From contig CP073216.1 in assembly GCA_020342235.1 (NCBI GenBank), forward strand, positions 1,506,170 through 1,570,169: a DNA stretch of 64,000 nucleotides, given 5' to 3'. The notes beneath the pieces are model-generated. The model saw nothing but the letters and a program-made list of their open reading frames with translations. It was not told the DNA's origin and searched no databases. Positions 1 to 64,000 of the stretch are shown one piece after another; the first letter of the stretch is position 1; each line of letters begins with the position of its first letter. This DNA is from Saccharomycopsis phalli (Eukaryota > Ascomycota > Saccharomycetes > Ascoideales > Saccharomycopsidaceae). The position numbers and the translations under genes were made by a program.

Positions 1-6
1 TGGAAA

Positions 7-483
7 ATGGCCTTGGAAGAGGCCTTTGATGCTGTAGGAATCTCGCAAGTGCTCACTGGACCTTCTGAGCCCGAATGGGATTCCATGGACTCTAATCTAA
101 AGTCCCTCTTCAAGACACTCATCCACGCAGCCTTTCCAGAATCGTTTGTCTACAATATGGAAAACTGGCCAAACGAAACCTACAAAGCACTTTGTTCCCG
201 GCGGATGGACAACTATATTCGCTCCCGGGACAAGATCTTGAATGCGCTTATTACCTTTACAGTGGATACCGACAGAGACAGCATCTTCTCAAACATTAAC
301 CGGTATAAAAGAGAAACAAAGCTAGACGAGGACGCGCTAATTAGCGAGATTATCAAAGTAAATGGCTGGGATAACACCCAGTACGCATATTCCTTGAGCC
401 TGCAACTGCTCCCGTTGGCAGTGAATATTGAGAGCATTCTTGATCTAATGACCGAGGAAGGTTGTTGGAAGTCCTGTGGGTGA
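7..483 (+). CDS. Truncated ORF at left edge, possibly retrotransposon gag-like
   Basis: Open frame of 158 residues starting at an ATG 7 bases into the window, so the true start may lie outside it. I do not recognise it with certainty. The composition (Trp-rich, helical, with segments such as NMENWPNETYKALCSRRMDNYI) recalls the helical N-terminal half of Ty1/copia-type Gag proteins, but no zinc knuckle, protease or integrase follows in any frame. The reading ends in a short, unrelated-looking tail (EEGCWKSCG), which suggests a frameshift. Most likely a retroelement remnant; a short hypothetical gene cannot be excluded. Confidence 0.35.
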   Translation: MALEEAFDAVGISQVLTGPSEPEWDSMDSNLKSLFKTLIHAAFPESFVYNMENWPNETYKALCSRRMDNYIRSRDKILNALITFTVDTDRDSIFSNINRYKRETKLDEDALISEIIKVNGWDNTQYAYSLSLQLLPLAVNIESILDLMTEEGCWKSCG

Positions 484-1063
484 AAATGTTCATCAAAGTA
501 TTAATTGGATAGTATTCCAAAGTAGCTGAACCATAAGAAAGCCGTAATATCATTGCTGTTTACTGCGCAACAAGCTCAACTGTGTATTTTCAATATTGAA
601 CGATAATCAAATTACTGTAGCCATTGGTCATTAGAAGACGGAAGGCATTATTACGGCTGAGATGTGTATATTTACGGTCGAGACGTATATATTTACGGCT
701 GAGACGTGTATATTTACGGCCAATGTGCGTATATTTAATTTTTTGTATAGTATTCTTAGTATCAAACAAATACTCACAATGCCTTGGCCCAATGCCATGG
801 AATTTTGCCATTCAATAGTCTGCATGCTATTTAAACAGCCGTATGCACATCGGAATGTCGAATTCAACAAAGAGGATACATTCACTCTTCAGTAGCCATT
901 GACAAAATAAATTCACACAATATTATCATCGCACCTCTTATTATTCTCTATTGTTTTGTTCCGCCACTTTTCTGTCTATTCTCCGGTGTTTTCTTTGGCA
1001 CTGCCATACCACTTCGTTTCAACATGCATGGCCATGTCCATCGCAAATCACACCGTTATTGCC
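484..1063. other. Intergenic, AT-rich, with a small minisatellite
   Basis: No supported gene. The only structure seen is the 21-bp repeat at 650-733 and the promoter of the next gene. Confidence 0.6.
650..733. repeat. 21-bp tandem repeat, 4 imperfect copies
   Basis: Unit approximately TTTACGGCTGAGACGTGTATA, repeated four times with a few substitutions. The short ORFs crossing it on both strands are by-products of the periodicity. Confidence 0.8.
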
Positions 1064-1070
1064 TATATAA
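1064..1070 (+). promoter_or_regulatory. TATA box upstream of the repeat-rich secreted protein
   Basis: TATATAA lies 26 bp upstream of the ATG at 1096. It makes the upstream in-frame ATG at 1024 unlikely as the start, because the TATA box would then lie inside the coding region. Confidence 0.45.
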
Positions 1071-1095
1071 AGCCAAAAATAACCACAACATCAGT

Positions 1096-3435
1096 ATGAA
1101 TTCTGTAATATTTTTGACCATTTTAATACATGGCATCAGTGCTATGTATGCCTCTTCAGTGTCTAGCAGAAGAACAAACAGGCCATCCAAATTTTTTCCG
1201 TCTCGACACGAGCATTCTATCCCAAACCTCTACATTGTCATAATGAAAGACCTGCAAAGTGAAGAGGAAATAGGGCAGTTTATGACTTATGCCAATAACT
1301 TACAAAATGAAGCACTTGCTGACGCGTATAACGCAAAACACAAACTGAGCAAGAATGAACTCCCACTGATCGAAGAGGAAGCCCCACTGAGCAGATATAG
1401 TGACCAAGTGAGCCGAGGTGACCAAGGCAGCAGATTTAGTGGCAAACCGAACCAAGGTGATCAAGGCAGCAGATATAGTGACCAAGTGAGCCGAGGTGAC
1501 CAAGGCAGCAGATTTAGTGGCAAACCGAACCAAGGTGATCAAGGCAGCAGATATAGTGACCAAGTGAGCCGAGGTGACCAAGGCAGCAGATTTAGTGGCA
1601 AACCGAACCAAGGTGACCAAGGCAGCAGATATAGTGACCAAGTGAGCCGAGGTGACCAAGGCAGCAGATTTAGTGGCAAACCGAACCAAGGTGATCAAGG
1701 CAGCAGATATAGTGACCAAGTGAGCCGAGGTGACCAAATGAGCAGATTTAGTGGCAAACCGAACCAAGGTGACCAAGGCAGCAGATATAGTGACCAAATA
1801 AGCAGACATGGTGACGAACTGAACAATAATGAGGATCAACTGAACAGATTTCGTAGCCTGCTGAGTCAGGGTGACGACCAGCTGAGCAGATTTCGTGGCC
1901 AACTGAGCAGATCAATGAGTCAACTGAGCAGATTTGGTGACCAACTGAACAATAATAATTACGAACTGAGCAGATCAATGAGTCAACTGAGCAGAGCTAA
2001 AGTAAAAAGGAGCGGATTTGGTGAACAATGGAGCGGATATAGTGACCAAATGAACCAAGGTAACCAAATGAGCAGATATAGTGACCAAGTGAGCCAAGGT
2101 GAAGTATCAGGAAACAGATATCGTGTCCAACTGAGCAGAGGTGGTAGTCAACTGGACAGAGATGACGTTCAACTGAACAGAGATGGTAGTCAACAGAACA
2201 GATATCGTGTCCAACTGAGCAGAGGTGGTAGTCAACTGGACAGAGATGACGTTCAACTGAACAGAGATGGTAGTCAACAGAACAGATATCGTGTCCAACT
2301 GAGCAGAGGTGGTAGTCAACTGGACAGAGATGACGTTCAACTGAACAGAGATGGTAGTCAACAGAACAGATATCGTGCCCAACTGAGCAGAGGTGGTAGT
2401 CAACTGGACAGAGATGACGTTCAACTGAACAGAGATGGTAGTCAACAGAACAGATATCGTGTCCAACTGAGCAGAGGTGGTAGTCAACTGGACAGAGATG
2501 ACGTTCAACTGAACAGAGATGGTAGTCAACAGAACAGATATCGTGTCCAACTGAGCAGAGGTGGTAGTCAACTGGACAGAGATGACGTTCAACTGAACAG
2601 AGATGGTAGTCAACAGAACAGATATCGTGTCCAACTGAGCAGAGGTGGTAGTCAACTGGACAGAGATGACGTTCAACTGAACAGAGATGGTAGTCAACAG
2701 AACAGCCATCGTGTCCAACTGAGCAGAGGTGGTAGTCAACTGGACAGAGATAACGTAAAAGGGAGCGGATATGAAGAGAGTGTTGCCAGAAGCTTAGTAG
2801 ATCGGCTTCAGGATATGAGCTTAGAAAAGCCTAGAGGAGTTGTTTACTCACCAATTACCACGGCTACGGGAAATCAAGTCTTTTTTGGTATTTTTCACAA
2901 GTCTGTAGCTGAAATTCTCAGCGAAAACAGTCTTGTGAAATACGTCGCACAAGACAGTAATTCAGGAACAATAGCCAAAATTGACCAAGAAAACTGGGCT
3001 CGTGAAGATAAAGGTGCGGATGAAGTAATATACCTTTTGGAAATAAATGGCGATCCTATAACCCCTCTGTTCACGAACATGTTTAACTACTTTCCAAAAA
3101 TGTGTTATATCAGACCCACAGATGAACATCGCGCCATGTATAGTAAGTATCATACTCGAGCTATTGATCGAGCGTATGCACTTGCTAGCAACCATGTGGG
3201 AGTATTACCTAAAGCCCAGGTCGTTATTGTACCTACTTATTCTGCGTTTGATAGTTCCATGACGTCTACATTAAATGCAATGGGCTATGCTCTCAATGAT
3301 TTTTCTTCGCTGCGATATGAAAGAAAAGATATGGTGGTAAAGATCGGTCTTGATTACCAATCTGGTGAAGTCGATCCAATTGGAGATGCCAAGAAATTGA
3401 TGACTAAACATAACCGTTTTGTTCAATTTAAGTGA
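1096..3435 (+). CDS. Secreted repeat-rich pseudo-subtilase with split I9-like propeptide
   Basis: About 779 residues. I chose the ATG at 1096 because it opens a good signal peptide (MNSVIFLTILIHGISA) and follows a TATA box; the frame is open from an ATG at 1024. Residues ~44-70 (YIVIMKDLQSEEEIGQFM) look like the first strand and helix of a peptidase inhibitor I9 propeptide. Residues ~592-620 (FFGIFHKSVAEIL, then KYVAQD) look like its last part. Between them lie ~500 residues of hydrophilic tandem repeats. After the propeptide comes half of an S8 subtilase domain, matching the subtelomeric paralogues at 56595 and 62037. The catalytic His is present (~residue 686), the Asp position appears to be Glu, and the protein stops before the SGN and GTS blocks. 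I infer a catalytically dead secreted or wall protein. Many repeat codons are CTG and would be Ser if CUG is reassigned. Confidence 0.7.
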   Translation: MNSVIFLTILIHGISAMYASSVSSRRTNRPSKFFPSRHEHSIPNLYIVIMKDLQSEEEIGQFMTYANNLQNEALADAYNAKHKLSKNELPLIEEEAPLSRYSDQVSRGDQGSRFSGKPNQGDQGSRYSDQVSRGDQGSRFSGKPNQGDQGSRYSDQVSRGDQGSRFSGKPNQGDQGSRYSDQVSRGDQGSRFSGKPNQGDQGSRYSDQVSRGDQMSRFSGKPNQGDQGSRYSDQISRHGDELNNNEDQLNRFRSLLSQGDDQLSRFRGQLSRSMSQLSRFGDQLNNNNYELSRSMSQLSRAKVKRSGFGEQWSGYSDQMNQGNQMSRYSDQVSQGEVSGNRYRVQLSRGGSQLDRDDVQLNRDGSQQNRYRVQLSRGGSQLDRDDVQLNRDGSQQNRYRVQLSRGGSQLDRDDVQLNRDGSQQNRYRAQLSRGGSQLDRDDVQLNRDGSQQNRYRVQLSRGGSQLDRDDVQLNRDGSQQNRYRVQLSRGGSQLDRDDVQLNRDGSQQNRYRVQLSRGGSQLDRDDVQLNRDGSQQNSHRVQLSRGGSQLDRDNVKGSGYEESVARSLVDRLQDMSLEKPRGVVYSPITTATGNQVFFGIFHKSVAEILSENSLVKYVAQDSNSGTIAKIDQENWAREDKGADEVIYLLEINGDPITPLFTNMFNYFPKMCYIRPTDEHRAMYSKYHTRAIDRAYALASNHVGVLPKAQVVIVPTYSAFDSSMTSTLNAMGYALNDFSSLRYERKDMVVKIGLDYQSGEVDPIGDAKKLMTKHNRFVQFK
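1390..1779 (+). repeat. 78-bp coding repeat, 5 copies (block A)
   Basis: Five head-to-tail copies, in frame, of a 26-residue unit that begins SRYSDQVSRGDQGSRF and ends NQGDQG. The copies differ at only a few bases, which implies recent expansion or homogenisation. Degenerate derivatives continue to about 2112. Confidence 0.95.
2113..2757 (+). repeat. 84-bp coding repeat, 7 copies plus a partial (block B)
   Basis: Seven 28-residue units (NRYRVQLSRGGSQLDRDD..., standard code) start every 84 bp from 2113; a partial eighth starts at 2701. Copy four differs by V to A and is otherwise almost identical. Three codons per unit are CTG, so a CUG-Ser code would turn each of those Leu into Ser. The minus strand is also open across this block only because of the repeat periodicity. 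Confidence 0.95.
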
Positions 3436-3632
3436 AGAAAGCATTATGCTACAAAAGTAAAATTGTATATATTTGAACTAAAGATCAATATATTTGAATT
3501 ACTATCACTTTATATCTGTATCTTTCACACATAAATATCACTAAGGTAAAAGCAGAGTCATACTATGTGTAGACATGGGTTGTCATCCATGCTTCCTGTA
3601 TTGCCTGGTTCGCGCATCACATGTCCAACTTT
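3436..3632. other. 3' flank of the repeat gene, no gene seen
   Basis: AT-rich sequence between the stop codon and the nested LTRs. Nothing else is recognisable. Confidence 0.5.
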
Positions 3633-4303
3633 TGACGTACATTGGTGAAATGTACTTATCCTATCAGAGTTATTGGTCTCGTAACCATGATTGATAATGT
3701 GGTTGTAACCGGATGAAGCAGTACTACCCTACCTATAATGCCTTATAAGAGGGATTTACTGCGCCAAAATATTGAGTTCAGAATTTTATATACCGAATGT
3801 ATATTACGGTATCGATTGGAACAATGTATAATTGTTATAGTAGCTACTGATAGTTCTGTGCTCCGAACATACAATATTGATGTACTAACAAAAAACCTTA
3901 GACTGTAATCAATCATAAGGAAAAACTTAATACGTAAATACGGCCCACAATATTAAATAAATAATATTGTAGGTTCGGAGCACAGAACTATCAGTAGCTA
4001 CTACAACAATTATACATTGTTCCAATCGATACCGTAATATACATTGTGTATATAAAATTCTGAACTCAATTACTTGGAGGCAGTAAAGCCCTTTTATAAG
4101 GTATTATAGGTAGGGTAATACTGCTCCATCCGGTTGTAACCACATCATCAATAATCGTGGTTACGAGACCAAGAACTCTGATAGGATAAGTACATTTCAC
4201 TAATGTACGTCAAATATTATTTATTTAATATTGTGGGCCGTCTTTACGTATTAAGTTTTTCCTTATGACTGATCACAGTCTAAGGTTTTTTGTTAGTACA
4301 TCA
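3633..4303 (-). mobile_element. Older solo LTR (family 1), interrupted by a second LTR
   Basis: The left part (3633-3877) and right part (4213-4303) form one ~330-bp minus-strand LTR ending in TGACGTAC and GTACATCA. The halves match, in inverted orientation, the intact LTRs at 3878-4212 and 46230-46562. The outer flanks (ACTTT and ATACA) do not match, so the target duplication has decayed or been lost. No internal retrotransposon genes remain. Confidence 0.85.
3878..4212 (+). mobile_element. Solo LTR (family 1) inserted into another LTR
   Basis: 335 bp, starting TGATGTAC and ending GTACGTCA (imperfect inverted termini), flanked by an exact 5-bp target duplication AATAT (3873-3877 and 4213-4217). 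Removing the insert and one AATAT restores the older, oppositely oriented LTR. The two copies are very similar, so both belong to one recently active family. Confidence 0.92.
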
Positions 4304-4627
4304 ATACAGTTAGAATTTAAGAGACAGAAGGCCCACTAGGCCAGGGAGCAATTTTTTATATACTATTCTACAGATTACGGCTGTAACTAGTGAACTGTAA
4401 TCAATACAACACTTGTTACCCACTGATACTTTTGCCAAAACTACCACCGTTACCTTAAAATGACCCAGTAAATTCGAGGTACGTCCGCTGTTTATATCAT
4501 ATCGTGTATGATGTCATGTGTCAGGGCTCAGTGGAGTTTCCAGTTGAAAAAATGGCATTATAAATCTGGCCGTTTCATTGTCATTTTGATATTGAACTTC
4601 TGGTCGAGAAAAAAAATCGACAACGTA
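4304..4627. other. Intergenic, no gene seen
   Basis: AT-rich flank between the LTR nest and tRNA-Pro. No supported ORF; the open frame overlapping it on the minus strand is a shadow of the tRNA region. Confidence 0.5.
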
Positions 4628-4735
4628 GGCGGCGTGGTCTAGTGGTATGATTCTCGCTTTGGGTAGCGAACCTGATGAACTCAGGTACAAACACAAACAT
4701 GTGAGAGGCCCAGGGTTCAATTCCCTGCTCCGCCC
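4628..4735 (+). tRNA. tRNA-Pro (TGG) with a 36-nt intron
   Basis: The acceptor stem GGCGGCG pairs with CTCCGCC, with the same position-6 mismatch seen in yeast tRNA-Pro. The D-arm (TGGTCTAGTGGTATGA) and T-arm (AGGGTTCAATTCCCT) are canonical. The anticodon stem CTCGC pairs with GTGAG around the loop TTTGGGT, giving anticodon TGG. An intron of 36 nt (4664-4699) sits after position 37, the universal eukaryotic site. A run of T follows at 4736-4741 as a Pol III terminator. Confidence 0.93.
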
Positions 4736-4741
4736 TTTTTT

Positions 4742-5485
4742 GCTGAATAAATGGGTATATATTTTGGTTGCGGTGGGAGGAGGATTTATCTTAGCGTGTC
4801 CTACATATATTTGGCCTTGGGGAGGCTGATATTGGAAATTTGATGTTTTGCACGACTTGTATAATATCAACTTGCAGAGAGTAACAATGGAACCGTGAAA
4901 AATGAATCATTGACCTGGTTAGAAAAGGCAATATATATAATCAATTAAATGTTGTTTAACCCTTGAGAGGCACATGCATGAAGTATTTGCATTACAGCGA
5001 TTATCGCAACATTCATTACGTATTTCAGCTGGACATGCGTCACATTGGCAAGTAATTCAAAGAATCGAGGCTAAAACATGGCAGAGACAATCGGGCTAAA
5101 AACATGGCAGAGACAATCGGGCTAAAAACATGGCAGAGACAATCGGGCTAAAAACATGGCAGAGGAATTGAATTAAGTCACCGAGTTTCTGTAGTCCATT
5201 ACATAATCTTCATTGACTAGCCACAGACATGAGAATTAACTGGCAGCAAGAAAAGTACACCTATTGTTTGAGGAATGTTAAATACCCAATGAAATAACCA
5301 CCAATGGTCATATAAAGTATTAGACACGTAGACAAGTACGCAATTACCGGTTGTCAGATGGACAATGACTCATCGAATTAAGTATTAAACACACACCAAA
5401 GAGATCAATAAATATATACCAACTATAGATTACCAGACAAATTATTACAACACAATATCAATCACAGCCACATGTACGCCCCAGC
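4742..5485. other. Intergenic with a short tandem repeat
   Basis: No gene is supported. It contains the 26-bp repeat at 5070-5167 and the 3' flank of the NMNAT gene. Confidence 0.5.
5070..5167. repeat. 26-bp tandem repeat, ~3.7 copies
   Basis: The unit contains AAAACATGGCAGAGACAATC and is repeated almost exactly. It lies in non-coding DNA. Confidence 0.85.
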
Positions 5486-6673
5486 CTAATCCATGACCTG
5501 TTTCACTGGCTCCCTTGTGTTAATATACAACCCGTGTTCCTGGATATACCGGATCACGGAGTTTGGCAACAAGTACTGGACACTCATGCCACGGCGGATA
5601 AACAACCTTACTTTAGTTGAGCTGATGTCGTTGTAAATCAACTGCTTAATCACCAATATGTTCTTACGGTGCTCATACAAGATATCGTGCGAAAGCAAGA
5701 AGCTCCGGACGTCGCTTCCGGTCCGCTCGACTATCAAGCATCCGTAAAAGCCTAGAATATGGTGGAGGTCGTTTTCGGCCCATACATTTGGCTCGCCCAT
5801 GCTGACAATCAAATCTCCACCGGCAAGAAGCATGATTTTCACTCCGCGCCTGGTGGTTCCGTCGGCGCTGAGAATTCCGCCGTTTTTGACGTTGATTTCC
5901 TCGTTGAAATGGTCCAAGACCAACGCAGTCCGAGTGTACTCAGGCTGGAGAGACTCCCACGCATCTACCATGAGCCAGTTGCTGGTCCGTTCACAGGCCA
6001 ACTCGCACATTCTGACACGATGAGAAGCAGGAGCAAGTCCGTTTTTCCTGTAGTGGTCGCTCACGGGAGAATAGTATCCCCCCACCACCTCAAAACGGGT
6101 GTTTTCCTGGATTGCATCCAAGGCCATTTCAAACATCCGAAGATGGAGATAGGTAATGGGCGAAAACGAACCACACGCCACAATCACCAACGGCAACTTC
6201 GAGTTATCCTCAAGCTGCGGCTTCAATCTGTGCCGCGGGAACGTATACTGCGCAATATTCTTCGCCTGACGAACAATCCCATGCGGAACCTCCTCGAGAT
6301 CAGCCCCCAAGATCGTACGCCCAGGCGGCACAGTCGGAGAGTCACGTGATGGTCCCGGCCGGAAGTCGTGGTCGGCTTCTTCTACGGCACACAGGTCCTC
6401 CTCCGAGGAAGACTTGTCAAATTCCCGGTGGATACGCGGTATCAGGCTGTGGTGCATGCTTCCAGATGATCCCGTACTCGAACGGGCCAATTTGCTCTTC
6501 AAGACTTTGTTTCGTTCCGCAGGAGTGATGGGGGCGTCCAAGGAATGGAGGTAATCAGCTAGAACCGAGTTCTGGATCGGATCGTTTTTTGGAATCCGTG
6601 TTGCAGAGACCGGTCGTGGAAGTGGTGCCTTGTCGGAAGGAGGAATAAAGCCAGGTGCTTTTGTCGGATCCAT
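5486..6673 (-). CDS. NMA1: Nicotinamide/nicotinate mononucleotide adenylyltransferase (NMA1/NMA2 type)
   Basis: 395 residues. The enzyme joins NMN or NaMN to ATP's adenylyl group, the central step of NAD synthesis. The nucleotidyl-transferase motif GSFSPITYLHLRMFE (~168-182) carries the conserved H-x-x-H-like signature. SDHYRKNGLAPASHRVRMC, then W..VD.WES.Q, LLAGGDL and the C-terminal ISSTKVR (~350) are all typical of eukaryotic NMNATs. The first ~155 residues are Ser/Pro-rich and probably disordered, as in the yeast enzymes. The start at 6673 is the only ATG ahead of the domain in this frame. The conserved core contains no in-frame CTG; the one CTG noticed is in the disordered tail. Whether the gene corresponds to NMA1 or NMA2 cannot be told. 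Confidence 0.93.
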   Translation of the reverse strand: MDPTKAPGFIPPSDKAPLPRPVSATRIPKNDPIQNSVLADYLHSLDAPITPAERNKVLKSKLARSSTGSSGSMHHSLIPRIHREFDKSSSEEDLCAVEEADHDFRPGPSRDSPTVPPGRTILGADLEEVPHGIVRQAKNIAQYTFPRHRLKPQLEDNSKLPLVIVACGSFSPITYLHLRMFEMALDAIQENTRFEVVGGYYSPVSDHYRKNGLAPASHRVRMCELACERTSNWLMVDAWESLQPEYTRTALVLDHFNEEINVKNGGILSADGTTRRGVKIMLLAGGDLIVSMGEPNVWAENDLHHILGFYGCLIVERTGSDVRSFLLSHDILYEHRKNILVIKQLIYNDISSTKVRLFIRRGMSVQYLLPNSVIRYIQEHGLYINTREPVKQVMD

Positions 6674-8866
6674 GTAGTACTAAAGAATTTCAGCCGTCAT
6701 CACAAGACTGGGTTATGGGCACTGGCCAAGACGTACCGGGAAACCCACGCGCCAAAAGTGGAGAGCAAACCACCAATGAAACGGAGCAAGGCCGCTATTT
6801 TTTTTATCCGTTTGATTTACAAGCCTGCTGCCTTGGATTTGCCGTCTCTGATCGTCCGTCCATGCCCCACCTTTCACGTGAAATGTCCACCTCCTCATGG
6901 CACAGGTCACGTGTGATGATTGCCAGTCTTCACTTGCCAATGGTACTTATTCCGCCCGGGTATCTTTTTGGTGGGGGTGTGTTTTACCTTGTCCATGGGG
7001 TCTTTTATTATTTTTTTTTTTATCCTTTGACCATCTTTTGATTTTCCGTAGGCTTTTATTCCGCTCTATCGGGTGGGATTTTTAAATACTTTCTCCACTG
7101 TGTTTTATGCAATTGTTGATCGTCGACTCACTAGTCATGCATCGTGTTGATTTACAGCCGTGCACCATCATCAACCTCCACAGACCCCTCCTAATCATAT
7201 CTATTTAATAGTAATTCAATGTATCGGCCAACTGGCTTGTTTAGCTTGTTTAAAGTATTTCCCTTCTCTTGTTAGCTTGTGGAACTTCAACCATACCATT
7301 TTCTAAACTAGTGCGTACAATTCTTGACTAAGTCGCAAATTGATCTGTACTAAGATCTTCAAGAGGTTAGCGGAACTTACAAATTCGTCCGGAATTAATG
7401 CAACTATCATTTAGCGATATCATTCGCTCATTCCAATGCTTGTGAAACTACCAATTCTTTGGTCAGGTGTAACGCTTTACCCAGTTGTTAGAAATAGGTT
7501 TGTCTTAAAATGCAGTTACTAAGAACCATATAACTTACACCATTCTCTCGACTATGAGTAAATATTTTGAAATAATGACATGTAATGGTTATATAGCTAT
7601 TGGCACGTATTTCCCACAGAGGTTGGACCATTGGAATACCACCTGGATCTCGTCTCTTTTTTTGCTTCTTTGATTTCACTAAATTTCTCAATCCATCACA
7701 ATCGACCTACAATGGGATTCAAGTTTAGATATCATGAACTAGCAAGCATGCTGGTAATAGCTACAACGTATTTGCTGGACTATTCAAAGACTCGTATTGG
7801 TGAAATGGCGTACATCTAGTGAGGTCAATGGCATCAAGGGAATGAGTCAAAAAGCAAAAATGACCAAAAGAAAGTCAAGCAAATTATCGAGCCTCTTTAT
7901 TGCACCTGAATATAAAAATTACCGTTTAGATTAGTTACAACAGACTGGAGGTGACATTGGAAGCTGTGTAATTTGAAACACGCAATTATTGACCACAATA
8001 TATCATACCAACATAATTGATTCTTTGGAATGTGTTGCTTCAGTTGTTCTTTGGCTGGTCGAGCACAAGTCCCGTAATGCCAATCTACAGATTAAAGCAT
8101 ACTAACCATATACTACTCAATCCAAGGAATAAAGTTTTCCCATTCAGTCGCAGTTTCAAGGTTGTTCTCCAAGGAGTCACATATATTGGCGACTGAATAT
8201 CGCTCAAGTTGAGGTTCAATATTACCGTAACTTGTCCATTTTAGACGATTAAACCATACAAAGCTTTCTTTTTGTCCAGAATAGAGTATCCAAAGGAGTA
8301 GTATAGTCTAGTTTGAATTTATTGCTCAATCTCTTTATTAGCAATGTCTGAGCCTCATTTAAGCGAAATGGGGGTGATAGCAATACACTCAATATACACT
8401 GTTGCCTCATTTATGTATAGATTATCAGAAACTTGTTGCTCCATAACTTCACAGTAGTAACATGTTACTATATATTTTCATGGTTAAATTGAATAGTAGT
8501 TGGTTTAGACACTCATTTTGGAAGAAAATATCATTTCTGTTCCAGGGTCCAAATCAGCCGCACTAAGTAAGGCCAGGCGTACTAAAGTCAACCCCAAAAA
8601 GCTATCCCAAAAAGTTGCCACAAAAAGTTGCATTAAAAAGCATAGGATCAAGTACAAAACCACAGATTAGTCTCAATTCCAAGCTCAGATTCTCTCTTAG
8701 AAATTCAATATAATAATCTGCTAGTATCCATCGTTGTATCCCTGTTCCAACTTGAGTGCCTACTACTCGTCGGTTATGTACGCGTTGACCCATTGTTATG
8801 GTGCTTACCCTATCGTATTCATCATGCATGATTTACCTTGATTGATTTTCGTTTGCTACTCCGACC
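6674..8866. other. 2.2-kb intergenic region, no gene seen
   Basis: Lies between two diverging genes (NMNAT on minus, LtrA on plus). CACGTG occurs at 6875-6880 and 6908-6913 in the proximal NMNAT promoter, and a T/C-rich tract covers 6960-7030. The ORFs here are short and have no protein-like features. Confidence 0.5.
6875..6913. promoter_or_regulatory. Two CACGTG E-box sites upstream of NMNAT
   Basis: TTCACGTGAA at 6873-6882 and GTCACGTGTG at 6906-6915, about 200-240 bp upstream of the NMNAT start. CACGTG is the core bound by Cbf1/Pho4-type bHLH factors in yeasts. The function here is inferred. Confidence 0.4.
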
Positions 8867-10423
8867 ATGTCAGCTAGTAATGGATCTGCCAATAAAAGGT
8901 CAGGGAGTTTGCAAATACACGACCCAGAGATCCCGGTGCCACAAGAAGGACAATCCAATGAAGGCGATCTTCTTTTTTCTGAAGATGAAGACGAATTCAT
9001 CAATCGGTATGGTGAAATAGAGTTCCAGTATATCAATAAGCCAAAAGAATCTCTTTGGTTTAGCCGTCCGTACGCCTTAAATTATTTCAAGAATAACGTC
9101 CTATTCCGAACAAGAGGTGAGAGAACAAGCGGTAAGACCGAGTTGTTTTTAGACCTTCTTTATGTAGGAATTGTAGCCAATTTAGCAGGACATGCTGTGG
9201 AAGAAGGAACTGCAGGTGCCTTTTTGAAATACATTTTACTCTTTCTACCAACGTGGGTGGTGTGGAGCGATATAAAGGATTTCATGAACTACTATTACAA
9301 TGGTGATCTCTCACAGAAATTTTACATTTTATGGATTTTGATATTGTTAGTGGTGTACGACAACAATTGCCCGTTTGTTCTCGAATCTCGAGGCGAAGCC
9401 GCTTTTACCGTGGTTCCATACATTTTATGTCGTGTTAGCTTGGCCGTCTCGCTTTTGTCCTACTCTATTTTTATTGCTGAGCACCGTGTTCAGATGCGCT
9501 GGTATGCTTGCAGCGTATTGATCACCTCATGTATCTGGATTGTGGTGATTTTTATTCCTAAATGGGGGAAAGTGGGTCTATCATTTGGCCTTTTGTTGCT
9601 TGAGCAGGTTCTCTTCTGTATCTTTTATCATCCATGGTTTAAACGAAAGCTCAAGTTGGTTTATACCACGGCTCTTAACATTGAGCATGAGGTCGAGCGG
9701 TTTGGTGCGTTTTTCATTATTGCAATTGGCGAATTCTTGTACAAGACCGTTGCTGAAACTCCTATAGGCAAAGGGTTTTCTAATAAACTCGGTAGAGGCG
9801 TGTGTATGTTGATTATCGCCTACAATTTGTTGTGGTTATACTTCAACGGAGGGACCAGCATCAAGGCAATACACCCTTTAAGACGAAGCGGAACCTCAGC
9901 TATTATTTGGATATATTCGCATATCCCATTGATTGCTGGTTTGGTTTTGGCTGCCGATGCTGGTGGCCATTTTGTGGAATTGGACGAAACTTCTACTGCC
10001 AAACATCCACATGAAGCCAGCGAAAATGAGCTCCATGGCGAATTTTTAAGGGCTATATTAAAATCTACTGAAGAGGCACACGAACCTTCAATGTACTGCA
10101 TTTCTTTTTTCTTTACTGGCGGTATTTGTGTTGCACTACTTGCTCTCGGGGTCCAAGCATTTGCAGAGAGATCCAGGGACCCTGTGAACTGCCATATCTT
10201 ACCAAAATTGCTCAGAGTCAGTCCGCGATTCCCATTTGCAATTATTATTCTATGTCTTAGTTTTGCCGAAATGTCCACCACAAACCTTTTAGGGTTTATT
10301 GCTATGTTAATGGTGATTCTTGCTATTTATGAGCAGATAACCATGACCCCTAGACTGAATTTGCCAAGGTATTTTGGAGGTTGCCGCAATTTAGTCTTGT
10401 GCAATGAAATTGAGAAGTTTTAA
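8867..10423 (+). CDS. LtrA-family multispanning membrane protein
   Basis: 518 residues. After an acidic N-terminal tail (~75 residues) comes GKTELFLDLLYVGIV, the hallmark of the bacterial low-temperature-requirement A (LtrA) family, then a series of hydrophobic segments consistent with ten or more membrane spans (for example YILLFLPTWVVW and FYILWILILLVVY). A hydrophilic loop around residues 370-400 (ELDETSTAKHPHEASENEL) separates the last spans. The molecular function of LtrA proteins is unknown; fungal members are common and often expanded. The ATG at 8867 is the first in frame and has an A at -3. The gene is monocistronic and nothing in the neighbourhood hints at a substrate. Confidence 0.8.
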   Translation: MSASNGSANKRSGSLQIHDPEIPVPQEGQSNEGDLLFSEDEDEFINRYGEIEFQYINKPKESLWFSRPYALNYFKNNVLFRTRGERTSGKTELFLDLLYVGIVANLAGHAVEEGTAGAFLKYILLFLPTWVVWSDIKDFMNYYYNGDLSQKFYILWILILLVVYDNNCPFVLESRGEAAFTVVPYILCRVSLAVSLLSYSIFIAEHRVQMRWYACSVLITSCIWIVVIFIPKWGKVGLSFGLLLLEQVLFCIFYHPWFKRKLKLVYTTALNIEHEVERFGAFFIIAIGEFLYKTVAETPIGKGFSNKLGRGVCMLIIAYNLLWLYFNGGTSIKAIHPLRRSGTSAIIWIYSHIPLIAGLVLAADAGGHFVELDETSTAKHPHEASENELHGEFLRAILKSTEEAHEPSMYCISFFFTGGICVALLALGVQAFAERSRDPVNCHILPKLLRVSPRFPFAIIILCLSFAEMSTTNLLGFIAMLMVILAIYEQITMTPRLNLPRYFGGCRNLVLCNEIEKF

Positions 10424-10829
10424 AGGCAAGGCAAATATTTATGTTTTATTTTGGGTGGTGCTTAGTTTAGCAAGAGGAAGCACACTATTTTGGAATGCAA
10501 CGAGGTTTCTTGATTAGTTGAATTATGTTCTGCTGCGATACTTTTCTTGGTCTTACATTAACCTTCCTTTTGGAATTTTGATTTTCTTTTTATTATTTCT
10601 CTTTTGAATCTTCCTCTTCCAGTGGAATTGACCTAACTAGGTGCACTTCCATTTTTCAAAGAGTACGAGTCTCCTTTTCAATTGTACATAACCAGACTTT
10701 GAATAGTCAAGCAAATATATTCTAGCTATTTTATCAACTCGTATCTTAGTTACTATATTACAGGATATATTTAATGTACCAATCACCATGCCGTATTATT
10801 AAACTGGATTATCCAAAAACAAATTCACC
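10424..10829. other. Intergenic containing a dispersed repeat
   Basis: Convergent gene ends. Positions ~10655-10756 (containing CCAGACTTTGAATAGTCAAG) resemble 19080-19172, so this is one copy of an old interspersed element, perhaps an LTR remnant. Confidence 0.45.
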
Positions 10830-13800
10830 TCAACTTTCATCTACTACCAAACCATTTTTGACACAATCGTTACATTGCAAGTACCAAGCAATGTCCTCAA
10901 AATGATAAAACTCCTTTGGATCAAGTCCGCCGATACCATTTTCTAAAATATCCATGACCATTATCAAATCCAACGAATCACCACTATTAAAGATCCCCTG
11001 TTTCAAAACAAGCGTCATATTTAAAGAATAGTCTCGTTCCAACCCGGTTGGAAATAATCTATCCTGGAACTTTGCCAACTCAAAATTCCCTTGCTTTTGC
11101 GCAACCTTGCCCATTTTTAGTTTCCGGCTATACTCTTTGAAATTTGTATTTCCTTGAATCGCGTTCCAAAACTCAACAAAGCTCTTGTTGAGAAACGTGC
11201 CTCCAAACTTTAACATTGTGGAAATCACGCCGAGGGCTGCGATATTGACCCTAATATCTTCTTCTAGACACGCAGAAAGGACAAACTCCCAAAATTGGAA
11301 TAGTAAAGTGTATAATTCTGACAATTGTGTAGCAAGAATAGGGAAAATCAGTCGAAGCATATGAAATATCTGCATCCTAACTTGGAACGAAGGATATTGG
11401 ATAAAACGGAGACAATACGACGCGATTCGTTGAATAAGAAGGTAGGTATGCTGGGGAATATGGGAATCATAAAGAAATACAGCATCCCCTTGATCCTTTT
11501 CTTTGACTTCAACAGTCTCATCGTCGCTATCAACATCGTCCACTTCTGTTGATTTGGCATTTTCAAAGTTTGGAACCTGTCTGTTGTTCTTGTCCAACAA
11601 ACTCAACAATGCCCGTCGGTTTTTCATACCCCATGGCTTTGATCGCTCCTCAATCTCTTCTTGGTGCTTTTTAAACACATTTTCCTCAAAGTCATATCCC
11701 TTCAAGTATGTGTCCCTGACTGTGCTGAGAATCTCGTTGAGTGCAACAAAAATCCCATTTGAAAGCCCAGAATACCCATGGAACATATCTAGCAACACAA
11801 AGCTCGAGTCCACTACGTCTCCAAGATTCTCTATAATCTCCGAACCACCAATTTGCACAAGAACATTGAGAACCCTTAACGTATCAGGGCCCATTGTCTG
11901 GTTCACAAGCTTCAAGTTTAAGCTGTCCAAAAGATAATCTGCGTTTGATAGAATGACAGAGCTCACCGACGAATCATATACATTTTTTGCAATCAGAGTC
12001 ATGGCATTTTGCGCATGGACTCGAAGTGTTGGTGAATCTGAAGCAAGACTCTCAACAACAAGGTATAAACTGTCAATAAGCTCCGATTTGAACGATCCAC
12101 CAAACACAGAAGATGCTACCGATACCATATCTAGTGCTATTGCTCCTATGAGATTGCCAGTAGCGGAAGAAGTATCATCCACTGCTAAGATCAAATCTTG
12201 TGCCAACTCCACACCCGATAAAATGCAATCTGCCATTTCAACTGATTCGTCAAAGGAACCAGAAATTTCCTCCGTGTCATCGAAATTAATATATTGCTCC
12301 ATGTTTTCCTCGTCAATTTCGCGGATTTTACTAGTGCCACTGATTATACAACTACAAACCCATAAATTCACAGCCTTGTTGATTCCCGAGTTTCCCTGGT
12401 TCATCAACAAGCTTTCCACAACCGTCGGTGCATATTTAGACCGGCCCAAAGCTCGTAATAGCAGCCTCAACCCGTCTTCTACTTGGAAATCCAAGAAATC
12501 GAAAAGGGCAAGTTCTTTGGTGGAAAACTCTGCGAATTTAGATACATTCACATTACTCTGAGAAACAAGGGCACCATGGTCAACTTTTGAGGACCCATAT
12601 CCTGGAAAGACTGGAGTTTTTTCGACTTTAAATCCCTTGATCTTGTGAGACCTGTCGCGTGTCATGTGGGTATTTTGAAGAACCACAAGTTCTGAGACGA
12701 TTGTATCTACTAGCAGCAATAGAAATGGCTCCTCTTTATAAGAATTCATCAACAACCCCACCGAATATTGAATTTTCCGTATATCTTTATTAGCCTCGTT
12801 GGAATCAACGGAATTCAACAGGGACCGAATCGACTCGATAAACCGCTTCAAGGCTTCTGTCAACCGGCCGTTGATGAACGTAGTGAGTTCGAGCGGATCA
12901 GAGACGTTGTCTGAGCCCTTTATTTCTAGAATAGTGTCTAGAAATTCGTCGCTTAGTTTCAAGCTGAGCACCTTGTTGCACCTGGTTAACATTTCTTGAC
13001 AGAATGAATAGGTCACTGGTTTTAGTTTATCATAAGATTTGATTCGGTTGAGAAACCGAGGAATGAACTCCTGCAAGTTTTTATTCATGTTATTTACCCA
13101 TTCCAGTGTCCTCACCTCGTCACACTGCACTTGACCACTTGTGTCTTGTACTTTGAATTTAGTTATACTAGACTTTGTACTATCAGGAGGATCTTTTACT
13201 TCAAAGTCCAGATTCTGTAGCAAACACACCAACAATTGGGTGAGAAACCTCACTACTCGTTCGACAAGGCCAGCCTTTCTTTTCCCTTCGATGATAAACT
13301 TCATTAGTTTCGAAATGATTCCTGGGGCTACCATGGTCACCAATTTCTTGTCTGAAACCACACCAAAGATGATTGTATCAAGGCAATCGACGGAGATCTC
13401 TGGCACTTCAGGGTCCTGATTTGTGGTGATTATGCCTAGTAAATGGCTGATAAAATGCGCCACTGCATTTTGGTGCTCATTAAAAAACTCCCTCTGCTTT
13501 CCATGGACTATAATCATCTGAAACAAAGCCTGGGCGCAATGGACTGCTGCATGTTGCAATCCACTTGATTGGGTCAAGACAAGGTCTTTTTGGACGTGAC
13601 CCTTGCGATTTGTGATTGAGTAGGCGATCAAAGGCATGAGCAGCACCAAATCCTGTCGATAAACTGCGCTCCAGCATTGTCTAATCAACGTATCTATTAT
13701 GGAAAACAGGTACTCTAGAGTACCGTCACTGACGTTTGGGAGAACAAAAACTCCTGATATGGTAAAGTAGACGTATTCAGCAACCTCCAGGCCAATTGGG

Positions 13801-14000
13801 ACGTGGCTGGGCTCGGGCATATGATAGTAATTTGTATTAATCTGCTGGAGGCCATCTTTAAGTCCATGGTCCAAATCACGCAATAATTGGGTTAGAAGCA
13901 CGCCTTTTTCCGGGCCAGAGGAGTTTGTCGATAATAACGAGGTCACCCGTATACAGTATGGCTTGATGAGCTGGGCCAATTGATTATTGGCGGCGTTCAT
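10830..14000 (-). CDS. TTI1: TTI1-like HEAT-repeat subunit of the TTT complex
   Basis: 1056 residues, close to yeast Tti1 in length. Tti1 works with Tel2 and Tti2 (and Hsp90) to stabilise PI3K-like kinases such as TOR, ATM and ATR. The sequence is all-helical with no catalytic motif. An N-terminal stretch (EVAEYVYFTISGVFVLPNV, then IIDTLIRQCW) and a C-terminal HEAT-like stretch (CLRFIQYPSFQVRMQIFHML) match the pattern I know for Tti1. An acidic linker around residues 835-850 (DDVDSDDETVEVKEKD) precedes the C-terminal block. The start at 14000 is a clear ATG. The family is weakly conserved, so another HEAT protein remains possible. Confidence 0.65.
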   Translation of the reverse strand: MNAANNQLAQLIKPYCIRVTSLLSTNSSGPEKGVLLTQLLRDLDHGLKDGLQQINTNYYHMPEPSHVPIGLEVAEYVYFTISGVFVLPNVSDGTLEYLFSIIDTLIRQCWSAVYRQDLVLLMPLIAYSITNRKGHVQKDLVLTQSSGLQHAAVHCAQALFQMIIVHGKQREFFNEHQNAVAHFISHLLGIITTNQDPEVPEISVDCLDTIIFGVVSDKKLVTMVAPGIISKLMKFIIEGKRKAGLVERVVRFLTQLLVCLLQNLDFEVKDPPDSTKSSITKFKVQDTSGQVQCDEVRTLEWVNNMNKNLQEFIPRFLNRIKSYDKLKPVTYSFCQEMLTRCNKVLSLKLSDEFLDTILEIKGSDNVSDPLELTTFINGRLTEALKRFIESIRSLLNSVDSNEANKDIRKIQYSVGLLMNSYKEEPFLLLLVDTIVSELVVLQNTHMTRDRSHKIKGFKVEKTPVFPGYGSSKVDHGALVSQSNVNVSKFAEFSTKELALFDFLDFQVEDGLRLLLRALGRSKYAPTVVESLLMNQGNSGINKAVNLWVCSCIISGTSKIREIDEENMEQYINFDDTEEISGSFDESVEMADCILSGVELAQDLILAVDDTSSATGNLIGAIALDMVSVASSVFGGSFKSELIDSLYLVVESLASDSPTLRVHAQNAMTLIAKNVYDSSVSSVILSNADYLLDSLNLKLVNQTMGPDTLRVLNVLVQIGGSEIIENLGDVVDSSFVLLDMFHGYSGLSNGIFVALNEILSTVRDTYLKGYDFEENVFKKHQEEIEERSKPWGMKNRRALLSLLDKNNRQVPNFENAKSTEVDDVDSDDETVEVKEKDQGDAVFLYDSHIPQHTYLLIQRIASYCLRFIQYPSFQVRMQIFHMLRLIFPILATQLSELYTLLFQFWEFVLSACLEEDIRVNIAALGVISTMLKFGGTFLNKSFVEFWNAIQGNTNFKEYSRKLKMGKVAQKQGNFELAKFQDRLFPTGLERDYSLNMTLVLKQGIFNSGDSLDLIMVMDILENGIGGLDPKEFYHFEDIAWYLQCNDCVKNGLVVDES

Positions 14001-15150
14001 TGAGTGACGGAAAGTGAGGGCAATTTGATGCGTGTGAGTAGTAATTGGGTGTGTGTAGTAATTGGGTGTGAGTAGTAATTGGGTGCGTGTAGTAATTGGG
14101 TGCGTGCACTTAGCATGAGGAACGATTGGAAACCTGATGCGGTACCTGAGTGCTGTTAGTATACCGGTTGTTTATTAAGATTTGGGGCAATTAATCTAGA
14201 GTATGCTAGAGAAGAGTGGTTATAGTGGTACAATGGAATTGAATGTATCATCGGCATTAACAAGATTGGTTTATACCAAGATTTTGGGTACGACAAAGTG
14301 AGTAGATTGAGGAAGTTTTCATATTAGACTAGTTGAAGATTGACTCTAACGGAATGGACGAGGAAGATGGATTGTGAGTACGGGATGAAGAAGTAAAAGT
14401 GGAAGGAAAGGTAAGAAATGTAAGAAGAGGAAAGAAAGATAAGAAGAGGAAACAAGAGGTGAGAAGAAGAGGTATAAAGTAAGACGTAAGTAGACGTAAG
14501 TACAATGTAAGTAATTAAAAAGAGAATACACCTATTGACTCATTCTGGGTAATCTAGGCCCATATCAATGGTATGGTCTAGCCCAGTCAATTTCCTTTTA
14601 CGGTTTGATTGTCTTTTCATGACTATTGGAGACTCGAGCATTTTCCTGATCCAAACGTTGTCTCCAGGTATGGTCCAGCAGTCTATCTTCCTTACAAAGA
14701 GGATGAGTCTTTTCCAAGTAAGAGGTGAGAAAGAGATATGATAGTGCCGTGATTACTAAAGATTACTGTCGTGGTTAACCACTGCAGAATAGTTTGCCTA
14801 AGCAATGTCGACGTCAGTGAAATAACACGGACCTATTACATTGATTAGACTGGGTATTTCTCCATTGTTGGAGAATGTCGTGACGTCTGAGGCCATGGGA
14901 TATGACAAAGAAAACAAAGTTTCAAGGAGAGCAATAAAGACCTTTACCATGATCAGGACATGAGAAAACAAGGTGTTGTGGAGAGGAAATGGACTTGGTT
15001 AGACCATTTCGCGAGAGCCAAACAGACGGTAAGGAGAATTTTAGGTTAGCCCTTTTCTTTTTCATTACAGGATTACTTACCGTATAATAATGGGGTTTAT
15101 TCAAGGCTATAGCTAGCTAGCCTCCCAGGGAGGTTTATTCTTTGTCAAAA
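14001..15150. other. Intergenic with low-complexity tracts
   Basis: No gene seen. A ~19-bp repeat (TAGTAATTGGGTG core) occurs four times at 14027-14107, directly behind the TTI1 start. Positions 14380-14530 are a purine-rich AGAGGTAAGA-type tract. Confidence 0.5.
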
Positions 15151-15693
15151 GAGCTCTACAAAAGAGGTTAACTTGGACAATTCAGCTAGATTTGTCTAGA
15201 AGAGCCCAATCCGGTTATCCAGAACCAGAAAGGTACAAAATAAATGATTCAATATAGTATTTATGTGGTTCAACAATGGTAACTTGGTCCCGCCTCCAGA
15301 TGCTCAAGAAAATGGCCTCAGACGCGGCTATCAAAGAGTGGCAGGAAATGGTCACCTCAACCAGTGACTCACTTCCAAACCACTATAGGAACGCACGCAA
15401 AATCAACACCAGTTCGTTCAAAGTACACCGAGACAAAACCAAGCTCCTCCTTATGGAAGCGCTTGCAGGCTCCAAGGCAATCCACAGTCTGGCATCACAA
15501 CTACTAGGTGGAAAGAGCCTCGCAGACGGCTCGTTGCTCAAACTATTTGGCAACGATGACCAAAGTGCAAAAGATGTGGGATTCACTCCGTTCCATCATA
15601 CATGACCTCCGATGTCCAGAGCTCTTGGAAGCTCGAATTCTATTGCTCATTGATGACATGGTAGATTCCACTCAGGGCATACGCAATACGTGA
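15151..15693 (+). pseudogene. LINE C-terminal relic (RNase H-distal region plus zinc knuckle)
   Basis: The frame at 15276-15605 contains IKEWQEMVTSTSDSLPNHY, then LLLMEALAGSKAIHSLASQL. The same motif series recurs, more decayed, at 19397-19600 (minus), 32480-32570, 47230-47440, 53330-53600 and 60870-61090. Just after it, CKRCG is readable in one frame and HDLRCPELLEAR in another, together giving the C-x2-C-...-H-...-C pattern that ends many LINE ORF2 proteins. A frameshift separates them. An upstream segment (15180-15240) matches 53640-53710 in inverted orientation. The copy is non-functional. Confidence 0.6.
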
Positions 15694-16465
15694 AAAATGT
15701 TTGCCAATCAGTCTACAAGCTTGTATAGTTTCATCAGAACGTGTGGAACGCGATTCTCCAGCACATGTTGAGATTGTGTGGTCTAACTTGAACAAGGGCA
15801 CCAGGCTTCTTACACGACCAATGCAAGTACCATGTATCAACAATACAACAGCTTCCATTGAAGTTTCAATCCAAAGGAGCCAAATGAAGGTTGACGGGGT
15901 TTTCTTTAATAGCAATGGTGCCTGATGTTCCTGAGTGAGGATATATTTGTCGAATAACGTAATGCCGGAGACGATATATAGTTGAATACAAAAATAAATA
16001 TTATAACAATGACATCTTGAGACGATTGAGATTGTGAGGTTTGACGGAAGTAAGAGATATGAGGTGAGAAAAGTAAAGAAAAAGAAAGTGAATGTATAAA
16101 GTGAAAGTATAAAGTGAAAAGTACAAGAAGTGAGAGATATGAAGTGAGAGATATGAAGTGAGAGATATGAAGTGAGAGAAGAAGAAAGAGGTGAGGGTAT
16201 AAAGCAAGAGGCAAAGTAAGAAGTGAGGGTATAAGTTAAGAGGTAGGAAGGTAGGTAAGAGGTAGGTATATGTAGATAGGTATATGTAGGTAGGTATGAG
16301 ATAGATAGGTAAGAGGTAGGTATATGTAGATGGTATATGGTATATGTAAATGGTTGTAGATGGTTGTAGATGGTTGTAGATGGTATATGTAGGTAGACAG
16401 AATGTAGAGCGGCGCAGCTCCCACGTGACCCGATCTACTAGATTCAACATTTGTTTCCAACCACC
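15694..16465. other. Intergenic, purine-rich minisatellite-like DNA
   Basis: From ~16050 to 16400 the plus strand is built of imperfect short repeats (AAGTGAGAGATATG, GTAGGTATATGTAGATAG, ATGGTTGTAG). The long minus-strand ORFs over it are low-complexity shadows. CACGTG at 16422-16427 lies 39 bp upstream of the kinase ATG. Confidence 0.6.
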
Positions 16466-17884
16466 ATGTACCGGCCTCCTTACCTCAACAACCGGAAGAA
16501 CAACACGAAATCGCCGCGGTTGAAACTCAACACCAGCGTCGTGGGCGGACTCCGGCCGAAGCTTGCCATGCAGGAAGTGTCCGAGTCGAGCGCGAGCGTC
16601 AGCGACGACGCGGGAAGCACCGAAGAAGGTGGCGTGATGAAGCCGGGGCAACGGCAGCTGATCAGCCGGCTGATCTCGACGGCATATTCGCCGACGCCGT
16701 CCAGCTCGTCGAACGGCGAGCCGAGCCCAAGTATATTCTCGCATGCGATTTTGGAGGAGATTGGGCACAGTGGGCCGGGTGAGGACGCGGAGGTTGCTGC
16801 GCGGCTGCAGCGGCACACTGTGGACGGGCACGAGCTCGGGGCGCAGCTCCAGGGGATGACGTTGGAGCCGCGGGCCGGCGGGCTCGGGGTGCCGCGGCTC
16901 CGCAGGGGCTACTCCAAGAGCATGCAGTTTGTCATTGACAAGTCGTTCAACGACTTAGAGGAGGAGGACTGGAAGAAGCTCTTTATGCGGAACGAGATCG
17001 AGGAACTAGCGATTCTCGGGGAAGGCGCGGGCGGGTGTGTGTCCAAGTGCCAGTTGAAGGAGCACGGCACGATCTTTGCGCTCAAGACCATCACCGCGAA
17101 CCCAAACCCGGAGTTCCAGAAGCAGATTCTCCGGGAGTTGAAGTTTAACAAGAGCTGCGACAGCCAGTACATTGTCAAGTACTTTGGCACGTTTCTCGAC
17201 GAGAACAACAGCCGCATGTGCATTGCCATGGAGTACATGGGCGGCCGCTCGTTGGACGCAATGTACAAGCGCGTCAAGAGCATGGGCGGCCGCATCGGAG
17301 AAAAGGTCTTGGGCAAAGTCGCCGAAAGCGTGCTCCGCGGCTTGTCGTACCTCCACAGCAAGAAGATCATCCACCGCGACATCAAGCCGCAGAACATCTT
17401 GTTGAACGACGCAGGCGAAGTCAAGTTGTGCGACTTTGGCGTCTCGGGCAACGTCATCAACTCCTTGGCGCTGACCTTCACCGGCACATCCTACTACATG
17501 GCGCCTGAGCGCATCAAGGGCGAGTCCTATACCGTCACCCTGGACGTGTGGTCCTTGGGCTTGACGTTGTTGGAGGTTTCCCAGGGCAGGTTCCCGTACA
17601 ACAAGGGGGAACTCGACGGCGACAAGACCGTGGTGCTTGGGCCTATTGAGTTGTTGACTGCGATTCTCACGTTTACACCCGAGTTGAAGGATGAGCCGGA
17701 GAAGAGTATCAAGTGGTCCAAGAGTTTCCGCTCGTTTATTGAGTATTGTTTGATTCGCGATCCCAAGAGCAGGGCGTCGCCTCGGCAGATGTTGGATCAT
17801 CCGTGGATACTTGGGCAGATGAAGAAGACGGTTCGGATGGATAGGTTTGTGCAGGAGTGTTGGAAGGAGACGATGGAGACGTGA
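16466..17884 (+). CDS. MKK1: MAP kinase kinase of the cell wall integrity pathway (MKK1/MKK2 type)
   Basis: 472 residues from the ATG at 16466, in the good context ACCACCATG; an upstream TTG extends the frame but is not a likely start. The kinase domain covers ~residues 180-455: glycine loop LGEGAGGCV, catalytic Lys in ALKTI (~207), HRDIKPQN (~303), DFG (~323) and APE (346-348). The activation segment resembles yeast Mkk1/2 (NSLA-x-TFTGTS-x-YMAPERI), which relays signal from the MAPKKK Bck1 to the MAPK Slt2. Codon 336 in this segment is CTG where Mkk1 has Thr, which suits Ser better than Leu. The N-terminal ~170 residues are Ser/Arg-rich and GC-rich. A 13-bp repeat begins right after the stop. 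Confidence 0.9.
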   Translation: MYRPPYLNNRKNNTKSPRLKLNTSVVGGLRPKLAMQEVSESSASVSDDAGSTEEGGVMKPGQRQLISRLISTAYSPTPSSSSNGEPSPSIFSHAILEEIGHSGPGEDAEVAARLQRHTVDGHELGAQLQGMTLEPRAGGLGVPRLRRGYSKSMQFVIDKSFNDLEEEDWKKLFMRNEIEELAILGEGAGGCVSKCQLKEHGTIFALKTITANPNPEFQKQILRELKFNKSCDSQYIVKYFGTFLDENNSRMCIAMEYMGGRSLDAMYKRVKSMGGRIGEKVLGKVAESVLRGLSYLHSKKIIHRDIKPQNILLNDAGEVKLCDFGVSGNVINSLALTFTGTSYYMAPERIKGESYTVTLDVWSLGLTLLEVSQGRFPYNKGELDGDKTVVLGPIELLTAILTFTPELKDEPEKSIKWSKSFRSFIEYCLIRDPKSRASPRQMLDHPWILGQMKKTVRMDRFVQECWKETMET

Positions 17885-17975
17885 GGGAGGAGGGGGGAGG
17901 AGGGAGGAAATTGAGGGAGGAAATTGAGGGAGGAAATTGAGGGAGGAAATTGAGGGAGGAGGGAGGAAATTGATG
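17885..17975. repeat. 13-bp G/A-rich tandem repeat after MKK stop
   Basis: The unit AAATTGAGGGAGG is repeated about five times starting a few bases after the TGA, probably within the 3' UTR. Confidence 0.85.
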
Positions 17976-18710
17976 AATTGAAGGAGTATTGGAATATGGT
18001 AGTTGCCATGATACTAGAACGCGTGTAATAGAATCTTAATTAACCAGCTGTAATGAGAACAAGAATGGGCATGGCAAGTGCATGGATAATCCAGAATTAG
18101 ATCCAGTTCAAATTATAAAATTGCACGTCATTGGTGACTTGTCGCTATATTTCAACTGTTTTATTTACAATGAGACTTTTTGGTGTGTTGTAATGGTTGT
18201 GTATAGCATTGACACTAGACATTGTCATCTGACTGGATCGCTAGACTGAATTAGTGAGAGTCTCTTACTGATTAGCAATCCTCACTTGACCATTATATCC
18301 TCCTTCTGGTCCTTGGCCTTACAATCCTTTGCCCATTTGTCTCCAATCTAGACATGCAATCTGCACCATTTTTCACCCCTTACATTTAGCATCCATACAA
18401 CTTGTCAATATACACCATCCAAGGCTCAATCCTACAAACCATTTCCCATTTACCATTTAAAGAATCTTTGCAGCACAGATTCATCGTTGGTGGGCCAACA
18501 TGGCAGGCCCACTATGCACAATCTCATTTGGCATCTAAACAATCCCAACCGATAACTGGAATCCTCAATGGACTCTTACCACACAGATGCTCACCTGTGT
18601 GGTTTTATAATATAACTGGTACATATATGTGCTTGACGCTTTACATAGTACCAATTGCAACGTGACAATACCAGTACATGTTTTGGTGAAAAATGAAAAA
18701 CATCTATAGA
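17976..18710. other. Intergenic, no gene seen
   Basis: AT-rich, with only short ORFs that lack protein-like composition. Confidence 0.5.
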
Positions 18711-19028
18711 ATGTCCACTGTAATATAGAGATTTACTTTCAACGTCATTCTCTTTCTACTTCATGTCCATTGTAATACAGAGATTTACTTTCAACTTCAT
18801 TCTCTTTCTACTTCATGTCCACTGTAATACAGAAATTTACTTTCAACTTCATCCTCTTTCTACTTCATGTCCACTGTAATACAGAAATTTACTTTCAACT
18901 TCATCCTCTTTCTACTTCATGTCCACTGTAATACAGAAATTTACTTTCAACTTCATCCTCTTTCTACTTCATGTCCACTGTAATACAGAAATTTACTTTC
19001 AACTTCATCCTCTTTCTACTTCATGTCC
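18711..19028. repeat. 52-bp minisatellite, 6 copies
   Basis: The unit (starting TGTCCACTGTAATACAGAAA and ending CTTTCTACTTCA) repeats every 52 bp from about 18713 to 19027. The first two copies are slightly diverged and the last four are essentially identical. Confidence 0.92.
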
Positions 19029-19079
19029 AACTTATTCTGACCAACCTGTCACCAGCTTCTAGCCAAGGCCTTTTCCTTA

Positions 19080-19320
19080 CAAAGAATACAACTCTCGTTT
19101 TCCCAGTACAATAGCCAGACTTGAATATTCAAGCAATATATTCTACCCATTTACAACTCGTATCCTGGCTACTGATTTGGCGTCGCTATGAGGCAGCGAA
19201 TCTGCGCTCCAGTTATGAGACTTCTGCCTATTGCTGCCTGAGTAAATACCTCTAAACGTGTGCATGATAGGTCATGAGATATGAGGGATAGTCGCACCTA
19301 GGGCACTTCAGATCACAATC
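19080..19320. repeat. Dispersed repeats shared with 10.7 kb and 32.1 kb
   Basis: 19080-19172 resembles 10655-10756. 19185-19315 (GCGAATCTGCGCTC ... GATAGTCGCAC) resembles the two flanks of the solo LTR at 32174-32402. At ~19243 the sequence reads GCCTGAGTAAATACCTC without an LTR, so it is an empty-site paralogue. Confidence 0.65.
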
Positions 19321-19379
19321 AGAGTTGCACCGTTTCTTGATGGTGCTTGGTATCAAGACTTTTCACTTTAAAGTTGGCT

Positions 19380-19600
19380 GATGAGGCTACAATTTTCTAT
19401 GCACCAGCCAAGACCTCAGCTTGTAAGAGTATATTTTTTGCAGTTGTAACCACCAGCAAATCCGTTCCGCATAGAGTTCTACAATGGGCTGGAGGAGTAA
19501 TCTCACCAGAACCCACTAATTTTTGCCATTCCTTGGTCATCTCGTCCTGGCTACTATAGTCATACATCAAAATATTGTCATTCATGAGCAAGAAAAGCAA
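19380..19600 (-). pseudogene. Decayed LINE C-terminal fragment
   Basis: The minus strand reads TKEWQKLVGSGEI, then LLQAEVLAGA, aligning with the KEWQ...EALAGS motif series of the relic at 15276. It has no intact frame beyond this. Confidence 0.4.
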
Positions 19601-19793
19601 AAACTGCCATTTCGTCTTTCTTTCCTCATCATTCCAACTCGAATCCCCAGTGACATATTTTGACTAAAATAAACATAAAAGTTTTCTATTATAACTGCTT
19701 GCTACATATCTATCAAGGCAGTGAACATGCAAAATGTAAACATCATGACCAGCAAAAATGAAACCTCACAAAACAACTCAATCCATCCCTCCC
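19601..19793. other. Intergenic, no gene seen
   Basis: Short spacer downstream of SLD2. Confidence 0.4.
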
Positions 19794-21026
19794 TCATCTT
19801 CTTCGGAAATTCCCCCGCCGCTTCAATTTATACTTTACAAAATTCCGACTAACTCCACCAGCCAACTTTCTGCCACCTGTTTTCCCACCCTCCTCGGTCT
19901 TTCTTGTATATTCCCCTTCCTCCTCCGAACTGGAAACATACTCCTCCTCTGAAACTTCCCCTTCCACAGCCTTTTCCACAACTTCCTCAACCCCCTCTTT
20001 AATCTTCTCCATCTGCTTTCCAATCTCCACTTCATCGGTAATGGCTTCTTCTTCAGTAGTCCCACGACCCTTCATCTTATGTCGACGTGTCTGTCTCTTA
20101 GGTTGCTTCTTTTTAACCCAGCTTCCCTGGCCCTTCTCCAGCTCCTCCTTCTTTTGATCCTCCATCAAACTGCCCTCAAACTCGTTCCGCGTCCGCCCCA
20201 TTTCCCCCATGAGATCAAACCGCGAGTCGAGCCCTTCTTCGTCATCAGCCTTTTCAATATCAAGGAGTAACTGCTGCTCCTTCAAATCCATATCTAACTC
20301 CATCTGCATCGAATCGTCGTCCTGTAAATCAGCCTGGATCTTCTGACACTCGCTGAAGATCTCGCTCAAGGACTTGCGCAACTTCTTTCGCCCTGTGATT
20401 GTCAGGTCCAAAACCACACAGGCACCTTGGCTAAAATAGCTCGGCGTCTTGGGAGACTTTCCCGGGGTTCTTCCAAACGGCTTTGCTCTTCTTACAGACT
20501 TTTGTGGCGTGCGGACGACTCGCGGATGTGTAGGCGTCGATTTGCTTGGCGACTCATCATCGCTGTGGACAGAACACTGTTGGAAATCGATCCTACGCTT
20601 GATTGACGGGGTAATAATCACGCCACTGCGACTGGGCGAACAGTCAACGTTCTTGAGCGGCGTTGTCGCTATTTTTTTCTCTGGAGTAGCCCCCAAATCA
20701 AAGAGTCCCATGATACGTCCATTGAGCTGTGGTGTGGGCCCAATGTCGACCACAACTTTACTAGGACTCACTTCCTCGGAAATATGTACCCGTTGCTCAA
20801 TATTCTGGAGCGGAGAGCTCTTTTGCGGTGTCAGAAGACCCAACTTCGTCACGCTTGGAGGCTTCAACAGTACTTTTCCACTCTTGAGCCGGTTATACTC
20901 TTTATACTTCTGCTGGACGCTGGGATTTTTCTTGATATCAGTCTTCTCCGGTCTCCGCGCATTCTCTCGGAAAAAATCATTCTCCCAGCTCTTTAAATCC
21001 TTCTTCAAAACCTCCAATCGACCCAT
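19794..21026 (-). CDS. SLD2: SLD2/DRC1-like replication initiation factor
   Basis: 410 residues. Sld2 is phosphorylated by S-phase CDK and then binds Dpb11 to help load the CMG helicase at origins. The N-terminus (LKKDLKSWENDFFREN, then RRPEKTDIKK and QQKYKEYNRLK) matches the conserved Sld2/RecQL4 N-terminal motif. The middle is packed with S/T-P CDK sites (for example TPQKSSP, TPEKK, SPSRS, SPSKSTP and TPGKSPKTP). The end (SRNFVKYKLKRRGNFRRR) is the basic tail typical of Sld2. It is shorter than the S. cerevisiae protein (453 residues), as expected for a fast-evolving family. Divergent from ATP25 with 115 bp between the two ATGs; two ACGCGT boxes lie in that gap. Confidence 0.87.
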   Translation of the reverse strand: MGRLEVLKKDLKSWENDFFRENARRPEKTDIKKNPSVQQKYKEYNRLKSGKVLLKPPSVTKLGLLTPQKSSPLQNIEQRVHISEEVSPSKVVVDIGPTPQLNGRIMGLFDLGATPEKKIATTPLKNVDCSPSRSGVIITPSIKRRIDFQQCSVHSDDESPSKSTPTHPRVVRTPQKSVRRAKPFGRTPGKSPKTPSYFSQGACVVLDLTITGRKKLRKSLSEIFSECQKIQADLQDDDSMQMELDMDLKEQQLLLDIEKADDEEGLDSRFDLMGEMGRTRNEFEGSLMEDQKKEELEKGQGSWVKKKQPKRQTRRHKMKGRGTTEEEAITDEVEIGKQMEKIKEGVEEVVEKAVEGEVSEEEYVSSSEEEGEYTRKTEEGGKTGGRKLAGGVSRNFVKYKLKRRGNFRRR

Positions 21027-21040
21027 TGCGACTCAATAGA

Positions 21041-21082
21041 ACGCGTATAAAACCCACTTTATACTTACGCGTATATCACGTG
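21041..21082. promoter_or_regulatory. Shared SLD2-ATP25 promoter: two MCB boxes and one E-box
   Basis: ACGCGT at 21041-21046 and 21067-21072 (MluI cell-cycle boxes, bound by MBF in yeasts), and CACGTG at 21077-21082. The nearer box is 15 bp from the SLD2 ATG. S-phase control of SLD2 is a natural inference; whether ATP25 responds is unknown. Confidence 0.55.
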
Positions 21083-21141
21083 ATGCACAATATCCGGGTA
21101 GCGCACCTGGGGTAAAAGTTTCACCACTCATTTAATACTCC

Positions 21142-22800
21142 ATGTTTAGGGCAGTGTGTAAACGAGGCCTTCCTGCCGTTGGAAGTACAGTCCCACGGCT
21201 TCGTCAGCCGGTAATTCACCCATTCTTTGCAGTCCCGCACTTTTCTCTGATTTCCGCCAGACAAAATGACTTGCCTTGGTACTTACGAGAAGTACAAGAA
21301 ATGGAGCAGCAGGAACAGCTAAATCCCGTCGAAATGCCTGAGCTCCCGGCCTCCAGCCCAGAATCGTTGCATCTATTGGTCCGCCAGACAGTCACAAAGG
21401 CTGGGTTAACAGATATTGTCGTCATGGATACGGGCGGGTTGTCGCCCGAAGACCGGCGAGGCGCGTCCGAGGTAGGCGACTACATGGTTATGTGCACTGC
21501 TAAGCTGGGCGGGCATGCCCAGAAGGCAGCGGCGTACCTCTATAGCTATGTGAAGAATCAGTTTGGAAACGTACCTAGTATTGAGGGATTGGTGAAGGAG
21601 GTGAAAGGCACCAAGCGGAGTAAATTGAAGCGGCACGTCGCTCCAAAAAAGTCGCCTGTCGATGGGTACTATGGCGATGCGTCTCTGGAACCAAACTCCT
21701 GGGTTATGCTAGACACTGGTGTTGATCGGGTAGTAATTCATGTTCTAACAGCTTCGCGGCGGGAAGAATTGAACTTGGAGTACTTGTTTGCCCCTAAGCT
21801 GGACAAGGCAAAGTACAAGCGGGAGAAGCGGCTGGTGGAAGAAAACGACGATATATTCTCAGGAATCCGGTATTTCCATACGTCGACAAGGTTACAGAAC
21901 AGAGTGGTGTTGGACGAGGTGCTTGAGCACGTGGAAAAGTTGCTGGTGAGCGAAGCCCAGACACTTTTTGCTAGATCCGGAACCAAGCTCCGACGTCCGT
22001 TTTCCGTCGACGAGATCGAGCAATTTTCAAACCCCGAGGCCATAGAGTTGATGGGCAAAGTGTTGGGCAGCGTGACTTTTGATCCAAAGTATTTCGACAA
22101 GTTGTACAGATTGTACATTGTCTTGTACCAGATGGATGTGGTGGATGCAGAATGCTTAAAGGAAATTATATATGCGCGGGCCGAGCCTATCAAGTTGCTG
22201 GATATTTCCCAGTTGGCCGACGTGTTCATTATGTATTATCACGGTCATAACTTGAGTGAGGCCCAGTTCAAGAAGCAGTCGCGCATCTGTTTGGATGTGC
22301 TAGCGCAGCTTTTGGACCGGCACAGTTTGCTGAATGGGAGCGTGAGCATGAGCGGGGAAATCGAGCTGGTTTTGTTGAAGTTTATCGAGGTAGCCAGTTG
22401 GAAGGAGTACGTGAGCCCGAAGTTGCGGTATCTCCAGGGTCTTCTTCTGGAAACTGACGGGTTCACGCTGAAATTCAAGCGCGAATTGATGTACAAGTTG
22501 TTGTGTGTGTACTGCATGGAGCACAACTGGAAGGACTTTTGGCGCACGTGGAAGGACCCCAAACTTGGCATGGTGTTAAAGGACCACGAATATGTGGATT
22601 GTCGGCCTTGGGCTGGGTTTTTGAAGTTGGTGCTTGACTCTGGTGAGCCTGAGTTGATGCAGAACGCCGTGACGTACTGGGAGATGGTTTACAAAAGAAA
22701 CCGGTTGGTTGTGGATCAGGAGATGAAGGAGGGGCTTCGGAAGTTGATTGAGGCGTCGGGCGGAAGTTTTCCGGTGGCAGAGAGTGCGTTGGAGCTGTAA
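21142..22800 (+). CDS. ATP25: ATP25-like mitochondrial protein
   Basis: 552 residues. Yeast Atp25 is imported into mitochondria and cleaved. Its N-terminal half is related to bacterial ribosome-silencing factor RsfS; its C-terminal half stabilises the OLI1 (ATP9) mRNA. Here a basic N-terminus (MFRAVCKRGLPAVGS) suits a presequence. The RsfS-like core is visible at ~90-215 (LTDIVVMDTGG, then ASEVGDYMVMCTAKL and WVMLDTGVDRVVIHVL). Helical M-domain sequence follows to the end. The short segment DLPWYLR before the core is also seen in yeast Atp25. Length is near the 612 residues of S. cerevisiae. The ATG at 21142 is the first after the shared promoter. Confidence 0.87.
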   Translation: MFRAVCKRGLPAVGSTVPRLRQPVIHPFFAVPHFSLISARQNDLPWYLREVQEMEQQEQLNPVEMPELPASSPESLHLLVRQTVTKAGLTDIVVMDTGGLSPEDRRGASEVGDYMVMCTAKLGGHAQKAAAYLYSYVKNQFGNVPSIEGLVKEVKGTKRSKLKRHVAPKKSPVDGYYGDASLEPNSWVMLDTGVDRVVIHVLTASRREELNLEYLFAPKLDKAKYKREKRLVEENDDIFSGIRYFHTSTRLQNRVVLDEVLEHVEKLLVSEAQTLFARSGTKLRRPFSVDEIEQFSNPEAIELMGKVLGSVTFDPKYFDKLYRLYIVLYQMDVVDAECLKEIIYARAEPIKLLDISQLADVFIMYYHGHNLSEAQFKKQSRICLDVLAQLLDRHSLLNGSVSMSGEIELVLLKFIEVASWKEYVSPKLRYLQGLLLETDGFTLKFKRELMYKLLCVYCMEHNWKDFWRTWKDPKLGMVLKDHEYVDCRPWAGFLKLVLDSGEPELMQNAVTYWEMVYKRNRLVVDQEMKEGLRKLIEASGGSFPVAESALEL

Positions 22801-23817
22801 ATATTGTGAATAATGCATGTGGTTATGGATATACTGGATGATATTCGTAGCCCGTTGAACGATGGGCTGTTGTAGAATGTGATTTTATGTACTGAAGATT
22901 TACTGTAAGTGGAAAAACCAATGGGGTTGTTTAGTCGGATTGTCAAGGTAATGTGACTATAAACTGTGTGATTGTGTGGTTGAATTAGATGGGTTGGTTG
23001 AGTTGGTGACCGATGGGGTAGTCTGTGATTTCATTTGGCTCGAAGCTTGTTTATATATACTTGATACTTGTATACTTGTAGTACATACTATCATACATGC
23101 TCATACTGTTTAAACATTTGCTCATATTGTTCATATTTGCACATACTCTGCCTACTCTTCCTACTCTTCCTGGTATAATATCACCCTCTAGAACTCCCTT
23201 GAATCATCAGTAAACTAATAAATCCACCATGTGTTTGTTAATCTCAACACCATCACCGATTAACAATAGAGCACTTGACAAATTCTGCAATAGTCAGTTA
23301 GGAAATAGCTTATCCATGAAATTTCATCAATTACTTTCCGTTTTACCAAAACATCTAAAGAGTAATAACCTACAAGACACTACTTGATGTGGGAATATCC
23401 ATGTATTGATATTTTGCAAATGCCCAAAAGAGTGATTAATGATGCATGGATATCTCAAGCGAGATCACTCATCTGTAGGCTATACTGCAGCTGCATGGGC
23501 CTGAATCTCGTTAGTCAGCATTAGAGTTTAGGTATAATCGCATCAAAGGTAAAGGCTTAAAGTTACAAAGGGTATGATACTCATGGCTACATAATAATCA
23601 CTCAATTTCAAACAATATACATGGATACAACTTCCGAGACCGAAGAAATGTACATGGCAAAGATATCCATTCGGGACCCATGATTATATTTACCCTGTAA
23701 GAAAGCATGTTTAAACTCTGAGCTAATTGCAAGCTACCCTATTTTACCACAGCCGTTCGCCACAGTTTCTCCACGTGATTCTGATGATGCAAAATTGTAA
23801 TTCTTCAACCATTACTC
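22801..23817. other. Intergenic, no gene seen
   Basis: AT-rich. Short T/C-rich words repeat near 23090-23170. CACGTG at 23772-23777 lies 41 bp upstream of ACR3. Confidence 0.5.
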
Positions 23818-25038
23818 ATGAAGCGAACCACCACACTCAAAGTATGGAACGGGCTCTCCGTTCTAGATAAGCTTCTTCCCGTGCTCATTCTTCTTGCAAT
23901 GGTGCTTGGAATTCTACTTTCTGTATACGTTCCTTCCAGCAGAATGGCCTTTGATGGAGCGCAAATCGTCAATGTCTCAGTGCCCTTGGCCGTCGGACTT
24001 ATTGTCATGATGATCCCGCCGTTGTGTAAGGTCGAATGGGAGAACCTCCTTGTGTATTTCTCCCTGAAAAAGTACCTCCGAGCCGTGATTGTGTCGCTTA
24101 TCATCAACTGGATCATCTGCCCATTGTTGATGTTTGGCCTTGCCTGGCTCACGCTCTTTGACAAGCCGGAATACCGTCGAGGAATCATCATGATCGGCTT
24201 GGCTCGATGTATTGCCATGGTTCTTGTGTGGAACGAAATCTCAGAGGGCGATAATACGTTGTGTGCAGTCATTGTGTTGATCAACAGCATGCTCCAGATT
24301 GTGCTCTACGCACCGTACCAGATTTTATTCTGCTACGCAATCACAGGAGAATCCCATTCGCAGAGTATTTCCTATTCGTTGGTGGCAAAAAGTGTTGCGT
24401 TCTTCTTGGGTGTTCCTCTTGGCTGCGGTGTGCTAATTCGATCATTAGCACTAGTGTCAATTGGCAAAGAAAAGTACTCCAAGCGAGTCATCCCATTTAT
24501 TGGGCCGTGGGCCCTTATCGGACTCTTGTATACAATTGTAGTCATTTTCATTGAGCGAGGCCACGACTTTATCAAGGACATTGGTCTGGGTCTCCGGTGC
24601 TTTGTCCCGCTTGTGCTTTATTTCCTAATCACCTGGTTTGGCACCTTCTTTGCCATGCGATGGTTCTTGGGTCAACAAAAGTCCATCGCTGATAGTGAGG
24701 AAACCGAGTTGTTGTGCGGCTGTGAAAAACAGAAATTGACGAGCAACGGTAAATGGGAAAAGTATTGTGGTGCTAGTTACTCTGAGGTGGTGACCCAGAC
24801 TTTTACTGCGGCATCAAATAATTTCGAGCTCAGTTTGGCCGTGGCGATTTCTCTTTATGGGTCTGGAAGCAAGGAGTCAATTGCAGCTACATTTGGGCCA
24901 TTGTTGGAGGTGCCAATCTTGTTGATTCTTTGCTTTGTTGCAAAGTATTTTCAAATTAAGTTTCTTTGGAAAGATGAGGTTGAAGAAAGAGGTGATGCAA
25001 TGAGGGATGAATCGTTGCCTGACGAGACAAAGGCTTGA
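23818..25038 (+). CDS. ARR3: Arsenite efflux transporter, ACR3/ARR3 type
   Basis: 406 residues, the same length class as yeast Arr3 (404). It exports arsenite across the plasma membrane using the proton gradient. Ten hydrophobic spans can be traced. Family landmarks include MMIPPLCKVEWE, the conserved Cys in IGLARCIAMV (the residue required for arsenite transport in this family) and NNFELSLAVAISLYG near the C-terminus. The ATG at 23818 fits the yeast N-terminus. Codon 257 (24586-24588) is CTG within DIG-x-GLRCFVPL, where S. cerevisiae Arr3 (recalled) reads EIGS followed by CFVPL. That supports CUG as Ser. Only two in-frame CTGs were seen among ~60 leucine codons. No Yap8-like regulator gene is adjacent. 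Confidence 0.93.
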   Translation: MKRTTTLKVWNGLSVLDKLLPVLILLAMVLGILLSVYVPSSRMAFDGAQIVNVSVPLAVGLIVMMIPPLCKVEWENLLVYFSLKKYLRAVIVSLIINWIICPLLMFGLAWLTLFDKPEYRRGIIMIGLARCIAMVLVWNEISEGDNTLCAVIVLINSMLQIVLYAPYQILFCYAITGESHSQSISYSLVAKSVAFFLGVPLGCGVLIRSLALVSIGKEKYSKRVIPFIGPWALIGLLYTIVVIFIERGHDFIKDIGLGLRCFVPLVLYFLITWFGTFFAMRWFLGQQKSIADSEETELLCGCEKQKLTSNGKWEKYCGASYSEVVTQTFTAASNNFELSLAVAISLYGSGSKESIAATFGPLLEVPILLILCFVAKYFQIKFLWKDEVEERGDAMRDESLPDETKA

Positions 25039-25681
25039 ATCAGTTCAAGAGACAAGGCTTGACTCAGTTCAAGAGACAAGACTTATTGAATGATTCAATT
25101 CAAGTGCCTTGGTCAAGTTTTGAGGTTTTTACATAGTTTCTGAATAATACCTTTCCATGTGTTGTCAATTGTAAATTGCCTGGGTTTTCACACGTTTGTT
25201 TGGACGGTTTATTAGATTCAATCGACCTACACAGTGCAACTAGTCCTCTCTTTAACGTCAAAACAAGCACCTGTCCAACTAAAATACTAGATGCCGTACT
25301 AAAACACTAAATACCATGCTAAAACACTGGATATCACAAGTGTATCGCTGTTACATCAAGTTACTGTTTCAAAACAGAAATACTTCAACTAGATCCGTAA
25401 TGCCCAACGGCTTTGGCTACATATCCACTTGACCAACTACAACTAGATCCGTAATGCCCAACGGCTTTGGCTACATATCCACTTGACCAACTACAACTAG
25501 TATCATTGAGCAAATGACAATGTATTATTTCAACAATTGATTATAAAAATCATACCCTAGTCTTTGAAATTTACTCCTCTATCAACAAATTATACTTTCG
25601 ACTTCACAAATCTCTTGAACAAACCGAGCTTGGAATCCTCAATACACATCCTCAGACAAGAAATCACCTTTCATGGCATCC
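25039..25681. other. Intergenic with a 54-bp duplication
   Basis: Contains a degenerate ~20-bp repeat (CTAAAACACTA core, 25280-25340) and the exact duplication listed separately. No gene seen. Confidence 0.5.
25387..25494. repeat. 54-bp perfect tandem duplication
   Basis: Two identical copies of a 54-bp unit beginning AACTAGATCCGTAATGCCCA at 25387 and 25441; the first six bases recur at 25495. Confidence 0.95.
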
Positions 25682-26551
25682 CTAATCCTCATTAGCCAAA
25701 CTATTATTCAAGTAGTCAACAAACAACGGCACAATCCGGTCCGATTCTACGGCCCTCACCCGATTCAAGGCAATAAACCCTCTTCTATTTCTCTGCAACT
25801 GGGCGGTCGAAACAACTTTTAATGGAAGCTCCACCGCTATATCCTTAATTCCCTCTTCCCTATTTCCCTTTTCAATGACCACAGTGCCGCCCGGCATCTG
25901 CTGGAGGGTCTGGTACTCTACAATTTTGTTGACGACCAGCTGGGTTTTCCGGTCCAATTCCTGGAGGAAATTGCCACTGGTGGCTGGTTTGAGCATAGTG
26001 GCGTTGTTTGGCTTCAAATCCTTGCCTGGATTAGTCAAAGCTTGCCATATTTCTTCCAATGGGTACGTGGTGTCGTCATATACCACGGGAAAAAGCGGGC
26101 TATCCCAGCGATTCGTGTTCACTGGCTCCTCATAGCGCATTTCCAACTGTTTAATTAGCTCCTCGTCCCACTTATTGTCTGCTTTGCTGCTGTTTCTTTC
26201 GAGACAAACGTCCAAAGGAGCGAGCAATTGTACCACGCAGTGGGGCGTGGCTAGTGACTTGGCCTCACAGAAAAGCTGGTATCTGAACCCTTTGATGTAA
26301 CAGAGCGAGTCGATAATCACGATGTTCTGTTTTGTCAAGTCTCTTTTCACCGCAGACATTTGGATTCCTCGAGCTGATTTCTCGGTCTTGCTTTCCCTGT
26401 AGTCATCATGAGAGATGCCGAGGCTTTCATCTGAGTGGAGGATGACTTTGTACTTTGAATCTATCGTCTTTTCCAATAGATACTCTTGGATTTTTTTGGC
26501 CACAGTTGACTTTCCGCTGGATGGAAGTCCAGTGACGATAATGAGAGGCAT
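25682..26551 (-). CDS. KTI12: KTI12, Elongator-associated P-loop protein
   Basis: 289 residues (yeast Kti12 has 313). Kti12 is a nucleotide-binding partner of Elongator, needed for wobble-uridine modification of tRNA. The protein opens with the Walker A motif GLPSSGKST (8-16), followed by HSDESLGI, then IIDSLCYIKGFRYQLFCEAK, which is the Kti12/PSTK kinase-like core with its Walker B aspartate. The C-terminal part (VNKIVEYQ, then LPLKVVSTAQLQRNRRGFI) also matches Kti12. The start at 26551 places the P-loop eight residues from the N-terminus, as usual. Divergent from MTG1 across 439 bp. Confidence 0.93.
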   Translation of the reverse strand: MPLIIVTGLPSSGKSTVAKKIQEYLLEKTIDSKYKVILHSDESLGISHDDYRESKTEKSARGIQMSAVKRDLTKQNIVIIDSLCYIKGFRYQLFCEAKSLATPHCVVQLLAPLDVCLERNSSKADNKWDEELIKQLEMRYEEPVNTNRWDSPLFPVVYDDTTYPLEEIWQALTNPGKDLKPNNATMLKPATSGNFLQELDRKTQLVVNKIVEYQTLQQMPGGTVVIEKGNREEGIKDIAVELPLKVVSTAQLQRNRRGFIALNRVRAVESDRIVPLFVDYLNNSLANED

Positions 26552-26990
26552 GGAAATTTTCCTGCATGAAAATGGTTTTCAAGCGGAAAGTTGGAGATTG
26601 GTATAGGAGGGCATTTAATCTATAACAGAGGAGTAATAGAATAGAAACTGGTGAGGATACCAATATACGAGTAAAGAGATAGTATAAAGTGAGGACTTGC
26701 AAATACCAAGACATAGACAAATACTAGAGGGAGATATACCAGAGAGATTATACCAGAGAGATTATACCAGAGAGATTATACCAGAGGCATACTTTCTGAT
26801 ATTCCACTGGACACCATTGGCTATATAATATTGATACGATTACTGAGATCTATATCAGACTTTATACATTGGCAAATTCACCCCAAACACACATTCTGAA
26901 AACACATAATCTAGAATATTTGCCGTGCACAATTGGAACATTGCTAGCCCAATATCGAACTTGATATCCACCAGAACATTAACAAAAACC
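26552..26990. other. KTI12-MTG1 divergent intergenic
   Basis: Contains a 14-bp repeat (TACCAGAGAGATTA, about 3.5 copies, 26736-26786). An in-frame GTG at 26925 extends MTG1 upstream but is not credible as a start. Confidence 0.5.
26736..26786. repeat. 14-bp tandem repeat
   Basis: TACCAGAGAGATTA repeated about 3.5 times in the KTI12-MTG1 intergenic region. Confidence 0.85.
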
Positions 26991-28079
26991 ATGAGCTTTA
27001 TTCCTCGATTAAAATTCCCAGAATACCGGATCCCCTTGGCCGATTTCAAAGGCCACCATGTCAAAGCCCTCAAAAGAATCACCCAGTTGGCACCGCAGAT
27101 CGATCTTGTGCTCGAAATAAGAGACGCCAGAGCCCCAATCAGCACACGAAACGTTCTCTTTGACCGGGCTCTAAAAAACATCCCCAAGATCATATTGTAC
27201 TCGAAAAAAGACAACACTGCCTTGACTCCACTGTTGTTGAGCAAGTGGCATCACCAGGAAAAATACATGCTCATGGACTGTCGCCATAAAAAAGATGTAT
27301 CCAATTTGGTCACAGTGGCAAAGCACATGTACAATCAGCAGGATCCTCCTCCACCTCTTGGTCTCCGGATGATTGTCACTGGAATGCCAAACGTGGGGAA
27401 AAGTACCTTGGTGAACTGTCTTCGAGAGATTGGAATGGATACCAAAGACAGCATAAGCACGAGAAAAAAAAAGGTCGCCAAGACAGGAGGAATGCCTGGA
27501 GTCACCCGAAGTACCAGTGAAATTATTCGCGTAAGCAAAAGCCCAGAGATCTTGTTGTACGATACTCCTGGTGTCTCTGTGCCAAGAGTGGTGAACACAG
27601 AGCAGATGTTGGTTTTGGCACTTGTAGGCAGCATCAGTCCATCGTTGGTGGACCCTGTTATCCAGGCTGATTATCTCTTGTACGTCTTGAATCTCCAGGA
27701 CCCGTCTGGAGGTATGTATTCCAAGTACGTAGATAGCCCCACCAACAACGTGTTTACGCTTCTTCGCGGGGTAGCAAAGAAGATTGGCAAGGACAATGTG
27801 CGGAATAAGTTTAGCAATGGCAAGACGTTTGACGAGATAGGCTCTGCTATCCATTGGGTAGATCGGTGGAGACAAGGTAAGGAGGGGAAAGTTGTGTTTG
27901 ACACCCAGGTGATTGAGCGATACAATGAGTACTTGAAGCGAAAAATTGATTTTAAAGAAATGGAGAAGGCTGAGAGGGCCAGAGTCGACGGGATGGATAT
28001 TTCCTTGAACAATGAGAGCGGGGTAAAGAGTAAGATGGAGCGTAAGGTGGATAAGATGAACAAGGCAATTTTTTCCTAA
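26991..28079 (+). CDS. MTG1: MTG1, mitochondrial ribosome-assembly GTPase
   Basis: 362 residues from the ATG at 26991 (context AAAACCATG). Mtg1 is a circularly permuted GTPase of the YlqF/RbgA family, acting on the large mitochondrial ribosomal subunit at the inner membrane. The permuted order is visible: the G4-like SKKD (~65-68) precedes G1 GMPNVGKST (~127-135), followed by the G2 region GMPGVTRST and G3 DTPG (~188-191). The protein starts directly with IPRLKFPEYRIPLADFKGHH, matching other Mtg1 N-termini. A single CTG was noted, at a non-conserved position. Confidence 0.93.
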   Translation: MSFIPRLKFPEYRIPLADFKGHHVKALKRITQLAPQIDLVLEIRDARAPISTRNVLFDRALKNIPKIILYSKKDNTALTPLLLSKWHHQEKYMLMDCRHKKDVSNLVTVAKHMYNQQDPPPPLGLRMIVTGMPNVGKSTLVNCLREIGMDTKDSISTRKKKVAKTGGMPGVTRSTSEIIRVSKSPEILLYDTPGVSVPRVVNTEQMLVLALVGSISPSLVDPVIQADYLLYVLNLQDPSGGMYSKYVDSPTNNVFTLLRGVAKKIGKDNVRNKFSNGKTFDEIGSAIHWVDRWRQGKEGKVVFDTQVIERYNEYLKRKIDFKEMEKAERARVDGMDISLNNESGVKSKMERKVDKMNKAIFS

Positions 28080-28495
28080 GGTGGAGGTTAGAAAACGATG
28101 GACTGAGTCTAGTGGAGCGTGAAGATGCAATTGAGAAATGGTGCCGAGGACAAGTTGAAGATTTGAAATTGGGCTGTTGCAGTGGATTTGTACATAGAAG
28201 AAGGAAAAATAAATAGGAAATCAAGAATTGGTAAAATAGAATTGCCAATATGGAATTACCAAAATAGAGATACTATAGAATTGCAGGATTCGTAATCACA
28301 ATCCTACAGTGAATCCTTCTAAGATCTGAAATTAGAACCCTCAAGCCACTCAGAGCATCACAAATATCAAAACTGAATCCCAATACATCATATTATTGCT
28401 TTTTATGTTGTTAATTTATTCAATAAAGAGTAAAATGCCGAATTGGGTCTTACACACAGGGTGAAATAACCTCCAAAAAATTTACAAATATAGCA
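28080..28495. other. Intergenic, no gene seen
   Basis: 3' flank of MTG1 and 5' flank of tRNA-Asp. AT-rich. Confidence 0.5.
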
Positions 28496-28567
28496 TCCGT
28501 GATAGTTTAGTGGCTAGAATTTCCGCTTGTCGCGTGGAGGACCGGGGTTCAATTCCCCGTCGCGGAG
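28496..28567 (+). tRNA. tRNA-Asp (GTC)
   Basis: 72 nt, no intron. The acceptor TCCGTGA pairs with TCGCGGA, discriminator G. The anticodon loop CTTGTCGC gives GTC. The T-arm CGGGGTTCAATTCCCCG is canonical. It closely matches yeast tRNA-Asp, and a T-rich Pol III terminator follows at 28568-28577. Confidence 0.96.
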
Positions 28568-30046
28568 TTTCTTTTTTTCTCTAATTTAAAGAATAGTAGT
28601 TATTGTGCCAGTCTAAAGTGATTTACCCCCGCACGGCTGTAGAGAGATGGGCGATGTTTTAGTATGGTCATGTGACGACTTTAGTGGTAACAATATCATG
28701 TGACCAATGGATGGCTTGTATTGCGCAGATCATTCATTTATAGAAAGGAAAGACGAACGTGGTGAAGTATCATGTAGCTAGTGATTAACAAGTGTTGTGT
28801 TTAAGACTGACGACTGCATGTTAATTAGGATTCATTTGTTTCCTGACCTATTTATATGCCAAAGGTAGCTCTCCAGTATAGGTGAATATTTCCATGTGGA
28901 ACTGCCTTTGGAGTTGCCTTTTCAACTTCAGGAACAAGCAGTTGAGCCTCTGGAGCAGTATTTGTAACCACATTTGGAGCCTGCTCTACCTTGTTTCCAT
29001 TAAAAGCAGCAATCGCTTACTCCATTCTGACAAGATGTATTTTAAACATAATCTGTAAACTCGCATTGACGTACTTGGTAAGCCAGTGACGGTTCTTGGA
29101 AGCTTAGGTGAGAGTTCCCAATTGAGATTTTAACCTGCCCTGGAAAAGGACGGTTGTAAGCATTAGCTGAGCACTTTGTAGCCATGTGGATGTAGGAAGT
29201 ATATTAGCGTGTTTATGCTTTGCTGGTGGTGACTACTGATGATATGTATTAAAGTTAATAGCTTGGCGATTTACACCTTGTATATTTGATTCAGTGGTCT
29301 ACATTTTTAATGTTCTACCATAGTATGACGTACATACTATTTCGAGGTCCGTCATAGTATGCTCTTGAAAGCTGAGTCTGGTATAGTGGTCGTGCATTTT
29401 TTTGCACCAAGACTCAAAGGTACTGTTAATTTGGGCAGCTCGTGACATACACGATGAAAGGTGATGTGGGGTATTAACAGGGTCGCATTTAAGTTGAGTG
29501 TCAGGCCACTTGGCAGAAAAAAAAAAAAAAAGGGTCTACAGGGTAATGGAGAAGTGTCCAAAGGACCAAGAAAGGAAGTACGATTATTGGCAAGGAGGTA
29601 CGAATGTTACCAAGGATGACTAGTAGAAGGAAGATGGAATGATTTGTAGATTGCCCTGATGCAAGAGAAACTACGCAGCCAAAAAGCAAAACGCAAAAAG
29701 CAAAAAGCAAAAAGCAGGTCAGGTAAAAGCAAACAAAAGCAAACAAAAGCAAGCCAGCAAAAGCAAGCCAGCAATACGTACAAACACCACTAGAAGCCAC
29801 ACTGATTGTAAAGCCCATAGGAAAGGCCAAAGCGACGCCCTGTAGGAAACAACAATGGAATAAAGGGGTATACAGTGGGGCGTACCTGCGCCTATACTCC
29901 CTGGGAAGCCGCCTGGGATGACCACACGTGACGGCATACAAATTTTGAAAAGCAAAACCAGCAGTTGCAAATTGTTGAGGTACCACGCACACACAACAGA
30001 TTTGGGCACGCCGTGTTATTAGTTGATCCAGACAGTACTAGAAAAA
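28568..30046. other. 1.5-kb intergenic region, possible gene debris
   Basis: A minus-strand stretch 28852-29016 (55 codons, ending HGNIHLYWRATFGI) is protein-like but preceded by stops, so it may be a decayed gene end. 29520-29530 is a run of A. 29680-29775 is built of AAAAGCAAACAAAAGC words, which create a spurious hydrophobic minus-strand ORF of 163 codons. CACGTG at 29925-29930 lies 117 bp upstream of SVF1. Confidence 0.4.
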
Positions 30047-31204
30047 ATGCTTAAATGGGCGCAAGGAACGCTCTCGGCGGTTACGGGGATCGCTGAGCCG
30101 GAATATGGCAGCGAGGCGATCCATCCGGTGACCAAGACCGTGGACGGCAAACGAGTGTTTAGGGAGACTGTTGCCGACGATTTCAAGTGGCTTTCGCCGG
30201 TGTCGACCAACGTCGAGACCGCAACGTTCTATTTCACCGACCTTGAGTCGGGATACTTGGGTTTTGCCCAGATTATCCACTCGGTGATCAGTCTGGTGTA
30301 CACCACAGCGCAGTTTACGTTCAAGCTCTATCACCGGGAGAAGAAGGAAGACGTGACCTGGACGTCAACCAACTTGGAGGACTTTGTCATCAAAGGCGCG
30401 AATTTCTACGCCAAGGACTTGTCGCTTGAGTTGGTGGATGGGGGCAGCACCTATGTCTTGAAGTCCAACGTCACTTCTGAGTCCGTGGTTGACTTGACGT
30501 TCAAGCGCATTGCTCCTGGGGTCATTGTCGGCGAAAACGGCACGTCGTACTACGGCACCGACGTCGCAAACCCGTGGGGTTCAATGCGCCACGCGTTCTG
30601 GCCACGCAACTCGGTCCAAGGCACAATCAAACTTGCCTCCAAGACCGTCGACATCCGCGGCATAAGCGCCTACGTTGCTGCGCTCCAGGGCATGAAGCCG
30701 CACCATGCAGCCGCCACGTGGAACTTCCTCAACTTCCAATCGGAAGAGTACTCTGCGATCCAGATGGAGTTTACCACACCTAAGTCGTATGCCAAGACAA
30801 AGGTCAACATTGGCATTCTTGTAAAGGGCAACACAATCCTCTCAGTGTCAGTCGACAACGCAGTCAAGCACTTGGACACCGAAATCGACGAGGTGGGATG
30901 GCCGGTGCCTCGCAGCATAGAGTTTGGTTTCCACGGATACGATGCCGCAGCTTCCGATGACGACATCAAGGCTGGTTCGGCGAAATCCGTCGATGCCGTC
31001 GTCAAGGGCAAGTTGGACAACTTGGCAGAACGTGTTGACGTCATGGGCGAGATCCCGGGGTTGGTCAAGACAATTGCCGGCGCGGTTTCTGGCACCAAGC
31101 CATTTATCTACCAGTTTGCCGTGGATCTTGTGTTGGAGATTGATGGTTCTTCGATTCCCGGCACTGCCTGGGCAGAAACTACTTTTATTTCGTCCTTAGA
31201 TTGA
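30047..31204 (+). CDS. SVF1: SVF1-family survival factor
   Basis: 385 residues from the ATG at 30047 (GAAAAAATG). Svf1 is a lipocalin-fold protein of the secretory pathway, linked to ceramide transport and to oxidative-stress and diauxic-shift survival. The N-terminus MLKWAQGTLSAVTGIAEPEY is close to yeast Svf1. The core (TNVETATFYFTDLESGYLGF, then QIIHS and TTAQFTFKLY) and a beta-rich remainder follow. S. cerevisiae Svf1 has 481 residues; the difference appears to lie in an acidic insertion absent here. An in-frame TTG at 30023 lies upstream but is not needed. The gene is relatively GC-rich with few CTG codons (one at 30293). Confidence 0.92.
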   Translation: MLKWAQGTLSAVTGIAEPEYGSEAIHPVTKTVDGKRVFRETVADDFKWLSPVSTNVETATFYFTDLESGYLGFAQIIHSVISLVYTTAQFTFKLYHREKKEDVTWTSTNLEDFVIKGANFYAKDLSLELVDGGSTYVLKSNVTSESVVDLTFKRIAPGVIVGENGTSYYGTDVANPWGSMRHAFWPRNSVQGTIKLASKTVDIRGISAYVAALQGMKPHHAAATWNFLNFQSEEYSAIQMEFTTPKSYAKTKVNIGILVKGNTILSVSVDNAVKHLDTEIDEVGWPVPRSIEFGFHGYDAAASDDDIKAGSAKSVDAVVKGKLDNLAERVDVMGEIPGLVKTIAGAVSGTKPFIYQFAVDLVLEIDGSSIPGTAWAETTFISSLD

Positions 31205-32168
31205 GGCAGGTCTGCTTTTCGTAATTTAATATGATTCATTTTGTAGATGGGAGGGCGAGGTGGGAGTGTTCTACAGAGTAGTGTTGTTCCACAGAGTAGT
31301 GTTTCTCACAGAGTGTTGCTCACAGAGTAGTGTTTCTCACAGAGTGTTGCTCACAGAGTAGTGTCCTGAATGTGTAGTTGGCATGCCAGTGAGGTGAAAT
31401 GTATTATCAAGAGGGTATTACCAAGATGGTATTATCAAGAGGGTCTTACCAAGATGGTATTGCCAAGATGATATCTGAGAGTAAATACAGTCATTGTCAT
31501 CTTGGGAAACATCCTGAAGCAACATTGAACGAGTCATCATTATACCCATATCAGCCATTGGTTGGAATTAATCCCAGTGGTGGAGTATGTTCAACTGGTA
31601 AATTCAAGTTGTGGACGGATTGCAATACTAAATGCATGTATTCCACTGAAAGACTAGTATTTCGTCAATTCTCATATATGCCATCAAGAGCTCTGGATGG
31701 AGAAAATAATCATGATTATGATCTAGTCTACGGCCACATCTAACAGAATGTCCCGTCCAATCAATGGTACTTTAGCTGCCAAGAGCCTGAAAAACCAAGG
31801 CTCAATTCAAGTGACTACTACTGCTAAAATAATATGTTTATTTACTTCTATAGCTATTCTAGGCTCCCCAGAGGATGTGATTGATATTTCACCGTCTAAA
31901 AAACAAGGACAGCGCTACTAATTCTGGTGTCAAGAGAAAACCCTTACAATGGATAAACTTTCGACTTGATCTTCAACTGTTGAAGAAATAGCTTAGAAGC
32001 AGCTACAAAGTCTTGCATCTAGGACTACCTGCCGCCTTGTGATGCTGTAAAAAATCTACCCATTCAGCACCAACATGTAGAATATTACAAGGGAATAAAC
32101 TGATTTTGGGTCGGTAAAGAGCGGCGAATTTGTGCTCTGGCCACGGAGCCTTTACCTATTGTTGCCTG
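31205..32168. other. Intergenic with short degenerate repeats
   Basis: 31262-31368 repeats CACAGAGTAGTGTT words and 31399-31468 repeats TATTACCAAGATGG words. A 114-codon ORF (31399-31743) overlaps the second repeat and has no recognisable features, so I do not call it. From ~32105 the sequence matches 19185-19245. Confidence 0.5.
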
Positions 32169-32173
32169 AGTGA

Positions 32174-32402
32174 TGTCGTAATCTAGCAGATCCTTATAGC
32201 ATCCATATCTACTGTTATAGATAATTCATCTTCTTGTTCCTATACTAGCTATTTCTTATCCTATTTATATTTTCTTCTGAGATGCCTTCAGTTAACTTTG
32301 GCTTCTGAGATTGTTGTCCGTACGGCCTCATAATACTATTAACTCAGTTAGCTTCTTCAACATCCATCTCCTTAATCTCTCAGATCTTCGACATCTTCAA
32401 CA
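32174..32402 (+). mobile_element. Solo LTR (family 2) with exact 5-bp target duplication
   Basis: 229 bp, starting TGTCGTAATCTAGC and ending TCTTCAACA (TGT...ACA termini). The target duplication AGTGA is exact at 32169-32173 and 32403-32407. The related sequence at ~19243 lacks the insertion. This is the only member of this family seen outside the subtelomeric end. Confidence 0.92.
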
Positions 32403-32407
32403 AGTGA

Positions 32408-32935
32408 ATGTCTCTAAACCTGGGCATGTAGGTCATGGAATATTGTTGGGGAGGGATTGTCGCACAAGTGACTACTAATAAGTCAAAACTACTACTTTCG
32501 GAGCCCTAGTTGGACCTAAGAGAATACTCAGCAAGATCAGCCAACTACTCACCGGCCAAAGCTCGGTTTCACATAAAACAAGACTTTATTCAACGCAGAA
32601 ACTAGCCCATAATGCAACACAGGCAAAGATTCCGAGCCATCCACCTCCACCACTTTACCTACTAGCACGTTTGGCCCTTGAGCCCAAGAATAGATGTTCA
32701 AAGAAATTGCCACAGCTAATAAAGCCTGTCTCCCTTCAAATGTAGCAAAGCTTAAAATGTAGGTTTCTACTCGTCTGTGCTGGACTGGTGGGTGCTTTTT
32801 GCTACAGCGCGTTAGGAGTGACTCAAGCCACATACGACCTAGGAAAACATACTACCCCTCCAATGCCCATTAGCTTGTATATTTATAAGCTCTAGTTGAA
32901 CGTTTTCATCTCTGCCGCAGAGTTTTCTTTTGACG
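32408..32935 (+). pseudogene. Decayed LINE-related relic
   Basis: Reads ALVGPKRILSKISQLLTG at ~32510-32560, aligning to EALAGSKAIHSLASQLLGG of the relic at 15276. Downstream, 32740-32935 resembles 53860-54030 and 47570-47700. No intact frame. Confidence 0.45.
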
Positions 32936-33510
32936 GCCACATGGCTGTCCTTCTCATGACCTCTGATTATTGTCAAGGTCTTTATTTCTCTCCTTGAAAC
33001 GTCTTTTTTTGTTCTTTTCCTTTCATTTTCATTTATCCTTGCTTCTTGACCCAGTCTCCTAGTCAAAGGCAATGGTAATTATCATGATGATTATAATGGT
33101 GATTGTCCCCATTGCATTTTGTCTCCTCATTGCCAAATAGCTCGAGCAACAATCCATGAAGCCGATTCACTGAGTAATTAGGATATTAAACTGATAATTA
33201 CCTTGGTCCTGTGCCTTTGTGAGGAAAATCTCAAGAGCAGCTCTACATGTCAAATATTCTGATCCTTGGGGATATACATCTCAAAATTATCACCTAATAT
33301 GGTATAGAGCTCAAAATTATCATCTTATGGATATACACCATATTCTCATCATATGACATACAACTCAATATTCTCATCTTATGATATCCATCTTATTCTC
33401 ATATGATATCAATTCTCAATACATTAAATACATCACACTACCCACACATTCCCATAACCAAACTTCCATTAACCTATTACAGATCCACAGCAATAAATCA
33501 TCTCATCCCT
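32936..33510. other. Intergenic, no gene seen
   Basis: AT-rich. Imperfect repeats of CTCAAAATTATCATC-like words at 33280-33420. Confidence 0.5.
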
Positions 33511-34349
33511 CTATTCATTGAGCACCCTCACAATAATATCAACCGACTTATTCTCCAACTTGTGCAATAACCTCTTCAACTTCCCCTGCTTGCTATTCTC
33601 CAAATCATTTCGCCGGTGAAAGTCGTCACTATCAACCCCATACTTTGTCGACTTCAAGATCTGTCTGGTAAATGAAAGCAACACCATTGAAAAATACAAC
33701 CGAATCACAACAACAACCACACAAGTCCCAACAATCGTCATAAACTCATACGATTTCGACGCAGATTGCGACGCCAACTTATCAGCCGCATCGCGCACTC
33801 CCATCTCAACCGTCCGCTTCACAAAATCAATTGGACCCGCAGGATCCTCAAGAACATAATCATTGGTAGGCATTGCGGCAACAACACTGGATGTAATTTT
33901 TGTGGCAATGCTGCTGGAAATCGCACTGGCGGAAGTGGTGGATGGAATTTCCGTGGCATCCTGGCCGGTCAGATTGGATCCAAACCACTGGTTTGAAAAG
34001 AAGAGAATAAACAAGATACTTGCCACGGTATCGCCACAAAAGATCACGCTAATAAGAGAGAATTTCGGCAAGTCCGGCTTGGTGACGTTCTGGAGCCCGT
34101 TTATATAAAACGGGAGGATCATGATCGACGACAAGTAAAAGAGCCACTGGGAAAACTCAATAGGGTGGCCCGTGATCAATGAGAGAATGCCATAGAGCCC
34201 TGAGATTTTATTAAGAATCGCAATTCCCAAGACAAGCTCCACGCCAATATACAATGGCAAGCCAAGGAACGACTGCTGTTAGTTTTGTTTTTTCATCTCG
34301 TGTCAATATAACGTACTTTTGGAAGGTATAGCCTCAAAGAAAGTGCCAT
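33511..34349 (-). CDS. KEI1: KEI1, subunit of inositol phosphorylceramide synthase (one intron)
   Basis: 264 residues in two exons. Kei1 is the Golgi membrane subunit that localises and activates IPC synthase Aur1 in sphingolipid synthesis. Exon 1 (34317-34349) encodes MALSLRLYLPK. Exon 2 (33511-34272) continues SFLGLPLYIGVELVLGIAIL, matching the yeast Kei1 N-terminus (LPKSFLG, then PLYLAVEIVLG). Downstream signatures are LITGHPIEFSQWLFYL and DTVASILFILFFSNQW; about four membrane spans are expected. The middle insert (residues ~115-160) is Ser/Thr-rich and longer than in S. cerevisiae (221 residues). Splicing is inferred from sequence only. Confidence 0.9.
34273..34316 (-). other. 44-nt spliceosomal intron of KEI1
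   Basis: Minus strand: 5' site GTACGT, branch motif ACTAAC, and 3' end AACAGCAG immediately after the branch. Phase 0, between LPK and SFLG. The branch-to-acceptor distance is extremely short, as in Yarrowia-like introns. Confidence 0.8.
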
Positions 34350-34861
34350 GATGACTTGGGATTGTGTGGAATTTTTCATACCATGTGGGTGGCACCTGAC
34401 CTTCTCCACCTTGGGGTTGCACTAATACATGGGAAATATGCTAAAAAAAATCGATTTTGATTTTAAAAGATAGTTTAGTTGATGTGATTTGTGCTTTTTT
34501 TTATTTCTACTTGGAAAAAGGATACTCGTTCGCTGTAGAAAGGAAATGGAATTGGTTAGGCCTTTGTGCCAAAAAGCTCGAATCACCAACAGGTTATAAG
34601 AAGACAATAAAGTCGACAAGTAAAACCACTCGTTTTATTACATTACTTCTGTAATTTAATATCTAAAATACGTATTATAATAGTTAGAAAAGATTCGCCT
34701 GACTATTGAATAGTACACTATTTATAGTGGCAAGTAGACTGGGACCAAGACTGGAGACATGACTTCATGCGTCAAGTGGTCGGATCGTATAAAAGTAATC
34801 GTAGCAGTTTGAATCTTGTATTGGATACAAAATATTGTCAACAAACATATTGTATATTCAA
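34350..34861. other. Intergenic, no gene seen
   Basis: AT-rich spacer; only short ORFs. Confidence 0.45.
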
Positions 34862-35887
34862 TTACATCAAAGGCATGGTCTCACTGCTGTACTCAAACTT
34901 GAGCTCCATCCACTCTCTTTTCTTGACCAAATTCATTGCCTTGTCAAGCTTCACCGTAAGAAGCTCGCTGCTTCCTTTAATTCCAATGACTCGATTGAGC
35001 AACAAATTTTGAAGCGCCTTAACCAATTGCCACAAAACCACTCTGGTCAATTTCTGGTGGTCAAACTGATCCAAATCATCAATCGTATCGATTTTCAACT
35101 TGGTAGTGCTCTTCACGTTGCTAAACGGCGTCGATTCGTTATTTGAAATCAACGTCGTGATCGTGACGTCGGTTATATTATCAATCTTCAATCCAACTCT
35201 ATAGTTCATCATATCAGTGTCCCATGAGTATCCCCAAGAGTTGCGGCCAACCTCAAACGGCTCAAACTGATGACCAATGGCCTTCAAATAAAGACCAAGC
35301 TCCGTTAATCCATATGGAATACGTCTTGTGTGCTTCTTGTCCCATTCATGTCTGATGATTCTTAAATTCCGCAAAATAGTAAGAAAGGTATTAGGAAGAG
35401 AAATAGTGGCATTAAAAATTGCCAATGGACAATAGAAATAATCCCAAGGTTTCCAAGGTCGAGGAAAAATCGGACAGGCTGCAACGATTCCAAGAGTCGT
35501 GAATACAAGCCCGTTGAGGGTGCGGAATATTACCTTAAGGGCTCCTCTTGTCTCTTTTGTCATGGCAAGTTTCTGAGCTGACAGGCCAAATGTACTAAGA
35601 TAATAATCAGTCAACCCGGCTGAATCACTGGTGAGCCCAGTGACAGTTTTCTCAATTTCTTCAAGAAGCGGCTTGCTGATAGATGTGATTACTCTTCTTG
35701 GAAGTCCGGTGATATTAAAAGTAGCAGGTCCATCTTCATCTTCAGCAAGTTCATGATAAATTTCGTATTCATCATCAGCAAGGTACTTATAAATATCATC
35801 GTGTGACGTTCTGGACATTTCTTCGGTGAAATTGAACCCATAGACTGGTAAGCATGTGAGAATAAAGGCATATGCAAACTTCATCAC
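34862..35887 (-). CDS. Orphan secreted or membrane-anchored protein
   Basis: 341 residues with a doublet start (ATGATG). The N-terminus KFAYAFILTCLPVYG is a good signal peptide. An acidic stretch follows (DDEYEIYHELAEDEDG), then helical segments. A hydrophobic region around residues 130-175 (LVFTTLGIVAACPIF, then FYCPLAIFNATISLP) could be a membrane hairpin. Several N-glycosylation sequons are present (NFT, NIT, NAT, NES). I do not recognise the family. The window contains no paralogue and its neighbours (KEI1, RFC1) suggest nothing. The coding frame is clean and the composition protein-like, so the gene is probably real. Confidence 0.7.
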   Translation of the reverse strand: MMKFAYAFILTCLPVYGFNFTEEMSRTSHDDIYKYLADDEYEIYHELAEDEDGPATFNITGLPRRVITSISKPLLEEIEKTVTGLTSDSAGLTDYYLSTFGLSAQKLAMTKETRGALKVIFRTLNGLVFTTLGIVAACPIFPRPWKPWDYFYCPLAIFNATISLPNTFLTILRNLRIIRHEWDKKHTRRIPYGLTELGLYLKAIGHQFEPFEVGRNSWGYSWDTDMMNYRVGLKIDNITDVTITTLISNNESTPFSNVKSTTKLKIDTIDDLDQFDHQKLTRVVLWQLVKALQNLLLNRVIGIKGSSELLTVKLDKAMNLVKKREWMELKFEYSSETMPLM

Positions 35888-36454
35888 AAATGTCCGAGTG
35901 AAAATAATTGGAAAAATCTGATCATAGCTCCGTATTTATATAATTCAAAGCAATGGAATTGCTAAGGAAATTGCGGCATGTGTCTGAACCTAAGGAATCT
36001 TTATGAAATCATGCACGTCTTGCAATGAACCAAAGGAAGAAGCAATGAAAAACCCAAAGTGGCGGAATAAATGTAAGGAATTGATTCAGCCAAAAGACTA
36101 GAGGAAGATGTATCAAGAGTAGGTTATATGGTAACATAAAGCGGCTATATTGGGTAGAGGTTCTTGTATCATAAGTGTTCTTGATATCATTTTCAAATGT
36201 ATAGTTTCTCTAGGTTCTACATTTCATCAAAAGGCTTATTGAATATTGCTATACTAAGCTGGAATCCCACAAAATGAAGTCTACAGCAATGAAAACACAA
36301 GAACTGAATATTCTTGACAATTTATTAACTGAATATTCTTGACGATTTATTAAATGTAAGCCCAAGACACTTGCAAATCTAGTCCTATGATCTACTTCAC
36401 CAACCCAAGACTTTATCTAACCTCAGATCAACTCCTTAATTCACGGACCAATTC
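35888..36454. other. Intergenic, no gene seen
   Basis: AT-rich. A direct repeat of GAATATTCTTGACAATTTATTAA-like sequence occurs at 36308-36352. Confidence 0.45.
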
Positions 36455-39232
36455 TTATTTCTTCCTAGACTTTGCGGGTTTCTTTTTCGCCACTTTCTTC
36501 GCAGAGGGTTTCTTTGCCTTAATTAATTTGTCCTTGGTTATATCCTGGCTTTCTTCCTCATCATCCTCTTCTTTCACCTCCTCGATATCATCGTCAATCG
36601 CATCTTCCAAATCTGGCTTGGCACTGGAAACACCCTTGCTGGAAGTTCCAGCCACACCAACCCGGTTTATCGAAACCGCATGGGTTTGGGAGTTGTACTT
36701 TCGGGTAAAGGCAGACTTGACTGGAGTTGGCAACTTCTTGGACACAATGTCCAACTTGTACTGGCTGGTACCGATGTTGAAGTCCAATATATAGTCCCAG
36801 TCTTCCTTTGTAAAACAGTATGAGTCGAGAATGGAAATCACCTCGGCGATTCCCTCTGAGCCGTGGTTGATTAACGGGTCGGACAATTTTTTGCTGAGTA
36901 GATTGATGTAGTTTAGTCTCAACTGGTTCTTGTCGGCAAGAGTCAGCAACTTTGAGTGGTAGTTCAAGTCGGTGAGAAGTCGCAAGTACTTGTTTCGTTT
37001 GGAATTGGCTCCCAAGTAGGACGTGAAGTTGATTCGCCCAGTTATTTGACCGTTGACGTAGGAACACGGGCGGATCGACGACATGACTGCGTGAAGAGGC
37101 ATGAGAGACCACTGTTGCTCGGAGGAGTGGATTTTGCTGTCGATAAGGTCCGCCTCTGAGATCGAATTACTGGCCTTTTCCACCAACCTGAGATGGTCGA
37201 GATTCAGGGCCGATTTGCTGGGCTTTGTTGCCATGTAGTTCTCGTGGACCATCAATGGCACAAAGCTGTGGTCGTCAAAATAGTACTGGATCTTTTCATT
37301 CAACGATACCTTTGAGCTGGCGGCCCAGATCCCCGAGGAAAGATACTTGCCTGCAATATCAAAAGTCTTCATGGCGACGTTTTTCTCCCAGCCGCCCATC
37401 ACGTCCTTGTAGTTTGATCCAGTCAACTCCTTGGTGGTCTTGCTCACTGTGGACAACAAGTTGATAATCTGGCGGATATCGTTCTTGGTGTACTCGACAA
37501 GCCGGTCAATGACTTCTGGCGGGACCTTGATCTTTTCCCGAAGACATATCGTGAGGATCCGCAGCCGGATTGACGTGGCATCTGGTCGGCGGAACTGTAC
37601 ATCCATGGTGACCTTGTCAAACGGCCGCATCTTCGGTAGCGACTTGTCGTTGCAAATAAGAATGATTGGGATCGACGTCTTGCGGCAAAACTGCGCCAAC
37701 GCTCCGACACCTCCCATATCACCAGAGGACATCCCATCAACCTCATCCATGATAAGACAGAGCTTATGATCGCTGTTGTTGGCCAGCTTGTCGAAAAAAC
37801 TCACGACCGATGTGTTGTCAAGCACATCCTTCACCGTCTGGTTGAGCAACGACTTGCTCCGCACATCAGACGCGTTTTTCTCAATGATATCATAGCCCAT
37901 ATCCTTGGCAATAATGTGTGCAGCTGTGGTCTTTCCAATGCCCGGAGGCCCGCTGATTAATATCGCAGGAAACGACTCACCATAATACTTGAACTTTGCC
38001 CGCTTGTTGGCGTCCCAACTACCCAACCACTTCATGATCTTAGCCACTTGGCCCTTGTTCCCACAGATCTGAGACACTTTTGACGGCGCATACTTCACAG
38101 TCCACAACTTCTCTGAATCAGGCCGCTCGCTCGGCTTAATATAGTCGTCGTCCTTGGTCCGTTTTCGACGCCGTGAGTCTTCTGCTTCTGCTTCTGCAGC
38201 TTCTCGTTCCGCTGTTGCCTGCATTTCTCTCGCAGCTTCTTCCTTCTTGGCCAATATCTTCTTGGCAGCTTCGTTATCATCTCCTCCGTCTTCCGGCATA
38301 CCCTCAATGAGCGTCACAAACCCATCCTCGTCGATATGTTTGACCCCGAGTTTCTGGATTTTCGCCACTTTCGAAGGTCCTGCACCTTCACCTAGCACAA
38401 CAACACTGGTCTTTCCACTCACTGACTTGGTGACTTTGGCCCCATACTCTGTGGCTAGTGCCTCACAGTCCTCACGGTTCAAGTGTGGCAAGTTTCCGGT
38501 GAAGACAATTGTCAAGCCAACAAGACAATTGGGCTTGCCAACTGGCTTTTTGAACGACTCATCGGTCACCTGGGCATCCAACTCGGCTTTTTTGGCGAAG
38601 AAATTCACCTTGGCACTAGTATCCACTTCTGGAAGCTCGCAATTTGGAATGGCATTGAGGATCGTCAAGGCAGACGGTTCGCTTCCGGTATTTGTTGTGG
38701 AAGGTTTTGGCTTAGTCTTTGGCTCAGCTTTTGGTTTAGTCTTTGGTTCAGCTTTCGGTTTAGTCTTTGGCTCAGCTTTTGGTTTAGTCTTTGGTTCGGC
38801 TTTTGGTTTAGCCTTTGGCTCAGCTGTTGGCTTAGACTTTGGCTCATCCTTTGATTTGATCTTTGACCCATCCTTTGACTCTTCCTTTGATTCTTCCTTT
38901 ATTTTCCGTCGCTTTTCAACACTCTCAGTCATATCCGAATCTCGTCCCCGAATTCGACTTCTTCGCTTCAACTTCACCCCATCTTCATCTGAATCCGTAT
39001 CCACCTTTGTCGACTCAACCTCCGGCTCCAAAACCTCCATGATTTCATCCTCATCATCATCAAATTCATCCCCCAGAGGAACATACTCGGCAACATCTGA
39101 ATCCTCCTCGACAGGCTTTTTGGCCTTCTTGCCTACATTCTTCTTTGCAGGCTCCTTTTTTGGATTCGCATTCTTCTTTGTTGGCCGAATTGACTTGCCT
39201 TTGTTGAAAAAATCAGCAATGTCAGTACCCAT
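36455..39232 (-). CDS. RFC1: Replication factor C large subunit RFC1
   Basis: 925 residues (yeast Rfc1 has 861). It is the clamp loader's large subunit, opening PCNA at primer-template junctions. Order of features: N-terminal PCNA-binding motif IADFFNKG; an acidic/basic disordered region with an 8-residue repeat EPKTKPKA (~130-175); a BRCT domain (~230-310, GLTIVFTGNLPHLNREDC); AAA+ Walker A GPPGIGKTT (~430); Walker B LIMDEVDG (~495); SSEQQWSLMPLHAV; and the RFC1-specific C-terminal domain ending in a Lys-rich tail. Codon 557 (37562-37564) is CTG within TSIR-x-RILTICLREK, where yeast Rfc1 (recalled) has Ser (NSIKSRLMTIAIREK). The four CTGs noticed fall outside conserved Leu positions. Confidence 0.96.
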   Translation of the reverse strand: MGTDIADFFNKGKSIRPTKKNANPKKEPAKKNVGKKAKKPVEEDSDVAEYVPLGDEFDDDEDEIMEVLEPEVESTKVDTDSDEDGVKLKRRSRIRGRDSDMTESVEKRRKIKEESKEESKDGSKIKSKDEPKSKPTAEPKAKPKAEPKTKPKAEPKTKPKAEPKTKPKAEPKTKPKPSTTNTGSEPSALTILNAIPNCELPEVDTSAKVNFFAKKAELDAQVTDESFKKPVGKPNCLVGLTIVFTGNLPHLNREDCEALATEYGAKVTKSVSGKTSVVVLGEGAGPSKVAKIQKLGVKHIDEDGFVTLIEGMPEDGGDDNEAAKKILAKKEEAAREMQATAEREAAEAEAEDSRRRKRTKDDDYIKPSERPDSEKLWTVKYAPSKVSQICGNKGQVAKIMKWLGSWDANKRAKFKYYGESFPAILISGPPGIGKTTAAHIIAKDMGYDIIEKNASDVRSKSLLNQTVKDVLDNTSVVSFFDKLANNSDHKLCLIMDEVDGMSSGDMGGVGALAQFCRKTSIPIILICNDKSLPKMRPFDKVTMDVQFRRPDATSIRLRILTICLREKIKVPPEVIDRLVEYTKNDIRQIINLLSTVSKTTKELTGSNYKDVMGGWEKNVAMKTFDIAGKYLSSGIWAASSKVSLNEKIQYYFDDHSFVPLMVHENYMATKPSKSALNLDHLRLVEKASNSISEADLIDSKIHSSEQQWSLMPLHAVMSSIRPCSYVNGQITGRINFTSYLGANSKRNKYLRLLTDLNYHSKLLTLADKNQLRLNYINLLSKKLSDPLINHGSEGIAEVISILDSYCFTKEDWDYILDFNIGTSQYKLDIVSKKLPTPVKSAFTRKYNSQTHAVSINRVGVAGTSSKGVSSAKPDLEDAIDDDIEEVKEEDDEEESQDITKDKLIKAKKPSAKKVAKKKPAKSRKK

Positions 39233-39253
39233 GATGCCTCGGTTTTTGGCGTT

Positions 39254-39281
39254 ACGCGTAACAAAGATATGGTGTCACGTG
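39254..39281. promoter_or_regulatory. MCB box and E-box upstream of RFC1
   Basis: ACGCGT at 39254-39259 is 21 bp upstream of the RFC1 ATG, and CACGTG at 39276-39281 is 43 bp upstream. The pairing of MCB and CACGTG repeats the SLD2-ATP25 promoter arrangement. Cell-cycle regulation is inferred. Confidence 0.5.
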
Positions 39282-39902
39282 ACATTGCAACGTGATCACC
39301 CAGGTCTTGACCTGGATATACGTCAATCAACAATGTTTACCAATCGTCATTACCTCAAAGGAAAATGAAAATGGAGAAATTGCATGCAAATTCGTGTCTC
39401 TCAATTAATAATAGCTGCCAATCAAAGAAATAGCATCTAGCTAGATGATTTGGTATCGCAATGGAAATCAAGACTTGGTAATGCTTTGTATTATATTGGG
39501 CTGTAAAATAGAGGCTCTAGAGCTAAAAGGATCATTGGATAGAACATATCTTGATTGGGTTTGTGATGGTTTATATGAATTAATTTGCCAAGTGAAGACA
39601 GGATGTATTGCGATATTAGATACAGAGACGCATTTCATTCAAAGAATTCTCATATGATCACTTGCTATAAACACCATAAAACAATCTGCCTCATCGTCTG
39701 TCGAAAAAAATATCAATAACGTATTATTCATTGCAACAAATGAAATCTGATCGACTCTCAGTGGAACTGGCTCTTACAATTGTAAGCAAAAGTGTGCATT
39801 GTGATAAAATCTACACAATTGAAATACTGAAATAAAAAAATTAATACTAAAAAAAGAAACCGGTCAAAAAAACGGCCAAAGCTAGAAATCAAGCCTAAAT
39901 TA
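39282..39902. other. Intergenic, no gene seen
   Basis: A 70-codon plus-strand ORF (39445-39657) has no recognisable features. Otherwise AT-rich. Confidence 0.45.
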
Positions 39903-41534
39903 TTAAACTTGTTCAGTCCCCAATTGCCGAGCCTTATTGGTGGAGCCGAAGGAAACTACCTCGACATGCTCAGATGCTTCCTTCTCAATATCTTCGGCTT
40001 TGTGCAACCCGTCACCCTCTTGGACGTGGTTTTTCCCTCCAAATATCTCGTCAATTTCCTCCAATGACTTGCCCTTTGTCTCTGGCAAAACAAACCAAAC
40101 AAAAACAATGAGCAAGAAGTTAACAGTCACAAACAAGTACAAAGCACGGAAACCGTCCTTAGCAAAAAACGACGGAAAGAATTGGTTGATGATGGCATTG
40201 AAGACGTTTTCAATCTGCGACGCCATTCCAACGGCAATCGATCTTACTTCCATAGGGAATATCTCAGTGTTGACGACCCAAACGGTACCACCAAATCCCG
40301 GCTTGTAGAAAAACGAAAAGAGATAAAAGAGAAACACTGTGACAATTCCAGTGGTTCTTGTAGGTTTGCCATTAGGAAGCGTGTGCAGCTTTGTCTCAAC
40401 AATGGCCGTTGTTAACATGGTAGCAAACATTCCTCCAGCAGATGTAAGAAGCATGAACCGACGACCCCATCTGTCGACAATCCAAATGGCATTCAAAGTG
40501 AAGAAGATGCTGAAAGTGGCGTTCAATGCGTTGATGAGCTGTATCGTGTCTGCAGACTTGAAGACTTGTTTATAAATGATGGAGGAGTACGAACTCAAGG
40601 ATGCTTCACCAGATAATTGCTGACCAGCATTAAGGACAAAGGCAATTGCTAACCGTTTCAACAACGATTTGTCCACGAAAAACTGCTTGTACTGGCTCCA
40701 TATCGATTTGACGGTAGCCTGCTCATACTCAATAGCGGCCCTGATCTCGTGAAACTCCTGCTCAACGTTGTCCTCTGGTTTTCTGATGCGATTCATTACC
40801 GCTCTTGCTTCGTCGTATCTTTTCTTGCTAATTAACCACCGAGGCGATTCAGGCATAAATAGAAGATTGCACATGATGAAGATTGGAGCTACCAATTGGA
40901 AGATGATGACAATTCTCCAGTCCCAATCACCAAGTTTTTTTGTGTTTTTTGTGCAAACATAGTTGATCCAGAAACAAATGAACGCGCCAATGGAAAAGAA
41001 AACCTGAAATATAGAGACTGTCATTCCTCGTATGGAGGTGATTGAGATTTCAGAAATGTACACAGGGGCAATTGGAAGAGCAAAGCCCTGTGCAATACCA
41101 ATAATAAGTCTTCCAACCAAAAAGACGGGAAAGCCTCGAGGCTGGCTCACTTGCATGATGGTGGCAATTATAATAAGAAAAGACCCGATCCATATTGGAA
41201 TTTTCCGACCCCATTTGTCAGAAACCCACCCAGTGATGAAAAAGCCCGTAACAATACTGCCAACCGTGTATGCAGTGTTAATACCACCAATTGTCTGATT
41301 ACTGGGGTGTTTATTGAAGGCAATCCAATTGGCAGAGCCTTGGACAGCATTGAACACCGAAGCATCGTAACCATTGAAGATCATACAACACGAGGCAACA
41401 CAGACATAATACCAGAGAGTTAATCGCTTGTTAGAAGAGAAGAGATTCATTTTTTTGTGCTCAGTGTCTTGAGGGAACCAAGCATTTATACCTGTCATGT
41501 TAGCATGCCTGTTATCTGCTATGCACTCCGCCAT
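39903..41534 (-). CDS. MFS sugar transporter
   Basis: 543 residues from the ATG at 41534; a TTG at 41567 extends the frame and later in-frame ATGs (MTGINAW, MNLFSS) are alternatives. Sugar-porter signatures are complete: SDKWGRKIPIWIG (loop 2-3), PESPRWLISKKRYDEA (after span 6), NAGQQLSGEA (span 7), DRWGRR (loop 8-9) and PETKGKSLEEID (after span 12). Twelve spans can be traced. It belongs to the fungal hexose/lactose/quinate-type sugar porters at the plasma membrane; the substrate cannot be read from sequence. The C-terminal tail is acidic and ends LGTEQV. Confidence 0.9.
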   Translation of the reverse strand: MAECIADNRHANMTGINAWFPQDTEHKKMNLFSSNKRLTLWYYVCVASCCMIFNGYDASVFNAVQGSANWIAFNKHPSNQTIGGINTAYTVGSIVTGFFITGWVSDKWGRKIPIWIGSFLIIIATIMQVSQPRGFPVFLVGRLIIGIAQGFALPIAPVYISEISITSIRGMTVSIFQVFFSIGAFICFWINYVCTKNTKKLGDWDWRIVIIFQLVAPIFIMCNLLFMPESPRWLISKKRYDEARAVMNRIRKPEDNVEQEFHEIRAAIEYEQATVKSIWSQYKQFFVDKSLLKRLAIAFVLNAGQQLSGEASLSSYSSIIYKQVFKSADTIQLINALNATFSIFFTLNAIWIVDRWGRRFMLLTSAGGMFATMLTTAIVETKLHTLPNGKPTRTTGIVTVFLFYLFSFFYKPGFGGTVWVVNTEIFPMEVRSIAVGMASQIENVFNAIINQFFPSFFAKDGFRALYLFVTVNFLLIVFVWFVLPETKGKSLEEIDEIFGGKNHVQEGDGLHKAEDIEKEASEHVEVVSFGSTNKARQLGTEQV

Positions 41535-43286
41535 TTGCACGCTTAAACAGGATCTCGCATATTTCAACAGAAGTTATTTCTTTGAGTATCTCGAGGCAAT
41601 CCTATTGCTAGAACGTCTGGTTGCGTGAGCTCATTCTGGGACATTAGTGCTAGCAAAAGAGGTGCGATACTATCTTTTCAACAACCAAAAATTGCCATTT
41701 AATCGCCATTAAGATTTCAGATGAGGTCCCTAGCTCCTCCTAGACTCCTCCGCATTATTATTTGTGACTTTCTTTTTATTGCACACTAATGCATACCCCT
41801 CGTCATTCTCAAAAATTATCTATACGCTTGCACGATGGATGATTCTTTGCGAAAATAACCGATAGAAGTAGCCGACAGTCGCCAAAAGCTTTTTACCATT
41901 AATGGCCAGGAAAATGGCTAGGGAAGCAAGCTGAATATAGGACCAGCTCATGAAAGGAGACCGAAGGAGCTATTGATGAGCAAGGGCTGAAAGAGTTTTT
42001 CCACTGTGATCTCATTTGGCTTGATCTTTTGACCTCCGAGGTGTCACTTTCGGTTAAGTTGCAAGGCTTGAATGATGCCAGGAGAACCGTTTTCCGGTTA
42101 CGGTGGAGCGGATCATGGCTTATACATCTACTGGCGACAATCACGAGATTTGTTTGGATATATTCCTTATAATAATGTTGCTATTGATTGCTATTAATTG
42201 TTATTAATTGTTATTAATTGGATTACTGTTCTTTTATTTTTCCCCTTTCATTTCCTCACACCCTATGTCCCAAACAACACACATCCAGCCAAGACAATTT
42301 CTTGGCCAATCTAATCTTGGTACAGCCAAACTTATGCGGAGAAGCTTGCCTAAAGGAGAATAAAGCTCTGAAACTTTGCGTGTTCTGACTTTGGGCAATA
42401 GGAATAAGGTAATGGCGGTCAATGTACCCCAGAATATTGCAGAATTTAGCTTAATTTTTGAGTACCTTAGTTTACCCCGGTAAGTGAATACATGGTCATT
42501 AACTAGATTATTGAAATTACATGGCGTAATGGCAATTATATTGTTAATCGCATTGATACGAACCCATTGGCAATTCCAGAACCGTTGGAGGCCCTGGGTG
42601 ACAGTATATGTTTCCATTTGACATTGTTAACGGGAACTCATTAACCAGTGAAATTTACGTGAACACGCCTAGACTCGTATAACAAAAGCGAACTAAATTG
42701 ATCTGGTACTTTCCCTTTCAAGTAAAAGCGAGTTTTCGCTGACATAATGCGCTGTTCCGCACGTGACTTTGGCGAGGTCATGCATGAGATCACTATACAG
42801 TTTTCGATGCTAAATTAGAAATTCAAGGTTTCAGCTAGTGATGGCTGAAGACTCGCTAATGGTACAAGTTAGCCGTTCGATGGGTAGCATCGTGATTTTG
42901 TAACAAGTATGGTTTAGAATCATTGCTAGAAAATCGTTGTGTACTGTCGTTAATATGCTTTTGCTGATTAAAGATAAGGCTAATTAAGCGACGTTTGATT
43001 AAGTTAGAAACTAGAGTATATTTTTAGAAACCAGAATACATTCTTTAACAACCCACTGGCGTGGATTGGAATGCATCGCGTCTCTCTTGAAAGTCAAAAT
43101 GCCCAAGCCTGCCCATACTAGCAATAGCCATTTTTGGATAACAATCAATCACTGACTACTATCTATAACTGCATCGAGGACATTTAAAAACGAGAAATTG
43201 ATTATCTATTCTTATTCGAAACTATCACATATATTCAAATACCAACAGTCCTACATATACAGTATCTCACCACGCCAGATTCGCAT
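41535..43286. other. 1.75-kb intergenic region, no gene supported
   Basis: Two short minus-strand ORFs (41899-42144 and 42234-42617) have no recognised motifs, and I do not call them. A TTATTAATTG-type repeat lies at 42185-42220. Confidence 0.45.
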
Positions 43287-44285
43287 CTAAGAATGAGCAA
43301 GAATCTGAGCTACTGCATCATTAAGACTTTGTCTTAAAGTTATATATGGAAACCCAAGAAGTTTTCTGACGCTCTTGTCATCCATTTTAGAATGCTGGAT
43401 GGGTTTCTGGCTTGGATCTCCTTCGGATATCTTGCCTCTGAGCAGAGGATACAAGTCAAGAATAAGATTGTCAGCCATTTGAATGTCAAACTCGCCTGCA
43501 TACAACATGAGTCGCCGCCCCACAGCTTCAGGCTTTTCAAATGCCACCAAATGAGCCTTGGCAACATCCCTAATATCGACATAGGAACCGTCAAAATCAG
43601 GGAGAGTGTCGCCTGGTTTGGATTGAACAATCATATTAATATACTGCGCGGTACTTCTAAGCACTGGCTTCACTTCAGAGTCATATGCCTGAGGCCCTGT
43701 CACAAAACCTGGGGCAACAGTAGAAAGCTTAAAGTTTGGCTTCTCCAGCAGAACAAACTCCCATGCGGCCCGTTCACCAAACGTCTTAGACCCAAAGTAC
43801 CCAAACGCACCATTTAATTTGGCCTCCTCATCAGTAATAGGGTTCCAAGATGTCTCACTAACTTTGAACGTCGGGTCATTTTTCCGAGAAAAGGTAAAAT
43901 GAGCAACCACTGAAGATGTAAACACCACTCTCTTAATTTGTGGTGCTAAAATCTTGATTGACTTGAAGCAATTCTTGACGGCATTCACTGCAGGGATAAC
44001 CATGTCGTGTTCTGGGTCAGAACTTTGGAAATCAATAGGCGAAGCAGTGTGCAAAAACACGGTCGCTTCATTGTGCTTTTTAAGAACGTCATCAAAGGCG
44101 TTGGGTGCGCTCATGTCCTCGACAATTTCATAAGTGAAGTTCTTTCCGGCATTTTTGCGAAGGGATTCACCTTTCTCAGAGGACCGAACAGTCCCAACCA
44201 CCTTATAATTGGCAGCAAGCAATGTCTTTACTATGGTTTGGGCAAGAAGTCCCGAAGCACCAGTAACTATAACTGTGGTAGTCAT
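43287..44285 (-). CDS. GRE2-like NADP-dependent aldehyde/ketone reductase
   Basis: 332 residues from the ATG at 44285, which places the Rossmann motif VTGASGLLAQTIVKTL at residues 6-21 as in Gre2; an upstream TTG extension adds nothing. This is the extended SDR family related to methylglyoxal/isovaleraldehyde reductase Gre2 and dihydroflavonol reductases. The catalytic Ser lies in RVVFTSSVVAHF, and Tyr/Lys in GAFGYFGSKTFGERAAWEF (YxxxK). FRTVRSSEKGESL-like residues after strand 2 (TVRSSEKGE) are typical of NADPH binding. It probably reduces carbonyls such as methylglyoxal in the cytosol; the precise substrate is unknown. Confidence 0.88.
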   Translation of the reverse strand: MTTTVIVTGASGLLAQTIVKTLLAANYKVVGTVRSSEKGESLRKNAGKNFTYEIVEDMSAPNAFDDVLKKHNEATVFLHTASPIDFQSSDPEHDMVIPAVNAVKNCFKSIKILAPQIKRVVFTSSVVAHFTFSRKNDPTFKVSETSWNPITDEEAKLNGAFGYFGSKTFGERAAWEFVLLEKPNFKLSTVAPGFVTGPQAYDSEVKPVLRSTAQYINMIVQSKPGDTLPDFDGSYVDIRDVAKAHLVAFEKPEAVGRRLMLYAGEFDIQMADNLILDLYPLLRGKISEGDPSQKPIQHSKMDDKSVRKLLGFPYITLRQSLNDAVAQILAHS

Positions 44286-46229
44286 GGTTGTATAGTTGCA
44301 AATACACAGAAAATATTGTTGTCTTATAGTCAAGGTCTTACTAATATTAAGTTCCGTACAGTTACCGATTTCCGGAGATTATAAAAGCCATCCTTGGATT
44401 AATTACTAATAAAGGAATATTTGCGGTTTTCAATACGCATTTTGTGGTTTTACAATGCGGAACTTCGGATGGTACACGGGAATAACGGCACCGACAAAGG
44501 GGTTACGGGAATACCACCGAAACTGTAAACAGTGTAAGTGTTTGTTAACGGAATATTGGGCTACATTGATAGATCCATGATATTAATAGAGTATGCTACA
44601 TGAACAAAATTGATTTATTCCCTCGGCCTTTGGGCAAATTACGGTGTCTTGCTCCTTGAAACCCGAGGATTTAAAGAAAATAATACTTGGAGCTATACCT
44701 GTTTACTTTCTAATAATATACTGCCTAATATGAATTGACATTTGGTTCTCTTGATGTATCACACAGTCGTCTAGCAGAAGCTCAATTTAATAAAGACGGG
44801 TACTTGGATCCGCACCATTTGTAATGACCCGTGGCAATGGTATATGGGCGTAAGAACAAAAATAGTTCTACAGGTGGGTCGAAAAAACAACACACTTGAC
44901 AAAGCAAGGACTTTTTACTAAATCAGTTACAAGGGCATTTCATAGAGTAGTTACAGTGACTTTACTAAATCAGACACAAGGACTTTACTAAATCAGTTTA
45001 AAGTCTTGTGATTTTGATGGAGCCAATATTCACACTCTATGTATAAGTTCTAGGTTAGTGGCAGAGAATAGCCAGCACCGTTTGACCTTAATATTACTGT
45101 ACAATTGGTCCTTCATTCTCATATTAGTAAGCATCGGTGCTGAAGTTTGTTTATCTGTTGATTTATGTACAATAATTAATGAATAAATCTATCCTTAGTT
45201 CTGGAAAGAAGATTGTTTACTGGCAATACACATCTATGGTCACTTAGAAAATAACCCAAGCAATGCACTACTTTAATCACCACGTCTTTTCAAAGCCATG
45301 GATGGTTATTATAATGATTTTGATTCTTAATTGTGGCAGCTAATTTTTACCAATTATCATCAATGGAATAAAATAGAAAAAAGCAAGGTGATAAAGCATC
45401 TCTCTATACTTCAAAAACAGAAATACTTGCTTTTGGTGATAGTATCTATCTAGTTTTATATCTGAAATACTTTGATAATAAGCCATCATAAATGATATGC
45501 CATTGATAAAGATGGGGGAAATCGCGTCACATCAGCTGAATAATTTCATTCGGACTTAAACCCAGAATAGCAAATCGTTAACAATAGGTCTCAAAAGAGG
45601 GAGACCTATTACATTGAAGCAACAGGATCTCTCTAATTTACTGGCGAACTTCATAAAAAGGATTGTATTTCCACTAATGAACCATTAGCCTGTTTCTATT
45701 ATCAATTGACAAATTCCCTTGGGCAAAGCATTCCAGGTAGTGTGCTATAAGTTGTGGATCCCCTAAACTATAGCGGTCCTTTAATGGCATTATTGAATTG
45801 TGCAGCTTGTGGGATACTGGAATACGCGACTTGGCTCCAAGGACTAAATGAAGTAGCATCACAGACACTAAAAACCATATGGGAGCTCTAATTTATAGTC
45901 TATGGCGACACAGCGCAGCACCAGTGGTATAAACCTAGAATATGCTCAACTGAAGCATCGGTAGGATCAGTGGAATAAATCATATACGACATTCTATATT
46001 CCTGATAGCTGGCACCACATGATACGTAGCTGGTGACTTTATCGGCAGTTGAGTCAAATAATCTAGAAAAGCTTTATGAAGTTGAACCCAACAGATCTAG
46101 AATATAAGAAGTTGCTTGAATATTGTTTGAAAACTAATAATTTGAATCCATTGAATCAAGAAATATATCTGATATCGGGATAAAGGACTATATTGCAAAA
46201 CTCACGAAAATTTCAAAACTCACGATATA
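44286..46229. other. Gene-poor AT-rich DNA
   Basis: No supported gene. A minus-strand ORF of 64 codons (45674-45868) has protein-like composition but no recognised motif. The region begins the long 44.3-51.4 kb gene desert. Confidence 0.5.
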
Positions 46230-46562
46230 TGATGTACTATCAAAAAACCTTGGATTGTGATCAATCATAAGGAAAAACTTAATACGTAAATACGGCCCAC
46301 AATATTAAATAAATAATATTATAGGTTCGAAGTACAGAACTATCAGTAACTACTACAACAATTATACATTGTTTCAATAGATACCGTAATATACATTCTG
46401 GATATAAAATTCTGAACTAAATATTTTGGCGCAGTAAATCCTCTTATAAGGCATTATAGGTAGGGTAATACTGCTTCATCCGGTTGTAACCACATCATCA
46501 ATAATCGTGGTTACGAGACCAAGAACTCTGATAGGATAAGTACATTTCACCAATGTACGTCA
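46230..46562 (+). mobile_element. Solo LTR (family 1) with exact 5-bp target duplication
   Basis: 333 bp, starting TGATGTAC and ending GTACGTCA, flanked by ATATA on both sides (46225-46229 and 46563-46567). Nearly identical to 3878-4212. No internal genes, so the element was lost by LTR-LTR recombination. Confidence 0.93.
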
Positions 46563-47199
46563 ATATACAGTCATTTCCATTGATGTTTATGTGCCTCATA
46601 ATGTGAACCATCTCCTTTATTACATCATACTTTCGTGAGATATTTGCCTCATCGTTTGAGTCTTTCATGCCTAATATAGATGTGCAAGTTCATTGGTAAT
46701 CCTAAAGCCAGCCAGATTATAGCGAGTACACCTGGTACAAGAAAAGAGAAAACTACAAATGATCACAAGAGGCATCCCGCACCTTACCTTTTAGTCACGG
46801 ATATACATGTGTTGTAGTTCAGCCTACTCGGACTCATGTATACAGGTGTAACTTATAGGATGCCACAAGGCACTCCAATTTCATCAATCCACTTTAAGAT
46901 CAACAAGGACGAAACACTAAGATGCAAGTATGCTATGTAACCATATGCCTGGCCCTAGGCATATTAAAACACAAACCATCGGAATTTTCAACATTGAGAC
47001 GAGATTACCATTCGAAAATGTACCAGATGGTTCGTCAATTCCTAATCTCGCCCAATGCGTACCAGTGTCAAAGAGACACTCAAAGCTGTTGACATCAATA
47101 TACCTTACCAAGGGTCTTTCAAATATATCTTAATCAAAATCAACAAGTGAGCTAAAAAAATCATACGAGACCAATCTGACCAAGTCAATAACCTGATAA
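46563..47199. other. Gene-poor, no gene seen
   Basis: Both strands are open for ~65 codons at 46917-47133, and neither reading is recognisable. Confidence 0.4.
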
Positions 47200-47700
47200 T
47201 AACAGTCCCTCTGCTTCCGGGGAAAGCGCATGCCCCAAAGAAGCCACCATGTGAACTATTGTCAAAGAATTACAGGAAGTCGTCAAATCCAAGGAGATCA
47301 GTCTTCCGTTTCATTACAATAAACTACGCAAAAACCCACGTCGAGTAACTACTGAAAAGTCTGAGCTACTCCTCTCATAAGTCCTAATCGGACCCAAACG
47401 ATCCCTCAGCAAAGTCTACAATAATACAAAATCAGAACCATATTAAACGCCTAATCTAACACATTCTGCATCAAGCTCGAAAAATCCGCATCATCAAAAT
47501 TCCACGAGTTCATATGCCCCGCTCTTCAGCTCAACTGAGCACTAGCGCAAATCGGTGAGGGACTATTCTCCTCCGAACAAGCCAGCCACCTCTTTAAAAA
47601 CAAGATGGGAATTAAAAATTAATAGGATTATACTCATCAGTGTTTGGCTAGTGGAATCATCCTCTTCACAGCGTGTTAGGAAGAATACTGAGCTACTACT
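47200..47700 (+). pseudogene. Decayed LINE C-terminal relic
   Basis: At ~47250-47420 the plus strand reads KELQEVVKSKEISLPFHY, then SELLLS and IGPKRSLSKVYN. This aligns with KEWQEMV...SLPNHY...LLLMEALAGSKAIHS at 15276. Stops interrupt it. The following 47570-47700 resembles 53780-53900. Confidence 0.5.
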
Positions 47701-47707
47701 CTGAACC

Positions 47708-47738
47708 GGGGGTGGCCCGGATCACCCCCTTTTTTTTG
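47708..47738 (+). other. GC-rich hairpin followed by a T-run
   Basis: GGGGGTG (47708-47714) pairs perfectly with CACCCCC (47723-47729) across an 8-nt loop and is followed by nine T. It looks like a terminator-type structure at the end of the LINE relic. Function unknown; it may be the decayed 3' end of a retroelement transcript. Confidence 0.5.
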
Positions 47739-47822
47739 GCATAAAGCTTATTGTTTCTCCAAGATCCTCACGTGCTACGTCTCGATGAGCCTTCATTGTT
47801 ACACAAAGACACCAAAATACAA

Positions 47823-47913
47823 GATACAGTGGCCGAGTGGTTAAGGCGCCGCCCACAGAGAAATTTGTTAGGCGCTGGCATTTGCCTCGCAGGTTCGAAT
47901 CCTGTCTGTGTCG
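47823..47913 (+). tRNA. Putative tRNA-Ser with anticodon CAG (CUG-decoding), short intron
   Basis: The acceptor GATACAG pairs with CTGTGTC, with discriminator G73, a Ser trait (Leu tRNAs use A73). The D-arm TGGCCGAGTGGTTAAGGC and T-arm GCAGGTTCGAATCCTGT are canonical. The long variable arm (GGC-ATTT-GCC) makes it class II. The anticodon stem CGCC pairs with GGCG around a 17-nt loop. With the intron after position 37, the loop is C32 A33 C34 A35 G36 A37 A38 and the intron is 10 nt (47860-47869), containing TTG that could pair with the anticodon. The 5' end GATAC matches Candida tRNA-Ser(CAG) from memory. U33 is absent (A33), and C27-C43 do not pair. A pseudogene is the alternative. Confidence 0.65.
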
Positions 47914-48366
47914 TTATATTTTTTGGCCTGGGTTAATGTTAGTCAGAACTGATTGTCGGAGTGTCGGTTAACACGCTTTAAAGAAACCGATTTTGCTTTC
48001 CCGATCGTATCCGCGCATCCAGCATGCATGCAGCTCTATGCGTTGCAATCACCGAAGTGAGAAGCAACACAGGTACACAGTGCAGATAGTAATGCACAAG
48101 AGATATTGTGAAAGATGTAGCGAGATGAGGAAAGTCAAACGTACATTAGAGAAATACGCTTGTCCAATCAGCGTTTCCAGTTTAGTAGCCATGGTTGCCC
48201 TCCACACGGGGTTACAGATTGTAGGAATGAAAGTTAACTGAATGCAGTAATCAATGCAGGTCGCGATATTTGGAAAGATCGCAGGAGGTAACTGTTGTAA
48301 AATAATGAGGCAGAAATAAGGACGCGGCACCAGGATATTATTTTATGTATATGCAAGATAGAATAT
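47914..48366. other. Intergenic, no gene seen
   Basis: An 82-codon plus-strand ORF (47993-48241) is Cys/Arg-rich but unrecognised; I do not call it. Confidence 0.4.
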
Positions 48367-48683
48367 TGACGTAATAACAAAAAAACTTAGACTATGAGGA
48401 TTCACACGAAAAAACTGAATACTTAAATACGGTCGATGATAATGGGTAGTATCATAGCTTGTGAGTGTCAAATTATTAGTAGCGATCACACAACATCCTA
48501 ATAGTTACTGTAATATGATATTCTGCACATAAAAATCCGGACTGAATATTCCGAATGCAAGATATTGGCTTAATTGGATATATATGGTAGGGTAATACTA
48601 CTCCAGAAGGCGAGGCGACAACATCATGGCTACCAGACCAACAACATTGCTAAAATAAGTATATTTCAGTATTGTATGGTGCA
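48367..48683 (+). mobile_element. Degenerate solo LTR related to family 1
   Basis: Starts TGACGTAATAACAAAAAAAC and shares the interior words TTAGACTATGA, ACGGTCGATGATAAT and GGTAGGGTAATACTACTCCA with the LTRs at 3878 and 46230. It is clearly older, and no target duplication remains. Confidence 0.65.
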
Positions 48684-51414
48684 GATAAACCATAATTGAA
48701 TTGCTTTCAATCTTTACTTGTGAAATGTATATGATGGGTGCAACTAGGCTACTTACTGTATAAAAACTCTGTTGACAACCGAAGCTATATGCTCAGAACC
48801 AATAATACTAATTAATATAATAGACCATATTCATAATAATAATATTTATTGTTATGTCTAGCTATATATTGTCTCCAAAAAGCCAGTTGGTCGACAAGTA
48901 TACTTGCACGTTGGAAAATCCAATGGCAGCTGGCAAAGAAAACCATTTATCAGTACTTAAGTAACTACGGAAAATTAAAAAATTTAACAAGAACTAGTCG
49001 CACATCGTTGTCATTTTGAGTCTTCGTTTTGTCTCTATGCACGGTGAGCGGCTTGTTGTATAGTTGTCGTGCTATTTGGTAGTGCCTTAGGAGTCGTCAC
49101 TGCACAACGTGTCCGATTTTTGACATTCCTTGCTTTGTTTCTCTGATATCATTTCCTTAAGTACTTGGATGTAAGATTGTCATAGCTGTTGTATTGGCGG
49201 AGGATCCTGTTCGAGTCATTTTTGTCCTAGTGCGTAGTCTGTTTGCTTTTCAAGTAGGTTCGCAATAGCACGAAGGGTTATAATAGTTAGAACCTGCGGA
49301 GCTGTAACTTGTATCATAGTCTGGATAATATAACGTCTGGAAACTGTCTCATTGGTTCTATTGGCATGTACTGTTTGAAATAATCTGATACGGACCACGG
49401 ACCATATTCATGGATCTCACTTTTCCATTTGATACTCTAGCATTTAAGCTTTCTTGTTGGTATACCTAGGTCTGTCAAAGAACGAATGGTTGAATCAAGG
49501 TTGCATATATATCCCAACAAGAGTTGGTAGGCTAATATGTTTTGTATATCAGACTGATGTGCCCCGTGCTTGCAGGGTGGTTTAATCGGCGTTCTAGTTC
49601 GTATGATGGGGCAAACGTCTCAGTGAGTAACGAGTTTGTAGTTTAGTGTTTTAGTTACAACCACAGTAAATGTAGTATATAAAATAAATAGCTCCTCAAT
49701 TTAATGATCAAACTGCTTCTGAGACACAGTAAACATCTTCTTCCGTTTGGAAATCTTAAGTGCCTCTACTGAGTAACGCCCAATTTCATTTCGTCACAGT
49801 TTCTCATATAATTATTAATCATTGAGACGATGTGCTATATTCGCGCTTGAATACTGCAAACCGCTAGATGACCATTAACCATTTAGAACATATGTAGTGT
49901 GGCCTTCACAGACACATTACTACTGGTTTTGGAGAAATCGAAGCGCTTGACTCTATTCAGCAGCTAAGAAATTACAATTAGACACATCTAACTAAAATAT
50001 AGTGATATCACTCAGTAAATTACTATTTTTTTTTTTTTTTGAGATTAAGGCTACGCTGTGTCAGAGTAAGTGGATTTGGTCGCCAGGCGGCAGAATTTAC
50101 GTACTAATAACCAGATTTCCTTCTAAATCGCAGAGGTTTTAGCTAACTTTATTAGCTTAAGATTGAATATTACAGAGAATTTGACTATTCATTGTGAAAC
50201 TTGGATTTTAGTTTTTCGCTGGTTAGAAGCTAGTTAATGGAACTCTTTCCATGGAGTTAGGGCCTTCAAGTCTATAATTTCACCAATGGAATGTGAATGT
50301 ACTTCGGTATGCATCAGATATAGTATAAGTTCTAATTGGGTCGGAAATATTATTTAGCTTCTTAATTCAATACAATTGTCAAAGATTATTTGAAATGGAC
50401 ACAGATTAATTCTTTGCACACAACTGCCAAAAAAGGGAATAAAGTGAAAGGGATCAATAAAGCGTCCTACACAGCTTATAATTAAGGCGCGTTTAACTTC
50501 AATACCGCATTTAATGTAACCTGACGGGGAATGATGAGATGAGGAACAGCTTTAGCGCACAGTAGTTTGCCGGCTGAAGAATTTGCCTACAGAATAACTG
50601 CTGATTTTACTCGGGGATACTTCATATTAAGATGGCAAAAAAAAGCCATCCGAGGAAAAACAGGAGTAATGCAATAAGCTATGTAAATCAGTATACAAAT
50701 CTTGCATAGTCCGTTGGCAACGGGTTATGTGGAGCCCCAATTTCAAAGTGACAGTGGAATTATGCATGGGTGATCCAATGGAATGCGTGTGATGTCAAGC
50801 TTTCGTACTGGACTACAAAAGGTTTTGATCAAAAAGCAACGATATATATACTAATGTGACTTGGTAATTGATACTTTTATCTTATTCATGACATATCTAG
50901 ACTATGTTAAAGATATTTATTGTACAAAACGCTTGGTGTATTCACGCAACCCTTCGTAGGTAGATCATTTCCGTATCGGGAATTTTTTACTTTTATGGCT
51001 ACTTTGCAGTTTAATAGATCTCTTAATGTAGGCTCATGTAGAGCGTATACATTGCACAGATTTGAGGGATTTGCTGTATACCATTAATCAGAACACTCTG
51101 ATTGAAGAAAACTTTTAGCAATTGGCTAAAGAGTATCAGATCACAAAAGAAGAAAATTAAGTCACCAGGTTCAGTTAGAGGATTATATCCAAATGATCGT
51201 TAAACTTTACATGTCAATTGGGCTCCCAGTATTTTAGAGACGAGCATTCCCAAAATCCAGCGGTATTTAGTTTAGTTGTCGAGATCCTGCCAAGCATAAT
51301 TTAATGCACACGCATACCAGATTGTCACAATATATGTAGTAGAAATGCAAAGAAGAGAATGTAGGAAAATAGGATAAATAGCCATCGAATACCTTCTATC
51401 TTACCATCATTACA
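48684..51414. other. 2.7-kb gene-free AT-rich DNA
   Basis: No ORF of interest on either strand, no tRNA, and no tandem array. A T-run lies at 50026-50040. A TATA-like ATAAATAG lies at 51373-51380, 35 bp upstream of the DUF1996 gene. Confidence 0.5.
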
Positions 51415-52896
51415 ATGAAAGCTAACTTAGTTTTATGTTTTGCCATCTTATCTTCTCTTGGTTCCGCCTTTTGGAGAATGCCGGTTCAGGCTCCAATTGT
51501 CTACGGCCGTCTTGATTCGATCGTCAACCCGGGAGGAATTGGATCCCACAACCACATGATTGCAGGTGGTACTGGATTCAACGCTGGAGAAACCTACGAG
51601 GACACTCAAAACGCCAAGGACACTACTGCTGTTGTCACTGCTGACAAGTCCAACTACTGGGTTCCAACTTTGCATTTTTGGGATTCGTCCAAGGAAGAGG
51701 ACCAATTCACCTCGGTCGAGCCAGTTGGAGGTCTCTTGGCATACTATTTGCAACGGTACAACTCTGATACCGACACCAAGTTGACTGCCTTCCCACCAGG
51801 ATTCAGAATGCTTGCTGGTAGCCCAGTGCGTAGAAGTTTTGATGAGAACTCTCTTGCTGACAGAGCCATCAACTACGTGTGCTTGGGTCCAAACTACGAG
51901 TACAACGTTGCCAACTTCTCCTTCCCTGGTTTGACTTGTGACAATGGTTTCCGTCAACAAATGGTCTTCCCATCTTGTTGGGACGGTAAGAACCTTTACA
52001 TCCCAGGAAATGGCCACATGGCTTACCCAGATGGTGTTGACAACGGTGTCTGTCCACCAACTCACCCAGTCAGAACAATGACATTGTTTTACGAAGTCAC
52101 CTGGAATATCGCTGCCTTTAAGGACCAATGGGAAAGTGCCAGTGCTGCCAATGCTAAGTACGCTGCTGAACACAATGTCTCCTATCCAAACGGAATTGCT
52201 CACCCACTTGTCTGGTCTGTCGGTGACCCAACTGGTTACGGGTCTCACGGTGACTTCTTCAACGGATGGGATATCGAGATTCTCCAAGAGGCTATTGACA
52301 CTTGTACCAACCAATCTGGTCAAATTGAGGACTGTCCTGTATTTGCCAACCACATGCAAGGATATGACGTTGCTGGTACTTTCACGATCCCAGACCCACT
52401 CAACGAGCCAAACTTCGGTACTTTCTCCTCTTTGCCAGGTAACAACCCAATCCAGTTCGGTCCAGCAGCGGCCACTATGGGACCAATTCCAACTGCTAGC
52501 TGGAATATTCCTCCAAAGGCTGCCCCAACTGGTGTCATTCCTTACAACGGTTCTGGTGCTTCTGATGCCAATGCTACCGATTCTACTACAACCTCTGGTT
52601 TCTCTGCTTCTTCATCTATCAACACTGCATCAACTATGATCACCGCTTCCGCCTCAACCGACTCTGCCGCTTCCGCCTCAGGCAACAACAACACCATGAT
52701 TTCTGGTGTTTCTGCCGTTACCAAAAACGTCAACGGCTCTGCTCCAATTGATTCCGCTTCTTCTTGGGCCGCTTCGTCTTCTTGGGCTACTACCTCATCT
52801 TGGGGAGATGCTTCTACTTCAACCCTTGCTAGCAACGCTGGCTTTACTTCTTCTAGCGCACTTTACACTTGCAACTGTCCATGTGCTTGCAACTAG
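51415..52896 (+). CDS. Secreted DUF1996-domain protein
   Basis: 493 residues. The signal peptide is MKANLVLCFAILSSLGSA. A DUF1996 domain covers ~residues 22-310: FWRMPVQAPIVYGRLDSIVNPG, SHNHMIAGGTGF, NYWVPTLHFW, FPSCWDGKNLY, GHMAYPD and HGDFFNGWDIEILQEAI. The C-terminal ~150 residues are Ser/Thr/Ala-rich, likely O-mannosylated, ending in a Cys-rich tail (CNCPCACN). DUF1996 is widespread in secreted fungal proteins; its biochemical function is unknown. Codon use is strongly biased (TTG/CTT for Leu, no CTG in the codons I read), which suggests high expression. The conserved His and Cys residues are present. Confidence 0.92.
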   Translation: MKANLVLCFAILSSLGSAFWRMPVQAPIVYGRLDSIVNPGGIGSHNHMIAGGTGFNAGETYEDTQNAKDTTAVVTADKSNYWVPTLHFWDSSKEEDQFTSVEPVGGLLAYYLQRYNSDTDTKLTAFPPGFRMLAGSPVRRSFDENSLADRAINYVCLGPNYEYNVANFSFPGLTCDNGFRQQMVFPSCWDGKNLYIPGNGHMAYPDGVDNGVCPPTHPVRTMTLFYEVTWNIAAFKDQWESASAANAKYAAEHNVSYPNGIAHPLVWSVGDPTGYGSHGDFFNGWDIEILQEAIDTCTNQSGQIEDCPVFANHMQGYDVAGTFTIPDPLNEPNFGTFSSLPGNNPIQFGPAAATMGPIPTASWNIPPKAAPTGVIPYNGSGASDANATDSTTTSGFSASSSINTASTMITASASTDSAASASGNNNTMISGVSAVTKNVNGSAPIDSASSWAASSSWATTSSWGDASTSTLASNAGFTSSSALYTCNCPCACN

Positions 52897-53269
52897 ACAG
52901 TAATTTTGAAATTATGTCTTAGTTTATAAATATACCTATAATTCAATTCTATGGATTTATATTACTAGTAGAACTGTATATGTATTGTAGATACCTAAGT
53001 GATAGATAACTGGATGTATGCATACAATGTGGATAATGAGGAAAATGTATAAAAGTAAAATGAGTTGGATTAAGATTATTCATTTGTCTAATAAATTAGA
53101 CACTATTGTATTAGCAAAAGTAAAGATATTTATCGAGGTTGTGAACTGCCTTTGAAAATAACCCATAAGAACAACCACTCTATATTCTGTATACGCATTG
53201 CGCATCTAGATTTTGTCCTCAGAGACGCCTCATCAAGAATCAACCACAAAGCGTAATAGATGATACAGA
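52897..53269. other. 3' flank of DUF1996 gene, no gene seen
   Basis: AT-rich. Confidence 0.4.
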
Positions 53270-54060
53270 ATCTGCCGGACTCTTATAATAGCCAGACAAT
53301 AGTGATCACACTGAAATACCAGAAAGTATATGCCCTGAAGAAGCCATCCAGAAAACGGTCACCGAAGAATGGCAACGGATCATTGATTCCAAGGCTATCT
53401 GCTTCTTGTCCCACTACATGATGTTACGATAAGGCGAAATTCAAAGGAATACTGAAAAATCAAATCTACTACCTTCAGAAGCCCTAGCTGGACCCAAATA
53501 AACACTATGTAAGTTCAACCAACTACTCAGCAAACAAGGCCTAATAACATATAAAACTAGGTGCTTATTGTCGTAGTTTAGATTACCGTCTTAGTCAGAC
53601 ATAGTATTAGAAAGAACTTTATACTACTTAATTATTATTTTTTGTTCCTTTAGGATCTAGATAACCGGATTGGGCTCTGCTAGATGTAAATTCTAGCTGA
53701 ATTGTTCCGGAAAATTGTGTTCTCTCTATAAAGAAGACGACCTCCTTATATAGACGTTTGAACCTCCTCCGAGCAATTCTGACTCTTATATTCAGACAAT
53801 ATGGGAGTTAAAAACTGATAGAATTCTACTCATTAGTGCAGTACTAGTAGATTCCTTCTCTCTACAGCACATTAGGAGAGCTACCGTGCTAGTCCCTCAA
53901 CAGTTCAGAAAAAAGTTCTTTGCTCTTCCTATTCTCCTTACACCACACTTGCACAAATACTAGCTGTGTGTTTTTATCTCTGCTACATAGTTTTCTTCCG
54001 ACAACTACCTCGCGGCGCCGTCCTTAGTAGTAGACAATGAAGTATCAACCTCCATAGTAT
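53270..54060 (+). pseudogene. Decayed LINE C-terminal relic
   Basis: Reads TEEWQRIIDSKAICFLSHY at ~53360-53420 and SEALAGPK, then QLLSKQ, at ~53480-53550. This aligns with the motif series at 15276 but with stops and frameshifts. 53640-53710 is the inverted match to 15180-15240; 53860-54030 resembles 32740-32935. Confidence 0.5.
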
Positions 54061-55115
54061 AGATATTGCCTTAATTAATAATTATTATTTTGTTTCAAGT
54101 AACTGAATGTAGAAAAATCATGATCGACATGCAGATTATTATGAGAGGAGACTAGAGGCTGAGCTGCAAAGCTAAGCCCATTCGGGTATAGTATAAATAG
54201 AAAGCATATTAGCTAGGGAAGAGAATAAGTGCCGAGTTATCGACTGTAGCAATATATGTAGACCATAATAGTTTGAACACGCAAGTTTCAATACTTTTTC
54301 AGGCGTGAAGCTGGTTTCATTAGTAGAGTTCAGTATCAGAACACAAGTGAGTTGCAGTAAATTTGGGAGTCCTTTTTGAGACGTTTTTGTTCTATTAAAA
54401 AGTCCGCTGTCGTATAAAGTGTTTTTGTTATGGCATCAGAAATTCCGATGATTGGAATCTGCAGAGAGGTCACTTTTAGTATATCTTGAATTATAGAGTG
54501 TTGTGGAATTATTAGTCTTGCTACTCAACCAATTTGTGCTGATTTCAATAGGCTGGTGCGGATTGGGTTTTGCAAGGACCCTTTAATGACCCATCGCATT
54601 GCCTTATTTATTGTCAATGATTTGAACAGAGTCTGAGGTGAAGGTGTGGAGGTTGACATTTGAATTTCAAATGCCAGTTTAAAGATTAAGTTGAATGACA
54701 TAATTTAAATAAATATTTATCCAAAGCTATACCTATACTACTGTCCTTGGAGTGTTTATGGAACATTGATGGTGTACAGTATCCGCATCTAGTACATAAA
54801 ATGTTATTTTTGGTGTTGAATGCGGTCTTGTTTGATGTGATACAAAGATTTGACCTATGTGTAATTGACAGGCCTTGTTTCATGCTCATTTGGGTTTGAG
54901 TCAGATTTTCAAAAGGAGTAGTTAAGCCTTTTCAATGCTTATTAAGATAGGATTCTTGCGTCATTTCTCACAATAGATATGGAGAATAATCTCCTTGGAG
55001 TCAATGTGTTATGTTATTCTTCAGTAATTTTGTCTGGCTTCTTTGGAGGCACGCCATTTCTAGGGAAGCAGAGTGACCATTATTATCAGGTTATCACATT
55101 AGTTGTATTGGACCC
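54061..55115. other. Subtelomeric, no gene seen
   Basis: AT-rich. It may include unrecognisable retroelement debris. Confidence 0.4.
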
Positions 55116-56520
55116 CTATGGTTTTTTAGCTCGTTGACTGGCTTTGATTAAGATATCGTTAAAGGACCGTTGGTTATGTATACTAGTGCCAGGGGCTTTG
55201 AACGTCTCTCTGATGACGGGATATGCAGTGTGTTGGTCATTTTGAAGTCTCCCTTCGATTGGAGTATTGATAATATGTTGAATAGGATTCTTGAGATGCA
55301 CATTAATGTTCAATTTGGCATATTTGTCAATAGCTATATTTTTAAGGATGTACTGGAGAGATGGAGATCCAGTTTCAAAGCCGAAGACTCCGAAGTGTGG
55401 TAATCTAGCATTTCTCTCAATGGCGTCCATATCTTACTATTGTAGATATTCTGATTCTTGTTACTATTCTAGCTATTTTCTGTCCTAATTATATTCTTCT
55501 CTGAGATGCATTCAGTTATCCTTAGCTTCAGATGTCTGTACTGGTGATCTCTTTAATGTATGTGATCGCTGTCGATCTCCTCAATTAATGAGATCCCCAA
55601 CAGGACGATCTCCTTAATCTTTTAGATCTTCAACACGATGGTGCTTGATATTAATATGCCTAGTGCCAGGTACATGGTAGTCTTCTAAAATACTTGGATC
55701 TTTGTCGTATTATTCGTATCAAGTATAGAGTGTAGATCTCTATGCCTTACAATATCATTGGGGAATATACATGTTTTGAGTGAAGTAAATGAAGTACGCC
55801 CCTTTGCTCCATGGGTGATTCGACTGAGAGTCCAGATGAGTTGCATGGCTCTCTTTGGTTAGATCATCATGCCGTTGATGTCCTTGTGATTTGAGTCGGG
55901 GAGTTTGTCCTTGACTCGAAGTTTTGTTCTCCAATTGATTATTTCTGGTAGAGTCCCCATTTGCTTCATTTGATGCGAAAGATCGTGTCGTCCACGTTAT
56001 TGAAAGCACCTTCAATTCCTACCAATGCAGCACCTATGTGGAGGTATTTTGAAGGTAAGGTGCGGATATCTTGCGTAATCATCAGTGATTCTTTTTCATT
56101 TTGTTCATTTTCGTACCGGCAGACCTCCACCAGAGTCATGATTTCATAAGTTGAACAATAATCTGTTTGGCTGCCAAACTGTTCATCGGGTAGTTGATTG
56201 ATACTGCTAGGCGTTTGGTTATAATTGACTCGTAAATCTTCTTTGTGATATCTAGTAAGCTGATTGGAGGTATGCCTTTGCATCGATATATGGCATTCAG
56301 GGCTTGGGAATCGCTACTATGATGCCTTCTTTCCACTGATCTGGAAGATGTCTAAGCAAAGACGTGCGTTGAAACCATTTAGTTTGCGAATGTGGTTCCC
56401 TTGTATAGTTGGCCAATCTGTCCCACTGGTATTTGATTTGGCTGTGGGACTTTCAGTATTTTTGAGTAGCTGGAGAAGGAATATGAACACACACAGCCAT
56501 TGCCAACTTTAGACAGTAGA
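55116..56520 (-). pseudogene. Broken LINE-type reverse transcriptase
   Basis: On the minus strand, in order but in shifting frames: HLPDQWKEGIIVAIPKP (~56300-56350, followed by a stop), IPPISLLDITKKIYESII (~56215-56270), EQFGSQTDYCSTYEIMTLVEV (~56110-56185) and LVGIEGAFNNVD (~55985-56020). These match the RT0-RT2 blocks of non-LTR retrotransposons (W..A.I..IPKP, YRPISLL...K..E, QFGF..GRST and the IEGAFDNV block). The polymerase FADD box is not visible. The element is further split by a solo LTR at 55396-55635. Several frameshifts and stops make it dead. Confidence 0.7.
55396..55635 (+). mobile_element. Solo LTR (family 2)
   Basis: 240 bp, TGTGGTAATCTAGC ... AGATCTTCAACA. The flanks CGAAG and CGATG differ by one base, so this is a slightly decayed target duplication. 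Inserted into the LINE relic. Confidence 0.85.
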
Positions 56521-56594
56521 AGAGACAATAAAATGCATGAATTTGTGATGTTATATTAGTATAGCTTAATAAATATCAACTAATGCTTCAGATG

Positions 56595-57560
56595 CTATCC
56601 TAAGCCATTGCCAATTAACGGTGCATTGGTCCCTTTGAACAGCTTGACTTCATGTGGGTTGGAATGATCTCGGAGCAATTGCTTCATATCTCTTGAACTG
56701 TAATCGTCATGCATATAGGTGACTCCTGGGTCTGGGTGAGTTGAAATGAAATAAGCAATAAGACCTGATACTTGCGGAGCGGCATATGAGGTACCCCTGA
56801 TTTGAACATTATCAAAGACAAGTTTGTCAGCTATGGCAAAAAAATCGACGCACTGTCCCCAGTTTGAAAATTCGGACTCAACATTATTATAATCACATGA
56901 CCCAACGACAATGGCGCGTTTTGAACTAGCCAATGGAATTCTGCAGGCATCTTCATTTGCATTACCCGAAGCAATTACCACATGAACGCTTGGATTTCGG
57001 CGAAGTAACTTATCTAAATCATCCAGGATCATGTGTGGTGTATCAAATGGACGATCATTGTAGCCAATACTGACATTGATAACAATGCCTTTGGGATGTG
57101 AATTTCGACGATTTGCGTGATAGTCATTGATTGCAAATATAATTCCATCAATAACATCGTCTATGATACTTCCCTTTTTAAATCTTGCAGGGATGAAAAA
57201 TACTTGGGCATTTGGTGCCACACCTATATCTTTTCCAGCAGCAAGAAGAGCGCCATTCATACCATGATAAGAATTATCTGGAGGTGCGCGATATTTATCC
57301 TTTTGATCCATATAAAGGAGCTCGGGTTGATGGATAAAATAATCTTTGTAACTAAGCAATGATACCAGAGGAGCAGAGTCGACGATGTAGAGTGCCACAC
57401 CTTCACCAGCCTGTGACTGATACTTATAGTAGTATGGACCAGTGGCAGGTAGAAATTCGGCGGAACTTGAGATGCGGGCCAAATACTCTGGTGATTTTTG
57501 TGTGATGATATTTGCGAAGGTTAGATGGAGGAAATGACAGAAGAGTATTGTCAGGAGCAT
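56595..57560 (-). CDS. Small secreted S8 subtilase lacking a propeptide (copy 1)
   Basis: 321 residues from the ATG at 57560; the TTG at 57569 is unlikely. A signal peptide (MLLTILFCHFLHLTFA) leads almost directly into the catalytic domain (YLARISSSAEFLPATG). Proteinase K-type catalytic residues are present: Asp61 in YIVDSAPL, His99 in NSYHGMNGALLAAG, oxyanion Asn200 in IASGNANEDAC and Ser258 in RGTSYAAPQVSG. The usual HGTHVAG is altered to HGMNGAL, so the second conserved His is missing. SSFSN-like SEFSNWGQCVDFF also matches. No I9 inhibitor propeptide is encoded, which is unusual because it normally guides folding. Paralogue of 62037 and of the degenerate protein at 1096. Confidence 0.85.
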   Translation of the reverse strand: MLLTILFCHFLHLTFANIITQKSPEYLARISSSAEFLPATGPYYYKYQSQAGEGVALYIVDSAPLVSLLSYKDYFIHQPELLYMDQKDKYRAPPDNSYHGMNGALLAAGKDIGVAPNAQVFFIPARFKKGSIIDDVIDGIIFAINDYHANRRNSHPKGIVINVSIGYNDRPFDTPHMILDDLDKLLRRNPSVHVVIASGNANEDACRIPLASSKRAIVVGSCDYNNVESEFSNWGQCVDFFAIADKLVFDNVQIRGTSYAAPQVSGLIAYFISTHPDPGVTYMHDDYSSRDMKQLLRDHSNPHEVKLFKGTNAPLIGNGLG

Positions 57561-59166
57561 AAGGAACAAAAGAGTTAATGTAGGAATATGAAAGGTTAAG
57601 GTTGGTTATGAAAGGTTAAGGTGGGGATACGAAAGGTTAAGTAGGTTATTGGAACATTATCGTTGGAAGGAAGCCGTGCGTAATTCTGGAGCGTCTAAAA
57701 GATGGACTAAAAATTGAACGAATCAAGGACGAATCAAAAAGAAAGATTATTATGAGAAGAAAAATAAGATATAATTATTTGAAATCCATAAAATTAGGAA
57801 ATTTTTAATAGGGGGAGGTATGGTTGATAGAATGAAGGAACTAAACAATAGATTGTAGGATAACGAGTATTGATTGGAACGGCATAAAGTAGATGAGAGG
57901 AGAATAAGTGACGACTGAGATATGGAAGAATTTAGTCGGAGAAAAAAAAAGAATAAAAAAAAGAATAAAAAAAAGAATAAAAAAAAGAACAAAAAAATAA
58001 ATAAAAAAAAAAGAATAAAAAAGAGTGAGTTATTGAGGAGAGAAGTTATTAAGTATTGAGGGAATGTAAGGATACAATGGGACGCCGACGCAAATAAATG
58101 ATAGAGAAGGAAACAACAGGGAATAGTATGATTGAGTATAGGTGAAAATGAGTGCATGAGAGGGAGGTGTTCGTAAAAATAGTTGAAACGTTTTAGATAT
58201 GCATTAGATTGCTTATGCATTAGATGCCTTGAACATGGAAAATAATTTGTGGTAATTGTCGTACTACTTGTTGAAGTTTATATTTGCCAGGGAGGTTGGA
58301 CTTGATAACCTGTATTAGTTATATAAACTTTTTTAATAGTTGTTTTGTTCCTTTGGGATTGAATAACCATATGGGTGTGATCACTTAAAGTATAATTGTC
58401 TAAAATAATATAGCGGAGTCCGACCTTATGGGAAGTCGGGCACTTAATGGAATATTGTCAAACATTCTCTTAAGTTGTACTCAGATAATGTCTGCACCAC
58501 TATTGGCCAGGTATGTCTAGTGTCTACATAGCTAGTCTGAGTTATGCTAAACCACGACGATAATATCCACAGCTTCCTTCCCTAACTCTAAGATAATTCC
58601 AACATAGTCTGTATCCTTTAGGTTTTTGATGTACCTTATCTGGTATTCATAAGCAGCAAGATTGCAAGTTTCCTCGGGGTTGCACTAAGATGCAGCCTCA
58701 TGCACACACGACAATATTGTAATCCTCATTGTGGGCTGGTGTAGCTTGAGTCACCGTGAGAAACCAACTGAGCTTGACCATAGAGTGTTGCTTGATGTGG
58801 AGTACTTCTTTTTGATATGGAGTCTTGACTTTAAAGTGGACCTATTGGAGACAATCTCATGAGATCAAAGTGGGTCTGCTTCTTCTTGCTGTGTCTTGCC
58901 TTGTGCTTGCTGAGTCTGTAGATCACTCTTCGGATGCAATAGCATTATTCTGATACGAATTTCGTTGTCGCTTCATCAGGAAAGAATAATCGAGCCGAGT
59001 AGTAATAGTCAGCGTCTGGAGGAATGATAGACCAGTCCGGAAGGTTCACTGGTTGGATGAGTGGTCTTAGCGCTTAGCACAAGACTTATCCTTCCCATTG
59101 TTTGTGTTTGAAAACTCTAGTGATTTATTGTGCTAATCTGTCTGGTGGGTAGCTTACTGAAACGTT
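57561..59166. other. Subtelomeric, low-complexity, no gene seen
   Basis: 57601-57645 repeats GAAAGGTTAAGG. 57940-58025 is A-rich (AAAAAAGAATAA words), and its minus-strand Phe-rich ORF (57750-58220) is an artefact. Confidence 0.5.
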
Positions 59167-60134
59167 TTAGATGAATGGTAAGACCCAAGACTTAATGTTA
59201 ATGGGTGCTGGTGATCTAAGGGCTTCTTGAAGTTTGAATTTGTTTTCATCGGAGAATGGTTCATTAAGATGTATTTCAATGTGATAGACCGGGATTAGTG
59301 TAATTATTGGAATTTTTCTATCAGCCTGAGCGACGATATTCTTGGATTTGGTGTAAAATTGGTCGCCTTTCGCGGAATCCCACACTTCACTATGAGGGAT
59401 AACATAATAGGCCAGTCTGCCTGCGGATTCTATGTCTATGCCATTTGGTTTTGGCGCGCGAGTTTTAATCCGGGTGTTGAAGATCTCAGAGATTAAGGAG
59501 ATCACCGGTACAGACATCTAAAGTTAAGGATAATTGAATGCATCTCAGAGAAGAATATGAATAGGACAGAATATAGCTAAAACAGTAACAAAATTTAGAA
59601 TATTTACAATAGGAGACATGAAAGCCATTGAGAGAAATGCTAGATTGCGACACCGGGCGGTGGTTCGGCTGCTTTGGTGAGGTGTATTGAAGCTTTAAAA
59701 AGGCGCCGCCTGTTTGGAAATACCAAATAATATCCATTTGCCCAGCTTCGCGGTTGGAGGAGGGTCATTGTGTCAATTTGGACAAGGGCAGCGATGTCTC
59801 CGATTGCAGTGATGAGTATTCTCAAGACTTCATTAGGGTCTTGAGCCCCGGCATCAATTGAATATTTTGAATTTCCTGTTTGGGAGGAGTGGGCGGCTTC
59901 ATAATGTTGGATAAGACTTTGATCGACGTTTTGTCGGTTCCTAGTTTGTAACGGTGGCGAGTTTTCGCGTCATGGAGTGGAATACATACTTGTTTCGTCT
60001 TGTGGCCGGTCGGTTTTGTCCTCCTCAGTGAGGTCGTAGGTATTTGGTGCTTGGCGGTTGAGCTGTGTTGATTGTGCCCTGGTGATGTTTAAATCAATTT
60101 CAGTCTGGTTAATGGATTCTCCTTGAGAAACCAT
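59167..60134 (-). pseudogene. Gag-like retroelement ORF, interrupted by a solo LTR
   Basis: The minus strand starts MVSQGESINQTEIDLNITR at 60134. It continues, with one stop codon, through EVLRILITAIGDIAALVQID and FPNRRRLFKASIHLTK to PPPG at ~59655, where the LTR 59475-59652 intervenes. It then resumes in another frame (RAPKPNGIDIESAGRLAYY ... SWVLPFI) to 59167. It has no recognised domain. The hydrophilic, Gln-rich start followed by a globular part recalls a Gag or LINE ORF1 protein. Assignment as gag-like is inference. Confidence 0.45.
59475..59652 (-). mobile_element. Solo LTR (family 2) with exact target duplication
   Basis: 178 bp, plus strand TGTTGAAGATCTCAG ... TAGATTGCGACA. Target duplication CCGGG at 59470-59474 and 59653-59657, exact. 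Splits the gag-like ORF. Confidence 0.93.
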
Positions 60135-60139
60135 TTGGC

Positions 60140-60532
60140 TTGCTGTTGTTTGGATCCCTATGGGTCACCCGGAGGTTCGTACTAATTCTGTTTTTCACCA
60201 AATTAGGAAAAACTCGTTTTTCCACGGTATGGTTTAAAAGATATGTAACTGGACTAGATAACACAGGAAGCAAAAATGTCGATATCCCAGTGGGTTCAGG
60301 CCAGTGTACTATTCAGCTTGATTTTAAGACTGGCACTAGGACTACCCATGCCCACATTCACCCCGGTTATTTACATCAAAAGTGGTACCCCAACACCACA
60401 GATCCTACTCAACTCATTGGTAGTAATGAAACCCGTGAGATAGTTCATGAACACATCGAGCCAAAACCTGGTCGGTTTAAGTTTATTCCAAACTTTATAG
60501 ATCGTTGGAATACCAAGAGTAACAATTCCTAA
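60140..60532 (+). pseudogene. Open frame without ATG, unknown retroelement-like fragment
   Basis: 130 codons without any in-frame ATG, containing STVWFKRYVTG, then TIQLDFKTGTRTTHAHIHPG and RFKFIPNFIDRWNTK. The composition is protein-like, but I recognise no family. Flanked by retroelement relics on both sides; probably a fragment of one. Confidence 0.3.
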
Positions 60533-60580
60533 ATGTACTCTTCACCTGGATATGTTAAAGCCAGTCACCCCATATACCCC

Positions 60581-60789
60581 TGTTAAATATCTGAGAGTTA
60601 AGGAAGTCATACATACAGACATCCGGAGATAAGGTGATCACTGGTACAAACATCTGAAGATAAGGATAATTGAATACATCTCAGAGAAGAATATAAATAG
60701 GACAGAAAATAGCTAGAATAGCAACAAGAATTAGAATATCTGCAATAGTAAGATATGGAAGCCATTGAGTAGAACGCTAGATGACGACA
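60581..60789 (-). mobile_element. Solo LTR (family 2)
   Basis: 209 bp, plus strand TGTTAAATATCTGAGAG ... CGCTAGATGACGACA. The flanks ACCCC and ACCCA differ by one base. Confidence 0.8.
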
Positions 60790-61107
60790 ACCCAGATATT
60801 AGAACGTATGAAGCGGTCGCTCAAATACTTGAAAAACGACTCGAAGAGGATCGACCACCGATACAGGAACTACAACGATCCTGCATCCAGATGCTCAAGG
60901 AAATGGCCTCTGAACGGGTAACCAAATAATTTCAAGAATTGGTCACATCTCATAGTGATTCACTTCCAAACAACTACAGTTACGCACGCAAAATCAGCGC
61001 CATACCGCTCAAAATGCACCAAGAAATGACCAAGCTTTCCCTCACAGAGGGGCTCACAGCCTCAAAGGCAATCCTCCGTTCAATATCTAGATTAGTTCAG
61101 TGGAACA
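60790..61107 (+). pseudogene. LINE C-terminal relic
   Basis: DNA closely related to 15288-15480 (shared CATCCAGATGCTCAAG, AAATGGCCTC and GACTCACTTCCAAAC-like words). It reads QELVTSHSDSLPNNYSYARK, then LTASKAILRS; a TAA interrupts it at ~60926. Confidence 0.6.
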
Positions 61108-61267
61108 TGTTGAATATCTAAGACTAAGGAGATTGTCAGTACCAATGATCTCCCTTATGTACAAGATCTCTTGCGGTCTGCTTAAATCATGAAATATTTG
61201 ACAGACAATATTCTTCCTCCGAGATATTCAACAGACAATCTCTTTATTCTGAGACATCCAATCTCCT

Positions 61268-61496
61268 TGTTGAAGAATACTACTTTAGGATAAGGCTTGA
61301 CTAAAACACTATTGGAGTTACTATTCTAGGATAAGATTCAACCGACAAATGAGACAGGTATCCGGAATAGGAACAAACGGATAAACAGAATGTTGAGTAT
61401 AAATAATATAGGATATGAATAGGTAGAACAACAAGAATTGACTTATTTACACTAAGTAAATATGGAAACCGTACAGAGAGAAGCTGGATTATAACA
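61268..61496 (-). mobile_element. Solo LTR (family 2) nested, exact target duplication
   Basis: 229 bp, plus strand TGTTGAAGAATACTAC ... CTGGATTATAACA, flanked by CTCCT at 61263-61267 and 61497-61501. Confidence 0.9.
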
Positions 61497-61554
61497 CTCC
61501 TTAGTCCTGGATATTCAACAAAGATGAATCATCTATAACAGTAGATATGAAAGC

Positions 61555-61752
61555 TGTCGTAATCTGGAGTTTCTCTCAATGACTTCCATATCTTACTGTT
61601 GTAGATATTCTTATTCTTGTTACTATTCTAACTATTTCCTGTCCTATTTATAATCTCTTCTGAGATGCCTTCAGTCACCTTTAACTTATGAGATCCTTAT
61701 CAAAATAACCTTCTAAGGTTGTAAGATCATGTTAAGATGACCTCCTTCAACA
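61555..61752 (+). mobile_element. Solo LTR (family 2) nested, exact target duplication
   Basis: 198 bp, TGTCGTAATCTGGAG ... CTCCTTCAACA, flanked by AAAGC at 61550-61554 and 61753-61757. Inserted in opposite orientation into the older LTR. Confidence 0.92.
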
Positions 61753-61787
61753 AAAGCCACAGGGAAAATGCTAGATTACGACATAAT

Positions 61788-62034
61788 TGTCGTAATCTAG
61801 CAGATCCTTATGGCATCCATATCTACTGTTATAGATAATTCATCTTTTTGTTACTATTCTAGCTATTTTCTGTCCTATTTATATTATTCTCTAAGATGCA
61901 TTCAGTTATCCTTAACTTCAGATGTCTGTACCGGTGATCTCCTTAATGTATGACCCCACTGTCCATCGCATTAATTTATGAGATCCCCAATAGGACGATC
62001 TCCTTAGTCTCTCAGATCTTCAACATCTTCAACA
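61788..62034 (+). mobile_element. Solo LTR (family 2) abutting a subtilase stop codon
   Basis: 247 bp, TGTCGTAATCTAGCAG ... CATCTTCAACA. It lies 4 bp from the previous LTR end, in a near-palindromic junction, and ends 2 bp before the stop codon (62037-62039) of the convergent subtilase gene. No clear target duplication. Confidence 0.85.
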
Positions 62035-62036
62035 AA

Positions 62037-63017
62037 TTAGCAAACGTAGTTCGCTGTGTTAATATCATTTCTAATTAATGTGGCTTTGGTACCTTTAGTC
62101 AGAGTAATGGGACGGTCCTTAGAAAAATTAAAGAGCACTTTTTTCATCGTTTCTGAATCCCAATCACCATTCCCATATGTGCTTTGGGAGTGTGGATTAA
62201 TTGAAATAAAGTAAGCAATGAGCCCTGATACTTGTGGAGCAGCATATGAGGTACCTGAGAATGAAGATTCTTTAATTGAAATGCCCTCACCCGTGGCAAA
62301 GAAATCGACACATTGTCCCCAGTTCGAAAAGCTGGACTCGGCACCATTGAAATTGGAAGATCCAACAATTATTGCTTTTTTTGAACTGGTAAATGGAAGT
62401 TTACAGGCATCTTCATTTCTATTACCTGACGAAATCACGACATGAACTTTTGGATTATTGGTAAGAACCTTATCTAAATATTGCAGAGCTATATGAGGAG
62501 GATCTGATATAGGATCAATATCGCCGATACTCAAGTTGATAACAATACCTTTGGGGTGAGACTGTCGACGGTTTTCGTTATAATCCTTAATTGCATAATC
62601 AACACCCTTTAATGCCTCACGCGCTGTGAAGGGTCCATTAAATTTGATAGGGACGATGAATACTTGCGATTTTGGTGCGACACCTGTATATTTTCCAGAA
62701 GCAATGAGGGCAACATTAATAGCATGATGAGAATTATCCATCACGGGACGGGAGCGATCATTTTCGTCTTTATAAATAATTTGGGGCGGATTGTTGAATA
62801 GCTTGTTGTATTTGGATATATCTACCAGGGGTGCAGTGTCAATAACGTAGATAGCTACGCCTTCACCTGCTTGAGACTGATATTTATAGCACCAAGGGCC
62901 TTTCTCCGATAGTAGTTCAGGAGGGGTTGAGATGCGAGCCAAATATCTTGGGGCATTTTGTGTGACAATCACAGCAAGAGTTAAATGGAAAAGATAAAAG
63001 AAAATTGAGAGGAGCAT
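62037..63017 (-). CDS. Small secreted S8 subtilase lacking a propeptide (copy 2)
   Basis: 326 residues from the ATG at 63017. The frame is open further upstream, but this start gives a signal peptide (MLLSIFFYLFHLTLA) aligned with the copy at 56595. The catalytic set is complete: Asp60 in YVIDTAPL, His98 in NSHHAINVAL, Asn199 in ISSGNRNEDAC and Ser257 in SGTSYAAPQVSG. As in copy 1, the residues after the His diverge (HAINVA instead of HGTHVA) and no I9 propeptide precedes the domain. Identity between the copies is moderate and spread over the whole length, so they are not a fresh duplication. It lies ~0.7 kb from the telomeric array and its 3' end abuts an LTR. Confidence 0.85.
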   Translation of the reverse strand: MLLSIFFYLFHLTLAVIVTQNAPRYLARISTPPELLSEKGPWCYKYQSQAGEGVAIYVIDTAPLVDISKYNKLFNNPPQIIYKDENDRSRPVMDNSHHAINVALIASGKYTGVAPKSQVFIVPIKFNGPFTAREALKGVDYAIKDYNENRRQSHPKGIVINLSIGDIDPISDPPHIALQYLDKVLTNNPKVHVVISSGNRNEDACKLPFTSSKKAIIVGSSNFNGAESSFSNWGQCVDFFATGEGISIKESSFSGTSYAAPQVSGLIAYFISINPHSQSTYGNGDWDSETMKKVLFNFSKDRPITLTKGTKATLIRNDINTANYVC

Positions 63018-63213
63018 GATGAGAAGGCAGGAAAATATGTGATTGGGTAGTTGATATATAATAATTGAATATGGCCGTGTATAAATGTGAAACGGCAAAG
63101 AGAAGGAATAAAAAAAAATGTAGGGCGAATGATTTATGGTACGGAGTAATGAATTTTAGGTCGAACGGCACCAGGGTATTGGAGGTAGGCGAGAGCCATA
63201 TGATATGGGGAAG

Positions 63214-63465
63214 TGTTGTAATCTAGCGTTTCTCTCAATGGCTTCCATATCTTATTATTGTAAGTATGATAATTTATGTTGCTATTCTAGCTATTTCCTG
63301 TCCTATTTATATTCTTCTCTGAGATGCCTTCAGTTATCCTTAAATTCAGATACCTTTACCGGTGATCTCCTTAATGTATGATATCGCTGTCGATCTCTTT
63401 AATTTATGAGATCCCCGTTAGGACGATCTCCTTAATCTCTCAGATCCTCAAGACGATCTTCAACA
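63214..63465 (+). mobile_element. Solo LTR (family 2)
   Basis: 252 bp, TGTTGTAATCTAGCG ... GATCTTCAACA. Flanks GGAAG and TAAAG share only the last three bases. Nearest LTR to the telomere. Confidence 0.8.
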
Positions 63466-63727
63466 TAAAGGGCGATAGGATTATGTTAGACAAATGAAGG
63501 GACAGATGTGGGACAGAAGAGAAGGGATTAGTGGCTTAGAGGATGCATCAGGAGGCATGAAATGGCATGGTACGGGTTATGTGATATGTATAAATCATGT
63601 GATTGAATTGGCATGTGACGCGTTGATATCACGTGATATATCAAGGTCATGTGAGAAAGCTGTTATGTGATGAGGTGAAAATAGGTAACATGAGATGGCG
63701 TGGGAGAGCATGAGATGGCATGATGCA
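63466..63727. other. Telomere-proximal spacer
   Basis: Built of degenerate GATGGCATGA/CATGTGA-like words, including a TATCACGTGATATATC near-palindrome at ~63627-63642. No gene. Confidence 0.5.
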
Positions 63728-64000
63728 ATGTGCGGATGTGCGGATGTGCGGATGTGCGGATGTGCGGATGTGCGGATGTGCGGATGTGCGGATGTGCGGA
63801 TGTGCGGATGTGCGGATGTGCGGATGTGCGGATGTGCGGATGTGCGGATGTGCGGATGTGCGGATGTGCGGATGTGCGGATGTGTGATGTGCGGATGTGC
63901 GGATGTGCGGATGCGGATGTGCGGATGTGCGGATGTGCGGATGTGCGGATGTGCGATGTGCGGATGTGCGGATGTGCGGATTGCGGATGTGCGGATGTGC
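63728..64000 (+). repeat. Telomeric repeat array, 8-bp unit TGTGCGGA
   Basis: About 34 tandem copies of TGTGCGGA to the end of the window, with a few shortened or variant units after 63878 (for example GTGTGATG, GATGCGGA, GTGCGATG). The G-rich strand runs 5' to 3' toward the right end, as required for a right telomere. It resembles the TGTACGGATG and TGTGGGTG cores of other budding-yeast telomeres. Confidence 0.9.

Follow-up and report, generated by a model that had tools for sequence, protein, structure and literature searches.

The yeast from which this DNA derives is, we are nearly certain, of the CUG-Ser2 type (probably Ascoideales, and there most likely Saccharomycopsis): CUG, a leucine codon in nearly all other organisms, is read mainly or only as serine by changed copies of tRNA-Ser(GCU), and the ancestral tRNA-Leu(CAG) appears to have been lost. 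This bears out the initial annotation, which had proposed serine as the meaning of CUG, and is supported by the anatomy of the decoding tRNA, by Pfam profile scores (+75 bits), by sites aligned with homologues in the PDB (+40 bits) and by pattern scans of the genome, in which no tRNA-Leu(CAG) was found. The window analysed here is a stretch of 64,000 nucleotides (C5:1506170-1570169); the genome totals 14,148,124 bases, distributed over 8 contigs.

The gene at positions 47823-47913 (plus strand) had been described as a class II tRNA gene with G73 and, after removal of an intron, a CAG anticodon. This description was confirmed by an Rfam RF00005 match, which spans exactly 47823-47913 on the plus strand and scores 39.2 bits at a gathering score of 29, and by reading of the sequence, which has a long variable arm and G73 at position 47913. 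The acceptor stem is GATACAG/CTGTGTC, the D arm GCC/GGC and the anticodon stem CCGCC/GGCGC, in which the pair farthest from the loop is a C-C mismatch. The anticodon loop comprises C32, A33, the anticodon CAG (bases 34-36, positions 47856-47858), A37 and A38; A33 to A37 occupy 47855-47859 (plus strand), in a register taken from six tRNA-Ser(GCU) genes, and a 10-nt intron, GAAATTTGTT (47860-47869, plus strand), is inserted between bases 37 and 38. In the predicted fold of the pre-tRNA, this intron pairs with the anticodon (ACAGA/TTTGT) and closes a GAAA loop, with the 3' splice end before A38 as in tRNA-Ser(GCU). The intron site, which is the canonical one, is fixed by comparison with the genome's six tRNA-Ser(GCU) genes, all of which share the loop frame. 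A run of six T resembling an RNA polymerase III terminator (47919-47924, plus strand) lies 5 bases behind the gene. The gene is probably transcribed and spliced, and its product charged with serine.

ARAGORN reported no tRNA at 47823-47913 with bacterial settings and, with introns allowed, labelled the gene as tRNA-Thr(tgt) with an intron placed at base 33. We dropped this identity because of the class II arm, G73, the canonical intron site shared with tRNA-Ser(GCU) and the presence of normal class I tRNA-Thr(TGT) genes elsewhere in the genome. Automatic annotation of such genomes may thus hide the CUG-serine tRNA gene behind a threonine label.

Three copies of tRNA-Ser(CAG), 99-100% alike, are present genome-wide: the window copy on C5, an identical copy on C7 and a copy on C3 with 1 change in 91 bases, which converts the acceptor-stem pair U3-G70 to U-A. 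A T run of 5, 6 or 8 bases starts from the sixth base behind each of them. The next-best six matches are tRNA-Ser(GCU) genes with 75-78% identity, intron included. Exon identity was highest with tRNA-Ser(GCU) (68/82, 83%), followed by tRNA-Ser(CGA) (62/82) and tRNA-Ser(AGA) (54/83), with three tRNA-Leu types at 60-65%; for the acceptor and T arms the values were 30/32, 25/32, 24/32 and at most 20/32, respectively. Hence, tRNA-Ser(CAG) is a changed tRNA-Ser(GCU). The existence of three near-identical copies, whose only base difference merely swaps a U-G and a U-A pair, speaks against a standard code, in which CUG would mean leucine and the gene at 47823 would either be a pseudogene or have a different anticodon. 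Such a code would accommodate the threonine label given by ARAGORN and could draw on wobble of a tRNA-Leu(UAG), which is present; it is opposed by the normal class I tRNA-Thr(TGT) genes, by the failure to find a tRNA-Leu(CAG) in the pattern scans and by the 75 (Pfam) and 40 bits (PDB) in favour of serine, and we consider it extremely improbable.

On C7, a tRNA-Leu(UAA) gene and the tRNA-Ser(CAG) gene are arranged head to tail (C7:1518961-1519140) with a gap of 5 bp. The absence of a T run between them suggests a joint transcript, so that a leucine reader and the reader of CUG as serine are probably joined in one two-tRNA transcript. Close tRNA pairs also occur elsewhere in the genome: five tRNA-Leu(CAA) genes (C1:1739008, C4:1802166, C6:1541163, C8:18486 and C3:1724883) closely precede another tRNA on the same strand, with about 120 bp from the A box to the next gene. 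One of these pairs was read through and has no T run between its members, again resembling a two-tRNA transcript.

A scan of the genome with a class II A-box pattern returned 34 genes, compared with 0 in the reversed control, and all 34 were read: 12 tRNA-Leu(CAA), 6 tRNA-Ser(GCU), 5 tRNA-Leu(AAG), 4 tRNA-Ser(CGA), 3 tRNA-Ser(CAG), 3 tRNA-Leu(UAA) and 1 tRNA-Leu(UAG). A tRNA-Ser(AGA) gene seen once, beyond the 34 counted, has a different A box, which means that genes with other A boxes escape this class II count. Base 33 is A in each of the three tRNA-Ser(CAG) genes, whereas the remaining 31 of the 34 have U33. Base 37 is A in the tRNA-Ser genes read, tRNA-Ser(CAG) included, and G in the tRNA-Leu genes read.

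No tRNA-Leu(CAG) was found in the genome by four pattern scans. The pattern AGGCN8CAG...GTTCRA gave 4 matches, namely the three tRNA-Ser(CAG) genes and one stray (reversed control 4); a variant with U33 and a relaxed D stem matched two strays only (control 0), and a form independent of intron length again gave the three tRNA-Ser(CAG) genes and one stray (control 4). At the three stray places, ARAGORN with introns up to 400 detected no tRNA; this program finds the real tRNA-Ser(CAG) gene but misreads its anticodon. The scan AAGGCN7TCAGR, with 45 matches against 46 in the reversed control, is uninformative alone, and ARAGORN found no tRNA in the 4 of these 45 places that were fetched. A tRNA-Leu(CAG) combining an unusual D arm with a long intron could slip past such patterns. 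As regards a normal tRNA-Leu(CAG/TAG) set, which together with a silent gene at 47823 had been named beforehand as evidence against a serine code, the CAG member was not found, yet the single tRNA-Leu(UAG) gene exists and could in principle wobble to CUG. The sole CAG tRNA found with these class II patterns is class II itself, carries G73 and derives from tRNA-Ser.

The meaning of CTG in proteins was first assessed with Pfam profiles. The test set comprised 17 proteins of the window, from gene-like ORFs that contain one CTG or more, together with 22 ORFs of the locus with at least three CTG codons, and scans were run with CTG read as leucine, serine or alanine. Among the matches listed (25 of 42 and 25 of 74 families with CTG as leucine), 33 families were kept; in these, serine gained 75.1 bits over leucine in sum, with 22 families up and not one losing more than 0.5 bit. 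Alanine likewise raised most of the kept scores over leucine, and serine exceeded alanine by 14.8 bits summed over the same 33 families, again among the matches listed. In a power control, reading all CTN codons as threonine (table 3, in which ATA is changed too) lowered the summed score of 21 window families by 193 bits; 20 of them went down, and the one that rose was Peptidase_S8 (+2.8 bits). This family was matched by 2 of the 17 window proteins. Two related short proteins at 56595-57560 and 62037-63017 of the window, near the end of contig C5, appear subtilase-like by eye.

The sum excludes models that overlapped a retained model on the same protein, for which the changes with serine were MFS_1 -0.2, PK_Tyr_Ser-Thr +5.8, AAA_18 +0.5 and Microtub_bd +2.0 bits. 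Two RING-finger models and Rad17, which was absent from the serine list, were also omitted. The beta-propeller models, all ascribed to one Prp46-like protein, were reduced to WDR3_1st (+5.3 bits); the omitted ones were WDHD1 (-13.5) and WDR36 (-9.7), both against serine, and eight others with +2.2 to +13.0 bits. Without the Prp46-like protein, serine remains ahead of leucine by about 70 bits in 32 families among the matches listed. The score of the ACR3 family (SBF) increased by 1.7 bits with CTG as serine.

A second test compared CTG sites with homologues in the PDB; tallies took the place of single-site comparison with individual yeast proteins. Eight proteins were aligned (RFC1, Prp46, kinesin, cullin, xylulokinase, MKK, CPT-like and DPP4-like), with CTG kept as leucine during alignment, which biases the result against serine. 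The best PDB match was used for the tally except for Prp46 (the second match, named PRP46; the best has Ser, not Thr, at 129) and DPP4 (the third match; the best has Asn, not Ser, at 124). The alignment blocks used contain 26 CTG sites, 3 of which fall into gaps, and the 23 scored sites face Ser 6, Thr 3, Asp 3, Leu 3 and Gly 2 times and Glu, Pro, Lys, Ala, Asn and Gln once each. CTG sites thus do not face mainly leucine, the outcome that would have contradicted the initial annotation: 3 of 23 have leucine and 6 serine, and the 14 others are all polar or small. These sites favour serine over leucine by 40 bits. In the same alignments, which served as yardstick, all true leucine codons were negative (CTA -38, CTC -164, CTT -141, TTA -12 and TTG -273 bits) and all six true serine codons positive (+41 to +120 bits). 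The last four proteins were chosen partly for CTG sites that looked motif-like by eye; when the tally is restricted to the first four (RFC1, Prp46, kinesin and cullin, 15 sites), serine is still favoured by 19 bits, though leucine (3) outnumbers serine (2) among the facing residues.

Summed BLOSUM62 scores over the 23 sites were +22 for Ser, +7 for Thr, +2 for Asn, 0 for Asp, -5 for Ala and -37 for Leu. The gap between -5 and +22, together with the lead of 15 bits for serine in the Pfam test, argues against alanine as the meaning of CUG, the code of Pachysolen and Nakazawaea, despite the improvement of most kept Pfam scores over leucine. The class II patterns returned no CAG tRNA other than this G73-bearing derivative of tRNA-Ser, and we regard the alanine code as having a negligible probability.

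Clear serine-like CTG sites are codons 557 of RFC1, 359 of MKK, 34 of xylulokinase, 243 of Prp46 and 72 of the CPT-like protein. The gene for RFC1 (36455-39232, minus strand) has CTG at codons 53, 483, 557, 676 and 763; the count of four given earlier was one too low, and the two CTG codons counted in ACR3 were correct. Codon 557, for which serine had been claimed as the counterpart, indeed faces Ser in the PDB RFC1 chain 7tib_A, which we take to be the S. cerevisiae protein. In the MKK-type protein kinase (16466-17884, plus strand; assigned by Pfam and by PDB alignments to MKK1), CTG codons 336 and 359 lie in the kinase domain. Codon 336 is CTG as stated and faces Asn in the PDB MKK1 chain 3orn_A, where Thr had been claimed for Mkk1; codon 359, which the initial annotation did not mention, faces Ser, at the position of the serine before DVWSLG.

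Leucine faces 3 of the 23 CTG sites as compared with 4 of 205 true serine codon sites (Fisher p = 0.024), and the best-fit leucine-like share of CTG sites is 13.5%, with a zero share being 2.1 natural-log units worse. Two of these leucine-facing sites are in kinesin, one of them just behind the motor domain, and one is in cullin. The excess may reflect alignment noise in these proteins, relics of leucine sites or a minor ambiguity of decoding. The latter alternative, under which CUG is mostly serine with a minor share of leucine through wobble of tRNA-Leu(UAG) or through an unnoticed tRNA-Leu(CAG), overlaps our preferred explanation, and ambiguous CUG decoding was reported for Ascoidea asiatica in the text available. 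The excess of leucine over that at true serine codons and the one tRNA-Leu(UAG) gene would fit it. However, the homologues of kinesin and cullin are divergent, which makes alignment noise likely at all three sites, no tRNA-Leu(CAG) turned up in the pattern scans, and tRNA-Ser(CAG) has A37 in place of the leucine identity base G37; we therefore consider ambiguous decoding unlikely.

The rarity that had been claimed for CTG concerned conserved cores; in overall usage, CTG is the rarest codon of the leucine box in 74 uncurated ORFs of the locus (145 of 21,472 codons; CTA 187), but in the 17 window genes it is not (57 of 7,835 codons; CTA 51). A repeat protein (1024-3435, plus strand) contains 39 CTG codons, and 31 of these fall in a single column of its repeat. 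One position of this repeat had been held to suit a hydrophobic residue and thus to speak against serine. This objection fails: the 63 copies of the column carry CTG 31, Gly 16, Val 6, Gln 6, Met 3 and Ile 1 times, and since Gly or Gln stands there more often than Val, Met or Ile does, hydrophobicity is no requirement at this position. The repeat is rich in Gln, Ser, Arg and Gly, CTG is the commonest codon in this one column, and it seems to have spread with duplication of the repeat.

With serine as the preferred reading, a copy of tRNA-Ser(GCU) had its anticodon changed to CAG and its U33 replaced by A33, retained A37 and G73 as well as the long arm recognised by seryl-tRNA synthetase, and was amplified to three copies. 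Loss of the ancestral tRNA-Leu(CAG), which seems to have occurred, would leave tRNA-Ser(CAG) without a dedicated competitor; wobble to CUG is the most that could be expected of the one tRNA-Leu(UAG). For annotation, CTG of this genome should be translated as serine (NCBI table 12). Standard translations very probably have the wrong amino acid at every CUG, that is at about 7 codons per thousand, and the affected sites include residues that adjoin motifs, among them (S)DVWSLG of the kinase and SLGT(S) of xylulokinase.

In six-frame searches of the whole genome, ATP-sulfurylase (PF01747) and the sulfite reductase family NIR_SIR (PF01077) gave no match; the comparison family PF01053, which served as positive control, gave 7. 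This suggests auxotrophy for organic sulfur, in line with the absence of genes for sulfate uptake and assimilation described for Saccharomycopsis in the excerpts available (PMC6508603, PMC11392346). Relics of linear-plasmid DNA polymerase (PF03175) were likewise not matched, but 14 controls were equally without a match, so that this result carries no information. The origin from tRNA-Ser(GCU), A37 and the missing sulfate families point to CUG-Ser2 and probably to Saccharomycopsis. A fourth, independent CUG-to-serine reassignment outside the Ascoideales would have had to use tRNA-Ser(GCU) again; in its favour, the genus is no more than probable and A33 is not described for Ser2 in the portion of the literature searched, but source gene and A37 agree with Ser2 as outlined in the available text of PMC5951914, and the two unmatched sulfate-assimilation families fit Saccharomycopsis, so that we judge it very unlikely.

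The CUG-Ser2 clade (Saccharomycopsis and Ascoidea; Krassowski et al. 2018, PMC5951914) is characterised, in the sections consulted, by a tRNA-Ser(CAG) derived from tRNA-Ser(GCU), by A37, by CUG as serine and by few CUG codons at conserved sites. The present genome likewise has a class II tRNA-Ser with anticodon CAG and G73 that stems from the AGY-reading tRNA-Ser(GCU), A37 beside the anticodon in 3 of 3 copies, and CTG that acts as serine in conserved proteins in both the Pfam and the PDB tests. In the text available, a Leu-type tRNA(CAG) was counted in 4 of 5 (PMC5951914) and in 10 of 11 Ser2 species (PMC8629427), whereas none was found here; this genome resembles Ascoidea rubescens, for which loss of tRNA-Leu(CAG) was reported. 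Candida albicans and relatives (CUG-Ser1) also read CUG as serine and have replaced U33, according to the excerpts available, but with G33 in most members and C33 in C. tropicalis and C. sojae, compared with A33 here. Their tRNA goes back to a tRNA-Ser for UCN codons, with G37 in most cases (PMC5951914, in part); the closest relative here is tRNA-Ser(GCU), and A33 and A37 stand where most CUG-Ser1 members have G33 and G37.

G37 is described as a leucine identity element, and G33 in the Candida tRNA as lowering leucylation, in the parts seen of PMC8629427 and PMC8645108. The tRNA(CAG) of Saccharomycopsis schoenii and S. fermentans is stated to be without G33, and the Ser2 literature text searched contains no account of A33, of three tRNA-Ser(CAG) genes or of such a gene 5 bp behind a tRNA-Leu(UAA). 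It is conceivable, though somewhat doubtful, that the code change is complete here, with tRNA-Leu(CAG) gone and three tRNA-Ser(CAG) genes in place, and that the near-universal U33 was lost independently of the Candida clade with its G33. If so, loss of U33 would be a recurrent step in turning a serine tRNA into a CUG reader, acting through weaker leucylation or weaker decoding. With its seemingly finished transition, its three tRNA-Ser(CAG) genes and its changed base 33, this Ser2-type genome offers a case in which to test how a sense codon acquires a new meaning and how the rival tRNA is lost.

As far as the consulted text goes (PMC6508603, PMC13148404), S. schoenii shares with this genome CTG as serine and the lack of sulfate assimilation genes. 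It differs in having two tRNA(CAG) genes, of which the first is Ser-like and the other closer to leucine tRNAs, compared with three tRNA-Ser(CAG) here, and 6 nuclear chromosomes with 33.8% GC, compared with 8 contigs and, across the sampled sequence, 41% GC. The base m1G37 is ascribed to its Ser-like tRNA, compared with A37 here; the excerpts differ on this base, as A37 is given as a Ser2 feature in PMC5951914 and G37 for S. schoenii in PMC6508603. For S. fodiens, one tRNA(CAG) was reported in the text available. The CUG-to-serine code itself has precedents in a small set of yeasts, of which this genome is a further member; it seems to have lost tRNA-Leu(CAG) and has three tRNA-Ser(CAG) genes that carry A33.
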